Assembly: GCA_018816865.1 (NCBI GenBank)
Contig: JAHIUW010000010.1
Span: 1-50,707 of the forward strand
DNA: 50,707 nt
Direction: 5' to 3'
From: Pseudomonadota bacterium
GTDB lineage: Bacteria > Desulfobacterota > Desulfovibrionia > Desulfovibrionales > Desulfovibrionaceae
In this document: positions 1 to 50,707 of the stretch, piece after piece
Position numbering within the stretch: position 1 is the stretch's first letter
Layout: each line of letters opens with the position of its first letter
Translations under genes and position numbers: made by a program
The notes under the pieces: model-generated
What the model saw: the letters and a program-made list of their open reading frames with translations, nothing else
The model's database searches: none
What the model was told of the DNA's origin: nothing

Positions 1-18
1 CTTCTTCCTCGTGGTCAT
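1..18 (-). CDS. 5' end of a gene cut by the window edge
   Basis: An ATG on the minus strand at 18-16 opens a frame (MTTRKK) that runs off the left edge. It follows an AGGAG about seven bases upstream, which is better than chance for this position. Only six codons are visible, so no product can be named. It lies downstream of the TPR lipoprotein in the same direction and could belong to the same transcript. Confidence 0.35.
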
Positions 19-133
19 GACGTTCTCCTGGCTTGAGGTTTCGGTGAAGTTTCGCAACTCCAGCCGTACCCCAACCAAGGGCGGCATGACCACGTTCACT
101 TTTGTGGCCAACTGTCAGGTGATAACCATCTCA

Positions 134-890
134 CTACAGTAAATGCTTGAGACGCGCCTCAATAACCTTGGGATTCGGATAGCTATCGCGGATCGATTCC
201 AGCAATTCCCGAGCGCGGGGAATATCGCCATCGGCCTCGGCCAATTCGGCCAGCAGATAGGCCCCAAGGGCCCTGAGTTCGGGTTCCGCATCCTCCAGGG
301 CCAGCAGCTTTTCCAACCAACTCGTGGCCTGCTCCCTGTTCTTCAGGAAACTGAAGGCCTGGGCCAGTTCATACATGCAACGGCTGCGCGAAGCGTCATC
401 GGGAGCAAGCTCCATGCAGGACAGCATGGAATCCTTGGCCATGGCGTACTGCCCCTGGAACTGGTAAATCTTGCCCAGGTTCCAATGCGCTTCCCAGACC
501 CTGTCCGCAGGGCCGCCCCGCAGATCGATCAGCTTGAGCCAGGTCTCGGTGGCCTGATCCCAACTACGCAGGTCCGTGTACACCTGAGCGAGCCGCCAGA
601 GGATTCCGGCGGCTCGTTCGGTGTTGTCTGCATATTCCAGATACGCGGATTCCAGTAGGGCCGAAGCCTTGCGCTGATCACCCACGACGTTCATGGCGAT
701 ATTCGTCAGCCGTTGCCAGGCGCCCCAACGCTCCTCACCCTGAGGATTGGCCTCGAGATATCTCTCATACAGGCTTTCGGCCCGCAGATAGTTTCCCGCG
801 GCGTATTCCTCTTCGGCCTGCCCCAGCATGACGTCCTGGGACGTCGGCGAGCAGGACCACAGGGTCAGGGCCAGGAGCACACAAGCGATT

Positions 891-898
<8 letters not shown>
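134..898 (-). CDS. TPR-repeat outer-membrane lipoprotein
   Basis: A 254-residue protein starting MTRIACVLL, with a short hydrophobic signal and an LWSC lipobox, so Cys16 is the likely lipidated residue. The mature part is made of helical tetratricopeptide-type pairs from about residue 25 to the end (for example [18 protein letters not shown] and [16 protein letters not shown]). It probably works as a periplasm-facing protein-interaction scaffold; the partner is unknown. The start at 898 is chosen because it puts the signal peptide at the N-terminus and overlaps the gyrA stop by 8 nt (ATGACTAG), which implies translational coupling. A frame-compatible upstream start would add 25 non-signal residues inside gyrA and is unlikely. 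The repeats suggest a BamD/YfgC-like architecture, but no closer assignment is justified. Confidence 0.85.
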
Positions 899-3341
<2,443 letters not shown>

Positions 3342-3447
3342 TCTCTAACCTCGTTTTTTTGAGGAAATCATTTCAGATTTCCGCACTGTGAGAGGAACTG
3401 CCAAGGGGGGTGTCCCCCACGGCCCGCCGCAGGCGTTGGGGTCCACT

Positions 3448-5856
<2,409 letters not shown>

Positions 5857-7017
5857 TTACTGGGTGTTTTCCTCGCTATAGTACGTCTCTTCCACGATCT
5901 TCATGGGCATGATGATCACCTGATAGTCGGCGTCATCGGCACCCACGATACCGCAGGGTCCTTCGGCTCCGGTGAGCTTGAAGGTTACCTTCTCCGATTG
6001 GAAATGGTTCAGGATTTCGATGAGATTGCGCGTGGGGAAGGCGATCCTTTCCAGGCCTCCGGAGAATGCCACTTCCAGGGCCTCCGAAGCCGTGCCCACA
6101 TCCTGGCCCTGGCTGTGCAGGGTCAATTCCTCGCCCACAAATCGAAAGTAGGTGCAGCGATTATTGTCGGTATTGAAGATGATGATGCGTTCCAGGGCAT
6201 CGATCAATTCCAGACGGTCGGCCAGCAACTCCGAGATCCCGTCCTCGTTGATCTTGGCCAGGAAAGTGTTGTAGTCCGGATACTGATAGAAGGACAGCGG
6301 CAAGCTGAACAGCTCCTTCTTATCCGCGGTGCGCAAAAACATCCGCTTCTCATCGATATTCAGTTCGATCTCATCGGCGGTCAGCCATTTCTTGAGTTCG
6401 GCGATGTATTTTTTCTGAACCAGCACTCCACCCTCGGGCAAGAGGCCCTTCAGGTCGTCGTGCAGAAAACGAGACATGGCGAACTGATGGCCGTTCAGGC
6501 CGCAGGTCTCGATATGCTCAGTGCTCTTGGAGGGTGTCAGATTCATGCAGGCGATGGCCTCCATGGTGTCCTCGTCGCTGATGCAATAGGCTGTGCGGTC
6601 GATGAGCTCCTGGAGCAGATCCCCTGACCAGAACACGGAATTTTCTTCGGGAAACTCGGAAAAAGCCTGAAACCAGCTGGTCTCGTTGGTGGGCAGGCGA
6701 TACTTGCGATTGCCCTGCTGGATGGCCAAGAACTGCCCATCCTCGTCCGCCTTGAGCGTGATCTGCCCGGGGGGCAGTTTGCGGATCAGGTCATAGAAGG
6801 AACGGCCCTGCACACCTACCAGACCCTCTTCAATGATCTCCGCATTGTATTGACCGCAAAACTCGAGGTTCGAGTCCGTGGACATGATCTTCAGGACTCC
6901 GTCTTCGACCTTCAGCCAGATGGTCCTCAGGAACGCCGCCCCGGTCTTTGCCGGGATAATGCTCGCTGATTTGGAGAGCCCTTCAATGATGTCATCTCGG
7001 AAGACTTTCAGGAACAT
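5857..7017 (-). CDS. dnaN: DNA polymerase III beta subunit (sliding clamp)
   Basis: The 386-residue beta clamp, which encircles DNA and tethers Pol III. The start MFLKVFRDDIIEGL is chosen because AAGGAG sits about seven bases upstream and the length matches the family; the frame stays open 39 codons further upstream, but that extension has no clamp homology. The three-fold clamp repeat is visible by its spacing, for example the AFLRTIWLKV strand pattern near the N-terminus. The C-terminus VIIMPMKI is the usual clamp ending, followed by an extra tail EETYYSEENTQ. It sits between dnaA (170 nt upstream) and gyrB (15 nt downstream). The sequence is fairly divergent, as is common for Desulfovibrio clamps, but the context removes doubt. 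Confidence 0.96.
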   Translation of the reverse strand: MFLKVFRDDIIEGLSKSASIIPAKTGAAFLRTIWLKVEDGVLKIMSTDSNLEFCGQYNAEIIEEGLVGVQGRSFYDLIRKLPPGQITLKADEDGQFLAIQQGNRKYRLPTNETSWFQAFSEFPEENSVFWSGDLLQELIDRTAYCISDEDTMEAIACMNLTPSKSTEHIETCGLNGHQFAMSRFLHDDLKGLLPEGGVLVQKKYIAELKKWLTADEIELNIDEKRMFLRTADKKELFSLPLSFYQYPDYNTFLAKINEDGISELLADRLELIDALERIIIFNTDNNRCTYFRFVGEELTLHSQGQDVGTASEALEVAFSGGLERIAFPTRNLIEILNHFQSEKVTFKLTGAEGPCGIVGADDADYQVIIMPMKIVEETYYSEENTQ

Positions 7018-7186
7018 CGTCAACTCCTTCTGCTTTCTAAGAAAGATATAAAGACTTTGTAGTCGTAATAAGCCTGTTACTTCTGTGTGTAATGACTTCA
7101 ACCGTCTAAAATTATTAATAAACTTTTGATCCAAGCTGTTTGCTCGCTGTTCCCGAAACAGGGGCTTGCGAACACTCGGTTTTTGC
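7018..7186. other. AT-rich dnaA-dnaN intergenic region
   Basis: A 169-nt spacer that is clearly more AT-rich than its surroundings (attattaataaac near 7110). Such spacers often belong to the replication origin. I looked for TTATNCACA DnaA boxes on both strands and saw no clean match; the nearest is a one-mismatch tgtgtgtaa near 7085. It also holds the dnaN ribosome-binding site. Calling it oriC is not supported. Confidence 0.3.
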
Positions 7187-8497
7187 CTAGGCCTTGGAGA
7201 GGCACTTCTTTTTCAAAACCGAGAGCAAATTTTTCATTTCAGAGTTAGTACTTTGTAATTTATTGATTTTTTTAACTGCATACAGGGCCGTGGAGTGGTC
7301 ACGGTTGCCGAACATGCGGCCCAGGGCCGGGTAGGAGCTGCCGATCAATTCGCGGCAGAGATACATGGCCACCTGGCGGGCCTGGACCACCTGATGATGA
7401 CGCCGACTGCCAACCAGGTCCTTGCGCTCGACTTCGAAATGCTCGCAGATGGTGTCCATGATCACGTCCGGGCGGATGTGTTTCTTGGCGGTTCCAGCGG
7501 TCTGGGACAGGATCTGCTCGAAGTCATTGTCCGTGAACGCTTTGTTCACAAACTCTTTATATGCGTAAAATTTAAGAAGAATTCCTTGTAGGAAACGCAG
7601 ATCAGTAAAGCGTTGGGCCAGGGTCAGCACCTGCTCGCGGGTCAGGGAAATGGTCTTGACCCGGCAGTACTGTTCGATGGTCCGCACTCTGATATCCAGG
7701 TCCGGACGCTTCAGGTTGACGATCAGACCCCACTCCAGGCGGGATTTCAGTTTTGGATCCAGAAATTCGTAAGACGGCAATTTGTCCGAGCAGCAGAAGA
7801 CCATTTGTTGTTTGTGGTCGTAAAAATGGTTGAACAGGGTGATCAGCTCGGACTGGAAGTTGTTGTATTTGCGGATCTGTTGGAACTCGTCCACGAATAG
7901 AAAACGGAATTTGCAGATGTGCTTGCGGGCGGCAAAGGCGTCTCCGCCGAAATGGCCGTGATAGAGGTTATAGAGATCCTCCATGTTGCCGAAAAAGACC
8001 CTCTCGGGGTTGAATTTCTTGCAGACCTCGTTGGCCACGGCTTTGAGCAGGTGCGTCTTGCCCGAACCCGCTTCGCCGCTGACGATAAATGGGTTGAAGA
8101 TGATGTCTTTCTGCTTGGCCACTTCCCTGGCCGTGGTCAGCGGGAAGAAATTCTTCTTGTTGGTCAGGAAGGACTCGAAGGTGAACTGATGGCCAAAGGG
8201 GAAGTCGATGGACTTGCCGTCGTTGTCCTGGGCATGGGCCTCGGCCTGGGTGTTGCTGGAGTGTCCGTAATGAAGCACATAGCCCGTTCCGAGGAACTGG
8301 TGCAACTCCTGCTCGAAGCGATCCTGGATGGAATCCGAAAACCATTTGGCAAAAAAGGAGTGCGGGAAGCCGACACTCAGGCGCTTCTCCTCCTCACTGA
8401 GTTCAAGGCGAAGCGGATCGAACCACTGCTTCAAATCTTGAGCGGAGTAGGATTTTTGCAGGTGCAGTCTGAGAGTTTCCTTCAAGGTCTGGCTCAT
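7187..8497 (-). CDS. dnaA: Chromosomal replication initiator DnaA (divergent)
   Basis: A 436-residue DnaA. Domain I (1-75) and a short linker precede the AAA+ core: Walker A GEAGSGKT at 141-148, Walker B FLFVDEFQ at 199-206, and LKSRLEWGL around 250-258, matching the conserved basic segment of domain III. Domain IV carries the DNA-binding signature FGNRDHST at 396-403, preceded by VVQARQVAMYL. Odd points are DEF in place of the usual DDI in Walker B, GSGKT in place of GLGKT, and NRDHST in place of GRDHST. The ATG at 8497 is preferred although its ribosome-binding site is weak; a longer frame would need a TTG start. Position next to dnaN, gyrB and gyrA supports the main initiator role. Confidence 0.93.
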   Translation of the reverse strand: MSQTLKETLRLHLQKSYSAQDLKQWFDPLRLELSEEEKRLSVGFPHSFFAKWFSDSIQDRFEQELHQFLGTGYVLHYGHSSNTQAEAHAQDNDGKSIDFPFGHQFTFESFLTNKKNFFPLTTAREVAKQKDIIFNPFIVSGEAGSGKTHLLKAVANEVCKKFNPERVFFGNMEDLYNLYHGHFGGDAFAARKHICKFRFLFVDEFQQIRKYNNFQSELITLFNHFYDHKQQMVFCCSDKLPSYEFLDPKLKSRLEWGLIVNLKRPDLDIRVRTIEQYCRVKTISLTREQVLTLAQRFTDLRFLQGILLKFYAYKEFVNKAFTDNDFEQILSQTAGTAKKHIRPDVIMDTICEHFEVERKDLVGSRRHHQVVQARQVAMYLCRELIGSSYPALGRMFGNRDHSTALYAVKKINKLQSTNSEMKNLLSVLKKKCLSKA

Positions 8498-8772
8498 GAT
8501 TTTTCGGGACAACGGAAGGGTCCGGGTACCGCAGTTGAAAACCAATCTAAAAAACTAATGAAATCAGGCGAATACATCACAGAAAATCCATACCCAAATT
8601 ACTTGCTGTATATACCTTACAATAGGGCCAAAGCCAAGCGAAAAGCGGCCAGAAAGCGGCGTTGAAACCTAGTGCTGCGCGGGGTGCCAAAAAAAAGCGA
8701 TTGCCATTGGATGGGATTTTATTCACCATGATCGGTCCGGACTGAGCCGGCAACCCGACAGAGGAGAAAACC
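8498..8772. other. Divergent promoter region dnaA / DUF39
   Basis: A 275-nt region between the divergent dnaA and DUF39 genes, moderately AT-rich at 8545-8630. It must hold both promoters, but I could not pick convincing -35/-10 pairs. No consensus DnaA boxes were found. A GGTGCCA...CCGGCAACCC pair near 8680-8755 recalls S-adenosylmethionine aptamer cores, but the order and spacing do not fit. Confidence 0.4.
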
Positions 8773-9948
8773 ATGGGTAAATCATACGCAGTCACCAAGA
8801 CCATCCAGGAAATCAACGAGAAGATCAAACGCGGCAAGGCCGTGGTTCTCAATGCCGAAGAGATGATTGAGATGGTGCGCAAGAGCGGTAAGGAAAAGGC
8901 AGCTCAGGAAGTGGACGTCGTCACCACGGGGACCTTTTCTCCCATGTGCTCCAGCGGGATGCTGTTCAATATCGGGCAGAAGAATCCACCGGTGATCAAG
9001 TGTTCCAACGTCTGGTTGAACGGCGTGCCCTGCTATGGCGGCCTGGCCGCGGTGGACGGTTATTGTGGCGCTACGGAATCCACCGAGGACGATCCCCTGA
9101 ACAAGGTCTATCCAGGGCAATTCAAGTACGGTGGCGGCCACGTCATCGAGGATCTGATCCGCGGCAAGGCCGTGCACCTGAAGGCCAACGGCTATGGCAC
9201 GGATTGCTACCCCCGCAAGGAACTGGACAAGGACATCACCCTGGCCGACCTGCCCCACGCCTCGCTGCTCAACCCGCGCAACTGCTATCAGAATTACAAT
9301 GCGGCCGTGAACCTCACCAGTCGCATCATCTATACCTACATGGGCCCCTTGAAGCCCAATGCAAGCAACTGCAACTATGCCACGGCAGGGCAGATTTCGC
9401 CCTTGTTCAACGATCCTTACCTGTCCACCATCGGCCTGGGCACGCGCATCTTCCTGGGCGGGGCCATCGGCTATGTCCTGGGCGAGGGCACCCAGCACAA
9501 TCCCAAGCCCAAGCGCAACGAGCGCGGCATCCCGCTGTCCCCGTCGGGCACGCTGATGCTCAAGGGCGACATGAAGAAGATGGACGCGCGCTATGTGCGC
9601 GGCGTGTCCATCGTGGGCTACGGCTGCTCCCTGGCCCTGGGCGTGGGCATCCCCATCCCGATCCTCAACGAGGAACTGGCCTGGTTCACGGGGGTCTCCG
9701 ACGCCGATATCCAGATGCCGGTCAAGGACTACGGCTACGACTACCCCAACGGCCTGCCCCGGACCCTGAAGCACGTGACTTTTGAGGAACTGAAGTCCGG
9801 CGAATTCGAGCTGAACGGCAAGCAGGTCCAGGCCGTGCCCGTGACCAGCTATTCGCGTTCTCTGGAGATCGCCAACGAGTTGAAATCCTGGATCGAGCAG
9901 GGCAAGTTCCTGCTCAGCGAGGCCCAGGAGCCCATCCCGTCCGAGTAG
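8773..9948 (+). CDS. Homocysteine biosynthesis protein (DUF39; aspartate-semialdehyde sulfurtransferase)
   Basis: A 391-residue member of the HcyBio/DUF39 family. Characterised relatives in methanogens and sulfate reducers make homocysteine from aspartate semialdehyde and sulfide-derived sulfur, bypassing O-acylhomoserine. Conserved cysteines are visible at 59 (SPMCSSG), 77, 87, 98 (GYCGATES) and 145 (GTDCYPR); the last lies in the motif expected to carry the persulfide. The body is GC-rich with many Gly/Pro turns (GLGTRIFLGGAIGYVLGEGTQ). GGAG seven bases upstream fixes the start. A strong terminator follows, so it is probably monocistronic. The ferredoxin-like partner often encoded beside such genes is not in this window; the next gene is a different sulfur-transfer enzyme. 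Confidence 0.9.
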   Translation: MGKSYAVTKTIQEINEKIKRGKAVVLNAEEMIEMVRKSGKEKAAQEVDVVTTGTFSPMCSSGMLFNIGQKNPPVIKCSNVWLNGVPCYGGLAAVDGYCGATESTEDDPLNKVYPGQFKYGGGHVIEDLIRGKAVHLKANGYGTDCYPRKELDKDITLADLPHASLLNPRNCYQNYNAAVNLTSRIIYTYMGPLKPNASNCNYATAGQISPLFNDPYLSTIGLGTRIFLGGAIGYVLGEGTQHNPKPKRNERGIPLSPSGTLMLKGDMKKMDARYVRGVSIVGYGCSLALGVGIPIPILNEELAWFTGVSDADIQMPVKDYGYDYPNGLPRTLKHVTFEELKSGEFELNGKQVQAVPVTSYSRSLEIANELKSWIEQGKFLLSEAQEPIPSE

Positions 9949-9970
9949 CGCGCACAATCAGCCTTTTCGA

Positions 9971-10000
9971 GGGGAACTCCTGGCAGGGGTTCCCCTTTTT
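9971..10000 (+). terminator. Rho-independent terminator after the DUF39 gene
   Basis: GGGGAACTCC pairs with GGGGTTCCCC across a short loop and is followed by TTTTT at 9996-10000. It starts 22 nt after the stop codon and separates this gene from the downstream larE-like gene. Confidence 0.85.
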
Positions 10001-10085
10001 GTTTTCAGGGTCCCAGAGTCCGGAGCGGACCATAAGGCTTGTGTCGATGTTGGCAAAAACGGGTGAAACAGGGCAGGATGCAGCC

Positions 10086-10838
10086 ATGCTCACTTCCCAG
10101 CAGCGCAACAAACTCCATCGTCTGGAATACACCCTGGCGGACATCGAGCAGGGCCTGATCGCCGTGTCCGGTGGTCTGGACAGTCGCTTGCTGGCCCTTG
10201 TGGCCAGGCGCATGGAGCTCACGGTGCAGTGCGTGCATCTGGCCGGGCCGCACATGCCCCGGGTCGAGACGCGCCAGGCGCTGGCCTGGCTCGGGAACCT
10301 TGGTTTGCCCTTCAGCGTGCTGGAGGTCGACCCCTTGGTCCATCCTTCCGTGGCCGAAAATGCCCGCGACCGTTGCTACTACTGCAAGAGGCTTCTGTTT
10401 TCCGCCCTGCGCGAAACCTTCGCCCTGGCCACGCTCATGGACGGCAGCAACGCCACGGACCAGGGCGGTTATCGGCCCGGTCTGCGCGCCCTGGCCGAGT
10501 TGGGGGTCTTGAGCCCCTATATCCAATGCGGGATCAGCAAAGAGGATATAAGGGCCATGGCGTTGTTCATGGGCCTGGACAACCCCGCTCAACCCTCCAG
10601 ACCTTGCCTGCTGACGCGCCTGCCCTACTTCAGCCCCCTGCGGGCCGAGGACCTGGCGTTCATCGATGGTCAGGAGGATCGCTGCCGGGAGGCGGGGTTT
10701 GAGGACTTCAGAGTGCGCCTGCTGGACGGTGAACCGGTGTTGTTTGCGCATGAGCAGCATCGGGGCCTGGCGGTGCCGCTGGGATTGATGGTCTTCTTCA
10801 CGAAGAATCTGTCGGGGTATTGGGATCGGCAGGACTAG
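10086..10838 (+). CDS. larE: LarE-type ATP-dependent sulfur transferase (PP-loop)
   Basis: A 250-residue PP-loop protein. AVSGGLDS at 26-33 is the pyrophosphatase loop that adenylates the substrate. Cys97 and Cys100 (CYYC) and Cys174 (SRPCLLTRLPY) match the three-cysteine class of LarE, in which the cysteines hold a 4Fe-4S cluster that passes sulfur to the nickel-pincer precursor; one-cysteine LarE instead sacrifices its own sulfur. The start at 10086 has an AGGA about nine bases upstream; an in-frame ATG at 10047 has no good ribosome-binding site. No larA, larB or larC is present here, so the acceptor may be something else. The neighbour is another sulfur-handling enzyme, but a terminator separates them. 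Confidence 0.82.
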   Translation: MLTSQQRNKLHRLEYTLADIEQGLIAVSGGLDSRLLALVARRMELTVQCVHLAGPHMPRVETRQALAWLGNLGLPFSVLEVDPLVHPSVAENARDRCYYCKRLLFSALRETFALATLMDGSNATDQGGYRPGLRALAELGVLSPYIQCGISKEDIRAMALFMGLDNPAQPSRPCLLTRLPYFSPLRAEDLAFIDGQEDRCREAGFEDFRVRLLDGEPVLFAHEQHRGLAVPLGLMVFFTKNLSGYWDRQD

Positions 10839-10902
10839 ATTTACCATGAGCGGGGGCAGCCTTTGCGGTTAGGCCTTTTTCAAGAGTTCCTCGGGCCTGT
10901 GG

Positions 10903-11026
10903 CAAAGCGTTCAAAATTGCTGCTGGCCAGGCGCGAGGCGGCAACAAGGGCGATGCCTATTTTGTCATAGGTGAGGATTTGCTGGCGTTGAAGCAACCCC
11001 GCCAGCAGAGGATTTTCAACGCTTTG
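10903..11026. repeat. Long inverted repeat (gene-end family)
   Basis: The outer arms CAAAGCGTT..AAAATTGCTGCTGGC and GCCAGCAGAGGATTTTCAACGCTTTG pair over about 24 positions. The middle carries a GGCGCGAGGCGGC / GCTGGCGTTGAAGC pair and a small TGCCTAT..ATAGGTGA stem. It lies 64 nt after the larE-like stop. The same outer arms recur at 40498-40620. It abuts composite repeat copy 1. Confidence 0.8.
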
Positions 11027-11300
11027 TTCGCCTGCGCGGATGAGCGATGGTGGTATTGATTCCAGGCGTCCGCCTTCGGCGGGACCAGAGGAGGTGTGGG
11101 GGGTCGGTCACTGCGCTCCCTCTCCCCCCGGGACCTCCTCTGGACTCCTCCCTCCCCCCTTTTTGAACTGCGAAATGCCTATCAGACCATAGAGGCCGTA
11201 TTTCTGTTTTTTTCATTTATCCCCATATTTTGTCCTTATCGCCGGTCCCCGTCACATGCTTTGGGCGGCCTTGGTCCGCCCTCGCTGTGACTTATGGGCC
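11021..11300 (+). repeat. Composite structured repeat, copy 1
   Basis: Module A: a GC-rich hairpin CCGCCTTCGGCGG, then CCAGAGGAGGT (11085-11095) pairing with ACCTCCTCTGG (11133-11143), with inner G and C tracts. A CCTCCCCCCT tail and an ATCAGACC box follow. Module B (about 11238-11300) is degenerate here but keeps GGGCGGCCTTGGTCCGCCC. It sits between the convergent larE-like and pseudouridine synthase genes. No protein is likely despite open frames. Confidence 0.85.
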
Positions 11301-11471
11301 GACATCATAGGGCAAGAATGAGCCCGCTAATGATCCTGGAATAATCACAAGGCCTGATGCCCCGAGAAGAGGGGCTATGGTGAGTACGACGTAGGACCAT
11401 CCAGTGACGTGGGGAGATGTGGGTCCGTGTGGTCTTGCAAGCCCGGACCGGAGGCGGAACATGAGGATTGC

Positions 11472-11507
11472 AAAGGGAATCATTCCCTTTGCTGGGGGCG
11501 GAGCCCC
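11472..11507 (-). terminator. Double hairpin at the end of the pseudouridine synthase gene
   Basis: Two tandem stems, AAAGGGAAT/ATTCCCTTT at 11472-11490 and GGGGC/GCCCC at 11495-11507, begin directly after the stop codon at 11509. There is no long T-run, so it may be a 3'-end stabiliser rather than a classical terminator. Confidence 0.45.
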
Positions 11508-11508
11508 G

Positions 11509-12396
11509 CTAGAGCAGGTCCTCGGTTACGGCGAAGGGGGCGGGCCAGTCGGGCAGCAGGGTCAGGGTCTGGCCCGTAGGCAGGATCGTCTTCCAGGCGT
11601 GGAGGACCATGCGTGGGGCGCGGTCCCTGGGGCCGTATTTGTGGTCGCCAACAATGGGCAGCCCGCGCGAGGCCAGCTGCACGCGGATCTGGTGGGTTCT
11701 GCCCGTGCGCAGGTCGATCTCCAACAGCGAGCGCCCTTCTTTGCTCGCCAGGCAGCGGGCCAGGGCCAAAGCCGCCTTGCCCGCGCCCACAACCATGCGC
11801 TGGGCACCGGGGTCGCCAACCTTGTCCAGGGCATCTTCCATGATAAGCTCCGTGCCAGGGGCCAACTCTCCCCGTACCCAGGTCAGATAGAATTTGCCGA
11901 TGCCGTGCCCGGCAAAGCCCTGCTGCAATGTGCGCAGGGCCTCATAGCTGGTGGCGCAGAGCAGGATGCCCGAGGTGTCCCGATCCAGGCGGTGGGCCGG
12001 GGTGGGGGTGAAGGCGGCGTCCGGGAACTGGGCGCGCAGGCGTTCGGACAGGGCGTCGACGTGGCCGCTGCCGGGCTGCACGGGCAGGCCCGCGGGCTTG
12101 GCCACGGCCAGGATACCCTGTTCGTGGTAGAGCAGGGTCAGGGGCTCGAGCAGGGGACTGTTCGCAGGGGTCTCACCGCGTTCCTGGGCGCGGATCGGCG
12201 GGATGCGCACATCCGCGCCTGCGCAGAGGCGATCGAAGGGCTTGGCGCGCTTCTTGTCCACGCGGACTTGACCCTTGCGGATGACGCGCATCAAGAGCGA
12301 TTGCGGAACGTCCGGACCCAGCCTGCGTTGCAGGAAGTTCAGCAGCTTCTGGCCGGCTTCGTCGGCGCTGACAAGGATGTGTTTGACCTCGGGCAT
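11509..12396 (-). CDS. RluC/RluD-family pseudouridine synthase
   Basis: A 295-residue rRNA/tRNA pseudouridine synthase. An N-terminal S4-like RNA-binding domain (about 15-70, KLLNFLQRRLG and RVIRKGQVRVD) is followed by the catalytic domain. The active-site aspartate is Asp138 in HRLDRDTSG. The downstream conserved blocks IDLRTGRTHQIRVQLA and IVGDHKYG are also present. It should isomerise specific uridines, probably in 23S rRNA; the exact site cannot be told from sequence. It reads away from the TRAP operon, 208 nt from the dctM stop in the same direction, so read-through is possible. The ribosome-binding site is weak. Length is slightly shorter than RluD. Confidence 0.92.
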   Translation of the reverse strand: MPEVKHILVSADEAGQKLLNFLQRRLGPDVPQSLLMRVIRKGQVRVDKKRAKPFDRLCAGADVRIPPIRAQERGETPANSPLLEPLTLLYHEQGILAVAKPAGLPVQPGSGHVDALSERLRAQFPDAAFTPTPAHRLDRDTSGILLCATSYEALRTLQQGFAGHGIGKFYLTWVRGELAPGTELIMEDALDKVGDPGAQRMVVGAGKAALALARCLASKEGRSLLEIDLRTGRTHQIRVQLASRGLPIVGDHKYGPRDRAPRMVLHAWKTILPTGQTLTLLPDWPAPFAVTEDLL

Positions 12397-12604
12397 GGAC
12401 TGTTTCTACAGCACCGCGACCGGGGCGTCGAGCCACACCCGCCGCCTGAGGCTGGCGGAGGGTTGTTTGCATTTGAGGCTGGGCCAGTGTCTGTCTTGCA
12501 CTCGTTGGAATCAGAACACCAAGCCAGGCCTTGCACCTTGTGGCGGGTCCGCAATGGGTTCTCCCGTCGGGCTGCCTTGGGCCCGCAGGAATCCTTGGAC
12601 AGGG

Positions 12605-13909
12605 CTACTGGATGTACGCGGGCAGGAACAGGACCAACTGCGGGAAGAGCATCAACAGGGCGATGCACACCAGGTAGGCGACCATGAAGTAGCTGATGCC
12701 CTTGAATATCTTGTGGATGGGGGTGCCCGGGGCCATGCTGGAGACGATGAATGCGGTCACGCCCACGGGCGGGGTCACCGCGCCCATGGTGGTCACGATG
12801 GTCACCAGCACGGCGAACCAGACGGGGTCGTAGCCCATGGCCTCGGCCACGGGGAAGAAGATGGGGATGGTGATCAGCAAGAGGGCCAGGGCGTCCATGA
12901 TGGCTCCGCCGATGATGTAGATCAGGCAGATGACCAGGATGACCACAAAGTTCGGGATGTCCAGCCCGGAGACCCAGTCCGCCATCTCAAAGGGCAGCCG
13001 CGTCACGGCCAAAAAGCGGCCGAAGAGCACCGCGCCCGCCACGATCATGAAGATCATGCAGGCCGTGCGTAGGGTGTCGCTCACGGCCAGGGTGAAGCGC
13101 TTCCAGGTCAGCTGTCTGGAGATCAGACTGATGACCAGGGCGATGGCCGAACCGGCGGCGCCGGCCTCGCTGGGGGTGAACAGGCCCGCGAAAAGTCCGC
13201 CCATGACCAGTCCGAAGAGCAGCAGCATCTCGATGGACCCGGGCAGGGATCTGAATTTCTCGGTCCAGGTGGTCCTTGGTCCGGCCGGTGCCCATTCCGG
13301 ATGGCGGCGGCAGATGACATGCACCGTGAGCAGGAACAGGGACATCAGAAGCAGGCCCGGGATGACGCTGGCCCAGAACAGCTTGGCGATGGATTGCCCG
13401 GTTTGCAGGCCGATGATGATCAGCACCACGGATGGCGGGATGACCACGCCCAGCGTCGCGCCCACGGCCACGGAACCGGTGGAGAGCACGTCGTTGTAGT
13501 TGTATTTCTTCATCTCGGGCAGGGCCACGGTGCTCATGGTGGCCGCCGTGGCGGTGTTGGAGCCGGAGATGGCCGAAAATCCGGCGCAGGCCAGGATGGT
13601 GGACATGGCCAACCCGCCCCGGACCTGTCCGGTCCAGGTGTAGGCCGCCTTGTACAGGCGCTTGTTGACCCCGCATTGGAAGCAGATCTGACCCATGAAG
13701 ATGAATAGCGGGATCACCGTCAACCCATAGGACGAGAAGACCTGCCACAGTTCCGTGCCCAGCATGCCCAAGGCGGCCTTGGTGTTGATCACGTAGCCGA
13801 AACCCAGAAATCCCACCATGCCCATGGCGAAGCCCACGGGCATGCGCAGCAGAAACAGAATGGCCAGCAGGGCCAGGATGCCCAGGATGCCCACGGTCAT
13901 CAGGCTCAT
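12605..13909 (-). CDS. dctM: TRAP transporter large membrane subunit (DctM)
   Basis: A 434-residue polytopic membrane protein of the DctM family with about 12 hydrophobic segments from ILGILALLAILFLLRMPVGF to the C-terminal ALLMLFPQLVLFLPAYI. It forms the transport pore of a sodium-driven TRAP importer for organic acids. Family blocks RMPVGFAMG and GSNTATAATMSTVALPEM are present, as is the re-entrant-type PPSVVLIIIG. The start ATG shares one base with the dctQ stop (TGATG), so the two subunits are translationally coupled. Substrate cannot be deduced. It is the last gene of the dctPQM set. Confidence 0.95.
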   Translation of the reverse strand: MSLMTVGILGILALLAILFLLRMPVGFAMGMVGFLGFGYVINTKAALGMLGTELWQVFSSYGLTVIPLFIFMGQICFQCGVNKRLYKAAYTWTGQVRGGLAMSTILACAGFSAISGSNTATAATMSTVALPEMKKYNYNDVLSTGSVAVGATLGVVIPPSVVLIIIGLQTGQSIAKLFWASVIPGLLLMSLFLLTVHVICRRHPEWAPAGPRTTWTEKFRSLPGSIEMLLLFGLVMGGLFAGLFTPSEAGAAGSAIALVISLISRQLTWKRFTLAVSDTLRTACMIFMIVAGAVLFGRFLAVTRLPFEMADWVSGLDIPNFVVILVICLIYIIGGAIMDALALLLITIPIFFPVAEAMGYDPVWFAVLVTIVTTMGAVTPPVGVTAFIVSSMAPGTPIHKIFKGISYFMVAYLVCIALLMLFPQLVLFLPAYIQ

Positions 13910-14421
13910 CAGCTTTCCTTCCAGTCGGCCAGGGATTTCAGGCTGTCGGTAAAGAGATTCAGGGCCAGCACCCCGCTGCCGAAGGCCACGGCATAGACAA
14001 AGCCGTGGAAGGGGATGGTCATGTCCTGGGACAATTCCCCGTATTCGATGAGTGAGGACCCGTAGGCGCTGGTCTTCCAGGCGATGAGGCCGAAGAAGGC
14101 GGCGCAGGCCAGATTGGTGAAGGCGTCGATATAGCGGTCCACAATCGGGGGGAACTTTCCGGCGAGCATGGTCAGGGCGATGTGCCCTTTTCTCATCTGC
14201 GTGGCGGCCAGGGCAAAGGCGCTGACAATGGCCCCGAGAAAGCCCATCAGTTCATAGGTGCCCTGGATGGGGGCGCCCATGGCCCCGCGCATGAACATGT
14301 TGGAGCAGGCCAGGATCATCATCGCCGTGAGCATCACCCCGCCAATGATGAGCAGGAGTCTGGAGAGGACCCGGCCCAGCGTGTCGAGAACATGGATCGT
14401 TGCGAGTAAGGACGTGTTCAT
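13909..14421 (-). CDS. dctQ: TRAP transporter small membrane subunit (DctQ)
   Basis: A 170-residue DctQ-type subunit with four transmembrane helices (LLLIIGGVMLTAMMILACSNMF, LMGFLGAIVSAFALAATQM, LACAAFFGLIAWK, FVYAVAFGSGVLALNLF). It joins DctM to form the membrane part of the importer. The start MNTSLLATIH at 14421 has AAGG just upstream; the alternative start 18 codons earlier lies inside a hairpin and would be structured, so it is rejected. It overlaps dctM by one base and follows dctP after an intercistronic hairpin, which suggests lower expression than the binding protein. Confidence 0.93.
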   Translation of the reverse strand: MNTSLLATIHVLDTLGRVLSRLLLIIGGVMLTAMMILACSNMFMRGAMGAPIQGTYELMGFLGAIVSAFALAATQMRKGHIALTMLAGKFPPIVDRYIDAFTNLACAAFFGLIAWKTSAYGSSLIEYGELSQDMTIPFHGFVYAVAFGSGVLALNLFTDSLKSLADWKES

Positions 14422-14440
14422 GGGAGCCTTGGCTGGATGG

Positions 14441-14476
14441 AAAAACGTGCCGGAGGACTTGGCGTCCTCCGGCACG
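14441..14476 (-). terminator. Intra-operon terminator-like hairpin between dctP and dctQ
   Basis: On the minus strand a 13-bp perfect stem (CGTGCCGGAGGAC with GTCCTCCGGCACG, 5-nt loop) is followed at once by TTTTT. It starts 25 nt after the dctP stop and ends 20 nt before the dctQ start. It should terminate part of the transcripts, giving more binding protein than membrane subunits, and may protect the dctP mRNA end. Confidence 0.75.
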
Positions 14477-14500
14477 ATGGAATCGTTGTCTGACTTCAGC

Positions 14501-15547
14501 CTAGTTGTCGTACTTGGCTTGCAGGGCCAGGGCCTCGGCCAGGACCTCGTCGGCTGGGATGCCCTTGTCCATGGCCTTCTGCTTCCAGTCGTCGATCATC
14601 ACGGTCAGCTTCTGACGGGCCAGGGCGGCCTCGGAAGCGGGCAGCTCGGCGACTTCGATGCCGTATTTCTGCTTGGACCATTCCAGGGACTCGCGCACAT
14701 GGGCGTCCAGGTACTGTCCCGTCCATTCGGCCTGTTCGCGGCCCAGACCATCCAAGACCTCGCGCACATCGGCGGGCAGGGCATTGTAGCTGTCCAGATT
14801 CATGATCACCGCAAAGGGGTAGACCATGAAATTGGTCACGGTCTGGTACTTGAGGTGCTCGGCGAAGTTGAAGTCCTTCAACATGTCGAAGGAGGAGAAG
14901 ATGCCCTTGATCAGGCCCTTTTGCAGGGCCTCGGGACACTCGGACGCGGGCATGGACACCGGGGTCGCCCCCAGCAGTTCAAGGGCCCTGGAGGCTCCGC
15001 CCGAGGCGCGGATTTCCAGACCGCTTAAGTCGGCCAGGGATTGAATGGGCAGCTTGCACATGAAGTTCGAGGGCGCTGAGCTGAACATGGTCAGCACTTT
15101 GACCCGCTCGAATTCCTTGGGCCGGCGCTTGGCGTACAGCTCCCACAGGGCGATGCTGGCCGAGGTGGCGCTGCGAAAGCCCAGGGGTTGTTCGAAGACG
15201 CTCATCATGGGGAATACCCCGGGCTGGTAGGCCATGCTGATGCAGCCGATGTCCGCCTGGCCTTCGATGACGCCGCTCCACATGTTCTTGGCACCCAGCA
15301 GGGTGGAACCGGGATAGGTCTGGATCTGCACCTTGCCCGCGGTGCGGGTGCTCACTTCCTGGGCCCAGCGTTCCATCTGGATGCAGGGGAAGGTGGGCGC
15401 GGGCGGGAAGTTGGCGTAGGACAGGCTGACCTCGGCCGCCACGACGGGTATCGGTCCCCAGGAGACGATGGTGGTCAAGACGATGGCACTGAACAGCAGG
15501 ATCAGTGTCCTGGTGGGGCCCATGGTGGGGATGGTCTTGACCTGCAT
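14501..15547 (-). CDS. dctP: TRAP transporter periplasmic binding protein (DctP)
   Basis: A 348-residue exported substrate-binding protein. A basic N-terminus, a hydrophobic core (LILLFSAIVLTTIVSW) and a likely cleavage after VVAA form the signal peptide. The mature protein has the DctP fold blocks: FPCIQMERWAQEVSTRTAGKV, STLLGAKNMWSGVIEGQADIG, and GLEIRASGGASRALELLGA, whose arginine (EIRA) is the usual salt bridge to the substrate carboxylate. It delivers an unknown organic acid to DctQM. AGGAG nine bases upstream supports the start. The gene lies 40 nt after an exported VCBS protein gene in the same direction. Confidence 0.94.
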   Translation of the reverse strand: MQVKTIPTMGPTRTLILLFSAIVLTTIVSWGPIPVVAAEVSLSYANFPPAPTFPCIQMERWAQEVSTRTAGKVQIQTYPGSTLLGAKNMWSGVIEGQADIGCISMAYQPGVFPMMSVFEQPLGFRSATSASIALWELYAKRRPKEFERVKVLTMFSSAPSNFMCKLPIQSLADLSGLEIRASGGASRALELLGATPVSMPASECPEALQKGLIKGIFSSFDMLKDFNFAEHLKYQTVTNFMVYPFAVIMNLDSYNALPADVREVLDGLGREQAEWTGQYLDAHVRESLEWSKQKYGIEVAELPASEAALARQKLTVMIDDWKQKAMDKGIPADEVLAEALALQAKYDN

Positions 15548-15587
15548 CTCGTGTCTCCTGGTTGAATGGTCTTTCGGTTGCGAAGGA

Positions 15588-17228
15588 CTACTGGGCGTCC
15601 CTGTCGACGTTGCCCTGGGTCTTGCTTATGTCCAGCGGATAGGCCGTGACCGTGGTCTTGCGGGCCTTGATGCCTGCGGCGCCGGGGTGCGTATTCAGGC
15701 AGACATAGAGGTCCTGCACGCCGTCATTGTCGATGTCGGCCAGGCCGTAGTCGGTCACGCTGCCCTTGATGCGCCGGGTCTTCCAGGCCAGGGATACGCC
15801 CACGCCATCCCAGAACAGGGAGTGGATCTCGCCGTTGGGGAAAAAGCGGTAGCTCTGCACGAACTGGGCAGCGGTGGAGATGTCCTTGTTGACCAGGATC
15901 TCATTCACGCCGTTGCCGTCCAGGTCGCAGATGATCATGCGCAGCGGGATATAGTAGTAGTTGATGTACTGGTCTTTGTAGGTGTTGAAGGCCTTGATGG
16001 TATCGGGGATCTCGAAGCCGACGGCCGAACCAGCGAACTGGTCGAAGGTCGTGGCCTGGAGGTCGAAGCGCGGGGTGTAGACCTCGATGCGGTCATCGGT
16101 GTTGACCTGCAAGACCTTGTACTCGTCGTCCTTGGTGGGCAAGAAGGTGAAGTTGAAGACATTGGAGTCCTCGGGCAGGGGCACGCGGGTGCCCAGGGCG
16201 TATTTGCCGCCGATCTTGGTCACCTGATGCACGTTGCCCACCAGGACGTTGGTCTCGGTGACCTTCTGACCCACCAGGGTGGGCTGGTACAGGGGCGGCA
16301 GGTCGACCACGCGCAGGAACAGCGGGATATGGGCCTCGCTGACCACCAGCTTGCCGGCCTTGAAATTCAGAATATAGGAATCGGCCCTCTCGGCGTAGAA
16401 ACCCGAGATGATGATCTCCTGGTTTCCGTCACGGTCCAGGTCCAGCAGGTCGATGGTCAGCAGCTCGGTGCGGCCTCCGGGGTTGATCTCAGAGAGCTTG
16501 TCGAACTTTCCATCGGCCACGCGGTAGGCGTAGACCGTGTTCTCGGCGATGAAAAACATCTCGTTGACGCCGTCGTTGTCTGGGTCGCCCACGATCATCC
16601 CGCGGGAGACGAAGGGCAGGGACGGGCTGCGCCAGAGGCCGGGGGTCTCGCTGCCGCCCTGGTAGCGGAACTGCGGATTGATGTAGAATTCCTCGGTGGG
16701 GTTGGTCTCGTTGTGGATCAACTCGGGATTCATGCGGTTGGTTTGCTTGGTCTCGACCGTGGCCGTGGCCTCGGGGCGCTTGAAGACCCGGGCGTTGATG
16801 GCCTTGGAGGCCTTCTCCAGGCTGGGGATCAAGCCGCTGATGGTGGTCTGGTCGCTTTCGGGCCAGGTTCCGTCCGGGCCGGTGGTACGCACGTCAACGC
16901 TGCACTGGTCGCCCAGGATGGTCACGCTGCCCCAGACCAGATAGTCGCTGCCCACGGAGGCGCGGGCGGCTTCGGCCAGGGTGTCCGAGGCCGGGGTCTT
17001 GGTCTCGGACAGCTTGTCCTTACCGATGTGTTGGAAATGGTTCTCCCAGGTGAGCCTGGAGATCATCATTTCCTGGATACCCCGGGACAGGTAGGCATAC
17101 TTGTCCGGGCCATTGATGGAAAACGGGACGACGGCGAAGGTTTTGGCGGGCTCCTGGGCCCGGGCGCTCATGGGGATAGCGAGGATGAGTGCCGTGAAAA
17201 CCGCGGCCAGGATGCGGAAACAAGCCAT
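15588..17228 (-). CDS. Exported VCBS/FG-GAP repeat protein
   Basis: A 546-residue secreted protein with a signal peptide (MACFRILAAVFTALILAIPMSARA). The N-terminal domain FAVVPFSINGPDKYAYLSRGIQ resembles the start of TolB/CsgG-like proteins. The rest is a beta-propeller-type FG-GAP/VCBS region with four calcium-binding loops: DPDNDG (215-220), DLDRDG (263), DLDGNG (435) and DIDNDG (498). AAGGAG before the ATG at 17228 fixes the start; an upstream extension is not signal-like. It precedes dctP by only 40 nt in the same direction and probably shares its transcript. Function unknown: calcium-bound surface or periplasmic binding is plausible. It is divergent from the methyltransferase gene. Confidence 0.85.
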   Translation of the reverse strand: MACFRILAAVFTALILAIPMSARAQEPAKTFAVVPFSINGPDKYAYLSRGIQEMMISRLTWENHFQHIGKDKLSETKTPASDTLAEAARASVGSDYLVWGSVTILGDQCSVDVRTTGPDGTWPESDQTTISGLIPSLEKASKAINARVFKRPEATATVETKQTNRMNPELIHNETNPTEEFYINPQFRYQGGSETPGLWRSPSLPFVSRGMIVGDPDNDGVNEMFFIAENTVYAYRVADGKFDKLSEINPGGRTELLTIDLLDLDRDGNQEIIISGFYAERADSYILNFKAGKLVVSEAHIPLFLRVVDLPPLYQPTLVGQKVTETNVLVGNVHQVTKIGGKYALGTRVPLPEDSNVFNFTFLPTKDDEYKVLQVNTDDRIEVYTPRFDLQATTFDQFAGSAVGFEIPDTIKAFNTYKDQYINYYYIPLRMIICDLDGNGVNEILVNKDISTAAQFVQSYRFFPNGEIHSLFWDGVGVSLAWKTRRIKGSVTDYGLADIDNDGVQDLYVCLNTHPGAAGIKARKTTVTAYPLDISKTQGNVDRDAQ

Positions 17229-17507
17229 GTATGCAGCTCCTTGTCGATGGATTGATGGACGTACATCCAATTCATAATCCAAGGCGTTTGTGAAAAGATA
17301 TGTCCTAAGTGTAAAATAATGTGCAGTCCCGGAGTCTCTCCGGCTCATTCCATTAAAATGGAAGCCCCTGTGTAGCACCTTCTGCGCCGGGACGCAAAAT
17401 AATCCTGAGCAGGACGATCAGGGGTAAAATCGTTGTGCTCCGTGGCATTCGAGGCTACCTTCAGCCCTGGCCAGAGACCATCGGCCAGGAGGACGAGCCG
17501 AGGAGCC

Positions 17508-18785
17508 ATGAACGAATCTTCAGCATCACAAGGACGGACCTTCCGGCTGGCCTGCGCCCCGGAAGAGGTCGCGCTGGCCGATGAGCTGCTGGCGGCCCAG
17601 GGTTACACCTGGGTCCCCGAGCCGTTTTCTGCGTTGGCCCGGCGGGTGGTCCACGAGCCGGCTCCTTTGGGGTCAAGCCTGGCTGCCACCTTTGGCCTGA
17701 TCTACATCCAGGACAAGTCGTCCATGCTCCCGCCGCTGGTGCTGGGACCGACCCCCGGCCAGCCCGTGCTGGACATCTGCGCCAGCCCCGGAGGCAAGAC
17801 CAGTCTGTTGGCCCTGCTGGTGGGGCGCGATGGCTTCGTACTGGGCAACGAGCCCAATCGTTCCCGTCTGGAAACCCTGCGTCGCAACCTGCACCGCATG
17901 AACGCCGTTTCCAGCGCCACCTGCTGCGAATCAGGCGAACAACTGCCCCTGGTGGAGAATTCCTGGCCCGCCATCCTGCTGGACCCTCCCTGCTCCGGCT
18001 GGGGCACCGTGGACAAGAACCCCGGCGTGATGACCATCTGGCGCGAGGAGAAGACCGAGCCCCTGATCCGTCTGCAGCGCGAGCTGTTGACCCATGCCTC
18101 CCGTCTGCTGGCTCCGGGTGGTGCGTTGATGTATTCCACCTGCACCACCAATCCCAAAGAGAACGAGGAGCAGGCCCGTTTCGCCCTGGATGAACTGGGG
18201 CTTGTGCTCGATCCCATCACGCCGCCCGCGGGTTTTTCGGCCGACCCCACCAGTATTTCCGGCACCGAGGGTGTGTTTCGTGTGGATGGCCGGGCCTCGG
18301 ACAGTCAGGGCTTTTTTCTGGCGCGCTTCAAGAAGCCCGGCAACCCCGATGACGCCGTGCGCCCCGAGACAGCCGGTCTGCCGGGGCGCCCCCTGTCCCC
18401 GGCGGAGCGGACGGCCTGCACCGAGGCCGGGGCCAACACCGACGCCCTGCCCCCGGGCGAGATGATGCGCTTCAAGGACAATGTCTTTTTCGTGCACGAG
18501 CACGCCCGGGCACTGTTGCCCGGGGACCTGCGCTGGCAGGGCTACCTGCTTGGCCGGTTTACGGGCCCGCAGTTCAGGCCCCACCCGAGGGTGCGGAACC
18601 TGTTGCCCGCACACGATCGGGCCCCGGTCCTGGACACCGCCGAGGTGGCCGAGATCGAGCGTCTGCTCACGGGCCAGAGCCTGCCCGCCCCGGGCAAGGG
18701 CAAGTTCGCCGTGCTCAGCTTCCAGGGCCGCGCCTTGGCCCGTTTGACGATCAAGGGCAGTCGCGTGCTTTGGTCCGACAAATAA
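17508..18785 (+). CDS. RsmB/RsmF-type RNA m5C methyltransferase
   Basis: A 425-residue SAM-dependent cytosine-5 methyltransferase of the NOP2/RsmB/RsmF group. The SAM-binding loop is DICASPGGKT (89-98). The two catalytic cysteines are in LLDPPCSGWGT (Cys162) and MYSTCTTNPKENEEQ (Cys212). A C-terminal domain of about 130 residues (AHDRAPVLDTAEVAEIERLL and KGKFAVLSFQGRALARL) fits the RsmF-type RNA-binding tail. The target is probably 16S rRNA. The ATG at 17508 follows AGGAG closely; a GTG 25 codons upstream is less likely. The stop codon directly touches a long inverted repeat at 18786. Confidence 0.9.
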   Translation: MNESSASQGRTFRLACAPEEVALADELLAAQGYTWVPEPFSALARRVVHEPAPLGSSLAATFGLIYIQDKSSMLPPLVLGPTPGQPVLDICASPGGKTSLLALLVGRDGFVLGNEPNRSRLETLRRNLHRMNAVSSATCCESGEQLPLVENSWPAILLDPPCSGWGTVDKNPGVMTIWREEKTEPLIRLQRELLTHASRLLAPGGALMYSTCTTNPKENEEQARFALDELGLVLDPITPPAGFSADPTSISGTEGVFRVDGRASDSQGFFLARFKKPGNPDDAVRPETAGLPGRPLSPAERTACTEAGANTDALPPGEMMRFKDNVFFVHEHARALLPGDLRWQGYLLGRFTGPQFRPHPRVRNLLPAHDRAPVLDTAEVAEIERLLTGQSLPAPGKGKFAVLSFQGRALARLTIKGSRVLWSDK

Positions 18786-18963
18786 CAGGCTGCTGAAAAG
18801 CGCACACTTGCTGCGTTGCTGCGATCAATTCACCCCTCACGTACGGAGAGAGTACAGCTCTGCTCTCTGTATCCGTAAGACTCGAAGACTTGTCTAACGG
18901 CAAACAGGTCGCCGGGATTGAATTGATCGCGCGCCTTGCCTTTGTACCCTTTTGAGCAGCCTG
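18786..18963. repeat. Long inverted repeat (gene-end family) with GCGTTGCTGC arm
   Basis: It starts at the base after the methyltransferase stop. The left arm CAGGCTGCTGAAAAG..TGCGTTGCTGCGATCAATTC pairs with the right arm GAATTGATCGCGCGCCTTGC..CTTTTGAGCAGCCTG. The loop holds GTACGGAGAGAGTAC and CTCTGCTCTCTG. It may act as a 3'-end stem. Confidence 0.85.
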
Positions 18964-19262
18964 CACTCTGACTTTCGATTCGTTTCTTGCGCCTTGCATC
19001 CGACCCTTTTTGAAAAACCTGCCGGAAGACCATCCATTATTGCCGTCAGCGCCGCTCAGCTCTCATCATCCGTTAGGCTCACCCTTCGCCAGCGGCTGAT
19101 GGGTACCATCGTACCCTTTTGAGCCGCCTGCACTCTGACGTTCGATCCGTTTCTTGCGCCTGGCATCTGACTATTCTGGAACGGCCTGCCGCGTGACGAC
19201 CTTGATTGGTTTCGTGCCTTGCCTCTGGCTCTTTTTGAGCAGCCAGCATTTGACGATTGATG
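18944..19262. repeat. Decayed direct repeats of the inverted-repeat arm
   Basis: A 61-bp unit GTACCCTTTTGAGCAGCC..TGCATCCGAC at 18944-19004 recurs at 19111-19171 with only a few differences, and a third weaker part (CTTTTTGAGCAGCCAGC) lies at 19229-19245. No gene fits here. Serial duplication and decay of the right arm of the inverted repeat explains the array. Confidence 0.75.
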
Positions 19263-19341
19263 AACAACCTGCACGTTGATTCTTCACAACAAGCAACGCA
19301 AATGACCTCTCCGCCCTTGTGGCGTAGGGCTTGCGGCCCAC

Positions 19342-19373
19342 AAAAAAGCCCCCGCTTACGCGGGGGCTTTTTG
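19342..19373. terminator. Bidirectional terminator before the DEAD-box helicase end
   Basis: AAAAAAGCCCCCGC / GCGGGGGCTTTTT with a TTAC loop, an A-run on the left and a T-run on the right. It lies two bases beyond the helicase stop codon (19375-19377, minus) and can serve that gene as well as transcripts from the left. Confidence 0.9.
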
Positions 19374-19374
19374 T

Positions 19375-21807
19375 TTATCGATTGCCGAAGTTCTCGCTGT
19401 CGGGCGGAGCGGAGTTGCCGCCGCCTTCGCCACCCTGGCCATTTTCACCACCACCCTCGGAGGGTTTCGGACCGCTACGCCTGGGGCGGCGTCTGCGGCG
19501 GCGTTTGGGCTTGGTGGCCTCGCCATCGGGGCCGACCTGGCCGTTGGCGGCGGGCTGTCTCTCGGACGAGGGTTGTCTTTCGGGAGCGGCCTGTTTCTCG
19601 GACGAAGGCTGTCTTTCTGGTCTGTCCTGTCTCGGAGCACCCTCTCTCGGACCGCGTCCTCGGGGAGCGCGGTCTCTGGGGGCGCTTTCGCGAGGCGCAT
19701 CATCCCTGGGCCGTTCGCCGGCCGGGGCGGGTCCCTCCGACCTGTCTCGGGGGGCGTCGTCTCCGGGAGTGCGCTCCCTGGGCTGTTCCTCGGAGCGGGC
19801 GGATCTCTCCGGCCTGCGGCCGCGTCTGCCGTCTCTGTCCTGACCTGAACGCTCGGGGGTCGGACGTGAGGCCGGGGCGGGACGGGGCGGAGCCGGAATG
19901 GGCGGAGAGACGGGGGCGACGTTCAAGGAACCCTGGTAGATGTCGTCCAGGATCATGGCCATCAGCGCCAGGCCGTCCTCGCTTTCACCCAGGGACTTGG
20001 CCAGTCCCACGGTGCGCACCAGGCGTTCGCGCTGTACGTTGTCCAGGGCGCGCAAGCGGCCTTCCAAGAGGGCGGTCATGCGCGCGCCGATGACGCCCTG
20101 GACGTCCTCGTCCGTGGGCAGGTCGCGCCTCTCGAAGTTGATCTTGTAGGTCCTGCCGATGCGTTCCAGAGCGAACTTCTCCATGACGTCCACCAGCGAG
20201 ATGACCTCGCCCGAGGCCCCGGCGCGGCCGGTGCGCCCGGCGCGGTGGATGTAGACCTCGTGGTCTTCGGGGGGCTCGTACAGGAAGACGTGGGACAGGT
20301 CAGGGATGTCGATGCCCCGGGCGGCCACGTCGGTGACCACCAGAAAGCGCAACTTGCCCTGGCGGATGCGATCCAGGACCTGTTCGCGCTTGTTCTGGGC
20401 CAGGTCACCGGACAGTTCGTCGGCGTCGTAGCCGAAACGCTGCAGCACCGCGGTGATGTAGTGCACGTTCTGCTTGGTGTTGCAGAAGATGAAGGCCGAG
20501 GCCGGGTTCTCCATTTCGATGATCCGCACCAGGGCGCGGTCCTTCTCCATGGGCTTGACCTCGTAATAGGAATGCGGGGTCTCGGCGATATGCACGTTGG
20601 AGTGCGACAGGCTGAGCAGCTGGGGTTCGACCATGAAGTCCCCGGCCAGGCGCATCACGTGCGGCGGATAGGTGGCCGAGGTCATGAACATGTTGACCCT
20701 GCCGCTGGGCAGGTAGCGTTGGACCTGCTTCATGTCCTGATAGAAGCCGATGGACAGCATGCGGTCAGCCTCGTCAAAGACCAGAATCTGGATGCCTTCC
20801 AGGGTCAGGGAGCGGCGCAGCAGATGGTCCAGCACGCGGCCCGGGGTGCCCACCACCAGGTGAGCGCCCTCGCGCAGGGCGTCCAGCTGCGGGCCGTAGC
20901 CCGTGCCGCCGTATACGGAAGCAACGCGCATCCCGCTGTCGCCAGCCAGGAGCTGGGCCTCGCGGGCCACCTGCTGTGCAAGTTCACGGGTGGGGACCAG
21001 CACCAGGGCCTGGCATTGGGCCTTGGCGGTGTCCACGCGGTGCATGATGGGCAACAGGAAGGCGCCGGTCTTGCCGCTGCCGGTGCGCGACTGGATCATC
21101 AGGTCGCGCTTGGCCATGAGATAGGGCATGGCCAGGGCCTGCACGGGCATCAGCTTGTCCCAACCGGCCTTGATGCAGGCCTCACGCAGGTTCTCGGGCA
21201 ACTGCTCCAGGGTCATTTCGGATAAGGCGTTGTCGGGGGTCTTCACCGCGTCGGGAGCGGCGGCGGCGAACTTCTGGGTGTAGGAGGCCCGCTCGACCAT
21301 GGGAGCCTCAGCGGCCACGGTCTCTTCGGGTTCTTCCTCGAATTTAAATTCCATTTCCGGTTCGTCGGCTTTGGGCGGGGCGACCACGGGGGGCTTGGGC
21401 CGGGGGGCCGGCTTGGGGCGCGGAGCGGGCCGAGACCGGGGCTTGGGAGCCGTAGTGGGTTCGGGAGTAAACTCGTCCCTGAGGACCGGAGTCTGTTCGG
21501 AAGCCACGCTGGGAGCCTGTTCGGAAGCTTGGGCCTCGGTTTCGGAATGCTCCTCTGTCAGTAGCTGTTCCTCGGTCTTGGGCTTGGACCGGGGCCGTCT
21601 CTTGCGAGGTGGGCGCTTCCTTTTTTCAGGGGCAGAGGCCTGTTCGCCTTGGGAAGGGGTGGTCTCGACGCTGTCCGCAGCCCGCACGGCCTCTTCGGGC
21701 CGGGGCTCCTGCGACTCGCTCTCGGGCCCTTGCTGGGGGCGCGTGGGCTTTTTCGGGGAGCCCGCTTTCTTGGGGCTCAACCCAAAAATACTACCTTTTT
21801 CTGTCAT
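19375..21807 (-). CDS. DEAD-box RNA helicase with long disordered tails
   Basis: An 810-residue ATP-dependent RNA helicase. The core spans about 185-600: Q-motif region, motif I SRTGSGKT, PTRELA, TPGR, motif II DEAD, TSAT, then domain 2 with RGID and HRAGRTGR. The first residue of motif I is Ser rather than the usual Ala. It is flanked by about 180 N-terminal residues of Lys/Pro/Glu-rich low complexity and about 200 C-terminal residues of Arg/Pro/Asp/Glu repeats ending in a basic KPKRRRRRRPRRSG patch and a Gly-rich tail. The tails should bind RNA loosely and could drive condensation. A strong AAGGAGG precedes the ATG. It may act in rRNA biogenesis or mRNA decay at low temperature. Confidence 0.93.
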   Translation of the reverse strand: MTEKGSIFGLSPKKAGSPKKPTRPQQGPESESQEPRPEEAVRAADSVETTPSQGEQASAPEKRKRPPRKRRPRSKPKTEEQLLTEEHSETEAQASEQAPSVASEQTPVLRDEFTPEPTTAPKPRSRPAPRPKPAPRPKPPVVAPPKADEPEMEFKFEEEPEETVAAEAPMVERASYTQKFAAAAPDAVKTPDNALSEMTLEQLPENLREACIKAGWDKLMPVQALAMPYLMAKRDLMIQSRTGSGKTGAFLLPIMHRVDTAKAQCQALVLVPTRELAQQVAREAQLLAGDSGMRVASVYGGTGYGPQLDALREGAHLVVGTPGRVLDHLLRRSLTLEGIQILVFDEADRMLSIGFYQDMKQVQRYLPSGRVNMFMTSATYPPHVMRLAGDFMVEPQLLSLSHSNVHIAETPHSYYEVKPMEKDRALVRIIEMENPASAFIFCNTKQNVHYITAVLQRFGYDADELSGDLAQNKREQVLDRIRQGKLRFLVVTDVAARGIDIPDLSHVFLYEPPEDHEVYIHRAGRTGRAGASGEVISLVDVMEKFALERIGRTYKINFERRDLPTDEDVQGVIGARMTALLEGRLRALDNVQRERLVRTVGLAKSLGESEDGLALMAMILDDIYQGSLNVAPVSPPIPAPPRPAPASRPTPERSGQDRDGRRGRRPERSARSEEQPRERTPGDDAPRDRSEGPAPAGERPRDDAPRESAPRDRAPRGRGPREGAPRQDRPERQPSSEKQAAPERQPSSERQPAANGQVGPDGEATKPKRRRRRRPRRSGPKPSEGGGENGQGGEGGGNSAPPDSENFGNR

Positions 21808-21951
21808 GTGTCCTGTTTCCTCCTTGGACGTTTTGGCACTTCATCCCCTAGTCTGCCACGGTTCGCGCGCTTTGGCTAGTCGCAGCTCTCGGGCGGCCTT
21901 GCCGGGGGTGGAGATTCATGGGTTGCTGGTTGGCGTAGCCATCCTGGTCTG

Positions 21952-21979
21952 TTGACAAATCGTCATCATCTTGTATTGC
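21952..21979 (+). promoter_or_regulatory. Sigma-70-like promoter for the 88-residue protein
   Basis: TTGACA at 21952-21957, a 16-nt spacer and TATTGC at 21974-21979, followed 9 nt later by AGGAGG and the ATG at 21999. The leader would be very short. The -35 is perfect and the -10 matches four of six positions. Confidence 0.55.
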
Positions 21980-21998
21980 GAATTGCAGGAGGTGCTCC

Positions 21999-22265
21999 AT
22001 GCCGCGTAAAGTCCGATCCGTGAGGGTCCCCGAAGAACTGGAACAGCTTGATCTGTCGGGGATCGTCCATGAGTGCGAGCGTTATCTGCGTGATCTGGAA
22101 AGTGCCACCCTGTTGAAAATGGAAGGCAAGCCCGAGGCCGCCGAGGCGCTGATCAAGACCCGCCGGGCCGATCTGGGCCGTAAGATCGGGCACAAGGTCT
22201 GGGAGGCCCGGGTGGCCTTTGGCGAAAAGCGTCGCGCCACGAGCGAGGCGGGCGGCAAATCCTGA
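21999..22265 (+). CDS. Small helical protein of unknown function (88 aa)
   Basis: An 88-residue charged, mostly helical protein (MPRKVRSVRVPEELEQLDLSG...). It has an ideal AGGAGG six bases before the ATG and a promoter just upstream, so expression is likely. No signal peptide, membrane segment or cysteine is seen. The pattern of Glu/Lys/Arg with LEQLDL, LRDLESATLLKM and AAEALIKTRR suggests a two- or three-helix bundle. The basic C-terminus (KRRATSEAGGKS) may be flexible. It is divergent from the DEAD-box gene and converges on the exported protein gene. I do not recognise the family. Confidence 0.8.
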   Translation: MPRKVRSVRVPEELEQLDLSGIVHECERYLRDLESATLLKMEGKPEAAEALIKTRRADLGRKIGHKVWEARVAFGEKRRATSEAGGKS

Positions 22266-22365
22266 GTGGCTCCAGAGGGGGGGCTTGCGTTCAGTTCCTT
22301 CCAGCAGCTGAGGGGTCCTTCTTTTCAGGCTTGTTGGAATCAGCAGTTCATTTCCTGACGGCCAT

Positions 22366-23085
22366 TCAGGGCAGCTGCGCCACGAGCGGCAGCTCCGGCA
22401 GCACGCTCTCGGCTATGAGTTCACTGTGCACCTTTTGGGTGCCGGGCAGGCCCCGGGTCTCCTCGGTCTTGACCAGCAGGCCGTCGGAGAGGCGGTACCA
22501 GTAATAGGACTTCCAGAACAGACCCTGGATACCGGGCACGGTGTATTTGTACTTCACAGCCTCGCAGGGAGCGCCGGCGATGGTCAGGGTCTCGGTCTCC
22601 TGGCGGAGGGCCACCAGTTTCACCACACGCTCTTCCTCGGGCTTGGTCATGTAGAATTCGCTTTCTTGCTGTCCGGTCAGGACCACATCACGCAGCAGCA
22701 GTACGGACCCGAACCACAGGCCGTCAACCTCGAACCCTTTGTCCATGGGCTTGCCGTCTAGTGTGCCCGTGAGCCGCAGGGACCTTCCCTCGCGGCGGAA
22801 GGTCAGGGTGTCGCCTTTGGCCGGGTTGTCGTAGTCCTCAAGCAGGGTGTTCAGCTTGTGGTCGGTGACGATGACGCGCTTGATACCCTGGTTGAAGAGC
22901 TGGATGCGGTAGCCGTTCGCGGTCTTGTCGATCAGGTATTCCTTGCTGGACGAGGTGTCGCCCGTGCGTTCCGCGTAGACCAGGCGCACCGACGCCCCGC
23001 CAAAGGCCGTGGCTGGGGTCGCGCCGATGGCGCACAGCGCGCAGCAGACCAGAGACAGGATACAGACACAAAGCAGATTGCGCAT
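22366..23085 (-). CDS. Exported protein, DUF3108-like
   Basis: A 239-residue protein with a signal peptide MRNLLCVCILSLVCCALCAIGATPATA, unusually rich in cysteine within the hydrophobic core. The mature part is beta-rich: LVYAERTGDTSSSKEYLIDKT, then GVDGLWFGSVLLL-type strands, CEAVKYKYTVPGIQG, and YYWYRLSDGLLVKTEETRG. That last strand-turn pattern is typical of LolA/DUF3108-like periplasmic lipid-binding folds. Binding of a lipid or polysaccharide is a guess from the fold. The start at 23085 has GGAG some 11 bases upstream; the longer frame lacks a signal. It stands alone, converging with the 88-residue gene. Confidence 0.7.
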   Translation of the reverse strand: MRNLLCVCILSLVCCALCAIGATPATAFGGASVRLVYAERTGDTSSSKEYLIDKTANGYRIQLFNQGIKRVIVTDHKLNTLLEDYDNPAKGDTLTFRREGRSLRLTGTLDGKPMDKGFEVDGLWFGSVLLLRDVVLTGQQESEFYMTKPEEERVVKLVALRQETETLTIAGAPCEAVKYKYTVPGIQGLFWKSYYWYRLSDGLLVKTEETRGLPGTQKVHSELIAESVLPELPLVAQLP

Positions 23086-23248
23086 ACGGTTGTTGCTCCA
23101 AAGGACATGCGCCCGGAGAGAAGCAACCGGGCTGTGCAGAGGGATGCGTACCGCAGCCCGGTTTGTCAAGTTTGGCTGTCTTGTCTTAGCCGGTTGAGGG
23201 TCATGTTTTGCGCATAAGCTGTTCAAAAATGTACGAGTGCAAGACACA

Positions 23249-23301
23249 AAAGAGAGCCAAGGCCGAAGCGTACTTCCGTACGTGAGGCTTTGGCTCTCTT
23301 G
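23249..23301. repeat. Inverted repeat with CGTAC core after the FAD-oxidoreductase gene
   Basis: AAGAGAGCCAA..GCGTAC pairs with GTACG..TTGGCTCTCTT. It lies 39 nt beyond the stop of the minus-strand oxidoreductase and upstream of the exported protein gene. It belongs by layout (arms plus a TACG core) to the gene-end inverted repeats and may stabilise or end the oxidoreductase transcript. Confidence 0.7.
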
Positions 23302-23339
23302 AAGTAACGAAGCAATTGTGCGTTTTAGGGCAGCTTTGC

Positions 23340-24449
23340 TTAGCCGTTGTCGGTGGAGAACAAAGCCATAAACCTGCGGTCAATGGTGTCCTTGAACCAG
23401 AAGGCCGGTTTGCCGCCGAAGATCAGTCCCCATTTCATGAAGATGCCCGTGCCGTCGCCCAGGTTGAAGATCAGCAGGTATTTCCCGCCCGGGTCGAAGG
23501 GCATCAGCGGCTGGCCATTCAGTTGGGCCGAGAGGTTGTGCACCAGCACGGGATGCTGGCGCACCGCGTAGACCCCGACCTTGTCCAGGGGCTGGTCCGT
23601 AAAATGGATGCAGTCGCCTCCGCCGAAGATCTCGGGATGCTGGGCGCTCTGCAGGAAACGGTTCACCGCGAGCCCTCCGTCGGGTCCGGTGGTCAGGCCG
23701 CTGTCCGCGAACAGGGTCGGCGGGCGCACTCCCAGAGCCAGGAAGATCACATCGGCCTTGTGCTCGTCGCCGGATTGCAGGATCACCCTGCCGGATTCGG
23801 CCCGGTGCACGTAGCCCGCCTCCAGCACATTGATGCCGCGTCTGGCGAAGTTGGCCAAGGCCATGGACCGGATCCTTTCGGGCAGATTGCGCAGAAATTT
23901 CTTGCCCGCGAAGACCGTGACCTCGGGGCTGCGGCCATCAACCCTGACGGAGCGGGCATTCCCGGCCACCTCCAGGGCCGCCGGACCGCCTCCCACCACG
24001 GCCACGCGCACGGGACCCTGTTTCAGGAGGGTCTCGATGCGCTCGCGTCCGAACCACAGGTTCTGGATGGGCTTGACCGTGAGCACGTCCTTGCTCTGTG
24101 GCGGGGTCTCATCGGGCGTGGGAATCACGCTGCCCGCATTGAAGGACAAGACGTCGTAATCCACGGTGCCCCCCGAGGCCAGAAGCACGGTGCGCGACGC
24201 GGCGTCCACGGAGACCATGCGGTCCTCGACGAAGGTGCCGCCCCGGGCCTCGACCATGGCCTTGACCGGAAAGCGGATCTGTTCGGGGCTGTATGTCCCC
24301 CCCAGCACCCCCGGACCCATGCCCGAATAATAATGCTGCGGGGTGGGGTTGATCAGGGTGACCTGATGGCCCTGTGCGATGATCTTGGCGGTATCAAACA
24401 GCACACCCGCGTGGGCGTGGCCGCCGCCGATGAGTACGAGATGTCCCAT
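23340..24449 (-). CDS. FAD/NAD-dependent oxidoreductase (NDH-2/SQR-like)
   Basis: A 369-residue two-dinucleotide-binding flavoprotein. The FAD Rossmann motif is LVLIGGGHAHAGVL at the N-terminus, and the second (NAD) motif is VAVVGGGPAALEVAG near the middle. The C-terminal FAD contact GGGDCIHF is present. The HAH after the glycine loop and the overall length match the NADH dehydrogenase-like proteins found next to or fused with selenophosphate synthetase, but no selD is adjacent here. The redox cysteine pair of sulfide:quinone reductases is absent, so a quinone- or soluble acceptor-dependent NADH oxidation is more likely. AAAGGAG eight bases upstream fixes the start at 24449. Confidence 0.85.
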   Translation of the reverse strand: MGHLVLIGGGHAHAGVLFDTAKIIAQGHQVTLINPTPQHYYSGMGPGVLGGTYSPEQIRFPVKAMVEARGGTFVEDRMVSVDAASRTVLLASGGTVDYDVLSFNAGSVIPTPDETPPQSKDVLTVKPIQNLWFGRERIETLLKQGPVRVAVVGGGPAALEVAGNARSVRVDGRSPEVTVFAGKKFLRNLPERIRSMALANFARRGINVLEAGYVHRAESGRVILQSGDEHKADVIFLALGVRPPTLFADSGLTTGPDGGLAVNRFLQSAQHPEIFGGGDCIHFTDQPLDKVGVYAVRQHPVLVHNLSAQLNGQPLMPFDPGGKYLLIFNLGDGTGIFMKWGLIFGGKPAFWFKDTIDRRFMALFSTDNG

Positions 24450-24583
24450 AAGCCAGACTCCTTTGCTGAATCTGCTTATTTGTAACGGAAGTTGCGCCCG
24501 AGGCAAACAGTTTTGCGAACATAGGGCATCACTGGGCCAGCCACTGGGGGCGTAACCTGCGGCGCAGGTCCGTCCCGGTCCAC

Positions 24584-24619
24584 GAAAAACCCCCCGCCTT
24601 CATGCCGAAGGCGGGGGGT
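24584..24619 (-). terminator. Terminator of the alanine dehydrogenase gene
   Basis: Minus-strand ACCCCCCGCCTT pairs with AAGGCGGGGGGT and is followed by TTTTT (AAAAA at 24584-24588 on the plus strand). It begins 27 nt after the ald stop codon. Confidence 0.9.
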
Positions 24620-24645
24620 GGAGTGTCATTCTTCCGGGAGGTTGC

Positions 24646-25749
24646 TTACAGAGCCTGATCCGGGGTGATGCTCTTGATGCCGAAGGCTTCGCCCACGGCC
24701 GGACAGGTCAGGATGCCGTCCTTGGTGTTCAGGCCGCGCAGCAGCGCGCCGTCGGCCTTCAGGGCATCCAGGCCCTTGTCGGCCAGCTTGATGGCGTAGG
24801 GCAGGGTCTGGTTGGTCAGGGCGAAGGTCGAGGTGCGCGGCACGGCACCCGGCATGTTGGTCACGCCGTAGTGCACCACGCCGTCCACCACGTAGGTGGG
24901 GTCCTTGTGGGTGGTGGGCTTGATGGTCTCGATGCAGCCGCCCTGGTCGATGGCCACGTCCACGACCACGGAGCCTTCCTTCATGGTCCTGATCATGTCG
25001 GCGGTGACCAGTCTGGGGGCCTTGGCGCCGGGGATGAGCACCGCGCCCACCAGCAGGTCGGCGTAGGCCACGGCCTTGCGGATGTTGGGCTCGGTGGAGG
25101 TGATGGTCATGATGCGCCCGGCGAACACGTCGTCCAGGTACTGCAGGCGGCGGTGGTTGATGTCGATCATGGTCACCTGCGCGCCCAGGCCCATGGCCAT
25201 CTTGGCGGCGTTGGTGCCGACCACACCCGCACCCAGCACCACCACGGAGCCGGGGGCCACACCGGGCACGCCGCCCAGCAGGATGCCCCGTCCGCCCTGG
25301 GGCTTCTCCAAGAAGCGCGCGCCCTCCTGGGTGGCCATGCGGCCCGCGACCTCGGACATGGGGGTCAACAGCGGCAGGGAGCCGTCGGGCAGTTGCACGG
25401 TCTCGTAGGCGATGGCCGTGGTGCCCGCGTTCAACAGGGCCTCGGTCAGTTCCTTCTCGGCGGCCAGGTGCAGGTAGGTGAACAGCAAGAGGTCCTTGCG
25501 CAGGAACTTGTATTCCTCGGCAATGGGCTCCTTGACCTTGATCACCATCTCGGCGCCCCAGGCCTGCTCGCGAGTCACGAGCTTGGCGCCGGCGGCGGTG
25601 TATTCCTCGTCCTTCAGGCCGCTGCCCAGACCGGCACCGGCCTCGACCAGCACCTCGTGACCGCGGCGGACCAGGGTCTCCGCGCCGCCGGGGGTCATGG
25701 CCACACGGTTTTCCAGGGTCTTCACTTCTTTGGGCACTCCGATGATCAT
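24646..25749 (-). CDS. ald: Alanine dehydrogenase
   Basis: A 367-residue NAD-dependent L-alanine dehydrogenase (alanine + NAD to pyruvate + ammonium + NADH). Active-site features are present: Arg15 (ENRVAM), Lys73 (KVKEP), His94 (TYLHLAA) and the aspartate in VAIDQGGC. The NAD-binding loop is [14 protein letters not shown]. The ending VGEAFGI and full length fit the family. An Lrp/AsnC gene lies 80 nt upstream in the same direction; the pair is a common arrangement and the regulator probably controls ald in response to alanine. GAGGA lies about eight bases upstream of the ATG, and a strong terminator follows. Confidence 0.97.
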
Positions 25750-25829
25750 GGCTGCATCCTCGCTTATCTTAAGAGACTATTGATTCACTGTCCGCGCACC
25801 AGGGATCATCCCCGGTCGCCGGTTACTGC

Positions 25830-26324
25830 CTATTTGAAGAAATGCTCACGCACCGCGTGCGGCAGCGGAACCCATTTGCGTTTGGCCTTCATGACCACAA
25901 AGGACTCCGAGGAGCTGACTCCGCCCACGCTGGACAGGTCGTCGTTGATGAAGGTGTAGAGGTCGTCGGTGCCCTGGGTGAGCACAATCTCGGCCACGAT
26001 GTCGTAGCGGCCCGTGACCACGGCCACCCAGTTGACCCGGTCCAGTCCGGCGATGCGTTCCATCATGTCGTCCATCTTGCTATGGGTGGCGACGTTGATG
26101 CCCACCAGGGCGATCTCCAGGCCTTTGACCTTGAAGGGGTCCACCAGACCGGCGATTCTGAGTACGCCGGCATTGATCAGATTTTTCATGCGTGAGCGCG
26201 TGGTGGGGCTGGTCACGCCCAGGCGTTCGGAGACCAGCCCCACCGAGAGTTGACCGTCCTCGGCAAGCACCGAGAGCAGCTTTTTGTCCTGGGGACTCAA
26301 ATCGAATTGCTGGTCGTTGCCCAT
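25830..26324 (-). CDS. Lrp/AsnC-family transcriptional regulator
   Basis: A 164-residue feast/famine regulator. The N-terminal winged helix (DKKLLSVLAEDGQLSVGLVSERLGVTSPTTRSRMKNLINAGVL) is followed by the RAM ligand-binding domain (about 70-150, VNWVAVVTGRYDIVAEIVL is the core strand pair). It should form octamers or dimers that bind an amino acid. The ATG at 26324 is preferred over a TTG 13 codons upstream because the latter adds a Pro-rich extension. The gene directly precedes ald, so alanine-responsive control of ald is the simplest role. It is divergent from the MoaD/ThiS gene with a 169-nt gap. Confidence 0.9.
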   Translation of the reverse strand: MGNDQQFDLSPQDKKLLSVLAEDGQLSVGLVSERLGVTSPTTRSRMKNLINAGVLRIAGLVDPFKVKGLEIALVGINVATHSKMDDMMERIAGLDRVNWVAVVTGRYDIVAEIVLTQGTDDLYTFINDDLSSVGGVSSSESFVVMKAKRKWVPLPHAVREHFFK

Positions 26325-26493
26325 ACCTTGCCCCGCTGGTTCTGAGGGTCGCGGATTATTCAATGCGAAAAAACCGTCTTCTGTTTCTATCTAATTGGGA
26401 AATAACATGTCAATAATTTTCCTTTGTCCCCGGCTTTTCGGGCAGCGGGGAGAGACTCCTTTGCAAGGCCGTTTTTTTTTGAGATACAAAGGA

Positions 26494-26721
26494 ATGATTA
26501 TCTCAGTGAAATGTTTCGCCACATTGGCCAAGTTTCAGCCAAAGGATTCCGATGGCTTTGAGCTGGGGGACGGGACCAGCGTCGCCGGGCTCATTGAGGT
26601 CCTGGGCATCGACCCCGCAGAGGTCAAGATCATCTTTTTGAACGGCAAGCACCGTGCGCCCGAGGCAATCATCGCCCCGGGGGACCGCGTTGGGTTGTTC
26701 CCGGCCGTGGGCGGAGGCTGA
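26494..26721 (+). CDS. MoaD/ThiS-family sulfur-carrier protein
   Basis: A 75-residue ubiquitin-fold protein. The beta-grasp pattern starts MIISVKCFATLAKF and ends in PGDRVGLFPAVGGG, whose C-terminal glycines would be adenylated and thiocarboxylated by a ThiF/MoeB-type enzyme. Its stop overlaps the start of that enzyme's gene (TGATG), so the two are coupled. AAAGGA lies immediately before the chosen ATG; an in-frame GTG four codons later (26506) has better spacing and cannot be excluded. Whether it feeds molybdopterin/tungstopterin or another sulfur pathway cannot be told, as no moaE or thiG is nearby. Confidence 0.85.
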   Translation: MIISVKCFATLAKFQPKDSDGFELGDGTSVAGLIEVLGIDPAEVKIIFLNGKHRAPEAIIAPGDRVGLFPAVGGG

Positions 26722-27572
26722 TGGTGCCCGAGCGCGAGGCCTTTGCGAGGCGCTCCGAGGCCCTGGCCCTGGACGCCAGGCGTCCGGATGGTGTCGCCTA
26801 CCGCAGCCTGCCCGAGGATGGCGGGGCGGTTCTGGCCCGCGAGTTCGGCCTGGCCCTGCGCGAGGTCCAGGCCCGCTGCCTGGATGCGGGCATCGTGCCC
26901 GAGCGTTACGCCCGCAACCTGACCACCCATTCCCTGTCCGAGCAGGCCCGGTTGCTGCGTAGCCGGGTGGTGGTCGTGGGTCTGGGCGGTCTGGGCGGCC
27001 ATGTGTTGGAGATACTCTGCCGCATGGGCGTTGGCCGCATCAGCGCGGCGGACGGCGATCTCTTCGAGCAGAGCAATCTGAACCGTCAGTTGCTGTCGTC
27101 CTCCCTGACCCTGGAGCGGACCAAGGCCACGGCCGCCCTGGAGCGCGCCCGGCTGATCAATCCGGCAGTGGAGCTGCTGGCCGACGGTGTGTTTTGGGAT
27201 TTTGAGGACATGGAAACTGTCCTGGCCGGGGCGGATCTGGCCGTGGACGCCATGGGCGGGCTGGACGATCGTCCGGCCCTGCAACGCGCCGCTGCCGGGG
27301 CCGGGGTGCCGCTGGTCACGGCGGCCATCGCGGGCATGAGCGGCTATGTGGCAACGGTGCTGCCCGGACAAGTCGGCCCCGCGACCCTGTTCGGCACGGG
27401 TGCGGCCGCCGAGGATAGCCTGGGCAGTCCGGCCCCGTCCGTGGCCGTGGCCGCCAGCCTGCAATGCGCCGAGGCCCTGGGTATCCTGTGCGGCTGGGCC
27501 CCGACCTTGGCGGGCAAGATGCTGATCTTCGATCTGGCCGACATGACCTTTGAAACCATGCAAATCGCTTAG
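26721..27572 (+). CDS. ThiF/MoeB-family E1-like activating enzyme
   Basis: A 283-residue adenylating enzyme. The ATP-binding glycine loop GLGGLGG is at 87-93; DGDLFEQSNLNRQLL (111-125) holds the catalytic aspartate and arginine; AVDAMGGLDDR follows. There is no CxxC zinc-binding pair and no obvious active-site cysteine in the usual loop (TAAIAGMSGYV), which fits simple adenylation of the sulfur carrier rather than transthiolation. The N-terminal 80 residues carry a short helical extension. It is translationally coupled to the MoaD/ThiS gene, and this carrier-plus-activator pair is the likely functional unit. The final sulfur acceptor is unknown. Confidence 0.88.
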   Translation: MVPEREAFARRSEALALDARRPDGVAYRSLPEDGGAVLAREFGLALREVQARCLDAGIVPERYARNLTTHSLSEQARLLRSRVVVVGLGGLGGHVLEILCRMGVGRISAADGDLFEQSNLNRQLLSSSLTLERTKATAALERARLINPAVELLADGVFWDFEDMETVLAGADLAVDAMGGLDDRPALQRAAAGAGVPLVTAAIAGMSGYVATVLPGQVGPATLFGTGAAAEDSLGSPAPSVAVAASLQCAEALGILCGWAPTLAGKMLIFDLADMTFETMQIA

Positions 27573-27729
27573 AAGGGGCCGTCTGCGGCGTTGCTGCAAA
27601 AAAGAGGTGATCTTACGCATGCTTAATAGGCTGCGATCGCGCAGTTCAGCCCCGACCCAAATCCTACTGGCCCAACAGCCCCGTTCGTATCCCATGCCCC
27701 GCGCCGTCCTCTCAATCCCACACCTTCCC

Positions 27730-28165
27730 TCGGGGCATCAGGCGTAAGCCGTGCGGACCAAGGCCGCACGAGCGAAACAGCCAGGCCCGGCAACAAGTGG
27801 GGCGCAACGATAGAAAGACCTTTGCTTCACAAGGGAATAATCGGCTGGAAATAAGGAGAATATCGACTCAAAGGGGGGAGGGAGGAGTCCAGAGGAGGTT
27901 CCGGGGGGAAAGGGAGCCTTGCGACCATCCACCCACACCTCCTCTGGTCCCGCCGAAGGCGAACAGAACAAAATCAAACCACCAACGCAGTCCCGCGCAG
28001 GCGGGCAACCAAACCCTCTGGTCCCGCCGAAGGCGAACAGAACAAAATCAAACCACCAACGCAGTCCCGCGCAGGCGGGCAACCAAACCCTTGGTCCTGC
28101 TGAAGGCGACCAGCATTAATTCAAAACCACCAAGGCAGCCCCGCGCAGGCGTCCTGGGTTTAGGG
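27730..28165 (-). repeat. Composite structured repeat, copy 2
   Basis: In reverse orientation: module B at 27730-27795, then module A with arms CCAGAGGAGGT (27889-27899) and ACCTCCTCTGG (27937-27947), then three tandem units. It fills the convergent gap between the ThiF-like gene and the helix-turn-helix gene. The gap also holds half elements of the gene-end inverted repeats (GGCGTTGCTGC near 27587, GGCGTTACTG near 28187). Confidence 0.85.
27942..28160 (-). repeat. Tandem 74-bp units inside composite copy 2
   Basis: The unit starting CTCTGGTCCCGCC occurs at 27942-28015 and again, identical, at 28016-28089. A third, diverged copy follows to about 28160. The unit is the outer flank of module A (RC: GCCTGCGCGG..CTTCGGCGGGACC). 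The perfect match between the first two copies implies a recent duplication. Confidence 0.9.
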
Positions 28166-28252
28166 TGCCCATCATCCCGCGACGGCGGCGTTACTGTAAG
28201 CAGGGCAAAATCTCGCGTATGCCTTAATACGCATAAACCCCGTCAACGGCGG

Positions 28253-29287
28253 TCAACCCTGGCGCAGGCCGCGCAAGAACGCGATGCGCGCCTCGGCGTC
28301 CAGTTCGGTGTTGGGCGTCGTCAGTCGCGTTAGGGCGGCCACCTGATTGCCGCGCGGTGTGACCGTGGGCGTCAGGGTCAGGGTCTGGGCGGGCAGGGTC
28401 GCCAGGGTCAGTTGCCACAGCCCGCCTTGGCGGGTCCAACTGCATCCGGGTTGCAGGCGGCCCGCCAGAGTTCCGACGGTCAGCCCCGGGACCCCGAGAT
28501 AATCGCCCTGTGCGTTCTGCGCCACCACGGGCAGTTCCAGAAAAGCCTCGTCGGGCTCTGGCCTTGCGCCCGGCTGCGGTTCCGGCCCCAAGGGTTGCAG
28601 GGCATAGCGTTCGTATTCGCCCGTGCGGGTGCGGATGCGCACCACGCGCTGCGGTTGGCCTGGAGCCTGGGGCGCTGGTTCCGCAGGCCGTGTCGGTCGC
28701 TGTGCCCGCTGCATCGGCGGGGCTTGATCATGTCCAGGAACGACCCTGTTCCTGAGTTGTTCCCCGGCGGAGTCGTCGCCCCGGGGTGCGGCGTCGGCCC
28801 GAGGGGGCGCGTTGGCTGGTGCGGGCGGGACCTCTGCGGCCTGATGTTTCAAGGCCCGCAGTTCCTCCAGCAGTCTCGGGTGGCCGTGCATCTGGTCCAG
28901 CCGTTTCTCCAGCCGCTCCAACCGTTCGGCGGTGCGCTGCTGGCTGCGGACCAGTTCCGCCATGTTGCGGGCCAGGTCGGAGAGCAACCCCTTGTCCGCA
29001 CCACCCTGCATCGCTTGCCCGCTCCTGCTGCGCCCCGCCCTGGGCAGGACCTGTTCCAGGCGCTCGCGCACCTCGTCGCTGGAGAGCCCGGCCAGGTACC
29101 CGTCGTGGATCACCCGGCAGGCGTCCAGGGCCTCGGGCGCAAAGCGCAGAGGTTTGCCCCGGGTCAGCAGCGGCAGGGATGTGGGGAATTTTCGCCGCCA
29201 GCTTTTGATGGTGGCCACGGAGACACCCAGTGCCGAGGCAAGGTCTTTATATGTGTGGCAATCGTTATTCATCGGTATCGCATTCAT
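28253..29287 (-). CDS. Helix-turn-helix protein with coiled coil and C-terminal domain
   Basis: About 344 residues. An N-terminal MerR/excisionase-like DNA-binding helix-turn-helix (YKDLASALGVSVATIKSWRRKFP) is followed by the dimerising-type segment PEALDACRVIHDGYLAGLSSDEVRERL, a heptad stretch (MAELVRSQQRTAERLERLEKRLDQM), a long Pro/Ala/Gln linker and a beta-rich C-terminal domain (LELPVVAQNAQGDYLGVPGLTVGTLAGRL). It is likely a transcription factor or DNA-architectural protein. The start is uncertain: ATGs at 29287 and 29272 both lack a strong ribosome-binding site. It is divergent from the LysE gene, which it may control. No close family is recognised. Confidence 0.75.
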   Translation of the reverse strand: MNAIPMNNDCHTYKDLASALGVSVATIKSWRRKFPTSLPLLTRGKPLRFAPEALDACRVIHDGYLAGLSSDEVRERLEQVLPRAGRSRSGQAMQGGADKGLLSDLARNMAELVRSQQRTAERLERLEKRLDQMHGHPRLLEELRALKHQAAEVPPAPANAPPRADAAPRGDDSAGEQLRNRVVPGHDQAPPMQRAQRPTRPAEPAPQAPGQPQRVVRIRTRTGEYERYALQPLGPEPQPGARPEPDEAFLELPVVAQNAQGDYLGVPGLTVGTLAGRLQPGCSWTRQGGLWQLTLATLPAQTLTLTPTVTPRGNQVAALTRLTTPNTELDAEARIAFLRGLRQG

Positions 29288-29490
29288 CCATTGAAACAAG
29301 GTTCATAATTGCAACGGTATTCAAATCGACATCCGGGGTCAAGGGCCTGTGCTGCTGCTCGGGCCATCTGCCCCATGCCCTTCTCGTGTCTTTGGCCCGG
29401 ACGTTCTCTCTCCCCGCCATGCACCCGGGTTGACTCTTCAGCGTCCTGAAATTCTTGCTTTTAGCAGGGCAGGTGTGCAAAGCATTGCCC

Positions 29491-30126
29491 ATGACTCATC
29501 ATCTTTGGGCTGATATCGTCACTGGCTGCGTGCTGGGGTTCTGGGCAGGGATGTCTCCCGGGCCGCTGCTGACCCTGGTGGTCACCGAGACCGTGCGCAA
29601 CGGCACGGGCGCCGGACTGCGCGTGGCCGCCGCGCCGCTGATTACCGATTTTCCCATCGTGGCGCTGTCCCTGCTGGTGCTGGCGCAGCTGGCGCACTCC
29701 GCCGGGGTGCTGGGGGTCGTGTCTCTGGCCGGGGGCTGTTTCATTCTCTATCTGGCCTGGGAGACCTGGAAGGCCAAGCCCCCGCAGCCCATGCAGCAAT
29801 CCGATCTCTCCCGTTCCCTGAAAAGGGGGGTGATCACCAATTTCCTCAGTCCGCATCCCTATCTGTTCTGGATTACTGTGGGCTCCCCGCTCTTGCTCAA
29901 GGGCTGGCAGCAAGGTCCCGCAGGCCCCATCCTGCTGTTGGCCGGGTTCTATTTCTGTCTGGTGGGGGCCAAGATTTCCGTGGCCCTGCTGGTGGGCCGG
30001 TCCAGGGATTTTCTCCGGGGCCGGGTCTATACCCTGGTCTTGCGTTTCATGGGCGTGGTGCTGGCCCTGTTCGCGCTGCTGTTCTTCAGGGACGGCTGGC
30101 GGCTGTTGACCGCCGGGGCCTTGTAG
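29491..30126 (+). CDS. LysE/RhtB-family amino-acid exporter
   Basis: A 211-residue inner-membrane protein with six hydrophobic segments. The family motif GMSPGPLLTLV lies near the N-terminus (helix 1-2 junction), and the middle has the FLSPHPYLFWITVGSPLLL block. LysE/RhtB proteins export amino acids such as lysine or homoserine lactone; the substrate here is unknown. The ATG at 29491 is preferred over an upstream TTG at 29455 although its ribosome-binding site is weak. Divergent from the helix-turn-helix gene. The GC-rich codon usage is like its neighbours. Confidence 0.88.
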   Translation: MTHHLWADIVTGCVLGFWAGMSPGPLLTLVVTETVRNGTGAGLRVAAAPLITDFPIVALSLLVLAQLAHSAGVLGVVSLAGGCFILYLAWETWKAKPPQPMQQSDLSRSLKRGVITNFLSPHPYLFWITVGSPLLLKGWQQGPAGPILLLAGFYFCLVGAKISVALLVGRSRDFLRGRVYTLVLRFMGVVLALFALLFFRDGWRLLTAGAL

Positions 30127-30295
30127 TGACCCGGTATGCTGCCCTTGCAACGAGCAGGTGACTTCCTTCCAGGGGCGATTCCTTGAGCTGTTCAGGGCGT
30201 GACCAGGCCACGCAGAGCCTTGGTATCTGTGTGTATTTTAGGTTAATTGTTCCAGGATGTTTGCGTAATACCTGAAAACGATTTATGGGAAATCC

Positions 30296-31648
30296 ATGTC
30301 GCAGCCCAGGATTCTCATCGTTGATGACAGCATCACCATCCGCAAGGCCCTCTTGAAGCAACTCAAGAACCTCAATGCTGACGTGACGCAGGCCGTTGAC
30401 GGGGCCAAGGGGCTGGAAGCCGCCCTTGGCGGAGAGTTCGATCTGATCATCTCCGATGTGGACATGCCGAACATGAACGGCTTCGACATGTGCCAGAAGA
30501 TCAAATCCGACCCCAATAAGGGCTCCACCCCGGTGTTGATCCTGAGTTCCCGTGACCGCGACGAGGACATCGAGCGCGGTTTCAGCGTCGGAGCCGACGG
30601 CTATCTCACCAAATCCGGGGGCCAGGGCGAGTTTTTGCTCAACGTCCGGGATTTTCTGGACAAGATGGATATCATCCGCGATCGGCGAATCTTGGTGGTG
30701 GATGATTCGGTCCTGATTCGCAAGAAGGTCGGCAACAGCCTGCTCAAGGCGGGCTACAAGGTCGTCGAGGCCGAGAACGGGCGCCAGGCCCTGGAAGTCC
30801 TCAATTCCGAGATCAAGATCGACGTGATCATCAGCGACATCGACATGCCCATCATGGACGGCCTGCAGTTGGCCAAGGCCCTGCAATCCAGCCCGCGGCT
30901 CAAGGCCATTCCCCTGCTCGTCATGAGTTCCCACGACGAGCGCGCGTTGATCCGGCGCATGTATCAGCTGGGCGCGGCGGCCTATATGGTCAAGCCCTTC
31001 AGCATGGAGCAGCTTGAGCATACCGTGGAGAAACTGCTCTCCGATCATTTCCAGAATCTGTTCCTGGAAAAGGAGCGCCTGCGCCACGAGCACAGCCTGA
31101 TGCTCAGTTCCATCACCAGTCTGATCCAGGCCTTGGAGGCCCGCGACGTTTACACCCGTGGCCATTCCGAGGCCGTGGCCGAGATCGCCGTGGGCATGGG
31201 TACGGTCATGGGCTTTGACCCGGACGAGTTGGAGAGCCTGGAGATTGCAGCCCGACTGCATGACCTGGGCAAGATCGGCATTCCGGACAGCGTGCTCCTG
31301 AAGCCCGGGAAACTGACGGTCAACGAATACGAGATCATCAAGACCCACCCCACCATCGGCGCGGGGATCTTGCGGCCCATCCCCAGCATGGCGCAGATGA
31401 TCCCCGCGGTGCTCTCGCACCATGAGCGCATGGACGGCGGGGGCTATCCCCAGGGCCTCAAGGGTGGGGATATCCCGCTCTGGGCGCGGATCATCGCCGT
31501 GGGGGATATCTATCATGCCTTGACGAGTAATCGCCCCTACCGTGATCCCATGCCCGAGGAGCGCGTGTTGCAGATCATCGACGACGCCAAGGTCGGGCAT
31601 CTCTGTCCGGACTGCGTGGGCGTGTTTTTGAAATTTATCGAGCAATAG
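30296..31648 (+). CDS. Two-REC HD-GYP cyclic-di-GMP phosphodiesterase
   Basis: A 450-residue response regulator with two receiver domains: Asp54 (SDVDMP) and Asp181 (SDIDMP). An HD-GYP output domain follows, with ARLHDLGKIGIPD (His322-Asp323), HHERMDGGGYPQG (His375 and the GYP at 383-385), and the tail GDIYHALTSNRPYR. It should hydrolyse cyclic di-GMP to GMP or pGpG when phosphorylated. The tandem REC arrangement (about 6-125 and 130-245) allows integration of two signals or a phosphorelay. No kinase gene is adjacent; the hybrid kinase at 35981 is a candidate but unproven. GGGA lies about six bases upstream of the ATG. Confidence 0.95.
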   Translation: MSQPRILIVDDSITIRKALLKQLKNLNADVTQAVDGAKGLEAALGGEFDLIISDVDMPNMNGFDMCQKIKSDPNKGSTPVLILSSRDRDEDIERGFSVGADGYLTKSGGQGEFLLNVRDFLDKMDIIRDRRILVVDDSVLIRKKVGNSLLKAGYKVVEAENGRQALEVLNSEIKIDVIISDIDMPIMDGLQLAKALQSSPRLKAIPLLVMSSHDERALIRRMYQLGAAAYMVKPFSMEQLEHTVEKLLSDHFQNLFLEKERLRHEHSLMLSSITSLIQALEARDVYTRGHSEAVAEIAVGMGTVMGFDPDELESLEIAARLHDLGKIGIPDSVLLKPGKLTVNEYEIIKTHPTIGAGILRPIPSMAQMIPAVLSHHERMDGGGYPQGLKGGDIPLWARIIAVGDIYHALTSNRPYRDPMPEERVLQIIDDAKVGHLCPDCVGVFLKFIEQ

Positions 31649-31710
31649 TATGTCTTGGTGAGGGGTTCCCCCTCGCGACTCCCCCACTCCCTTTTTGTTG
31701 AAGAATGAGT

Positions 31711-32056
31711 TTGCTGCCCGCCTGCGCGGAGCTGCGTTTTTTGATTGAGCTTGCTTTGTTCGCCTGCGGCTGGTCCTTGGCCGCCTGCGCGGAGCTGCGT
31801 TATTGGTATTGAGTTTGTTCTGGTCGCCTTCAGCGGGACCAGAGGAGGTGTGGGTGGACGGTCGCGTTGCTCCCTTTCCCCCCGGAACCTCCTCTGGACT
31901 CCACCCTCCCCCCTTGAGTCGGTTATTCATTCTTTCCAGCCGCTTTTGTCTGTGTATTGTAGGGGCATTTCTGTCGTTGTGATCGGCTCGTTGCCGGGGC
32001 GGGCTGTTTCGCTCGTGCGGCCTTGGTCCGCACGGCTCACGCCTGATGCCCCGATG
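31711..32056 (+). repeat. Composite structured repeat, copy 3
   Basis: Two flank units GCCTGCGCGGAGCTGCG (near 31719 and 31782) lead into module A with arms at 31839-31849 and 31887-31897. Module B at 31988-32054 (GTTGCCGGGGC..GCGGCCTTGGTCCGC..GCCTGATGCCCC). It lies between the convergent HD-GYP and deacetylase genes, in the orientation of HD-GYP. Confidence 0.85.
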
Positions 32057-32303
32057 GGGGGTGTGGGATTGAGAGGACGGATGGAGGCCAGGGGAACTGA
32101 ATGGGGCTGAGTGATCGGGGGGATGAGGATTGGTGGCTGAACGGCGCGATTGCTGCGGGGCGGTCTTGCCCCGCCCCTTGAATCGCGGATGTTCAGACGG
32201 GGACGGAAAGAAGGAAAGAAACAGAATAGCCGCTATAAATGCCTTTCGACCGGGCGTTCAGAAGGGCGCGGAGGCGAGGCGCGTCGAAATATTGTCGCTA
32301 TTT

Positions 32304-32432
32304 GGCAGGGTGGTTGGGAATGTGCGGAGGCAAGGCGCAAAACTGAATCAAGGCCGACGCGTATCAAGGAATACGCGAGGGTTTGATTCAGTTGAAGCAA
32401 CGCCGCATACGTGCCTTATCGGCCACCCTGCC
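32304..32432. repeat. Long inverted repeat at the deacetylase 3' end
   Basis: Outer arms GGCAGGGTGG (32304-32313) and CCACCCTGCC (32423-32432); inner arms AACTGAATCA and TTGATTCAGTT around GCGTA/TACGC. It begins directly after the deacetylase stop codon (32433-32435, minus), so it forms the first thing transcribed after the gene. The GGCAAGGCGC / GCAACGCC motif links it to the same family as 18786. Confidence 0.85.
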
Positions 32433-33752
32433 CTAGAAGCCGAACTGTTGGTACTGCTTGTCCTTGCGATTGATCAGCTGCATGTAGCGGTAGTTGCCTT
32501 TCAACTGGGCCGCCTCGAACATCTGCAGACCCTTGCCGTGGCAGCGCGGGCAGGCCTCGATGGGGATCTCGATGCCCACGGACAGCGGATTGACCGTGGA
32601 CCAGGATTCGATCTTCACCACCCCCGGGCAGTTGTCGCAGAGCAGCACGGACTCCACCTGGGATTCGCTGATGTTGTCGGTGTCGTAATAGACGTCCTTG
32701 TGGCGCACGAAGAACCCTTCGTGAAACTCACCCTTCATCTTGTCGCGCGGCGGGTTGAAGTACAGCTCGCGCACCTCGTCCGAGAGCCGCTTGATGTAGT
32801 CCGTGGTCTTTTGCGGCTGGCGCAGGGCCTCGGCATTGAAGTTGGGCTCGCGTACCCCGGAATAGTCCACCCCGGCCATGGCCAGGCAGATGCCCAGGTT
32901 GACGTAGGGCAGCGCGCCCTGGATGGCGTAGCCGCCCTCCAGCACCGCCAGGTCCGGGTTGAGCTTCTCGTTGAGCAGGGCATAGCCCTGGGCCGAGAAG
33001 TTCATGTTGGTGATGGGGTCGGTGTAGTGGTTGTCCTGCCCGGCGGAGTTGATCACCAGGTCGGGCTTGAAGTGCTCCAGGATGGGCAGGATGGTGTGGT
33101 CCACCACGTGCAGAAAGCCCTCGTCGCTGGTGCCCGGGGGCAGCGGGATGTTGATGGTCTTGCCCAGGGCGCCGGGGCCGCCCAGGTCCTTGGGGAAACC
33201 CGTGCCTGGAAACAGGGTGCGCCCGTCCTGGTGCAGGGAGATGAACAGGGTATTGGGATCGTGCCAGTAGATGTCCTGGGTGCCGTCGCCGTGGTGGCAG
33301 TCGGTATCGATGATGGCCACGCGCTTTTGGCCGTAGTTCTCGCGTATCCACTCCAGCATCACGGCTTCGATGTTCATGTTGCAGAAGCCGCGGTTGCCGT
33401 GCACGAATTTCATGGCGTGGTGGCCCGGGGGCCGCACCAGGGCGAAGGCCTTCTCCTCCTCCTTTTCCATGACCAGGCGCGCGGCCTTGATGGCCCCGCC
33501 CGCGGAGATCAGGTGCGACTTGGTGACCACGCTGGCCACGTCGGGCAGGCAGAAGTGCACCCGCTCCACGTCTTCGTGGCAGGCGACATCGGGCTTGTAT
33601 TCGGTGATGCCGTCGATGTCGTACAGGCCCTCCTCACGCAACTGGTCCTGGGTGTAGAGCAGCCGCTCCTCCCGCTCGGGGTGCGTGGGGCTGATGGCCC
33701 AGTCGTAGGCCGGGAAAAAGACGATTCCCAATCTATTCTTTGCTTCAAGCAT
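32433..33752 (-). CDS. Histone-deacetylase-fold deacetylase with C-terminal zinc-knuckle
   Basis: A 439-residue HDAC/AcuC-like hydrolase. Active-site features: RPPGHHAM (His111-His112), the zinc ligands Asp151 and His153 in DTDCHHGDG, Asp240 in NSAGQDNH, and Tyr275 in EGGYA, which replaces the catalytic tyrosine. It would remove acetyl groups from lysine or polyamines. A tail of about 70 residues adds two CxxC pairs, Cys372/Cys375 (LLCDNCPG) and Cys401/Cys404 (EACPRCHGKG), a rubredoxin-knuckle-like metal site not usual for AcuC. AGGAG eight bases upstream supports the start. A family-type inverted repeat touches the stop. Substrate unknown. Confidence 0.88.
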   Translation of the reverse strand: MLEAKNRLGIVFFPAYDWAISPTHPEREERLLYTQDQLREEGLYDIDGITEYKPDVACHEDVERVHFCLPDVASVVTKSHLISAGGAIKAARLVMEKEEEKAFALVRPPGHHAMKFVHGNRGFCNMNIEAVMLEWIRENYGQKRVAIIDTDCHHGDGTQDIYWHDPNTLFISLHQDGRTLFPGTGFPKDLGGPGALGKTINIPLPPGTSDEGFLHVVDHTILPILEHFKPDLVINSAGQDNHYTDPITNMNFSAQGYALLNEKLNPDLAVLEGGYAIQGALPYVNLGICLAMAGVDYSGVREPNFNAEALRQPQKTTDYIKRLSDEVRELYFNPPRDKMKGEFHEGFFVRHKDVYYDTDNISESQVESVLLCDNCPGVVKIESWSTVNPLSVGIEIPIEACPRCHGKGLQMFEAAQLKGNYRYMQLINRKDKQYQQFGF

Positions 33753-33782
33753 TTTGGGTCTCCTGGGGCGTTGAAATTCTCC

Positions 33783-33869
33783 CGCTGAGGTTGTTGCTTC
33801 GGGGCGCGTCGACCTTCGTGTATGCGCATATACACGTCAGCCCGCCGCGCCCCTTGCGCCTACTCAGCG
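33783..33869. repeat. Inverted repeat upstream of the deacetylase
   Basis: Nested arms: CGCTGAG/CTCAGCG at the ends, GGGGCGCG/CGCGCCCC inside, and a CGTGTAT..ATACACG core. It has the GTTGCTTC and CCTTGCGCC signatures of the gene-end family. It sits 31 nt upstream of the deacetylase start codon, so it may lie in the leader. Confidence 0.75.
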
Positions 33870-34046
33870 TGATTTTTGAACGCTCCAAATAAACTTGGTC
33901 GGATGATTCCCAGATTCCACGGCAAACTTGGTGCGAAGTCAACAGCATATGCAATGAGTGGCGGGTTCGGATGGGTGAATGGCTGAGGGGGCAATGAGAT
34001 TTCAGTTCTCCAGGTAGCAGTCTTCTGCACAGCCGCACGCCCTTGG

Positions 34047-34325
34047 TCGGGGCATCAGGCCGCGAACCGGGCGGACCATGGCCGCCCGAGTGGAGCGGCC
34101 AGCCCCGGCAACACACCGCGCATTTCAAGAAAGACAAAGCCCCGCCAATCTATAGCTGGCGGGGCCTGATAGCCTTTTAGCCTTGACTCAAGGGGGGAGG
34201 GTGGAGTCCAGAGGAGGTTCCGGGGGGAAAGGGCGCGTCCGCGACCGTCCACCCACACCTCCTCTGGTCGCGCCGAAGGCGGACGCCTGGAATCAACGCC
34301 ATCAGGGCCTAACCGCGTAGGCGGG
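34047..34325 (-). repeat. Composite structured repeat, copy 4
   Basis: Reverse orientation: module B at 34047-34112 (CGGGGCATCAGGCCGCG..GGGCGGACCATGGCCGCCC), then module A with arms at 34208-34218 and 34257-34267. The GGGGCCTGATAGCC box lies between them. It is downstream of the metallophosphoesterase gene and in the same orientation. Confidence 0.85.
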
Positions 34326-34487
34326 CAAACGTCGATATTCTCCCGCAGCGGCCCGGTCTGATGCCTTTGCAGGCAGGCGGCCCAGCAGACGAATCTTTTT
34401 GGAGGATGCGCCCGAAGACTTTTGCCCGATCAGGGGCTGGTGAATTTAGGGGAGGCGACGGTGGCGGCGCATGAGCCACTCCCGCCC

Positions 34488-35336
34488 CTAAACCCCCCGC
34501 AACGTCAGCAGCGTGACCTCGGGCGGGCAGCCCAACCGCATCGGCATGACGTGGCCCACGCCGCGGGTGGTATATACCTGCCGCTCGGTGCCCTGCACGC
34601 GCGCCAGCCCTTCTGGATAACGCCTACCCATGGGCGGCAGTACCAGCGCCCCCAGCAGCGGGAACTTGACCTGGCCGCCGTGGGAGTGGCCCGACAGCTG
34701 GAGCGGCAGCAAGCCCCCGGTCTCGCGGGCCAGGATGTCCGCGTAGTCGGGTTCGTGGACCAGGGTCAGGGTGAAACCCTGGTTCGGGACCCCGGCAAAG
34801 GTCTTGTCCGGGCTGGGGGTGTCGTGAAAATACTCGGCCAGACCGGCCAGATACAGCGTCTCACCATTGATGGACAGGGAACGGGACTCGTTGACCAGGG
34901 CGTCGATGCCCTGGGCCTCCAGAGCCTGGCGCACTTTGGCCATGCCTCGGTGGCCCGCCCAATAGTCGTGGTTACCCAGCACGGCGAAGGACCCGTGGAC
35001 CGGGGTCAGGATGGAGAGGATATCGGCGCAGGCAGGGGCCAGGGCGCTGTCACTCTCGATGAAGTCGCCCAGGTGGAAGACGATGTCGGGCTGTTCCTGG
35101 GCCAGTAATTGGGTGGCGGCCCTGATGTGAGACGGTTGCATGGTCGCGCCTGCGTGCAGGTCGGCCATCAGCCCGATGCGCAGGCCTTCCAGACCCGGCG
35201 GCAACCCGGGCAGCGGGACCTCCAGGCGTTCGACCACGGTCTGGTAGGCGTTGTGATAGACCCTCAGGCCGCCCACCAGGGAGGCCGAGGCCCCGATTCC
35301 GGCCATCTGGAGAAAACGTCTGCGGGTCAGTTGCAT
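34488..35336 (-). CDS. Exported metallophosphoesterase (calcineurin-like)
   Basis: A 282-residue phosphoesterase. A twin-arginine signal (TRRRFLQMAGIGASASLVGG) sends it folded to the periplasm. The dinuclear metal motifs are present in order: ADLHAG, HLGDFI, GNHDYW, and GHSHGGQV. It resembles the YkuE/PF00149 class; substrate could be a phospholipid or nucleotide. AGGA six bases upstream supports the start. The gene is immediately followed by composite repeat copy 4. Twin-arginine export suggests that the metal cofactor is loaded in the cytoplasm. Confidence 0.92.
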   Translation of the reverse strand: MQLTRRRFLQMAGIGASASLVGGLRVYHNAYQTVVERLEVPLPGLPPGLEGLRIGLMADLHAGATMQPSHIRAATQLLAQEQPDIVFHLGDFIESDSALAPACADILSILTPVHGSFAVLGNHDYWAGHRGMAKVRQALEAQGIDALVNESRSLSINGETLYLAGLAEYFHDTPSPDKTFAGVPNQGFTLTLVHEPDYADILARETGGLLPLQLSGHSHGGQVKFPLLGALVLPPMGRRYPEGLARVQGTERQVYTTRGVGHVMPMRLGCPPEVTLLTLRGV

Positions 35337-35432
35337 GGAGTTCCTAATACCCTAAGGATGTTCAGCGGCCAAGTGCCCAAGCGCTTGGCAATGCCTCCAA
35401 GGCCAGGCGTTGCTTATCTGGCGGCCCAGGAT

Positions 35433-35824
35433 TTATTTCCTGGTCATGTCCCCCAACTGGATCTTCAGGGCGTTGATGGATATCCGGATCTCGCGCAACG
35501 ACTGCAACAGCGAACCCGTGAGCAGAATCAGGCCCACGGCGAACAGGGCTTTGCCCGCTTGCTGTAAGCCCAGGAATAGGGCGAAAATGCTGAGCACAAA
35601 ACACAAAAGCACACCCACGGACAGCCCTGCATGGAGCGCAGCAGTTCCACGCGGCGGTTCAGGCTGTCGATCTGCTCGCGGATGCGCGTGTCCTGGCTTT
35701 CCAGATAGCGCTGGTGCAGGTTCCGAATCAGCGAGGCCAGGCCCAAAAAGCGGTTGGTGTAGACCAGCAGCACCAGGGTGATGGCCGGAAACATCAGGGC
35801 GGGGGTTGTCAGGGTGATATCCAT
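35433..35824 (-). pseudogene. DUF2721 membrane protein with a frameshift
   Basis: Two frames together give a full DUF2721 protein of about 130 residues. The first, from the ATG at 35824, encodes MDITLTTPALMFPAITL.. with a membrane helix and a cytoplasmic coiled coil ending LNRRVELLRSMQ. The second continues GLSVGVLLCFVLSIFALF..LREIRISINALKI with two more helices and stops at 35433. The frames meet near 35625-35632 in the sequence ATGCAGGGCTGTCC; one extra G there would restore a single frame. A real inactivating deletion, a sequencing error or a -1 frameshift are all possible. The first frame alone would end after 98 residues. Confidence 0.8.
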
Positions 35825-35980
35825 GAAAGGCTTCCCCTCTGTTGCTTGTTTGTGTGTTCAACCAATTTCTGGGTGCACAAACAGGGAAAATGACGCCGCT
35901 TTACTCAAAAGTCAATTCTCTGTTAGGTTGTAACCTTGCGTGAACCGGCATCAGGGTATCACCGGGGGGTAGGTTCAGGG

Positions 35981-38467
35981 ATGACGGCCAGGAAAAAGGA
36001 CCACGACGTTTCAGCCCTGCTCGCACGGATTGTGGCGTTGCGTGAACAGCTCGACGACGCCGAGACCCAGGCCGCCGTGGCTTGCGCCGGGGGCATGTCC
36101 GTTGACGAGGCCGCGCGCAAGTTCCGCTTCATCGCCGATTCGTCCCGCGATTTCATGACACTCATCAACTCGGACTACGAGTACGAGGCGGCCAACGAAG
36201 CCTATCTGAAAGCCGTTGGGTTTTCGCTGAAGGAGGTCATAGGCCGGAGCGTTTACGACGTTTGGGGGGCTGAGGTCTTCGAGGAAGCCATCAAGCCCTT
36301 CATGGACAGGGCTCTGGCGGGCGAACATGTGGGCTACGAGACCTGGTTCAACTTTCATTCCCGGGGCCGGGGCTATTACGACGTCACCTATTCCCCGTAT
36401 CTTTCCGACGGCGGCGAGATCACTCATGTGGCCGTCATCTCCCACGACATGACCCAGTGGAAGCTGGCCCGGGACGCCCTGAATCTGGAGAAGCACAAAT
36501 TCAAGTCCATCGTGGAGACCATCCCGGATCTCATCTACCGCCTGGACAGCGATGGTCGCATCACCTTCGTCAACCGGGCCGTCAGCAACTATGGCTACAC
36601 CCCGGAGGAACTCCTGGGCAGGCATATCCTGGAGCTGGTGCACCCCGAGGACCGCAAGCAGGCCAAGCACCGGGTGGACGAGCGCCGCACCGGAGACAGA
36701 CGCACCAGCAGTCTGGAGCTGCGGCTGCTGACCAAGGCCGGGACCCCTGTGGACATGGAGCTGCGCACGGATAGCCTCGCGCCCGAGCCGGTGCTGCTGT
36801 TCAACGCCGAGGGGATCTATGAAGGGTTGAAACCCGTTCCTCGGGCCTTTGCCGGGACCCAGGGCCTGGCCCGCGACGTGACCGAGGCCCGTCGGGCCGA
36901 GCAGCTGCTGCGCGAGCGAGAGACCCTGTATCGCGTGATGTTCGAAAACACAGGCACGGGCATGGCCAGCATCGGGCCCGACGGGATTGTTTCCAGGATC
37001 AACGCCAAGTTCAAGGATATCTGCGGCTGGACCAACGACCAGGTGGCGGGCACCAACTTCATGCAGTACGTCGCGCCGCAGCACAGGAAGCTGGCAGCCG
37101 CCAACCACGCCAGGCGGCGGCGCGGCGAGGAGGTTCCCACCGAATACGAGCTGGACTTGCTCTCCCGGGACGGCAAGGTCATCCATGCCTTTGTGCAGGT
37201 GGGCCTGCTGCCGGAGTCCGGCCAGACCATCGTCTCGGTGGTGGACATCACCCAGCGCGTGCGGGCCGAGGAGGAGATGCGTCGGGCCCGTGACGCGGCC
37301 GAGCAGGCCAATCGCATCAAGAACGAGTTTCTGGCCAACATGAGCCACGAGGTGCGCACCCCCCTGAACGGCATCCTGGGCATGGCCGAGTTGACCATGC
37401 TCGGCGACCTGGACGCGGAACAGCGCGAATGCCTGGAGATGATCCGCGAGTCCGGGCGCAACCTTTTGGCCATCCTCAACGATCTGTTGGACATCTCCAA
37501 GATCGAGGCCGGGCGGCTGGAGACCGAGCAGCGCGAGTTCTCCCTGGCCGAGGTCCTGCGCCAGGTCCAGGTCCACTTTGGCGCCCAGGCCGCGCGCCAG
37601 GGGCTGGAGTTCGCCATCCAGAGTGACCCGGCGGCACCCGATGCCCTGCTTGGGGATGACGTGCGCATCCGGCAGGTGTTGTTCAATCTGGTGGGCAATT
37701 CCCTGAAATTCACGGACCAGGGTGGGATCACGGTCCGGGTGGAGTGCCTGGACACCTCGGCCTCGGACGGGGCGCTGCGGCTGCTGTTCTGCGTCCAGGA
37801 TACGGGCATCGGCATCTCGGACGCGTTCCAGGCCGTGGTCTTCGAGCCCTTCACCCAGGCCGACGGCTCCTTTACCCGCAAATACCAGGGCACGGGCCTC
37901 GGGCTGGGCATCGTCAAGCGATTGGTGACCCTGATGGGCGGTTCGGTGACCTTGGATAGCGCCGAAGGCCAGGGCACGAGCGTCTATTTTACCCTGCCCG
38001 CCACCCCGTCCCATACCACAGCTCTGAGAGGAGAAGCCCCGGTGCTGCTGGAGGACCTGCCCTCGCTCAGAGTGCTGGTGGCCGAGGACAATGCGGTCAA
38101 CCGCATCTACGCGGAACGCGTTCTGCAGGAAATGGGGCATAAGGTCACCAGCGTGGCCAATGGCCGCGAGGCCGTGCGGGTCCTGAACGAGGAGCGATTC
38201 GACCTGGTGTTCATGGACATCTCCATGCCGGAGATGGATGGCCTGGAGGCCACGCGTCAGATCCGCGAGGGGGGCAGCGACGGCCTGAACACCAAGGTGC
38301 CCATCGTGGCCATGACCGCCCACGCCATGAAGGGCGATCGCGAGCGGTTCATGGCCGCGGGCATGGACGGCTATCTGCCCAAACCCATGGAACGCGACGA
38401 TCTGACGACGGTCATTCTGCGGGTGTTGTCCCGAGCCGCCATGGGGGGCTCCAGGGAGGCATCGTAG
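35981..38467 (+). CDS. PAS-rich hybrid sensor histidine kinase
   Basis: An 828-residue hybrid kinase. Three PAS/PAC modules (about 45-165, 170-305 and 315-430; for example ITFVNRAVSNYGYTPEELLGR) precede a HisKA domain with the phosphorylated histidine His456 (NMSHEVRTPLNG), a HATPase domain (DTGIGI, GTGLGLGIVKR) and a C-terminal receiver with Asp746 (FMDISMPEMDG). There are no transmembrane segments, so it is a cytoplasmic sensor. A partner would be a histidine phosphotransferase or response regulator; none is adjacent. The ATG at 35981 is chosen with a weak AGG upstream. An in-frame start at 35936 would add 15 residues. Confidence 0.95.
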   Translation: MTARKKDHDVSALLARIVALREQLDDAETQAAVACAGGMSVDEAARKFRFIADSSRDFMTLINSDYEYEAANEAYLKAVGFSLKEVIGRSVYDVWGAEVFEEAIKPFMDRALAGEHVGYETWFNFHSRGRGYYDVTYSPYLSDGGEITHVAVISHDMTQWKLARDALNLEKHKFKSIVETIPDLIYRLDSDGRITFVNRAVSNYGYTPEELLGRHILELVHPEDRKQAKHRVDERRTGDRRTSSLELRLLTKAGTPVDMELRTDSLAPEPVLLFNAEGIYEGLKPVPRAFAGTQGLARDVTEARRAEQLLRERETLYRVMFENTGTGMASIGPDGIVSRINAKFKDICGWTNDQVAGTNFMQYVAPQHRKLAAANHARRRRGEEVPTEYELDLLSRDGKVIHAFVQVGLLPESGQTIVSVVDITQRVRAEEEMRRARDAAEQANRIKNEFLANMSHEVRTPLNGILGMAELTMLGDLDAEQRECLEMIRESGRNLLAILNDLLDISKIEAGRLETEQREFSLAEVLRQVQVHFGAQAARQGLEFAIQSDPAAPDALLGDDVRIRQVLFNLVGNSLKFTDQGGITVRVECLDTSASDGALRLLFCVQDTGIGISDAFQAVVFEPFTQADGSFTRKYQGTGLGLGIVKRLVTLMGGSVTLDSAEGQGTSVYFTLPATPSHTTALRGEAPVLLEDLPSLRVLVAEDNAVNRIYAERVLQEMGHKVTSVANGREAVRVLNEERFDLVFMDISMPEMDGLEATRQIREGGSDGLNTKVPIVAMTAHAMKGDRERFMAAGMDGYLPKPMERDDLTTVILRVLSRAAMGGSREAS

Positions 38468-38696
38468 CTGGGGCCGGGGGGCGCGAAACCCTTGGAGGTC
38501 TGGTTCCGGTGCCGCACGAATGATCTTCGTCCCAGGGGGGAGACGCCCCTTTTGGTCCGCGCGGTCCAAGGCTGGTTCCGGGGTGGTCCGCCAAAGTCGG
38601 CGAGATGCCCATCAATCTGTATTACTGATTGTAGGCTCTATTGAATGGCATGAGGCTGTTTGCGGGTCTCGCCGGGGCAATTCCCTTGGCTGGACG

Positions 38697-40385
38697 CTAG
38701 GTCCTTGCGCGGCAGACGATGCCGGGCCGGATCTGGCATTTGACCCGGATGTTGCGGCCGACCAAGCCGTGATCGCCCACCATGTTGAAGGAGCCTGATT
38801 CGGAAATCTCCGGCCCCACTCCGGGGTCCCCGCCCCCCATGCTGGACAGATAGTCCCGCAGCGCCCGTTCGGCGTCCTGCTCAGCCTGTTCCAGGGTGTA
38901 GCTGGACGGGATGTCGCTGGCGATGCCCAGGCCAGGGATGAACATCCGTTTCTTCTGGGTGTCCGCAAACAGTTCCACATCCATGGTGGTCCGCGTCAGG
39001 GCCGCGCCGATGGCGTTGGCCACGGCATAGTGCGCGGGCAGGGTCACGGGCAAGCCCAGGACCTCTTCCAACTGCGGGGCCATGGCCTGTGCCGGTCCGC
39101 CCATCAGGGAGTAGCGCTTGGGCTGCACGGTCTTGCCCTTGAGCAGTTCCACGATGGTGTACACGGGCCTGGCATTCAATTCGTCCACCAGGTCGTTGGC
39201 CGCGGCCACGATCTTGTCGCGGGCGTTGTCCACGGCGCGGCGGGCCAGGACCTCGGGGGCCATGTCCCACAGTTCCGCCAGGGTTTCCAGACCCTGGCGC
39301 GAGGCTTCCACGTCGCCGAAGTGGGACAGGCCAAGAAAGTTCAGGGCGTCGGTCAGGGCGGGTGAACACAGGCGTTCCTTGCGCTGGGCGTCACCGCAGT
39401 TGGCCAGAGCCGGGCCCTTGCGATCCGGACCCACGGTCACCTGGCCCTGGGAATTGACGCGGATCACCGAGTCGCCGCCCACGCCGATGGACCGGATTTT
39501 GAGCGCCTTGACCAGCGTGGGGTACGAGCCCACGGTCATGCCCTGGTCCTCGATCACGGGGGAGCCGTCGGCGAACACGGCGATGTCCGTGGTGGTGCCG
39601 CCGATGTCCAGCAGCACGCTGTCGTCGCGCGGGTCGCACAGGGCGATCATGCCCATCACGCTGGCCGCCGGACCCGAGAGGATGGACTCCACCGGGCGGC
39701 GGCGCGACACGGCCAGGGGCAGGGTCCCGCCATCGGCCTTGAGGATGTTCACGTCGGCTTTCAGGCCACGCCCCGCAAGGCTTTCCTGCATGGCCCAGGC
39801 AAAGTCGTTGTAGGTCCGCCAGACCGCGCTGTTGAAATAGGCCGTGGCCACCCGGCGCGGGAAATTGAGCACCCCGGACAGGCCGTGGCCCATGGTCACG
39901 AAGTCCGCGGAGTGGCCCACACAACCGGCCATGGCCCGCTCGTGGTCCGGGTTGCGGGTGGAGAATTTGCCCACCGTGGCGAAGACCTTGACCCCTGCCT
40001 GGAGCATGGCGTTGGCCACTTCTTCCAGTTCGGCTTCGTCCGGGCAGATGACCTCGGTACCGCGATGGTCCACGGCCCCGGTCACCACGTGGTAGTGCCC
40101 GCCCACACGGTAGTTTTCGGGATCGATGCCCGGTCCGCTGGAGACCAGCACGCCCACGTCTTCGATCTTGCCCTCCACGATGGCGTTGGTGGACAGGGTG
40201 GTGGAGAGGTTCACCGAGCGCACCAGGGCGGGGTCCACCGTGCTCAGCACGGCGTCCAGGGCCCCCTGGATGGAGGTCAGCAGATGATCGTGGTCCGTGG
40301 GGACCTTGGCTTCGGCCACCACCCGGCCATCGTCCAGGATGACGGCGTCGGTGTGGGTGCCTCCGACATCGATTCCAAGCAGCAT
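38697..40385 (-). CDS. Hydantoinase/oxoprolinase family protein (HyuA-like)
   Basis: A 562-residue protein with the actin/hexokinase-type ATPase fold: LLGIDVGGTHTDAVI at the N-terminus, LLDIGGTTTDIAVF at mid-length, and GGPAQAMAPQL near the C-terminus. HyuA/OplahA proteins use ATP to open hydantoin or 5-oxoproline rings, usually with a HyuB partner. No hyuB is present here, so it is an orphan subunit, and the real substrate may be different (some relatives act on methylhydantoin or N-methyl amino acids). AAGGA about six bases upstream supports the start. It lies downstream of composite repeat copy 5 and converges with the hybrid kinase. Confidence 0.88.
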   Translation of the reverse strand: MLLGIDVGGTHTDAVILDDGRVVAEAKVPTDHDHLLTSIQGALDAVLSTVDPALVRSVNLSTTLSTNAIVEGKIEDVGVLVSSGPGIDPENYRVGGHYHVVTGAVDHRGTEVICPDEAELEEVANAMLQAGVKVFATVGKFSTRNPDHERAMAGCVGHSADFVTMGHGLSGVLNFPRRVATAYFNSAVWRTYNDFAWAMQESLAGRGLKADVNILKADGGTLPLAVSRRRPVESILSGPAASVMGMIALCDPRDDSVLLDIGGTTTDIAVFADGSPVIEDQGMTVGSYPTLVKALKIRSIGVGGDSVIRVNSQGQVTVGPDRKGPALANCGDAQRKERLCSPALTDALNFLGLSHFGDVEASRQGLETLAELWDMAPEVLARRAVDNARDKIVAAANDLVDELNARPVYTIVELLKGKTVQPKRYSLMGGPAQAMAPQLEEVLGLPVTLPAHYAVANAIGAALTRTTMDVELFADTQKKRMFIPGLGIASDIPSSYTLEQAEQDAERALRDYLSSMGGGDPGVGPEISESGSFNMVGDHGLVGRNIRVKCQIRPGIVCRART

Positions 40386-40497
40386 AGGGGTTCCTTCTTG
40401 TGGGCAAGAGTCGTTTTCGGGTTGCCAAGCTCTATCAGGATTCCTGGCGGGACGGAAGAATTTCAGGTGAACGGCGCTCCCGGGTCGGTGGGTGTCG

Positions 40498-40620
40498 CAA
40501 AGCGATGAAAATGCATCGCTGGCGGCGTTTCTTCACAACAAATAAATCCTGGCCTATGTCTTGATAGGCGTCGGCCTTGTTTGTTCTTTGCGCCTTACCA
40601 GCGCTGATTTTAACGCTTTG
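40498..40620. repeat. Long inverted repeat (gene-end family)
   Basis: Arms CAAAGCGATGAAAATGC..CGCTGGCGGCG and CGCCTTACCAGCGCTGATTTTAACGCTTTG. The right end AACGCTTTG is followed directly by the composite repeat, as it is at 11026. It lies upstream of hyuA. Confidence 0.8.
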
Positions 40621-40815
40621 CTCGCCTTCGGCTGGATCGAAGATTGAGGCCACCTGCGCGAATGGCGTTAGAGGTGTTGAGTTTCGGTGTCCGCCTTCGG
40701 CGGGACCAGAGGAGGTGTGGGGGGACGGTCGCTCTGCTCCCTTTCCCCCCGGAACCTCCTCTGGACTCCACCCTCCCCCCTGGCAGTCAAGTCAAAACGG
40801 TTATCAGACTATGTG
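40621..40815 (+). repeat. Composite structured repeat, copy 5 (module A only)
   Basis: Module A arms at 40706-40716 and 40754-40764, with the flank GCCTTCGGCTGG and the TATCAGACT box. Module B is not recognisable. The genes on both sides are on the minus strand, so this is the only copy in the opposite orientation to its neighbours. Confidence 0.8.
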
Positions 40816-40917
40816 AGGCAATGGCTTTGCCCGGTCTTGAGCAAGGCGCGGGCCTGCTCAACCGGGGGCAGTACCGTTTGCCCTTCTCCTTGTTTTTTCG
40901 TCTCTCTCACCCAAATA

Positions 40918-40946
40918 AGGGACCCAGGATTTTCTCCTGAGTCCCT
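40918..40946 (-). terminator. Hairpin after the autotransporter gene
   Basis: AGGGACCCAGGA pairs with TCCTGAGTCCCT with one mismatch and a TTTTC loop. On the minus strand it is followed by TTATTT, a weak T-tract. It ends 45 nt beyond the autotransporter stop. Confidence 0.55.
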
Positions 40947-40990
40947 GGAATGTTCGGTGCTGGAGTCGGGAAGAGTTCTCCCCCCTAATT

Positions 40991-43315
40991 TTAGAACTTC
41001 ATGCGCAGGGTCCCGAAGAGGGAGTGGCTTTTGGTGTCCTCGCCGTATTCACCGGCATAGCCGAGGGTGAGAGAGGCGTCATTCCTGGCGAGTGTCACGC
41101 CGAGTTCGCTGCTGACCCGGCTGGAATCGGTCGCCGTGGTCACCTGCGCCGAGGTCGATGCGGCATCAAGGTGCTGGTCCACGGTGATGTCCGTATCACC
41201 CAGCGAGTGGACAAACCCTGCACCCACATAGGGGCTGATGAGCGCGCCCTGGCAGGAGAACTTTCGCTCGATGCGCAGACCGAGGCTGGCCTCGGCAAAG
41301 ATCTTGTCCAGATCGTCGTAGGACACCGCGTTGGCGGCTCCGCTCTCGCCGAAGCCCTCGCGATGCAGGGAAATGAGATTCAGCCCGGCTCGGGGAGCCA
41401 CGGTCCAAAACTCGGCGGGGTGCCAGTTGTACACGGCCAGCAGTTGGTTGGCGGTCAGCCACGATTCGTAGTCCGCTTTGGCGGTCTGGCCAAGGCCCGC
41501 GTTGCGCACGTATTCGTGGTCCGCGCAGGTCAGGCTCAGGGTGTTCGCAAAGGACCAGTCTCCGTACCTGTAGCCCGCGTACAGGCCCATGGTGTAGAAG
41601 GTCTGGTCTTCAGTGTCGTTTTTCACGAAATCCGAGCCCGTGAAATCGATGTCCGCAGCGCCGCCGCCGACCATGACGCCGAGCACCCAGTTCCCGAACT
41701 GGCGGTCGATGCCCGCTTCCAGCCCGACCATGTTGGATTCATACCCTTCGCCGCCGCTGTCGCTGCCGTCGCGGGTGGACGAGTTGTGCACCGGCTGCAG
41801 GTACACGCCCCAGACGGGTTGCTGCTCGCGCGGGGCAAGCAGGCCCTCCAACGAGCCGTTGGCTGCCACCATTATTGTCTTGCTGTCCACGCTTTCCTGA
41901 ACGTTCGAGCCGCCCGCCAGCAGGGACAGGCTGCGCGCCTGGGACACACCTGCAAAGGCCTGGGCCGATGCCAGCGAGGCCACGGCGCCCAGCGACGCCC
42001 CGTCGTCCTGTGGGCTGAAGCTGGCCGTGGCGTAGCTGGTGCCTCCGCTATACGAGGATTGCACGGTGAAATTGGGGTTGTACGAGGTCAGAGCCATCGC
42101 GCTGGCGCTGCTGACAATGGCCGAGCTCGTGTTCAGACCCGCGGCCGCGACGTCCACGGCGATGCCGCCGCTCACGGACGATGCGCCCGAAACATCCAGT
42201 GGGGCCGTGGCTTGGCCCTGGGCCTGCACCACAAGGGTACCGCCGGACACGGCAAGGGCGTTGGTCACGGTCAGCGAAGCGCCCGAGGAGAGATACAGCA
42301 CCCCGCCACTGACCACCGCGTCGGCCACATTCAGCGTACCGCCCGAGGAAAGGTTCATCGTGCCGTTGTTGACGATCAGGTCGGTCACGATCGCGTTGGT
42401 GCCGGAATTCAGGGTCCAGGTTCCGGAGCCGCTTTTTTCGACGATGGCCCATCCGGCAACCCCTGGGAAAGCGAAGCCCTGGGTGAGATTGAAGTCCATG
42501 TCCGTTGCGGCCGTGACATAGAGGTTGCTGGCGGTGCCGGAGTTGTCGGAATAGACGTCGCCGGAAAGGATTTTTGTAGCCGAGCCCAGGTACACGGTGC
42601 CGCCACTTAAGGTGTGAATGGCACGGGCTGTTCCGGACGTGCTTGTGGCACAGATGGTGCCATAGTTGTAAAGAGTGTTCCCACCGATTTTTATCCCATA
42701 GGCGGAACCGGAAGAGCTTGAGGCGGATATGGTACCCGTGTTGGTGACGGTGCCTGAGGCAAATACCCCATAGGCGTCTCCGGATATGCTTGAAGCGGAA
42801 ATGGTACCGGAGTTTGAGAGAGACACGGGCTGCACAGAGGGATTGGTGGTGGTGATGTCGACCCCTGTGACACCCCCGGATATGCTTGAGGCGGATATGG
42901 CGCCCGTGTTGGTCACCGATCCTACGATCAAATAGATCCCCTTGCTATTTTTGGCGATGCTTGAGGCCGAGATGGTTCCGCTGTTGATAATGGTCGAAGT
43001 TGTACCCTGCACTCCGGAGGCCCACTTGAACTGGTCAAAGGGGTCCGTTGGGTCAAGGACTGTGTCTTTGTTTGTGGCTGTAATGGCGCCCTCGTTGGTC
43101 AGGGTGCTCGCGCTAACGCTAACGCCGATAATCGTTTCATCGGTACCTTCCGAGGAAATGGTTTGCCCTGCCTCGACGGTATGTTCAACATTATTCAGGC
43201 TCAGCCCGGCTCCCGCCCGAGCCGGAGAGAATGCCGACATGGCCAGCAGCATGAACAGCGCGAGCGAGAGTGTGCGGATGGAACGGGACGCGAAAAGGCG
43301 ATGGATCAACAACAC
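40991..43315 (-). CDS. Autotransporter (type Va) with Ser/Thr repeat passenger
   Basis: A 774-residue autotransporter. A long basic signal peptide (MLLIHRLFASRSIRTLSLALF.., cleavage after ARAG) is followed by a passenger with at least four imperfect repeats of NSGTISASSISG / VTNTGTISASSSSG (about 110-235), then mixed beta strands, and a C-terminal beta-barrel domain (about 500-774: WGVYLQPVHN, YAGYRYGDWSF, GLRIERKFS, LFGTLRMKF). The last residue is Phe, as usual for barrel insertion. The start is GTG at 43315-43313 with AAGGAG six bases upstream. The passenger's low complexity suggests adhesion. It is expressed away from the cooA leader region. Confidence 0.92.
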   Translation of the reverse strand: MLLIHRLFASRSIRTLSLALFMLLAMSAFSPARAGAGLSLNNVEHTVEAGQTISSEGTDETIIGVSVSASTLTNEGAITATNKDTVLDPTDPFDQFKWASGVQGTTSTIINSGTISASSIAKNSKGIYLIVGSVTNTGAISASSISGGVTGVDITTTNPSVQPVSLSNSGTISASSISGDAYGVFASGTVTNTGTISASSSSGSAYGIKIGGNTLYNYGTICATSTSGTARAIHTLSGGTVYLGSATKILSGDVYSDNSGTASNLYVTAATDMDFNLTQGFAFPGVAGWAIVEKSGSGTWTLNSGTNAIVTDLIVNNGTMNLSSGGTLNVADAVVSGGVLYLSSGASLTVTNALAVSGGTLVVQAQGQATAPLDVSGASSVSGGIAVDVAAAGLNTSSAIVSSASAMALTSYNPNFTVQSSYSGGTSYATASFSPQDDGASLGAVASLASAQAFAGVSQARSLSLLAGGSNVQESVDSKTIMVAANGSLEGLLAPREQQPVWGVYLQPVHNSSTRDGSDSGGEGYESNMVGLEAGIDRQFGNWVLGVMVGGGAADIDFTGSDFVKNDTEDQTFYTMGLYAGYRYGDWSFANTLSLTCADHEYVRNAGLGQTAKADYESWLTANQLLAVYNWHPAEFWTVAPRAGLNLISLHREGFGESGAANAVSYDDLDKIFAEASLGLRIERKFSCQGALISPYVGAGFVHSLGDTDITVDQHLDAASTSAQVTTATDSSRVSSELGVTLARNDASLTLGYAGEYGEDTKSHSLFGTLRMKF

Positions 43316-43773
43316 GGGAATCTCCTTGTATGATCACCCGTACCGATACAGCCCATTGGTACGGACGAATTTTTAGCTTCCCCGAAAAAGCGACCAGCTC
43401 CAACGGGTTGTTTTTTCGAGCGATGTACTGGTAAAGGCAAAAGATACCCGTCTGTACGCGATTCGTTTTTCGCGAGCACTATCACCATGGGTGATAGTGC
43501 GTATGAAAAATGCATTATCTAAGTAAGTTAACTGATGAAATTAATAACTTGCAGGCCCGCGAGCCTCGATCCCCTGGCGAAAACACGCCGCCACGCACAG
43601 CGTGATCCATGAAGCGGTCTGAGGGGGATGGGGCCAGCCCAACACCGCCCCGGATGCCGGGGAGTGGGGCGGGCCAGGGGGTGGCCGATACAGGCTTGTG
43701 AAACCCCGCGCCCAAGGGGCCGGGGGCTTTCGCTCCTCCCCCACTGCGTGTATGGGAGAAGGAGGAGACCAGC
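43316..43773. other. Divergent region between autotransporter and cooA, with GC-rich leader
   Basis: 458 nt between divergent genes. Near the autotransporter it has an imperfect stem CCGTACC/GGTACGG (43338-43364). From about 43540 to 43750 it is extremely GC-rich with GGGGGCTTTCGCTCCTCCCCC and other stems, suggesting a structured cooA leader. I compared it with cobalamin and molybdenum-cofactor motifs and saw no fit. No CooA box was found here. Confidence 0.4.
43476..43500. promoter_or_regulatory. Perfect palindrome, candidate operator
   Basis: GCACTATCACC and GGTGATAGTGC form an 11-bp perfect inverted repeat around ATG. It lies 161 nt upstream of the autotransporter start and 274 nt upstream of cooA. 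The shape is that of a dimeric repressor site. No matching regulator is identified; it does not fit the CooA box. Confidence 0.55.
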
Positions 43774-44442
43774 ATGGGTATGAAATTCCTTGAGGAAAAT
43801 CTCCTCCATTATCTCCGGCGTCCCGAATTCGCGGAATTGCGCACGGCCTTTCACACCCGGACCTTTGCCAAGGGCAGTCTGATCTATAGCCCGGATGAAA
43901 AGGACAACCTGGTGTTCATCGTCTCCTCCGGGCGGGTGCGCGTCTATCTGGCCTATGGCGACAAGGAATTCACCCTGGGTATCCTGGGCACGGGCGATAT
44001 CTACAGCTCGCACACCGAGACCTTTGTCCAGGCCCTGGACGACGTCGAACTGCAGGTCATCGACGTCAAGGCCTTTCGGCGGCGCATGGTGGGCGACCCC
44101 GAGGTCACCAAGGCCATGGTGCGCGTACTGGGCAACATCTTGAAGGCCTCTTTCGCCATCATCGACGGCCTGGTGTTCAAGGACGCCAACTGCCGGCTCA
44201 TCGCCTTGCTGGTCACCGAGGCCCGCCGCCATGGGATCAGCGAACCGGACGGCGTGCGCGTGGACATCGACCTGCCCGTGGAGCAGGTGGCCCGCCTGTT
44301 GGGCGCCACGCGCCAGACCGTTTCCACCCTGCTGAACGAACTCGTACGTGCCGGGCTGATCCGCAAGGTCGCCCGGGGCCAGTATCTGATTCCCGACGTC
44401 GAGGCCCTGGATGCCTCGGCCGATGGCCTTTCCTGCCGCTGA
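43774..44442 (+). CDS. cooA: CooA-like CO-sensing Crp/Fnr regulator
   Basis: A 222-residue Crp/Fnr-family protein. The effector domain (1-130) carries GDIYSSHTETF at 75-85; the heme-ligand histidine of CooA corresponds to His80, but the preceding redox-switch cysteine (Cys75 in Rhodospirillum CooA) is Ser78 here. The C-terminal winged helix VEQVARLLGATRQTVSTLLNELV matches CooA. CO binding to heme should switch it on for cooS. The N-terminus is MGM, so the usual Pro2 ligand is absent, and another N-terminal ligand must serve. GGAGG nine bases upstream supports the start. It directly precedes the CooA box and cooS. Confidence 0.88.
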   Translation: MGMKFLEENLLHYLRRPEFAELRTAFHTRTFAKGSLIYSPDEKDNLVFIVSSGRVRVYLAYGDKEFTLGILGTGDIYSSHTETFVQALDDVELQVIDVKAFRRRMVGDPEVTKAMVRVLGNILKASFAIIDGLVFKDANCRLIALLVTEARRHGISEPDGVRVDIDLPVEQVARLLGATRQTVSTLLNELVRAGLIRKVARGQYLIPDVEALDASADGLSCR

Positions 44443-44481
44443 AGCCTCCCCTCTCCTTTATCATTGCTTGATGTCTTGATT

Positions 44482-44497
44482 TGTCGGCTGGCCGACA
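44482..44497. promoter_or_regulatory. CooA-binding palindrome in front of cooS
   Basis: TGTCG-N6-CGACA, in fact a perfect TGTCGGC/GCCGACA inverted repeat, equal to the known CooA consensus. Its centre is about 116 nt before the cooS start codon, and a GATATG -10-like element lies at 44518-44523, which places the site near -41, as in CooA class II promoters. Confidence 0.85.
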
Positions 44498-44605
44498 GTC
44501 ACGGCTGTCCGGTTGGGGATATGCAGGGGGCAGACAGAAAAGCCTCGCTGGCGGATCGTCCGCTGCCGGGGAGGGAGTATTGACCTTCAGCAGGAGGCCG
44601 TGACC

Positions 44606-46495
44606 ATGGCGAAGGAACAAAAAACACCGCAAGAGCTTTCCATCTGGGAAGACGCGCAGAAAATGATCGAAAAGGCCCGCCGGGACGGGGTCGAGACCGT
44701 CTGGGACCGTTACGAGAAGCAGAGCCCGCATTGCTCATTCTGTGAGCTGGGCCTGACCTGCAAGAACTGCAACATGGGCCCCTGCCGCATCAGCCCCAAG
44801 GCAGACAGCGAGAAGAAGCGCGGCGTATGCGGCGCCGACGCCCACGTCATCGTGGCCCGCAACTTCGGGCGTTTCCTGGCCGGTGGAGCCGCCGCGCATT
44901 CGGACCATGGCCGCGACCTGATCGAGGTCCTGGAAACGATCACCGAGGGCAATGCCCCAGGTTACAAGATCAGCGACGAGGCCAAGCTCAGGCGCATCTC
45001 CGCCGAGTTGGGCATCAAGGTCGATGGGCGTGACGCCATGGACGTGGCCCGGGACCTGGTGGAGGTCTGCTACGCCGACTTCGGCAGCCGCAAGAAAGAG
45101 GTGGGCTTCACCTGCCGCGTGCCGGAAAAGCGCAAGGATATCTGGCGCAAGCTGGGCATCATGCCCCGCGGTGTGGACCGCGAGATCGTGGAAATGATGC
45201 ACCGCACGCACATGGGCGTGGACAACGACGCCCCCAATACCCTGCTCCATGCGGCCCGGACCTCTCTGGGTGACGGCTGGGGCGGGTCCATGATCGGCAC
45301 CGAATTGTCGGACATCATCTTCGGCACCCCCACGCCCTCGGCCTCCAAGGCCAACCTGGGCGTCTTGAAGGCCGATCAGGTCAATCTTCTGGTGCACGGC
45401 CATAATCCCGTGGTCTCCGAGATGGTCCTGGCCGCCGCGCGTGAGCCCGCAATGCTGGCCAAGGCCAAGGCCAAGGGCGCGGCAGGCATCAATATCGCGG
45501 GGCTGTGCTGCACCGGCAACGAACTGCTGATGCGCCAGGGCATCCCCATGGCGGGCAATCACCTGATGACCGAGCTGGCCATCGTCACCGGGGCCGTGGA
45601 CGCCATGGTGGTCGACTACCAGTGCATCATGCCCAGCCTGGTGCAGGTCGCGGCCTGTTACCACACCGCGTTCATCACCACCGCAGACAAGGCCAAGTTC
45701 ACCGGGGCCACCCATGTCAGCTTCCATCCGCACAACGCCATGCAGCAGGCCAGGGTCGTCGTGGACCTGGCCATTGAGGCCTACGGGCGTCGCGATCAAG
45801 GTCGGGTGGACATCCCCTGTGAGCCCGTGGACATCACCACCGGCTTCTCCGTCGAGGCCCTGCTCTCCGCCCTGGGCGGGACCCTGGACCCGGTGCTGGA
45901 TGCCGTGAAGGCCGGCAGTATCCGCGGCTTCTGCGCCATCGTGGGTTGCAACAACCCGCGCGTTAAGCACGACTCCGGCAACGTTGGTCTGGCCAAGGCC
46001 CTGATCAAGAAGGACATCCTGGTCCTGGTCACGGGCTGTGTGACCACGGCGGCGGGCAAGGCCGGTCTGCTGATGCCCGCGGGCGCGTCCATGGCCGGTC
46101 CCGGCCTGCAGGCGGTCTGCGGCGCGCTGGGCATCCCGCCGGTGCTGCACATGGGCTCCTGCGTGGACAACTCGCGTATCCTCCAGCTGTGTGCGGCCAT
46201 CGCCAACGCCCTGGGTGTGGACATCTCCGACCTGCCGGTCTGGGGCGCGTCCCCGGAATGGTATTCCGAGAAGGCCGTGGCCATCGGCATGTACTGTGTG
46301 GCCTCGGGCATCCCGGTGCAGCTCGGCACCCCGCCGCACATCACCGGCTCCGATGTGGTCACCAATCTGGCCCTGTCCGGGCTGAATGATCTGGTGGGTG
46401 CCGCCTTTATGGTGGAGTCCGACCCGCAGAAGGCCGCGGACATCATGGATGAGCGCATCAAGGCCAAGCGCAAGGCCCTTGGCTTGTCCGAGTAA
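44606..46495 (+). CDS. cooS: Carbon monoxide dehydrogenase catalytic subunit (CooS)
   Basis: A 629-residue Ni-Fe CO dehydrogenase (CO + H2O to CO2 + 2H+ + 2e-). The N-terminal cysteines form the D-cluster pair Cys43/Cys46 (HCSFCELG) and the B-cluster Cys52, Cys55, Cys60 and Cys75. The active-site C-cluster ligands are His266 (HGHNP), Cys302 (GLCCTGNE, with Cys301), Cys340 (DYQCIMPS), Cys448 (GCNNPR), Cys478 (VTGCVTTAAGK) and Cys519 (HMGSCVDNSR). The CxxC D-cluster is the type found in Desulfovibrio vulgaris, where it holds 2Fe-2S. The ATG at 44606 follows AGGAGG; the upstream frame is not protein-like. No hydrogenase or ferredoxin gene follows. Confidence 0.98.
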   Translation: MAKEQKTPQELSIWEDAQKMIEKARRDGVETVWDRYEKQSPHCSFCELGLTCKNCNMGPCRISPKADSEKKRGVCGADAHVIVARNFGRFLAGGAAAHSDHGRDLIEVLETITEGNAPGYKISDEAKLRRISAELGIKVDGRDAMDVARDLVEVCYADFGSRKKEVGFTCRVPEKRKDIWRKLGIMPRGVDREIVEMMHRTHMGVDNDAPNTLLHAARTSLGDGWGGSMIGTELSDIIFGTPTPSASKANLGVLKADQVNLLVHGHNPVVSEMVLAAAREPAMLAKAKAKGAAGINIAGLCCTGNELLMRQGIPMAGNHLMTELAIVTGAVDAMVVDYQCIMPSLVQVAACYHTAFITTADKAKFTGATHVSFHPHNAMQQARVVVDLAIEAYGRRDQGRVDIPCEPVDITTGFSVEALLSALGGTLDPVLDAVKAGSIRGFCAIVGCNNPRVKHDSGNVGLAKALIKKDILVLVTGCVTTAAGKAGLLMPAGASMAGPGLQAVCGALGIPPVLHMGSCVDNSRILQLCAAIANALGVDISDLPVWGASPEWYSEKAVAIGMYCVASGIPVQLGTPPHITGSDVVTNLALSGLNDLVGAAFMVESDPQKAADIMDERIKAKRKALGLSE

Positions 46496-46506
46496 AGCGA
46501 ACCCCC

Positions 46507-46533
46507 GGGCCGGGGGCGACCCCCGGCCCTTTT
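46507..46533 (+). terminator. Intra-operon hairpin between cooS and cooC
   Basis: GGGCCGGGGG (46507-46516) pairs with CCCCCGGCCC (46520-46529) around CGA and is followed by TTTTC. It starts 12 nt after the cooS stop and ends 15 nt before the cooC start. It should reduce cooC relative to cooS, as expected for an accessory protein, and may stabilise the cooS message. Confidence 0.7.
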
Positions 46534-46547
46534 CTCAGGAGAAGCGT

Positions 46548-47321
46548 ATGAAGATCGCATTCGCGGGCAAGGGCGGCGTGGGCAAGACCACCCTGGCCGC
46601 CTGGACCGCCGATCTCTTGGCCCGGCAGGGCAAGAGCGTCTGGCTGGTGGACGCCGACACGGCCCTCTCCCTGGGGCAGGCCTCGGGCCTGGCTGTCGGG
46701 GCGTTGCCCCAGCCGCTGATCCTGCGCGAGGACCTGATCCGCGAGCGCATCGGCTTCGGGGTCATCGATCTGAACCCCACCGTGGACGACCTGCCCGAGA
46801 AGCTGTGCGTGGAACTGCCCTGCGAGGGCCCCGGCCGCAAGCGGCTGTTGGTCATGGGCACGGTCACGGGTGCGGGCGGCGGCTGTGCCTGCGGGCCCAA
46901 TGCCCTGTTGAAGGCCCTGCTCTCGCACATCGTGCTGGATCGTGACGAATGGGTGCTGGTGGACCTGGAGGCCGGGGTGGAGCATCTGGGTCGTGGGACC
47001 ATCCAGGGCGTGGACGCCCTGGTGGTGGTGAGTGAGCCCAGCCACCGCGGGCTGGAGACCGCAGCGTCTATTGGGCGCATGGCCGCGGACCTGGGGCTGG
47101 AGAATCAGGTCCTGGCCCTGAACCGCTTTGCCGGGGGCGAGATTCCGGCCCTGCCGGGTCTGCCCGGGACGGTGATGAATTTGCCGTTCATGCCGGGGCT
47201 GGCGGCCAAGCAGTTGGCGGACGCCTCGGTGCTGGGGCTGCCCGAGAGCGAGCAGGTGGATCGGCTTGTGATGCAGTTGCTCACGGCCCTGGCCACGGGG
47301 GCCAAGGCTCAGGCCGCGTAG
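46548..47321 (+). CDS. cooC: CooC nickel-insertion ATPase
   Basis: A 257-residue MinD/NifH-type P-loop ATPase. GKGGVGKT at 7-14 is the deviant Walker A. Cys113 and Cys115 (GGCACGPN) form the CxC nickel-binding site shared with characterised CooC, used to load nickel into the C-cluster of CooS. VLVDLEAGVEHLGRGT is the switch region. The ATG at 46548 has AGGAG six bases upstream; frame-compatible upstream starts lie inside cooS and have no homology. It follows cooS by 52 nt, across a terminator-like hairpin. No cooJ or cooT is visible. Confidence 0.95.
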   Translation: MKIAFAGKGGVGKTTLAAWTADLLARQGKSVWLVDADTALSLGQASGLAVGALPQPLILREDLIRERIGFGVIDLNPTVDDLPEKLCVELPCEGPGRKRLLVMGTVTGAGGGCACGPNALLKALLSHIVLDRDEWVLVDLEAGVEHLGRGTIQGVDALVVVSEPSHRGLETAASIGRMAADLGLENQVLALNRFAGGEIPALPGLPGTVMNLPFMPGLAAKQLADASVLGLPESEQVDRLVMQLLTALATGAKAQAA

Positions 47322-47358
47322 TGTGTCAGCGCCTTGGGCGGGAACAATACAAACAAGC

Positions 47359-47460
47359 CACAGGCCCGGTGATCGCAAGGTTGCCGGGCTTTGTGCTGTC
47401 TGGGTTGCGACCTGCGCCGGGTCGATGGGGGGGCAGCCGCTCTGCCCCCTTTCCCCCAGC
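47359..47460. other. Convergent 3' region with hairpin and truncated repeat core
   Basis: CACAGGCCCGG (47359-47369) pairs with CCGGGCTTTGTG (47384-47395), a possible bidirectional 3' hairpin. At 47427-47460, GGGGGG..GGCAGCCGCTCTGCCCCCTTTCCCCC looks like the inner loop of module A without the outer arms, so a truncated composite repeat. It lies between the convergent cooC and GGDEF genes. Confidence 0.45.
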
Positions 47461-47490
47461 AACAGCGAGTAGGGACGACCTCAGCAAGTA

Positions 47491-48864
47491 TCAGAGATAC
47501 GGGAAGAACTTTGTATCTTCATTGAGCATGTGATTCCGTACGACCTTGCAAATCAGAAACTCAAACAACTCTCCGATCGATACATCGCCGGAATGAAATC
47601 TGGAAACAACGTTTTGCATGCTTGTAACCAATCCCTTGTGAATTTCAGCGTGCCGGTCAGCGTCGAGATAGCCCGCAGTTCGAAAGATAGCCTCTTCGTC
47701 GTGGAAGTGCTCTGCCGTATGGCTGATGAGGTTCGCACACAGTCTCTCGACCTCCGCATTGGGTTGCCCTGTGATGATGGCGGCAAGCAAATCATTGGAG
47801 ATGGCGAAAAGGCTCCTGTGCTGGCTATCGATGAGCAGGTTGCCTGATTCCAATCCCTGGTCCCACTGAAGCCGCACAAAAGATTTACGTATCCGTTCCC
47901 GTGGTTCATCGCCGGCCGCACTTGATTCGACCACAGCCACAACCCGGTTCCGGCCGGCGTCTTTGGCTTTGTACAATGCGGCATCGGCTGTTTTCAGGCG
48001 GGATTCGATGGGCTCTCCGCCACCAAGGAAAGAAACCAGACCGATACTCACTGTCACACGGACAGGGCCTTTCTCGGTCTCAACCACAATCTCCTCGGCG
48101 CGGGCTCTGAGTCGCTCCGCCAATGTTTGGGCGGCCTCCGCATCCGTATTGAGCAACAAGGCCCCAAACTCCTCACCCCCCAAACGTCCAAAGATGTCGA
48201 ACTCCCTCAGGGCGTTGCTGCATCCTGTCGCAATGGAGATCAGCACCTGATCGCCAACATCGTGACCATAGGTGTCATTCACGCGCTTGAAATGATCAAT
48301 GTCGATCATCAATATGGATTGGGGCTCCCTAAAACGGTCTCCCCGAGTCATCTCGCGCGTGGCATGCTCCATAAAGTAGCGCCTGTTGGCAACCTGGGTC
48401 AGCGCGTCCTTCTGGGCGAGTTGGGCAAGCTCGTCCTCAAGCTGCTTCCTGCGAGTAATATCCTGTATTTGAGAGATGAAAAACAAGGGCTTATCATCGC
48501 TTTCCCAGACCAGGGAAACGCTCAGCAGTACGTTGATGAGACGCCCGTCCTTATGGAAATAACGCTTTTCCATCTGATACGAATCAATGGATCCGGCGAG
48601 CATTTGATTGACGTAAACAAGGTCCTCGTCAAGATCCTCAGGATAAGTAATATCCTGAAAGGTCTTGGACATCAGTTCCTGCGCCGAGTAGCCGAGCAAG
48701 TCGCATAGGGAGTTGTTCACTCTGAGCCAGGTCCCATCAGGGGCCACGAGAGCCATGCCAATGGCAGCATGGTCAAAGGCGTTGGAAAAGAGTCGTCCCT
48801 CTTGCTCTATCAGTTCTTCGCTGAGCCAGCTCGCCCTCTCTATTCCCTTGTTTTCTTTCGACAC
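47491..48864 (-). CDS. PAS-GGDEF-hemerythrin diguanylate cyclase
   Basis: A 457-residue protein. A PAS domain (about 20-140) leads to a GGDEF domain with active GGEEF (229-233) and the inhibitory I-site RxxD (Arg220-Asp223). A C-terminal bacteriohemerythrin domain keeps all seven di-iron ligands: His349, His386, Glu390, His405, His409, His445 and Asp450. It should make cyclic di-GMP in response to oxygen or redox state. The start is decided by AAGGAG seven bases before a GTG at 48864; ATGs further upstream (48957, 48897) have no ribosome-binding site. It converges with cooC. The anaerobe context suggests oxygen avoidance or biofilm control. Confidence 0.93.
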   Translation of the reverse strand: MSKENKGIERASWLSEELIEQEGRLFSNAFDHAAIGMALVAPDGTWLRVNNSLCDLLGYSAQELMSKTFQDITYPEDLDEDLVYVNQMLAGSIDSYQMEKRYFHKDGRLINVLLSVSLVWESDDKPLFFISQIQDITRRKQLEDELAQLAQKDALTQVANRRYFMEHATREMTRGDRFREPQSILMIDIDHFKRVNDTYGHDVGDQVLISIATGCSNALREFDIFGRLGGEEFGALLLNTDAEAAQTLAERLRARAEEIVVETEKGPVRVTVSIGLVSFLGGGEPIESRLKTADAALYKAKDAGRNRVVAVVESSAAGDEPRERIRKSFVRLQWDQGLESGNLLIDSQHRSLFAISNDLLAAIITGQPNAEVERLCANLISHTAEHFHDEEAIFRTAGYLDADRHAEIHKGLVTSMQNVVSRFHSGDVSIGELFEFLICKVVRNHMLNEDTKFFPYL

Positions 48865-49184
48865 CCTGGCTCCTTGCGTAGAGTAAATTGCTTTCATCTG
48901 CTGAGTGGCCACGTTCTTGCCTTGGATAACACCCCATGAGGTTGCACCGGCCAGCATGAACAGGCTTTCTGGAATGACAGTTTAAAGAATATTATCGTTA
49001 ATTTTGGTGGTTTGTCGACGGTCCAACAATTCAGGCGCAAATAAGCATCGCCGGATGCACAAGCACGGACAGCCAACGGAATGAGCAACTGATGATCCCT
49101 AATGGTTTTAATACTGTGGAAATTGGATTAATGTAAAAGTTGGAATCAGAATAATTTGGCAAGAACCAACTTCAGGAGCACCAC
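48865..49184. other. AT-rich intergenic region, no gene seen
   Basis: 320 nt between the divergent GGDEF gene and the Pmp3-like gene. From about 48980 to 49160 it is much more AT-rich than the rest (for example TTAAAGAATATTATCG and AATGTAAAAGTTGG) and should hold both promoters. I see no convincing -35/-10 pair, repeat or RNA. Confidence 0.5.
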
Positions 49185-49343
49185 ATGGAACTCATTCGGA
49201 TCATCATTTCCGTTCTCATCCCGCCTCTGGGCGCCTTTCTCAAGGTCGGTCTGGGCATGCATTTCTGGATCAACCTGGTCCTGACCCTGTGCGGCTATTT
49301 CCCGGGTCTGATTCATGTGATCTGGTTGTTGGCGAAGAAGTAA
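49185..49343 (+). CDS. Pmp3/YqaE-family small membrane protein
   Basis: A 52-residue protein, MELIRIIISVLIPPLGAFLKV..., with two hydrophobic helices separated by GLGMHFWINL, and a short basic end (LAKK). The IPPLGAFLKVG and LTLCGYFPGLIHVIWL blocks match the UPF0057/Pmp3 family of stress-induced plasma-membrane proteolipids, which affect membrane potential and ion tolerance in other organisms. AGGAG six bases upstream of the ATG supports it. It is followed by two copies of the composite repeat. Short enough to be missed by length-based gene calling. Confidence 0.9.
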   Translation: MELIRIIISVLIPPLGAFLKVGLGMHFWINLVLTLCGYFPGLIHVIWLLAKK

Positions 49344-49368
49344 ACGCGCTGGCGCGCGGCTGAACTGG

Positions 49369-49697
49369 GGCCGCCTGCGCGGATGTGCGTGGGCGGTCTT
49401 GACGATAGCGGTTTGTCGGGGCTGCCTGCACAGACTTACTGGGGTGGTGTTGTATTCTGGCGTCCGCTTTCAGCGGGACCAGAGGAGGTGTGGGGGGGGC
49501 GCGTGCAAAGCCCGCTTTCCCCCCGGAACACCCTCTGGACTCCGCCCTCCCCCCTGGAGTCGGCGAAAAGGGCTATCAGGCCACGTGGAGTAGGGGTTTT
49601 GCCGTCACCCTTCTCTCTGAATGCCCGACTCGTTGCCGGGGCTGGCCGCTTCACTTGGGCGGCCATGGTCCGCCCGTTTCGCGACCTGATGCCCCGG
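49369..49697 (+). repeat. Composite structured repeat, copy 6
   Basis: Module A with left arm CCAGAGGAGGT at 49479-49489 and a decayed right arm ACACCCTCTGG at 49528-49538; GGAGTCGGCGAAAAGGGCTATCAGG follows; module B at 49632-49696 is well kept (GCCGGGGCTGGCCGC..GGGCGGCCATGGTCCGCCC..CCTGATGCCCCG). Downstream of the Pmp3-like gene, same orientation. Confidence 0.85.
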
Positions 49698-49740
49698 CAC
49701 GGTGGAGCCAGGGTGCAGATGCTCAGGCCCGTGATGGAAG

Positions 49741-50034
49741 TTGCCTGCCGGGGTTCATACGTGGATGAGCGCGGGTGGTGTTGATTCCAGGCGTCCGGCT
49801 TCGCCGGGACCAGAGGAGGTGTGGGGGGACGGTCGCCCTGCTCCCTTTCCCCCCGGAACCTCCTCTGGACTCCTCCCTCCCCCCTGGAGTCGGCGAAAAT
49901 GGCTATCAGGCCGCGCTAGATCTAGCTTTGACCCTACTCTGTCCTTCAAGTTATATCGGGCCGCAGCCGGGCCTTGCCACTATGCTCGGGCGGTCACGGT
50001 CCGCCTTTCGCCGTGGCTCATGGCCCGATGAGGT
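49741..50034 (+). repeat. Composite structured repeat, copy 7
   Basis: Tandem to copy 6. Module A arms at 49810-49820 and 49858-49868 are perfect. The GGAGTCGGCGAAAATGGCTATCAGG box matches copy 6. Module B at about 49965-50030 is degenerate (GGGCGGTCACGGTCCGCC..GGCCCGATG). Confidence 0.85.
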
Positions 50035-50202
50035 GGAAGGTGGCGGTTTAGGTTCGAGATGTATTTGCGATTGAATTATTCCGCAGGATAATTGAGCTGT
50101 GCGTTTCTATAGAATTGTAAAAGCACCGCGTTTGGTGAGTCGTGGCCTGTGAATTTCGATATCAAACGATGAGTTTGAATCCATTACACAGGAGACATGT
50201 AC

Positions 50203-50457
50203 ATGAGAAACATCCTGCTCGCGCTTTGCGTATTGGCTATTTGTGCCACCTCGGCTCTGGCTAAGCCCGGCGGTGGTGGCAAGCGTCAGGGGCCGCCGCC
50301 AGAGGCGTTTACGGCATGCGAAGGAAAGAGTGCTGGCGATACGGCCTCCTTCACCTCCCCCCGTGGTGGCGAAGTCACAGGTATCTGTGTTGAACAGAGC
50401 GGGAAGATGGTCCTGCGGCCCGATAATCCTCCGGAAAGAGGTAAGAATAAGCAGTAG
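50203..50457 (+). CDS. Small secreted protein with PPPEA..C..C motif
   Basis: An 84-residue exported protein. MRNILLALCVLAICATSALA is a clear signal peptide. The mature part GPPPEAFTACEGKSAGDTASF.. and GEVTGICVEQSGKMVL holds two cysteines (about 37 and 60) that could pair, in a beta-hairpin-like pattern shared with many small proteobacterial periplasmic proteins (PPPEA.xxC.GK..GD..F..PRG..V.G.C). Function unknown. The second of two close ATGs (50203) is better spaced from AGGAG than the first at 50197. It lies alone between the repeats and the right edge. Confidence 0.75.
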   Translation: MRNILLALCVLAICATSALAKPGGGGKRQGPPPEAFTACEGKSAGDTASFTSPRGGEVTGICVEQSGKMVLRPDNPPERGKNKQ

Positions 50458-50707
50458 GCATTCCCTTCGGGTTCAGCATCAAATGCCTTTTGGTACCCTT
50501 ATTCGCGTGACTCCATGGTTGCCGCTCTCGCGGATTGATCATGGGGGCGTTGAATTTCGGTGTCCGCTGAGAAGGTTCAGGATAATTGAAGGTGGGGATC
50601 AGGATAACCGGGACTATCCGGGAAGTCACGGGACATAGCGGGAAGGTTTTGTGAAAGAGCGTTTCAGTATGTGCAACGCTCGCTAGGAGCCAAAAAGAGA
50701 GTGCTGC
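50458..50707. other. Right-edge intergenic region with truncated repeat flank
   Basis: No gene is recognised. GGCGTTGAATTTCGGTGTCCGC at about 50547-50569 matches the flank that precedes module A in copy 5, but the sequence then changes abruptly (TGAGAAGGTTCAGG), so the repeat is cut. The following CCGGGACTATCCGGGAAG stem and GGGACATAGCGGGA are of the kind seen near REP-type elements, but nothing more can be said. Confidence 0.4.

Follow-up and report, generated by a model that had tools for sequence, protein, structure and literature searches.

The closest described systems are the cooSC genes of Desulfovibrio vulgaris and D. desulfuricans G20, for which PMC545781 gives the CooA consensus TGTCGGCNNGCCGACA and, with its Table 10, the upstream sites TGTCGGCTAGCCGACA and TGTCaGCcAGCCGACA, respectively. 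The same source places an additional CooA site in D. vulgaris before a cooM-type hydrogenase operon, which is also preceded by a site for HcpR, another Desulfovibrio regulator of the CRP/FNR family to which CooA belongs (PMC545781). The CooA motif is also quoted as TGTC(A/G)N6(C/T)GACA in a passage of PMC5371261 that counts the cooA gene of Citrobacter among those without a significant response to CO. In R. rubrum, cooA follows the CO dehydrogenase (CODH) genes, as a passage of PMC4257681 describes, and a D. vulgaris cooA deletion has already been studied (Rajeev 2012, as mentioned in a passage of PMC4114195).

We analysed a 50,707-nucleotide stretch of DNA, referred to here as the window, in which a 163-bp gap separates cooA from cooS. 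The type of regulator, its target and the palindrome are as in the D. vulgaris and D. desulfuricans G20 cooSC systems outlined in PMC545781. The box in this gap, TGTCGGCTGGCCGACA, is one base away from the sequence that Table 10 of that report lists for D. vulgaris cooSC, agrees with the consensus at all 14 specified bases and also fits the looser motif of PMC5371261. Unlike in the R. rubrum arrangement of PMC4257681, cooA here lies upstream of cooS, with no cooF between them, and an operon comparable to the D. vulgaris cooM operon of PMC545781 was not recognised in the window genome. The window box is a further instance of the CooA-cooS system already described in related sulfate-reducing bacteria, and for the window alone the regulatory site is as expected. 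Coordinates are collected in Table 1.

Table 1. Features of the cooA-cooS region and of related loci; positions refer to the window unless a locus is named
Feature	Position	Strand	Basis or remark
Autotransporter gene, 774 aa, upstream of cooA	40991-43315	-	Pfam PF03797; unmatched in the sister species' syntenic stretch
cooA, 222 aa, CRP/FNR-type CO sensor	43774-44442	+	Solved-structure matches; Pfam cNMP_binding and HTH_Crp_2; residue tally
Predicted CooA box, TGTCGGCTGGCCGACA	44482-44497	+	Sequence; box kept in 43/43 tabulated cooA-cooS gaps
Candidate -10, TATGCA	44520-44525	+	Family position, not consensus strength
cooS, anaerobic CO dehydrogenase of the Ni type, 629 aa	44606-46495	+	TIGR01702, 688 bits (cut-off 478); 6b6v, 1e-293
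GC-rich hairpin then TTTT, between cooS and cooC	46507-46529	+	Terminator-like scan
cooC-like P-loop ATPase, 260 aa	46539-47321	+	Pfam CbiA and ArsA-type P-loop; cooC follows cooS in relatives
Stand-alone CODH-fragment genes	L090:5782-6402; L091:6169-6807; L092:5554-6204; L093:4658-5287		Four relatives

The sequence-only reading had reported a perfect TGTCG-N6-CGACA upstream of cooS, and this was borne out: the box is the sole perfect match to the motif in the whole window. Dinucleotide shuffles of the 163-bp gap produced a perfect match in 0 of 20,000 cases and a match with at most one mismatch in 0.31%. Over the whole window, seven matches with at most two mismatches were found against a shuffle mean of 24.9. 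The genome search that had been proposed as a check returned two perfect copies in 3.64 Mb (42 contigs); sites with at most one mismatch numbered 62 per strand against 107 for a reversed control. With no genome-wide excess, the short motif by itself carries no genome-wide signal.

The product of the adjacent cooA combines a sensor domain with a Crp-type helix-turn-helix, and its closest solved structures are all CooA (2fmy, 2.1e-53; 2hkx, 1.2e-52; 1ft9, 9.4e-37). Homology to these R. rubrum and Carboxydothermus hydrogenoformans proteins extends over the whole chain, with the heme-pocket histidine and the recognition helix aligned. This histidine, His80 in the window, aligns with His77 of R. 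rubrum CooA, the heme ligand. Of 86 loci with a CooA, a set in which some entries overlap at one place, all 86 have it. Among the 80 loci that extend over the recognition helix, all keep R180, Q181 and S184, and 77 keep T182. A single CooA was found in the genome. cooS is likewise the only full-length CODH found there, the other match at 1e-5 being partial (35%). Comparison of the window gene with that of the sister species gave a dN/dS of 0.09, a value at which cooS is judged to be under strong constraint. The cooC-like gene probably shares an operon with cooS, which would entail a common transcript, and the hairpin between the two genes might reduce cooC relative to cooS. By eye, a comparable stretch is present in the sister species.

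We sampled 149 genomes of the family, the window's own included. At E 1e-20, CooA gave 72 matches in 65 of them. Seventy of these places were taken in (those left out being G022 and the second match of G129); counted by hand, 55 are linked to cooS, four lie by a stand-alone CODH fragment and 11 by a cooM-type hydrogenase operon. The CooS search added a 56th locus linked to cooS (G135), with a partial cooA at a contig end. All 43 tabulated cooA-cooS gaps contain the box, 27 perfectly, 13 with one mismatch and three with two, whereas shuffling the same gaps gave on average 0.0 perfect matches, 0.19 with at most one mismatch and 3.03 with at most two (maximum 8). Where the order is cooS-cooC-cooA, the box precedes cooS in eight of eight loci, with 0-1 mismatch. 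It does so equally, with 0-1 mismatch, in the other linked loci L014 (perfect), L028, L042, L117 and L126; L014, L028 and L042, the last with a CooS only 41% identical, stand outside the 43-row table, and all three have the box. Together, the box precedes cooS and is kept in the orthologous gaps of 56 of 56 cooA-linked loci at no more than two mismatches in ten positions, and of 53 at no more than one.

At cooS loci without an adjacent cooA, by contrast, a box with at most one mismatch was found in 0 of 16, within 3.5-6.3 kb per locus and a further 4-5 kb upstream for seven of them; L114 and L119 in this set lie near a contig end and offer little upstream DNA. The closer half of the set (L109-L116) is about 65-68% identical, seven of its loci coming from genomes with no CooA match at 1e-20 and one being a second cooS; several of the more distant half (L118-L125) come from genomes with cooA elsewhere. 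Relaxing the threshold to two mismatches gave a match within 600 bp upstream in six of the 16, several of them, by eye, in a ferredoxin-like coding stretch. At the stricter threshold, 53/56 linked against 0/16 unlinked loci show that the box tracks cooA, not cooS. This co-occurrence shows that the box belongs with cooA rather than with cooS.

Alignment of the 43 promoters on the box revealed TGTC and GACA to be invariant, while the inner bases vary and, by eye, are often unpaired. Counting from the end of the box, A occupies position 2 in 42 promoters, T position 22 in 37 and A position 23 in 42, so that TA stands at 22-23 in 37 of 43; TANNNT begins at 22 in 27. In class II CRP-type promoters the site is centred near -41.5. 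Taking positions 22-27 to be the -10 hexamer, which would then span -12 to -7, puts the centre of the box at -41.5, the class II position. The cooS promoter of the sister species obeys this rule, with TATATT at 22-27. The window promoter is the sole one of the 43 without A at 2 and the sole one without A at 23. Its nearest TA, within the weak candidate TATGCA, stands at 23-24, one base further than the family rule, and it is in this register that the window departs in the comparison with D. vulgaris and D. desulfuricans G20. TATGCA would put the box centre at about -42.5, and GATATG (44518-44523), which had been proposed as a -10 placed for class II activation, at about -40.5. By family position, the window -10 would be better read as TATGCA than as GATATG. 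The class II spacing itself is supported for the family, but for the window, one base off, it would hold only approximately. At L105, a locus in a MAG labelled Desulfobulbaceae, TA is one base closer to the box than the rule, so variation by one base occurs elsewhere. The rule of a box followed by a -10 TA at 22-23 could be used to find CO-induced genes in the family.

We put at roughly 0.87 the probability that the palindrome is a CooA operator, at which CO-bound CooA activates cooS and probably cooC. This proposal builds on a box that is present and conserved, occurs together with cooA and keeps its distance to the -10, and on the residues for sensing and DNA recognition in CooA. Counting against it are the missing genome-wide excess of the motif, the two adenines absent from the window promoter with its weak -10, and the two-mismatch matches upstream of six of the 16 unlinked cooS loci. 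CO would bind the heme of CooA, whose gene adjoins the box upstream, and the CO-bound dimer would bind TGTCGGCTGGCCGACA. CooA would then recruit RNA polymerase to a class II promoter, with the box centred at about -41.5 in the family and, on a TATGCA -10, at about -42.5 in the window. cooS and probably cooC would be switched on, and CO dehydrogenase would be made when CO is present. A true CooA site could also stand before a cooS promoter that the off-register -10 has left weak or inactive, with CO induction lost or poor. The two missing adenines, a combination confined to the window among the 43, would fit such a promoter, but the box is perfect, cooS is strongly constrained and L105 has its TA shifted by one base as well, in the opposite direction; we judge this outcome improbable.

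Still less probable is that the palindrome is bound by a different CRP/FNR protein, such as an HcpR-like regulator encoded elsewhere in the genome. The genome does contain one further CRP/FNR-type match at E 0.001, located at C32:159160 and sharing 24% identity with CooA, and PMC545781 places sites for both HcpR and CooA before the D. vulgaris cooM operon. The Desulfovibrio HcpR consensus given in that report, however, is TTGTGAN6TCACAA, which misfits the TGTCG palindrome of the window. Another regulator would also leave the association with cooA to be explained, the box being present at 56 of 56 linked loci (at most two mismatches) and 0 of 16 unlinked ones (at most one). The symmetry of the box raises a further alternative, that it acts as an RNA hairpin, for example a cooA terminator, rather than an operator: the inverted repeat is 7 bp and lies 39 bp past the cooA stop. 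Yet the box is absent from the terminator-like scan listing, and it still precedes cooS in 8/8 loci where the order is cooS-cooC-cooA. Its distance to TA is fixed in 37/43 promoters, and the invariant TGTC and GACA enclose variable inner bases that by eye often fail to pair. We give the hairpin hardly any credence and retain the CooA operator as the preferred reading.

The box had been assigned to a CO-induced regulon. The cooS operon stands as a target, but no further convincing one was found among the matches listed, and the CooA regulon of the window genome appears to be one operon, cooS and probably cooC; weaker targets may exist. A second target upstream of the minus-strand PAS-GGDEF-hemerythrin gene at 47491-48957 was rejected: the match there, at 49013-49028 with one mismatch, alters a G that is invariant in 43/43 boxes, and the lack of any match to this gene at 1e-15 in the syntenic stretch of the sister species also counts against it. 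The other perfect copy in the genome, at C33:67686, falls within an ORF (L002), is absent from the sites of the sister species and was likewise set aside. The match at C5:59220 is kept in the sister species; its inner bases depart from those of a cooS-type box, and there is, by eye, overlap with a TTGACA-like element. A cooM-type hydrogenase was rejected as a second target: a CooL probe found only loci that we labelled, from subunit matches and sizes, Ech-like (C4) and complex-I-like (C32). No fitting box was found near these hydrogenase-like genes, the best at C4 (L106) having one mismatch about 6 kb away and C32 (L107) offering none better than two. TGTCAATAATCTGACA and TGTCAATTATCTGACA (L077:1501-1516 and L079:1501-1516) are kept between the window and sister species in the gap upstream of a sigma-54-type-activator-like ORF.

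Upstream of cooA, in the gap at 43316-43773, there is no match with at most two mismatches, in agreement with the sequence-only reading that autoregulation of cooA is not suggested in the window. The genus was compared through the window species and its sister species G002. In the sister (L089), cooA itself is preceded by a perfect box, TGTCGGCTAGCCGACA, which starts 82 bp before the gene and has the sequence of the D. vulgaris cooSC site, so the inference of no autoregulation stops short of the genus. This box suggests that cooA may be autoregulated in the sister species. The autotransporter gene of the window is unmatched in the sister's syntenic 14 kb, and similarity between the two species starts just downstream of the sister's box. 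Because similarity begins past that box, its loss in the window lineage by rearrangement is plausible; a gain in the sister would be the alternative. None of the other family loci examined has a perfect box in the 300 bp before cooA. In L066 a one-mismatch match lies at -116 from cooA, and L069 and L070 each contain two perfect matches, located about 570-580 bp before the gene. cooA's own box can thus differ between sister species.

In four relatives (G090, G104, G120 and G057) a box beside cooA, with 1-2 mismatches, precedes a gene for a 207-217-aa protein related to the C-terminal portion of CODH. In two of the four proteins Pfam Prismane scores above cut-off, and in a third just below it. 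In all four, other residues replace three conserved cysteines, presumably cluster ligands, within the part of CODH that aligns. No full cooS was found at E 1e-100 in these genomes. For this mini-CooS, dN/dS was 0.40 in the G120/G057 pair and saturated in the other pair, against 0.09 for cooS between the window and sister species. We tentatively raise the rather doubtful possibility that the CooA box and its fixed-distance promoter form a portable module for responding to CO that does not lead to CO oxidation in every case, with mini-CooS as a non-catalytic CO-responsive protein.

CooA paralogues also lie beside cooM-type operons at 11 loci (L047, L049, L058, L066-L072 and L074), and a box with at most two mismatches is present at 10 of them. 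At seven of the 11 loci the sequence begins with CGTCG, not TGTCG, hinting at a shifted half-site preference of these paralogues. A wider contig search with CooA returned one locus, L105; transfer or mis-binning are possible origins of its cooA. The L105 CooA is 63% identical to that of the window, and a one-mismatch box (L105:2183-2198) lies before a cooS-like start.
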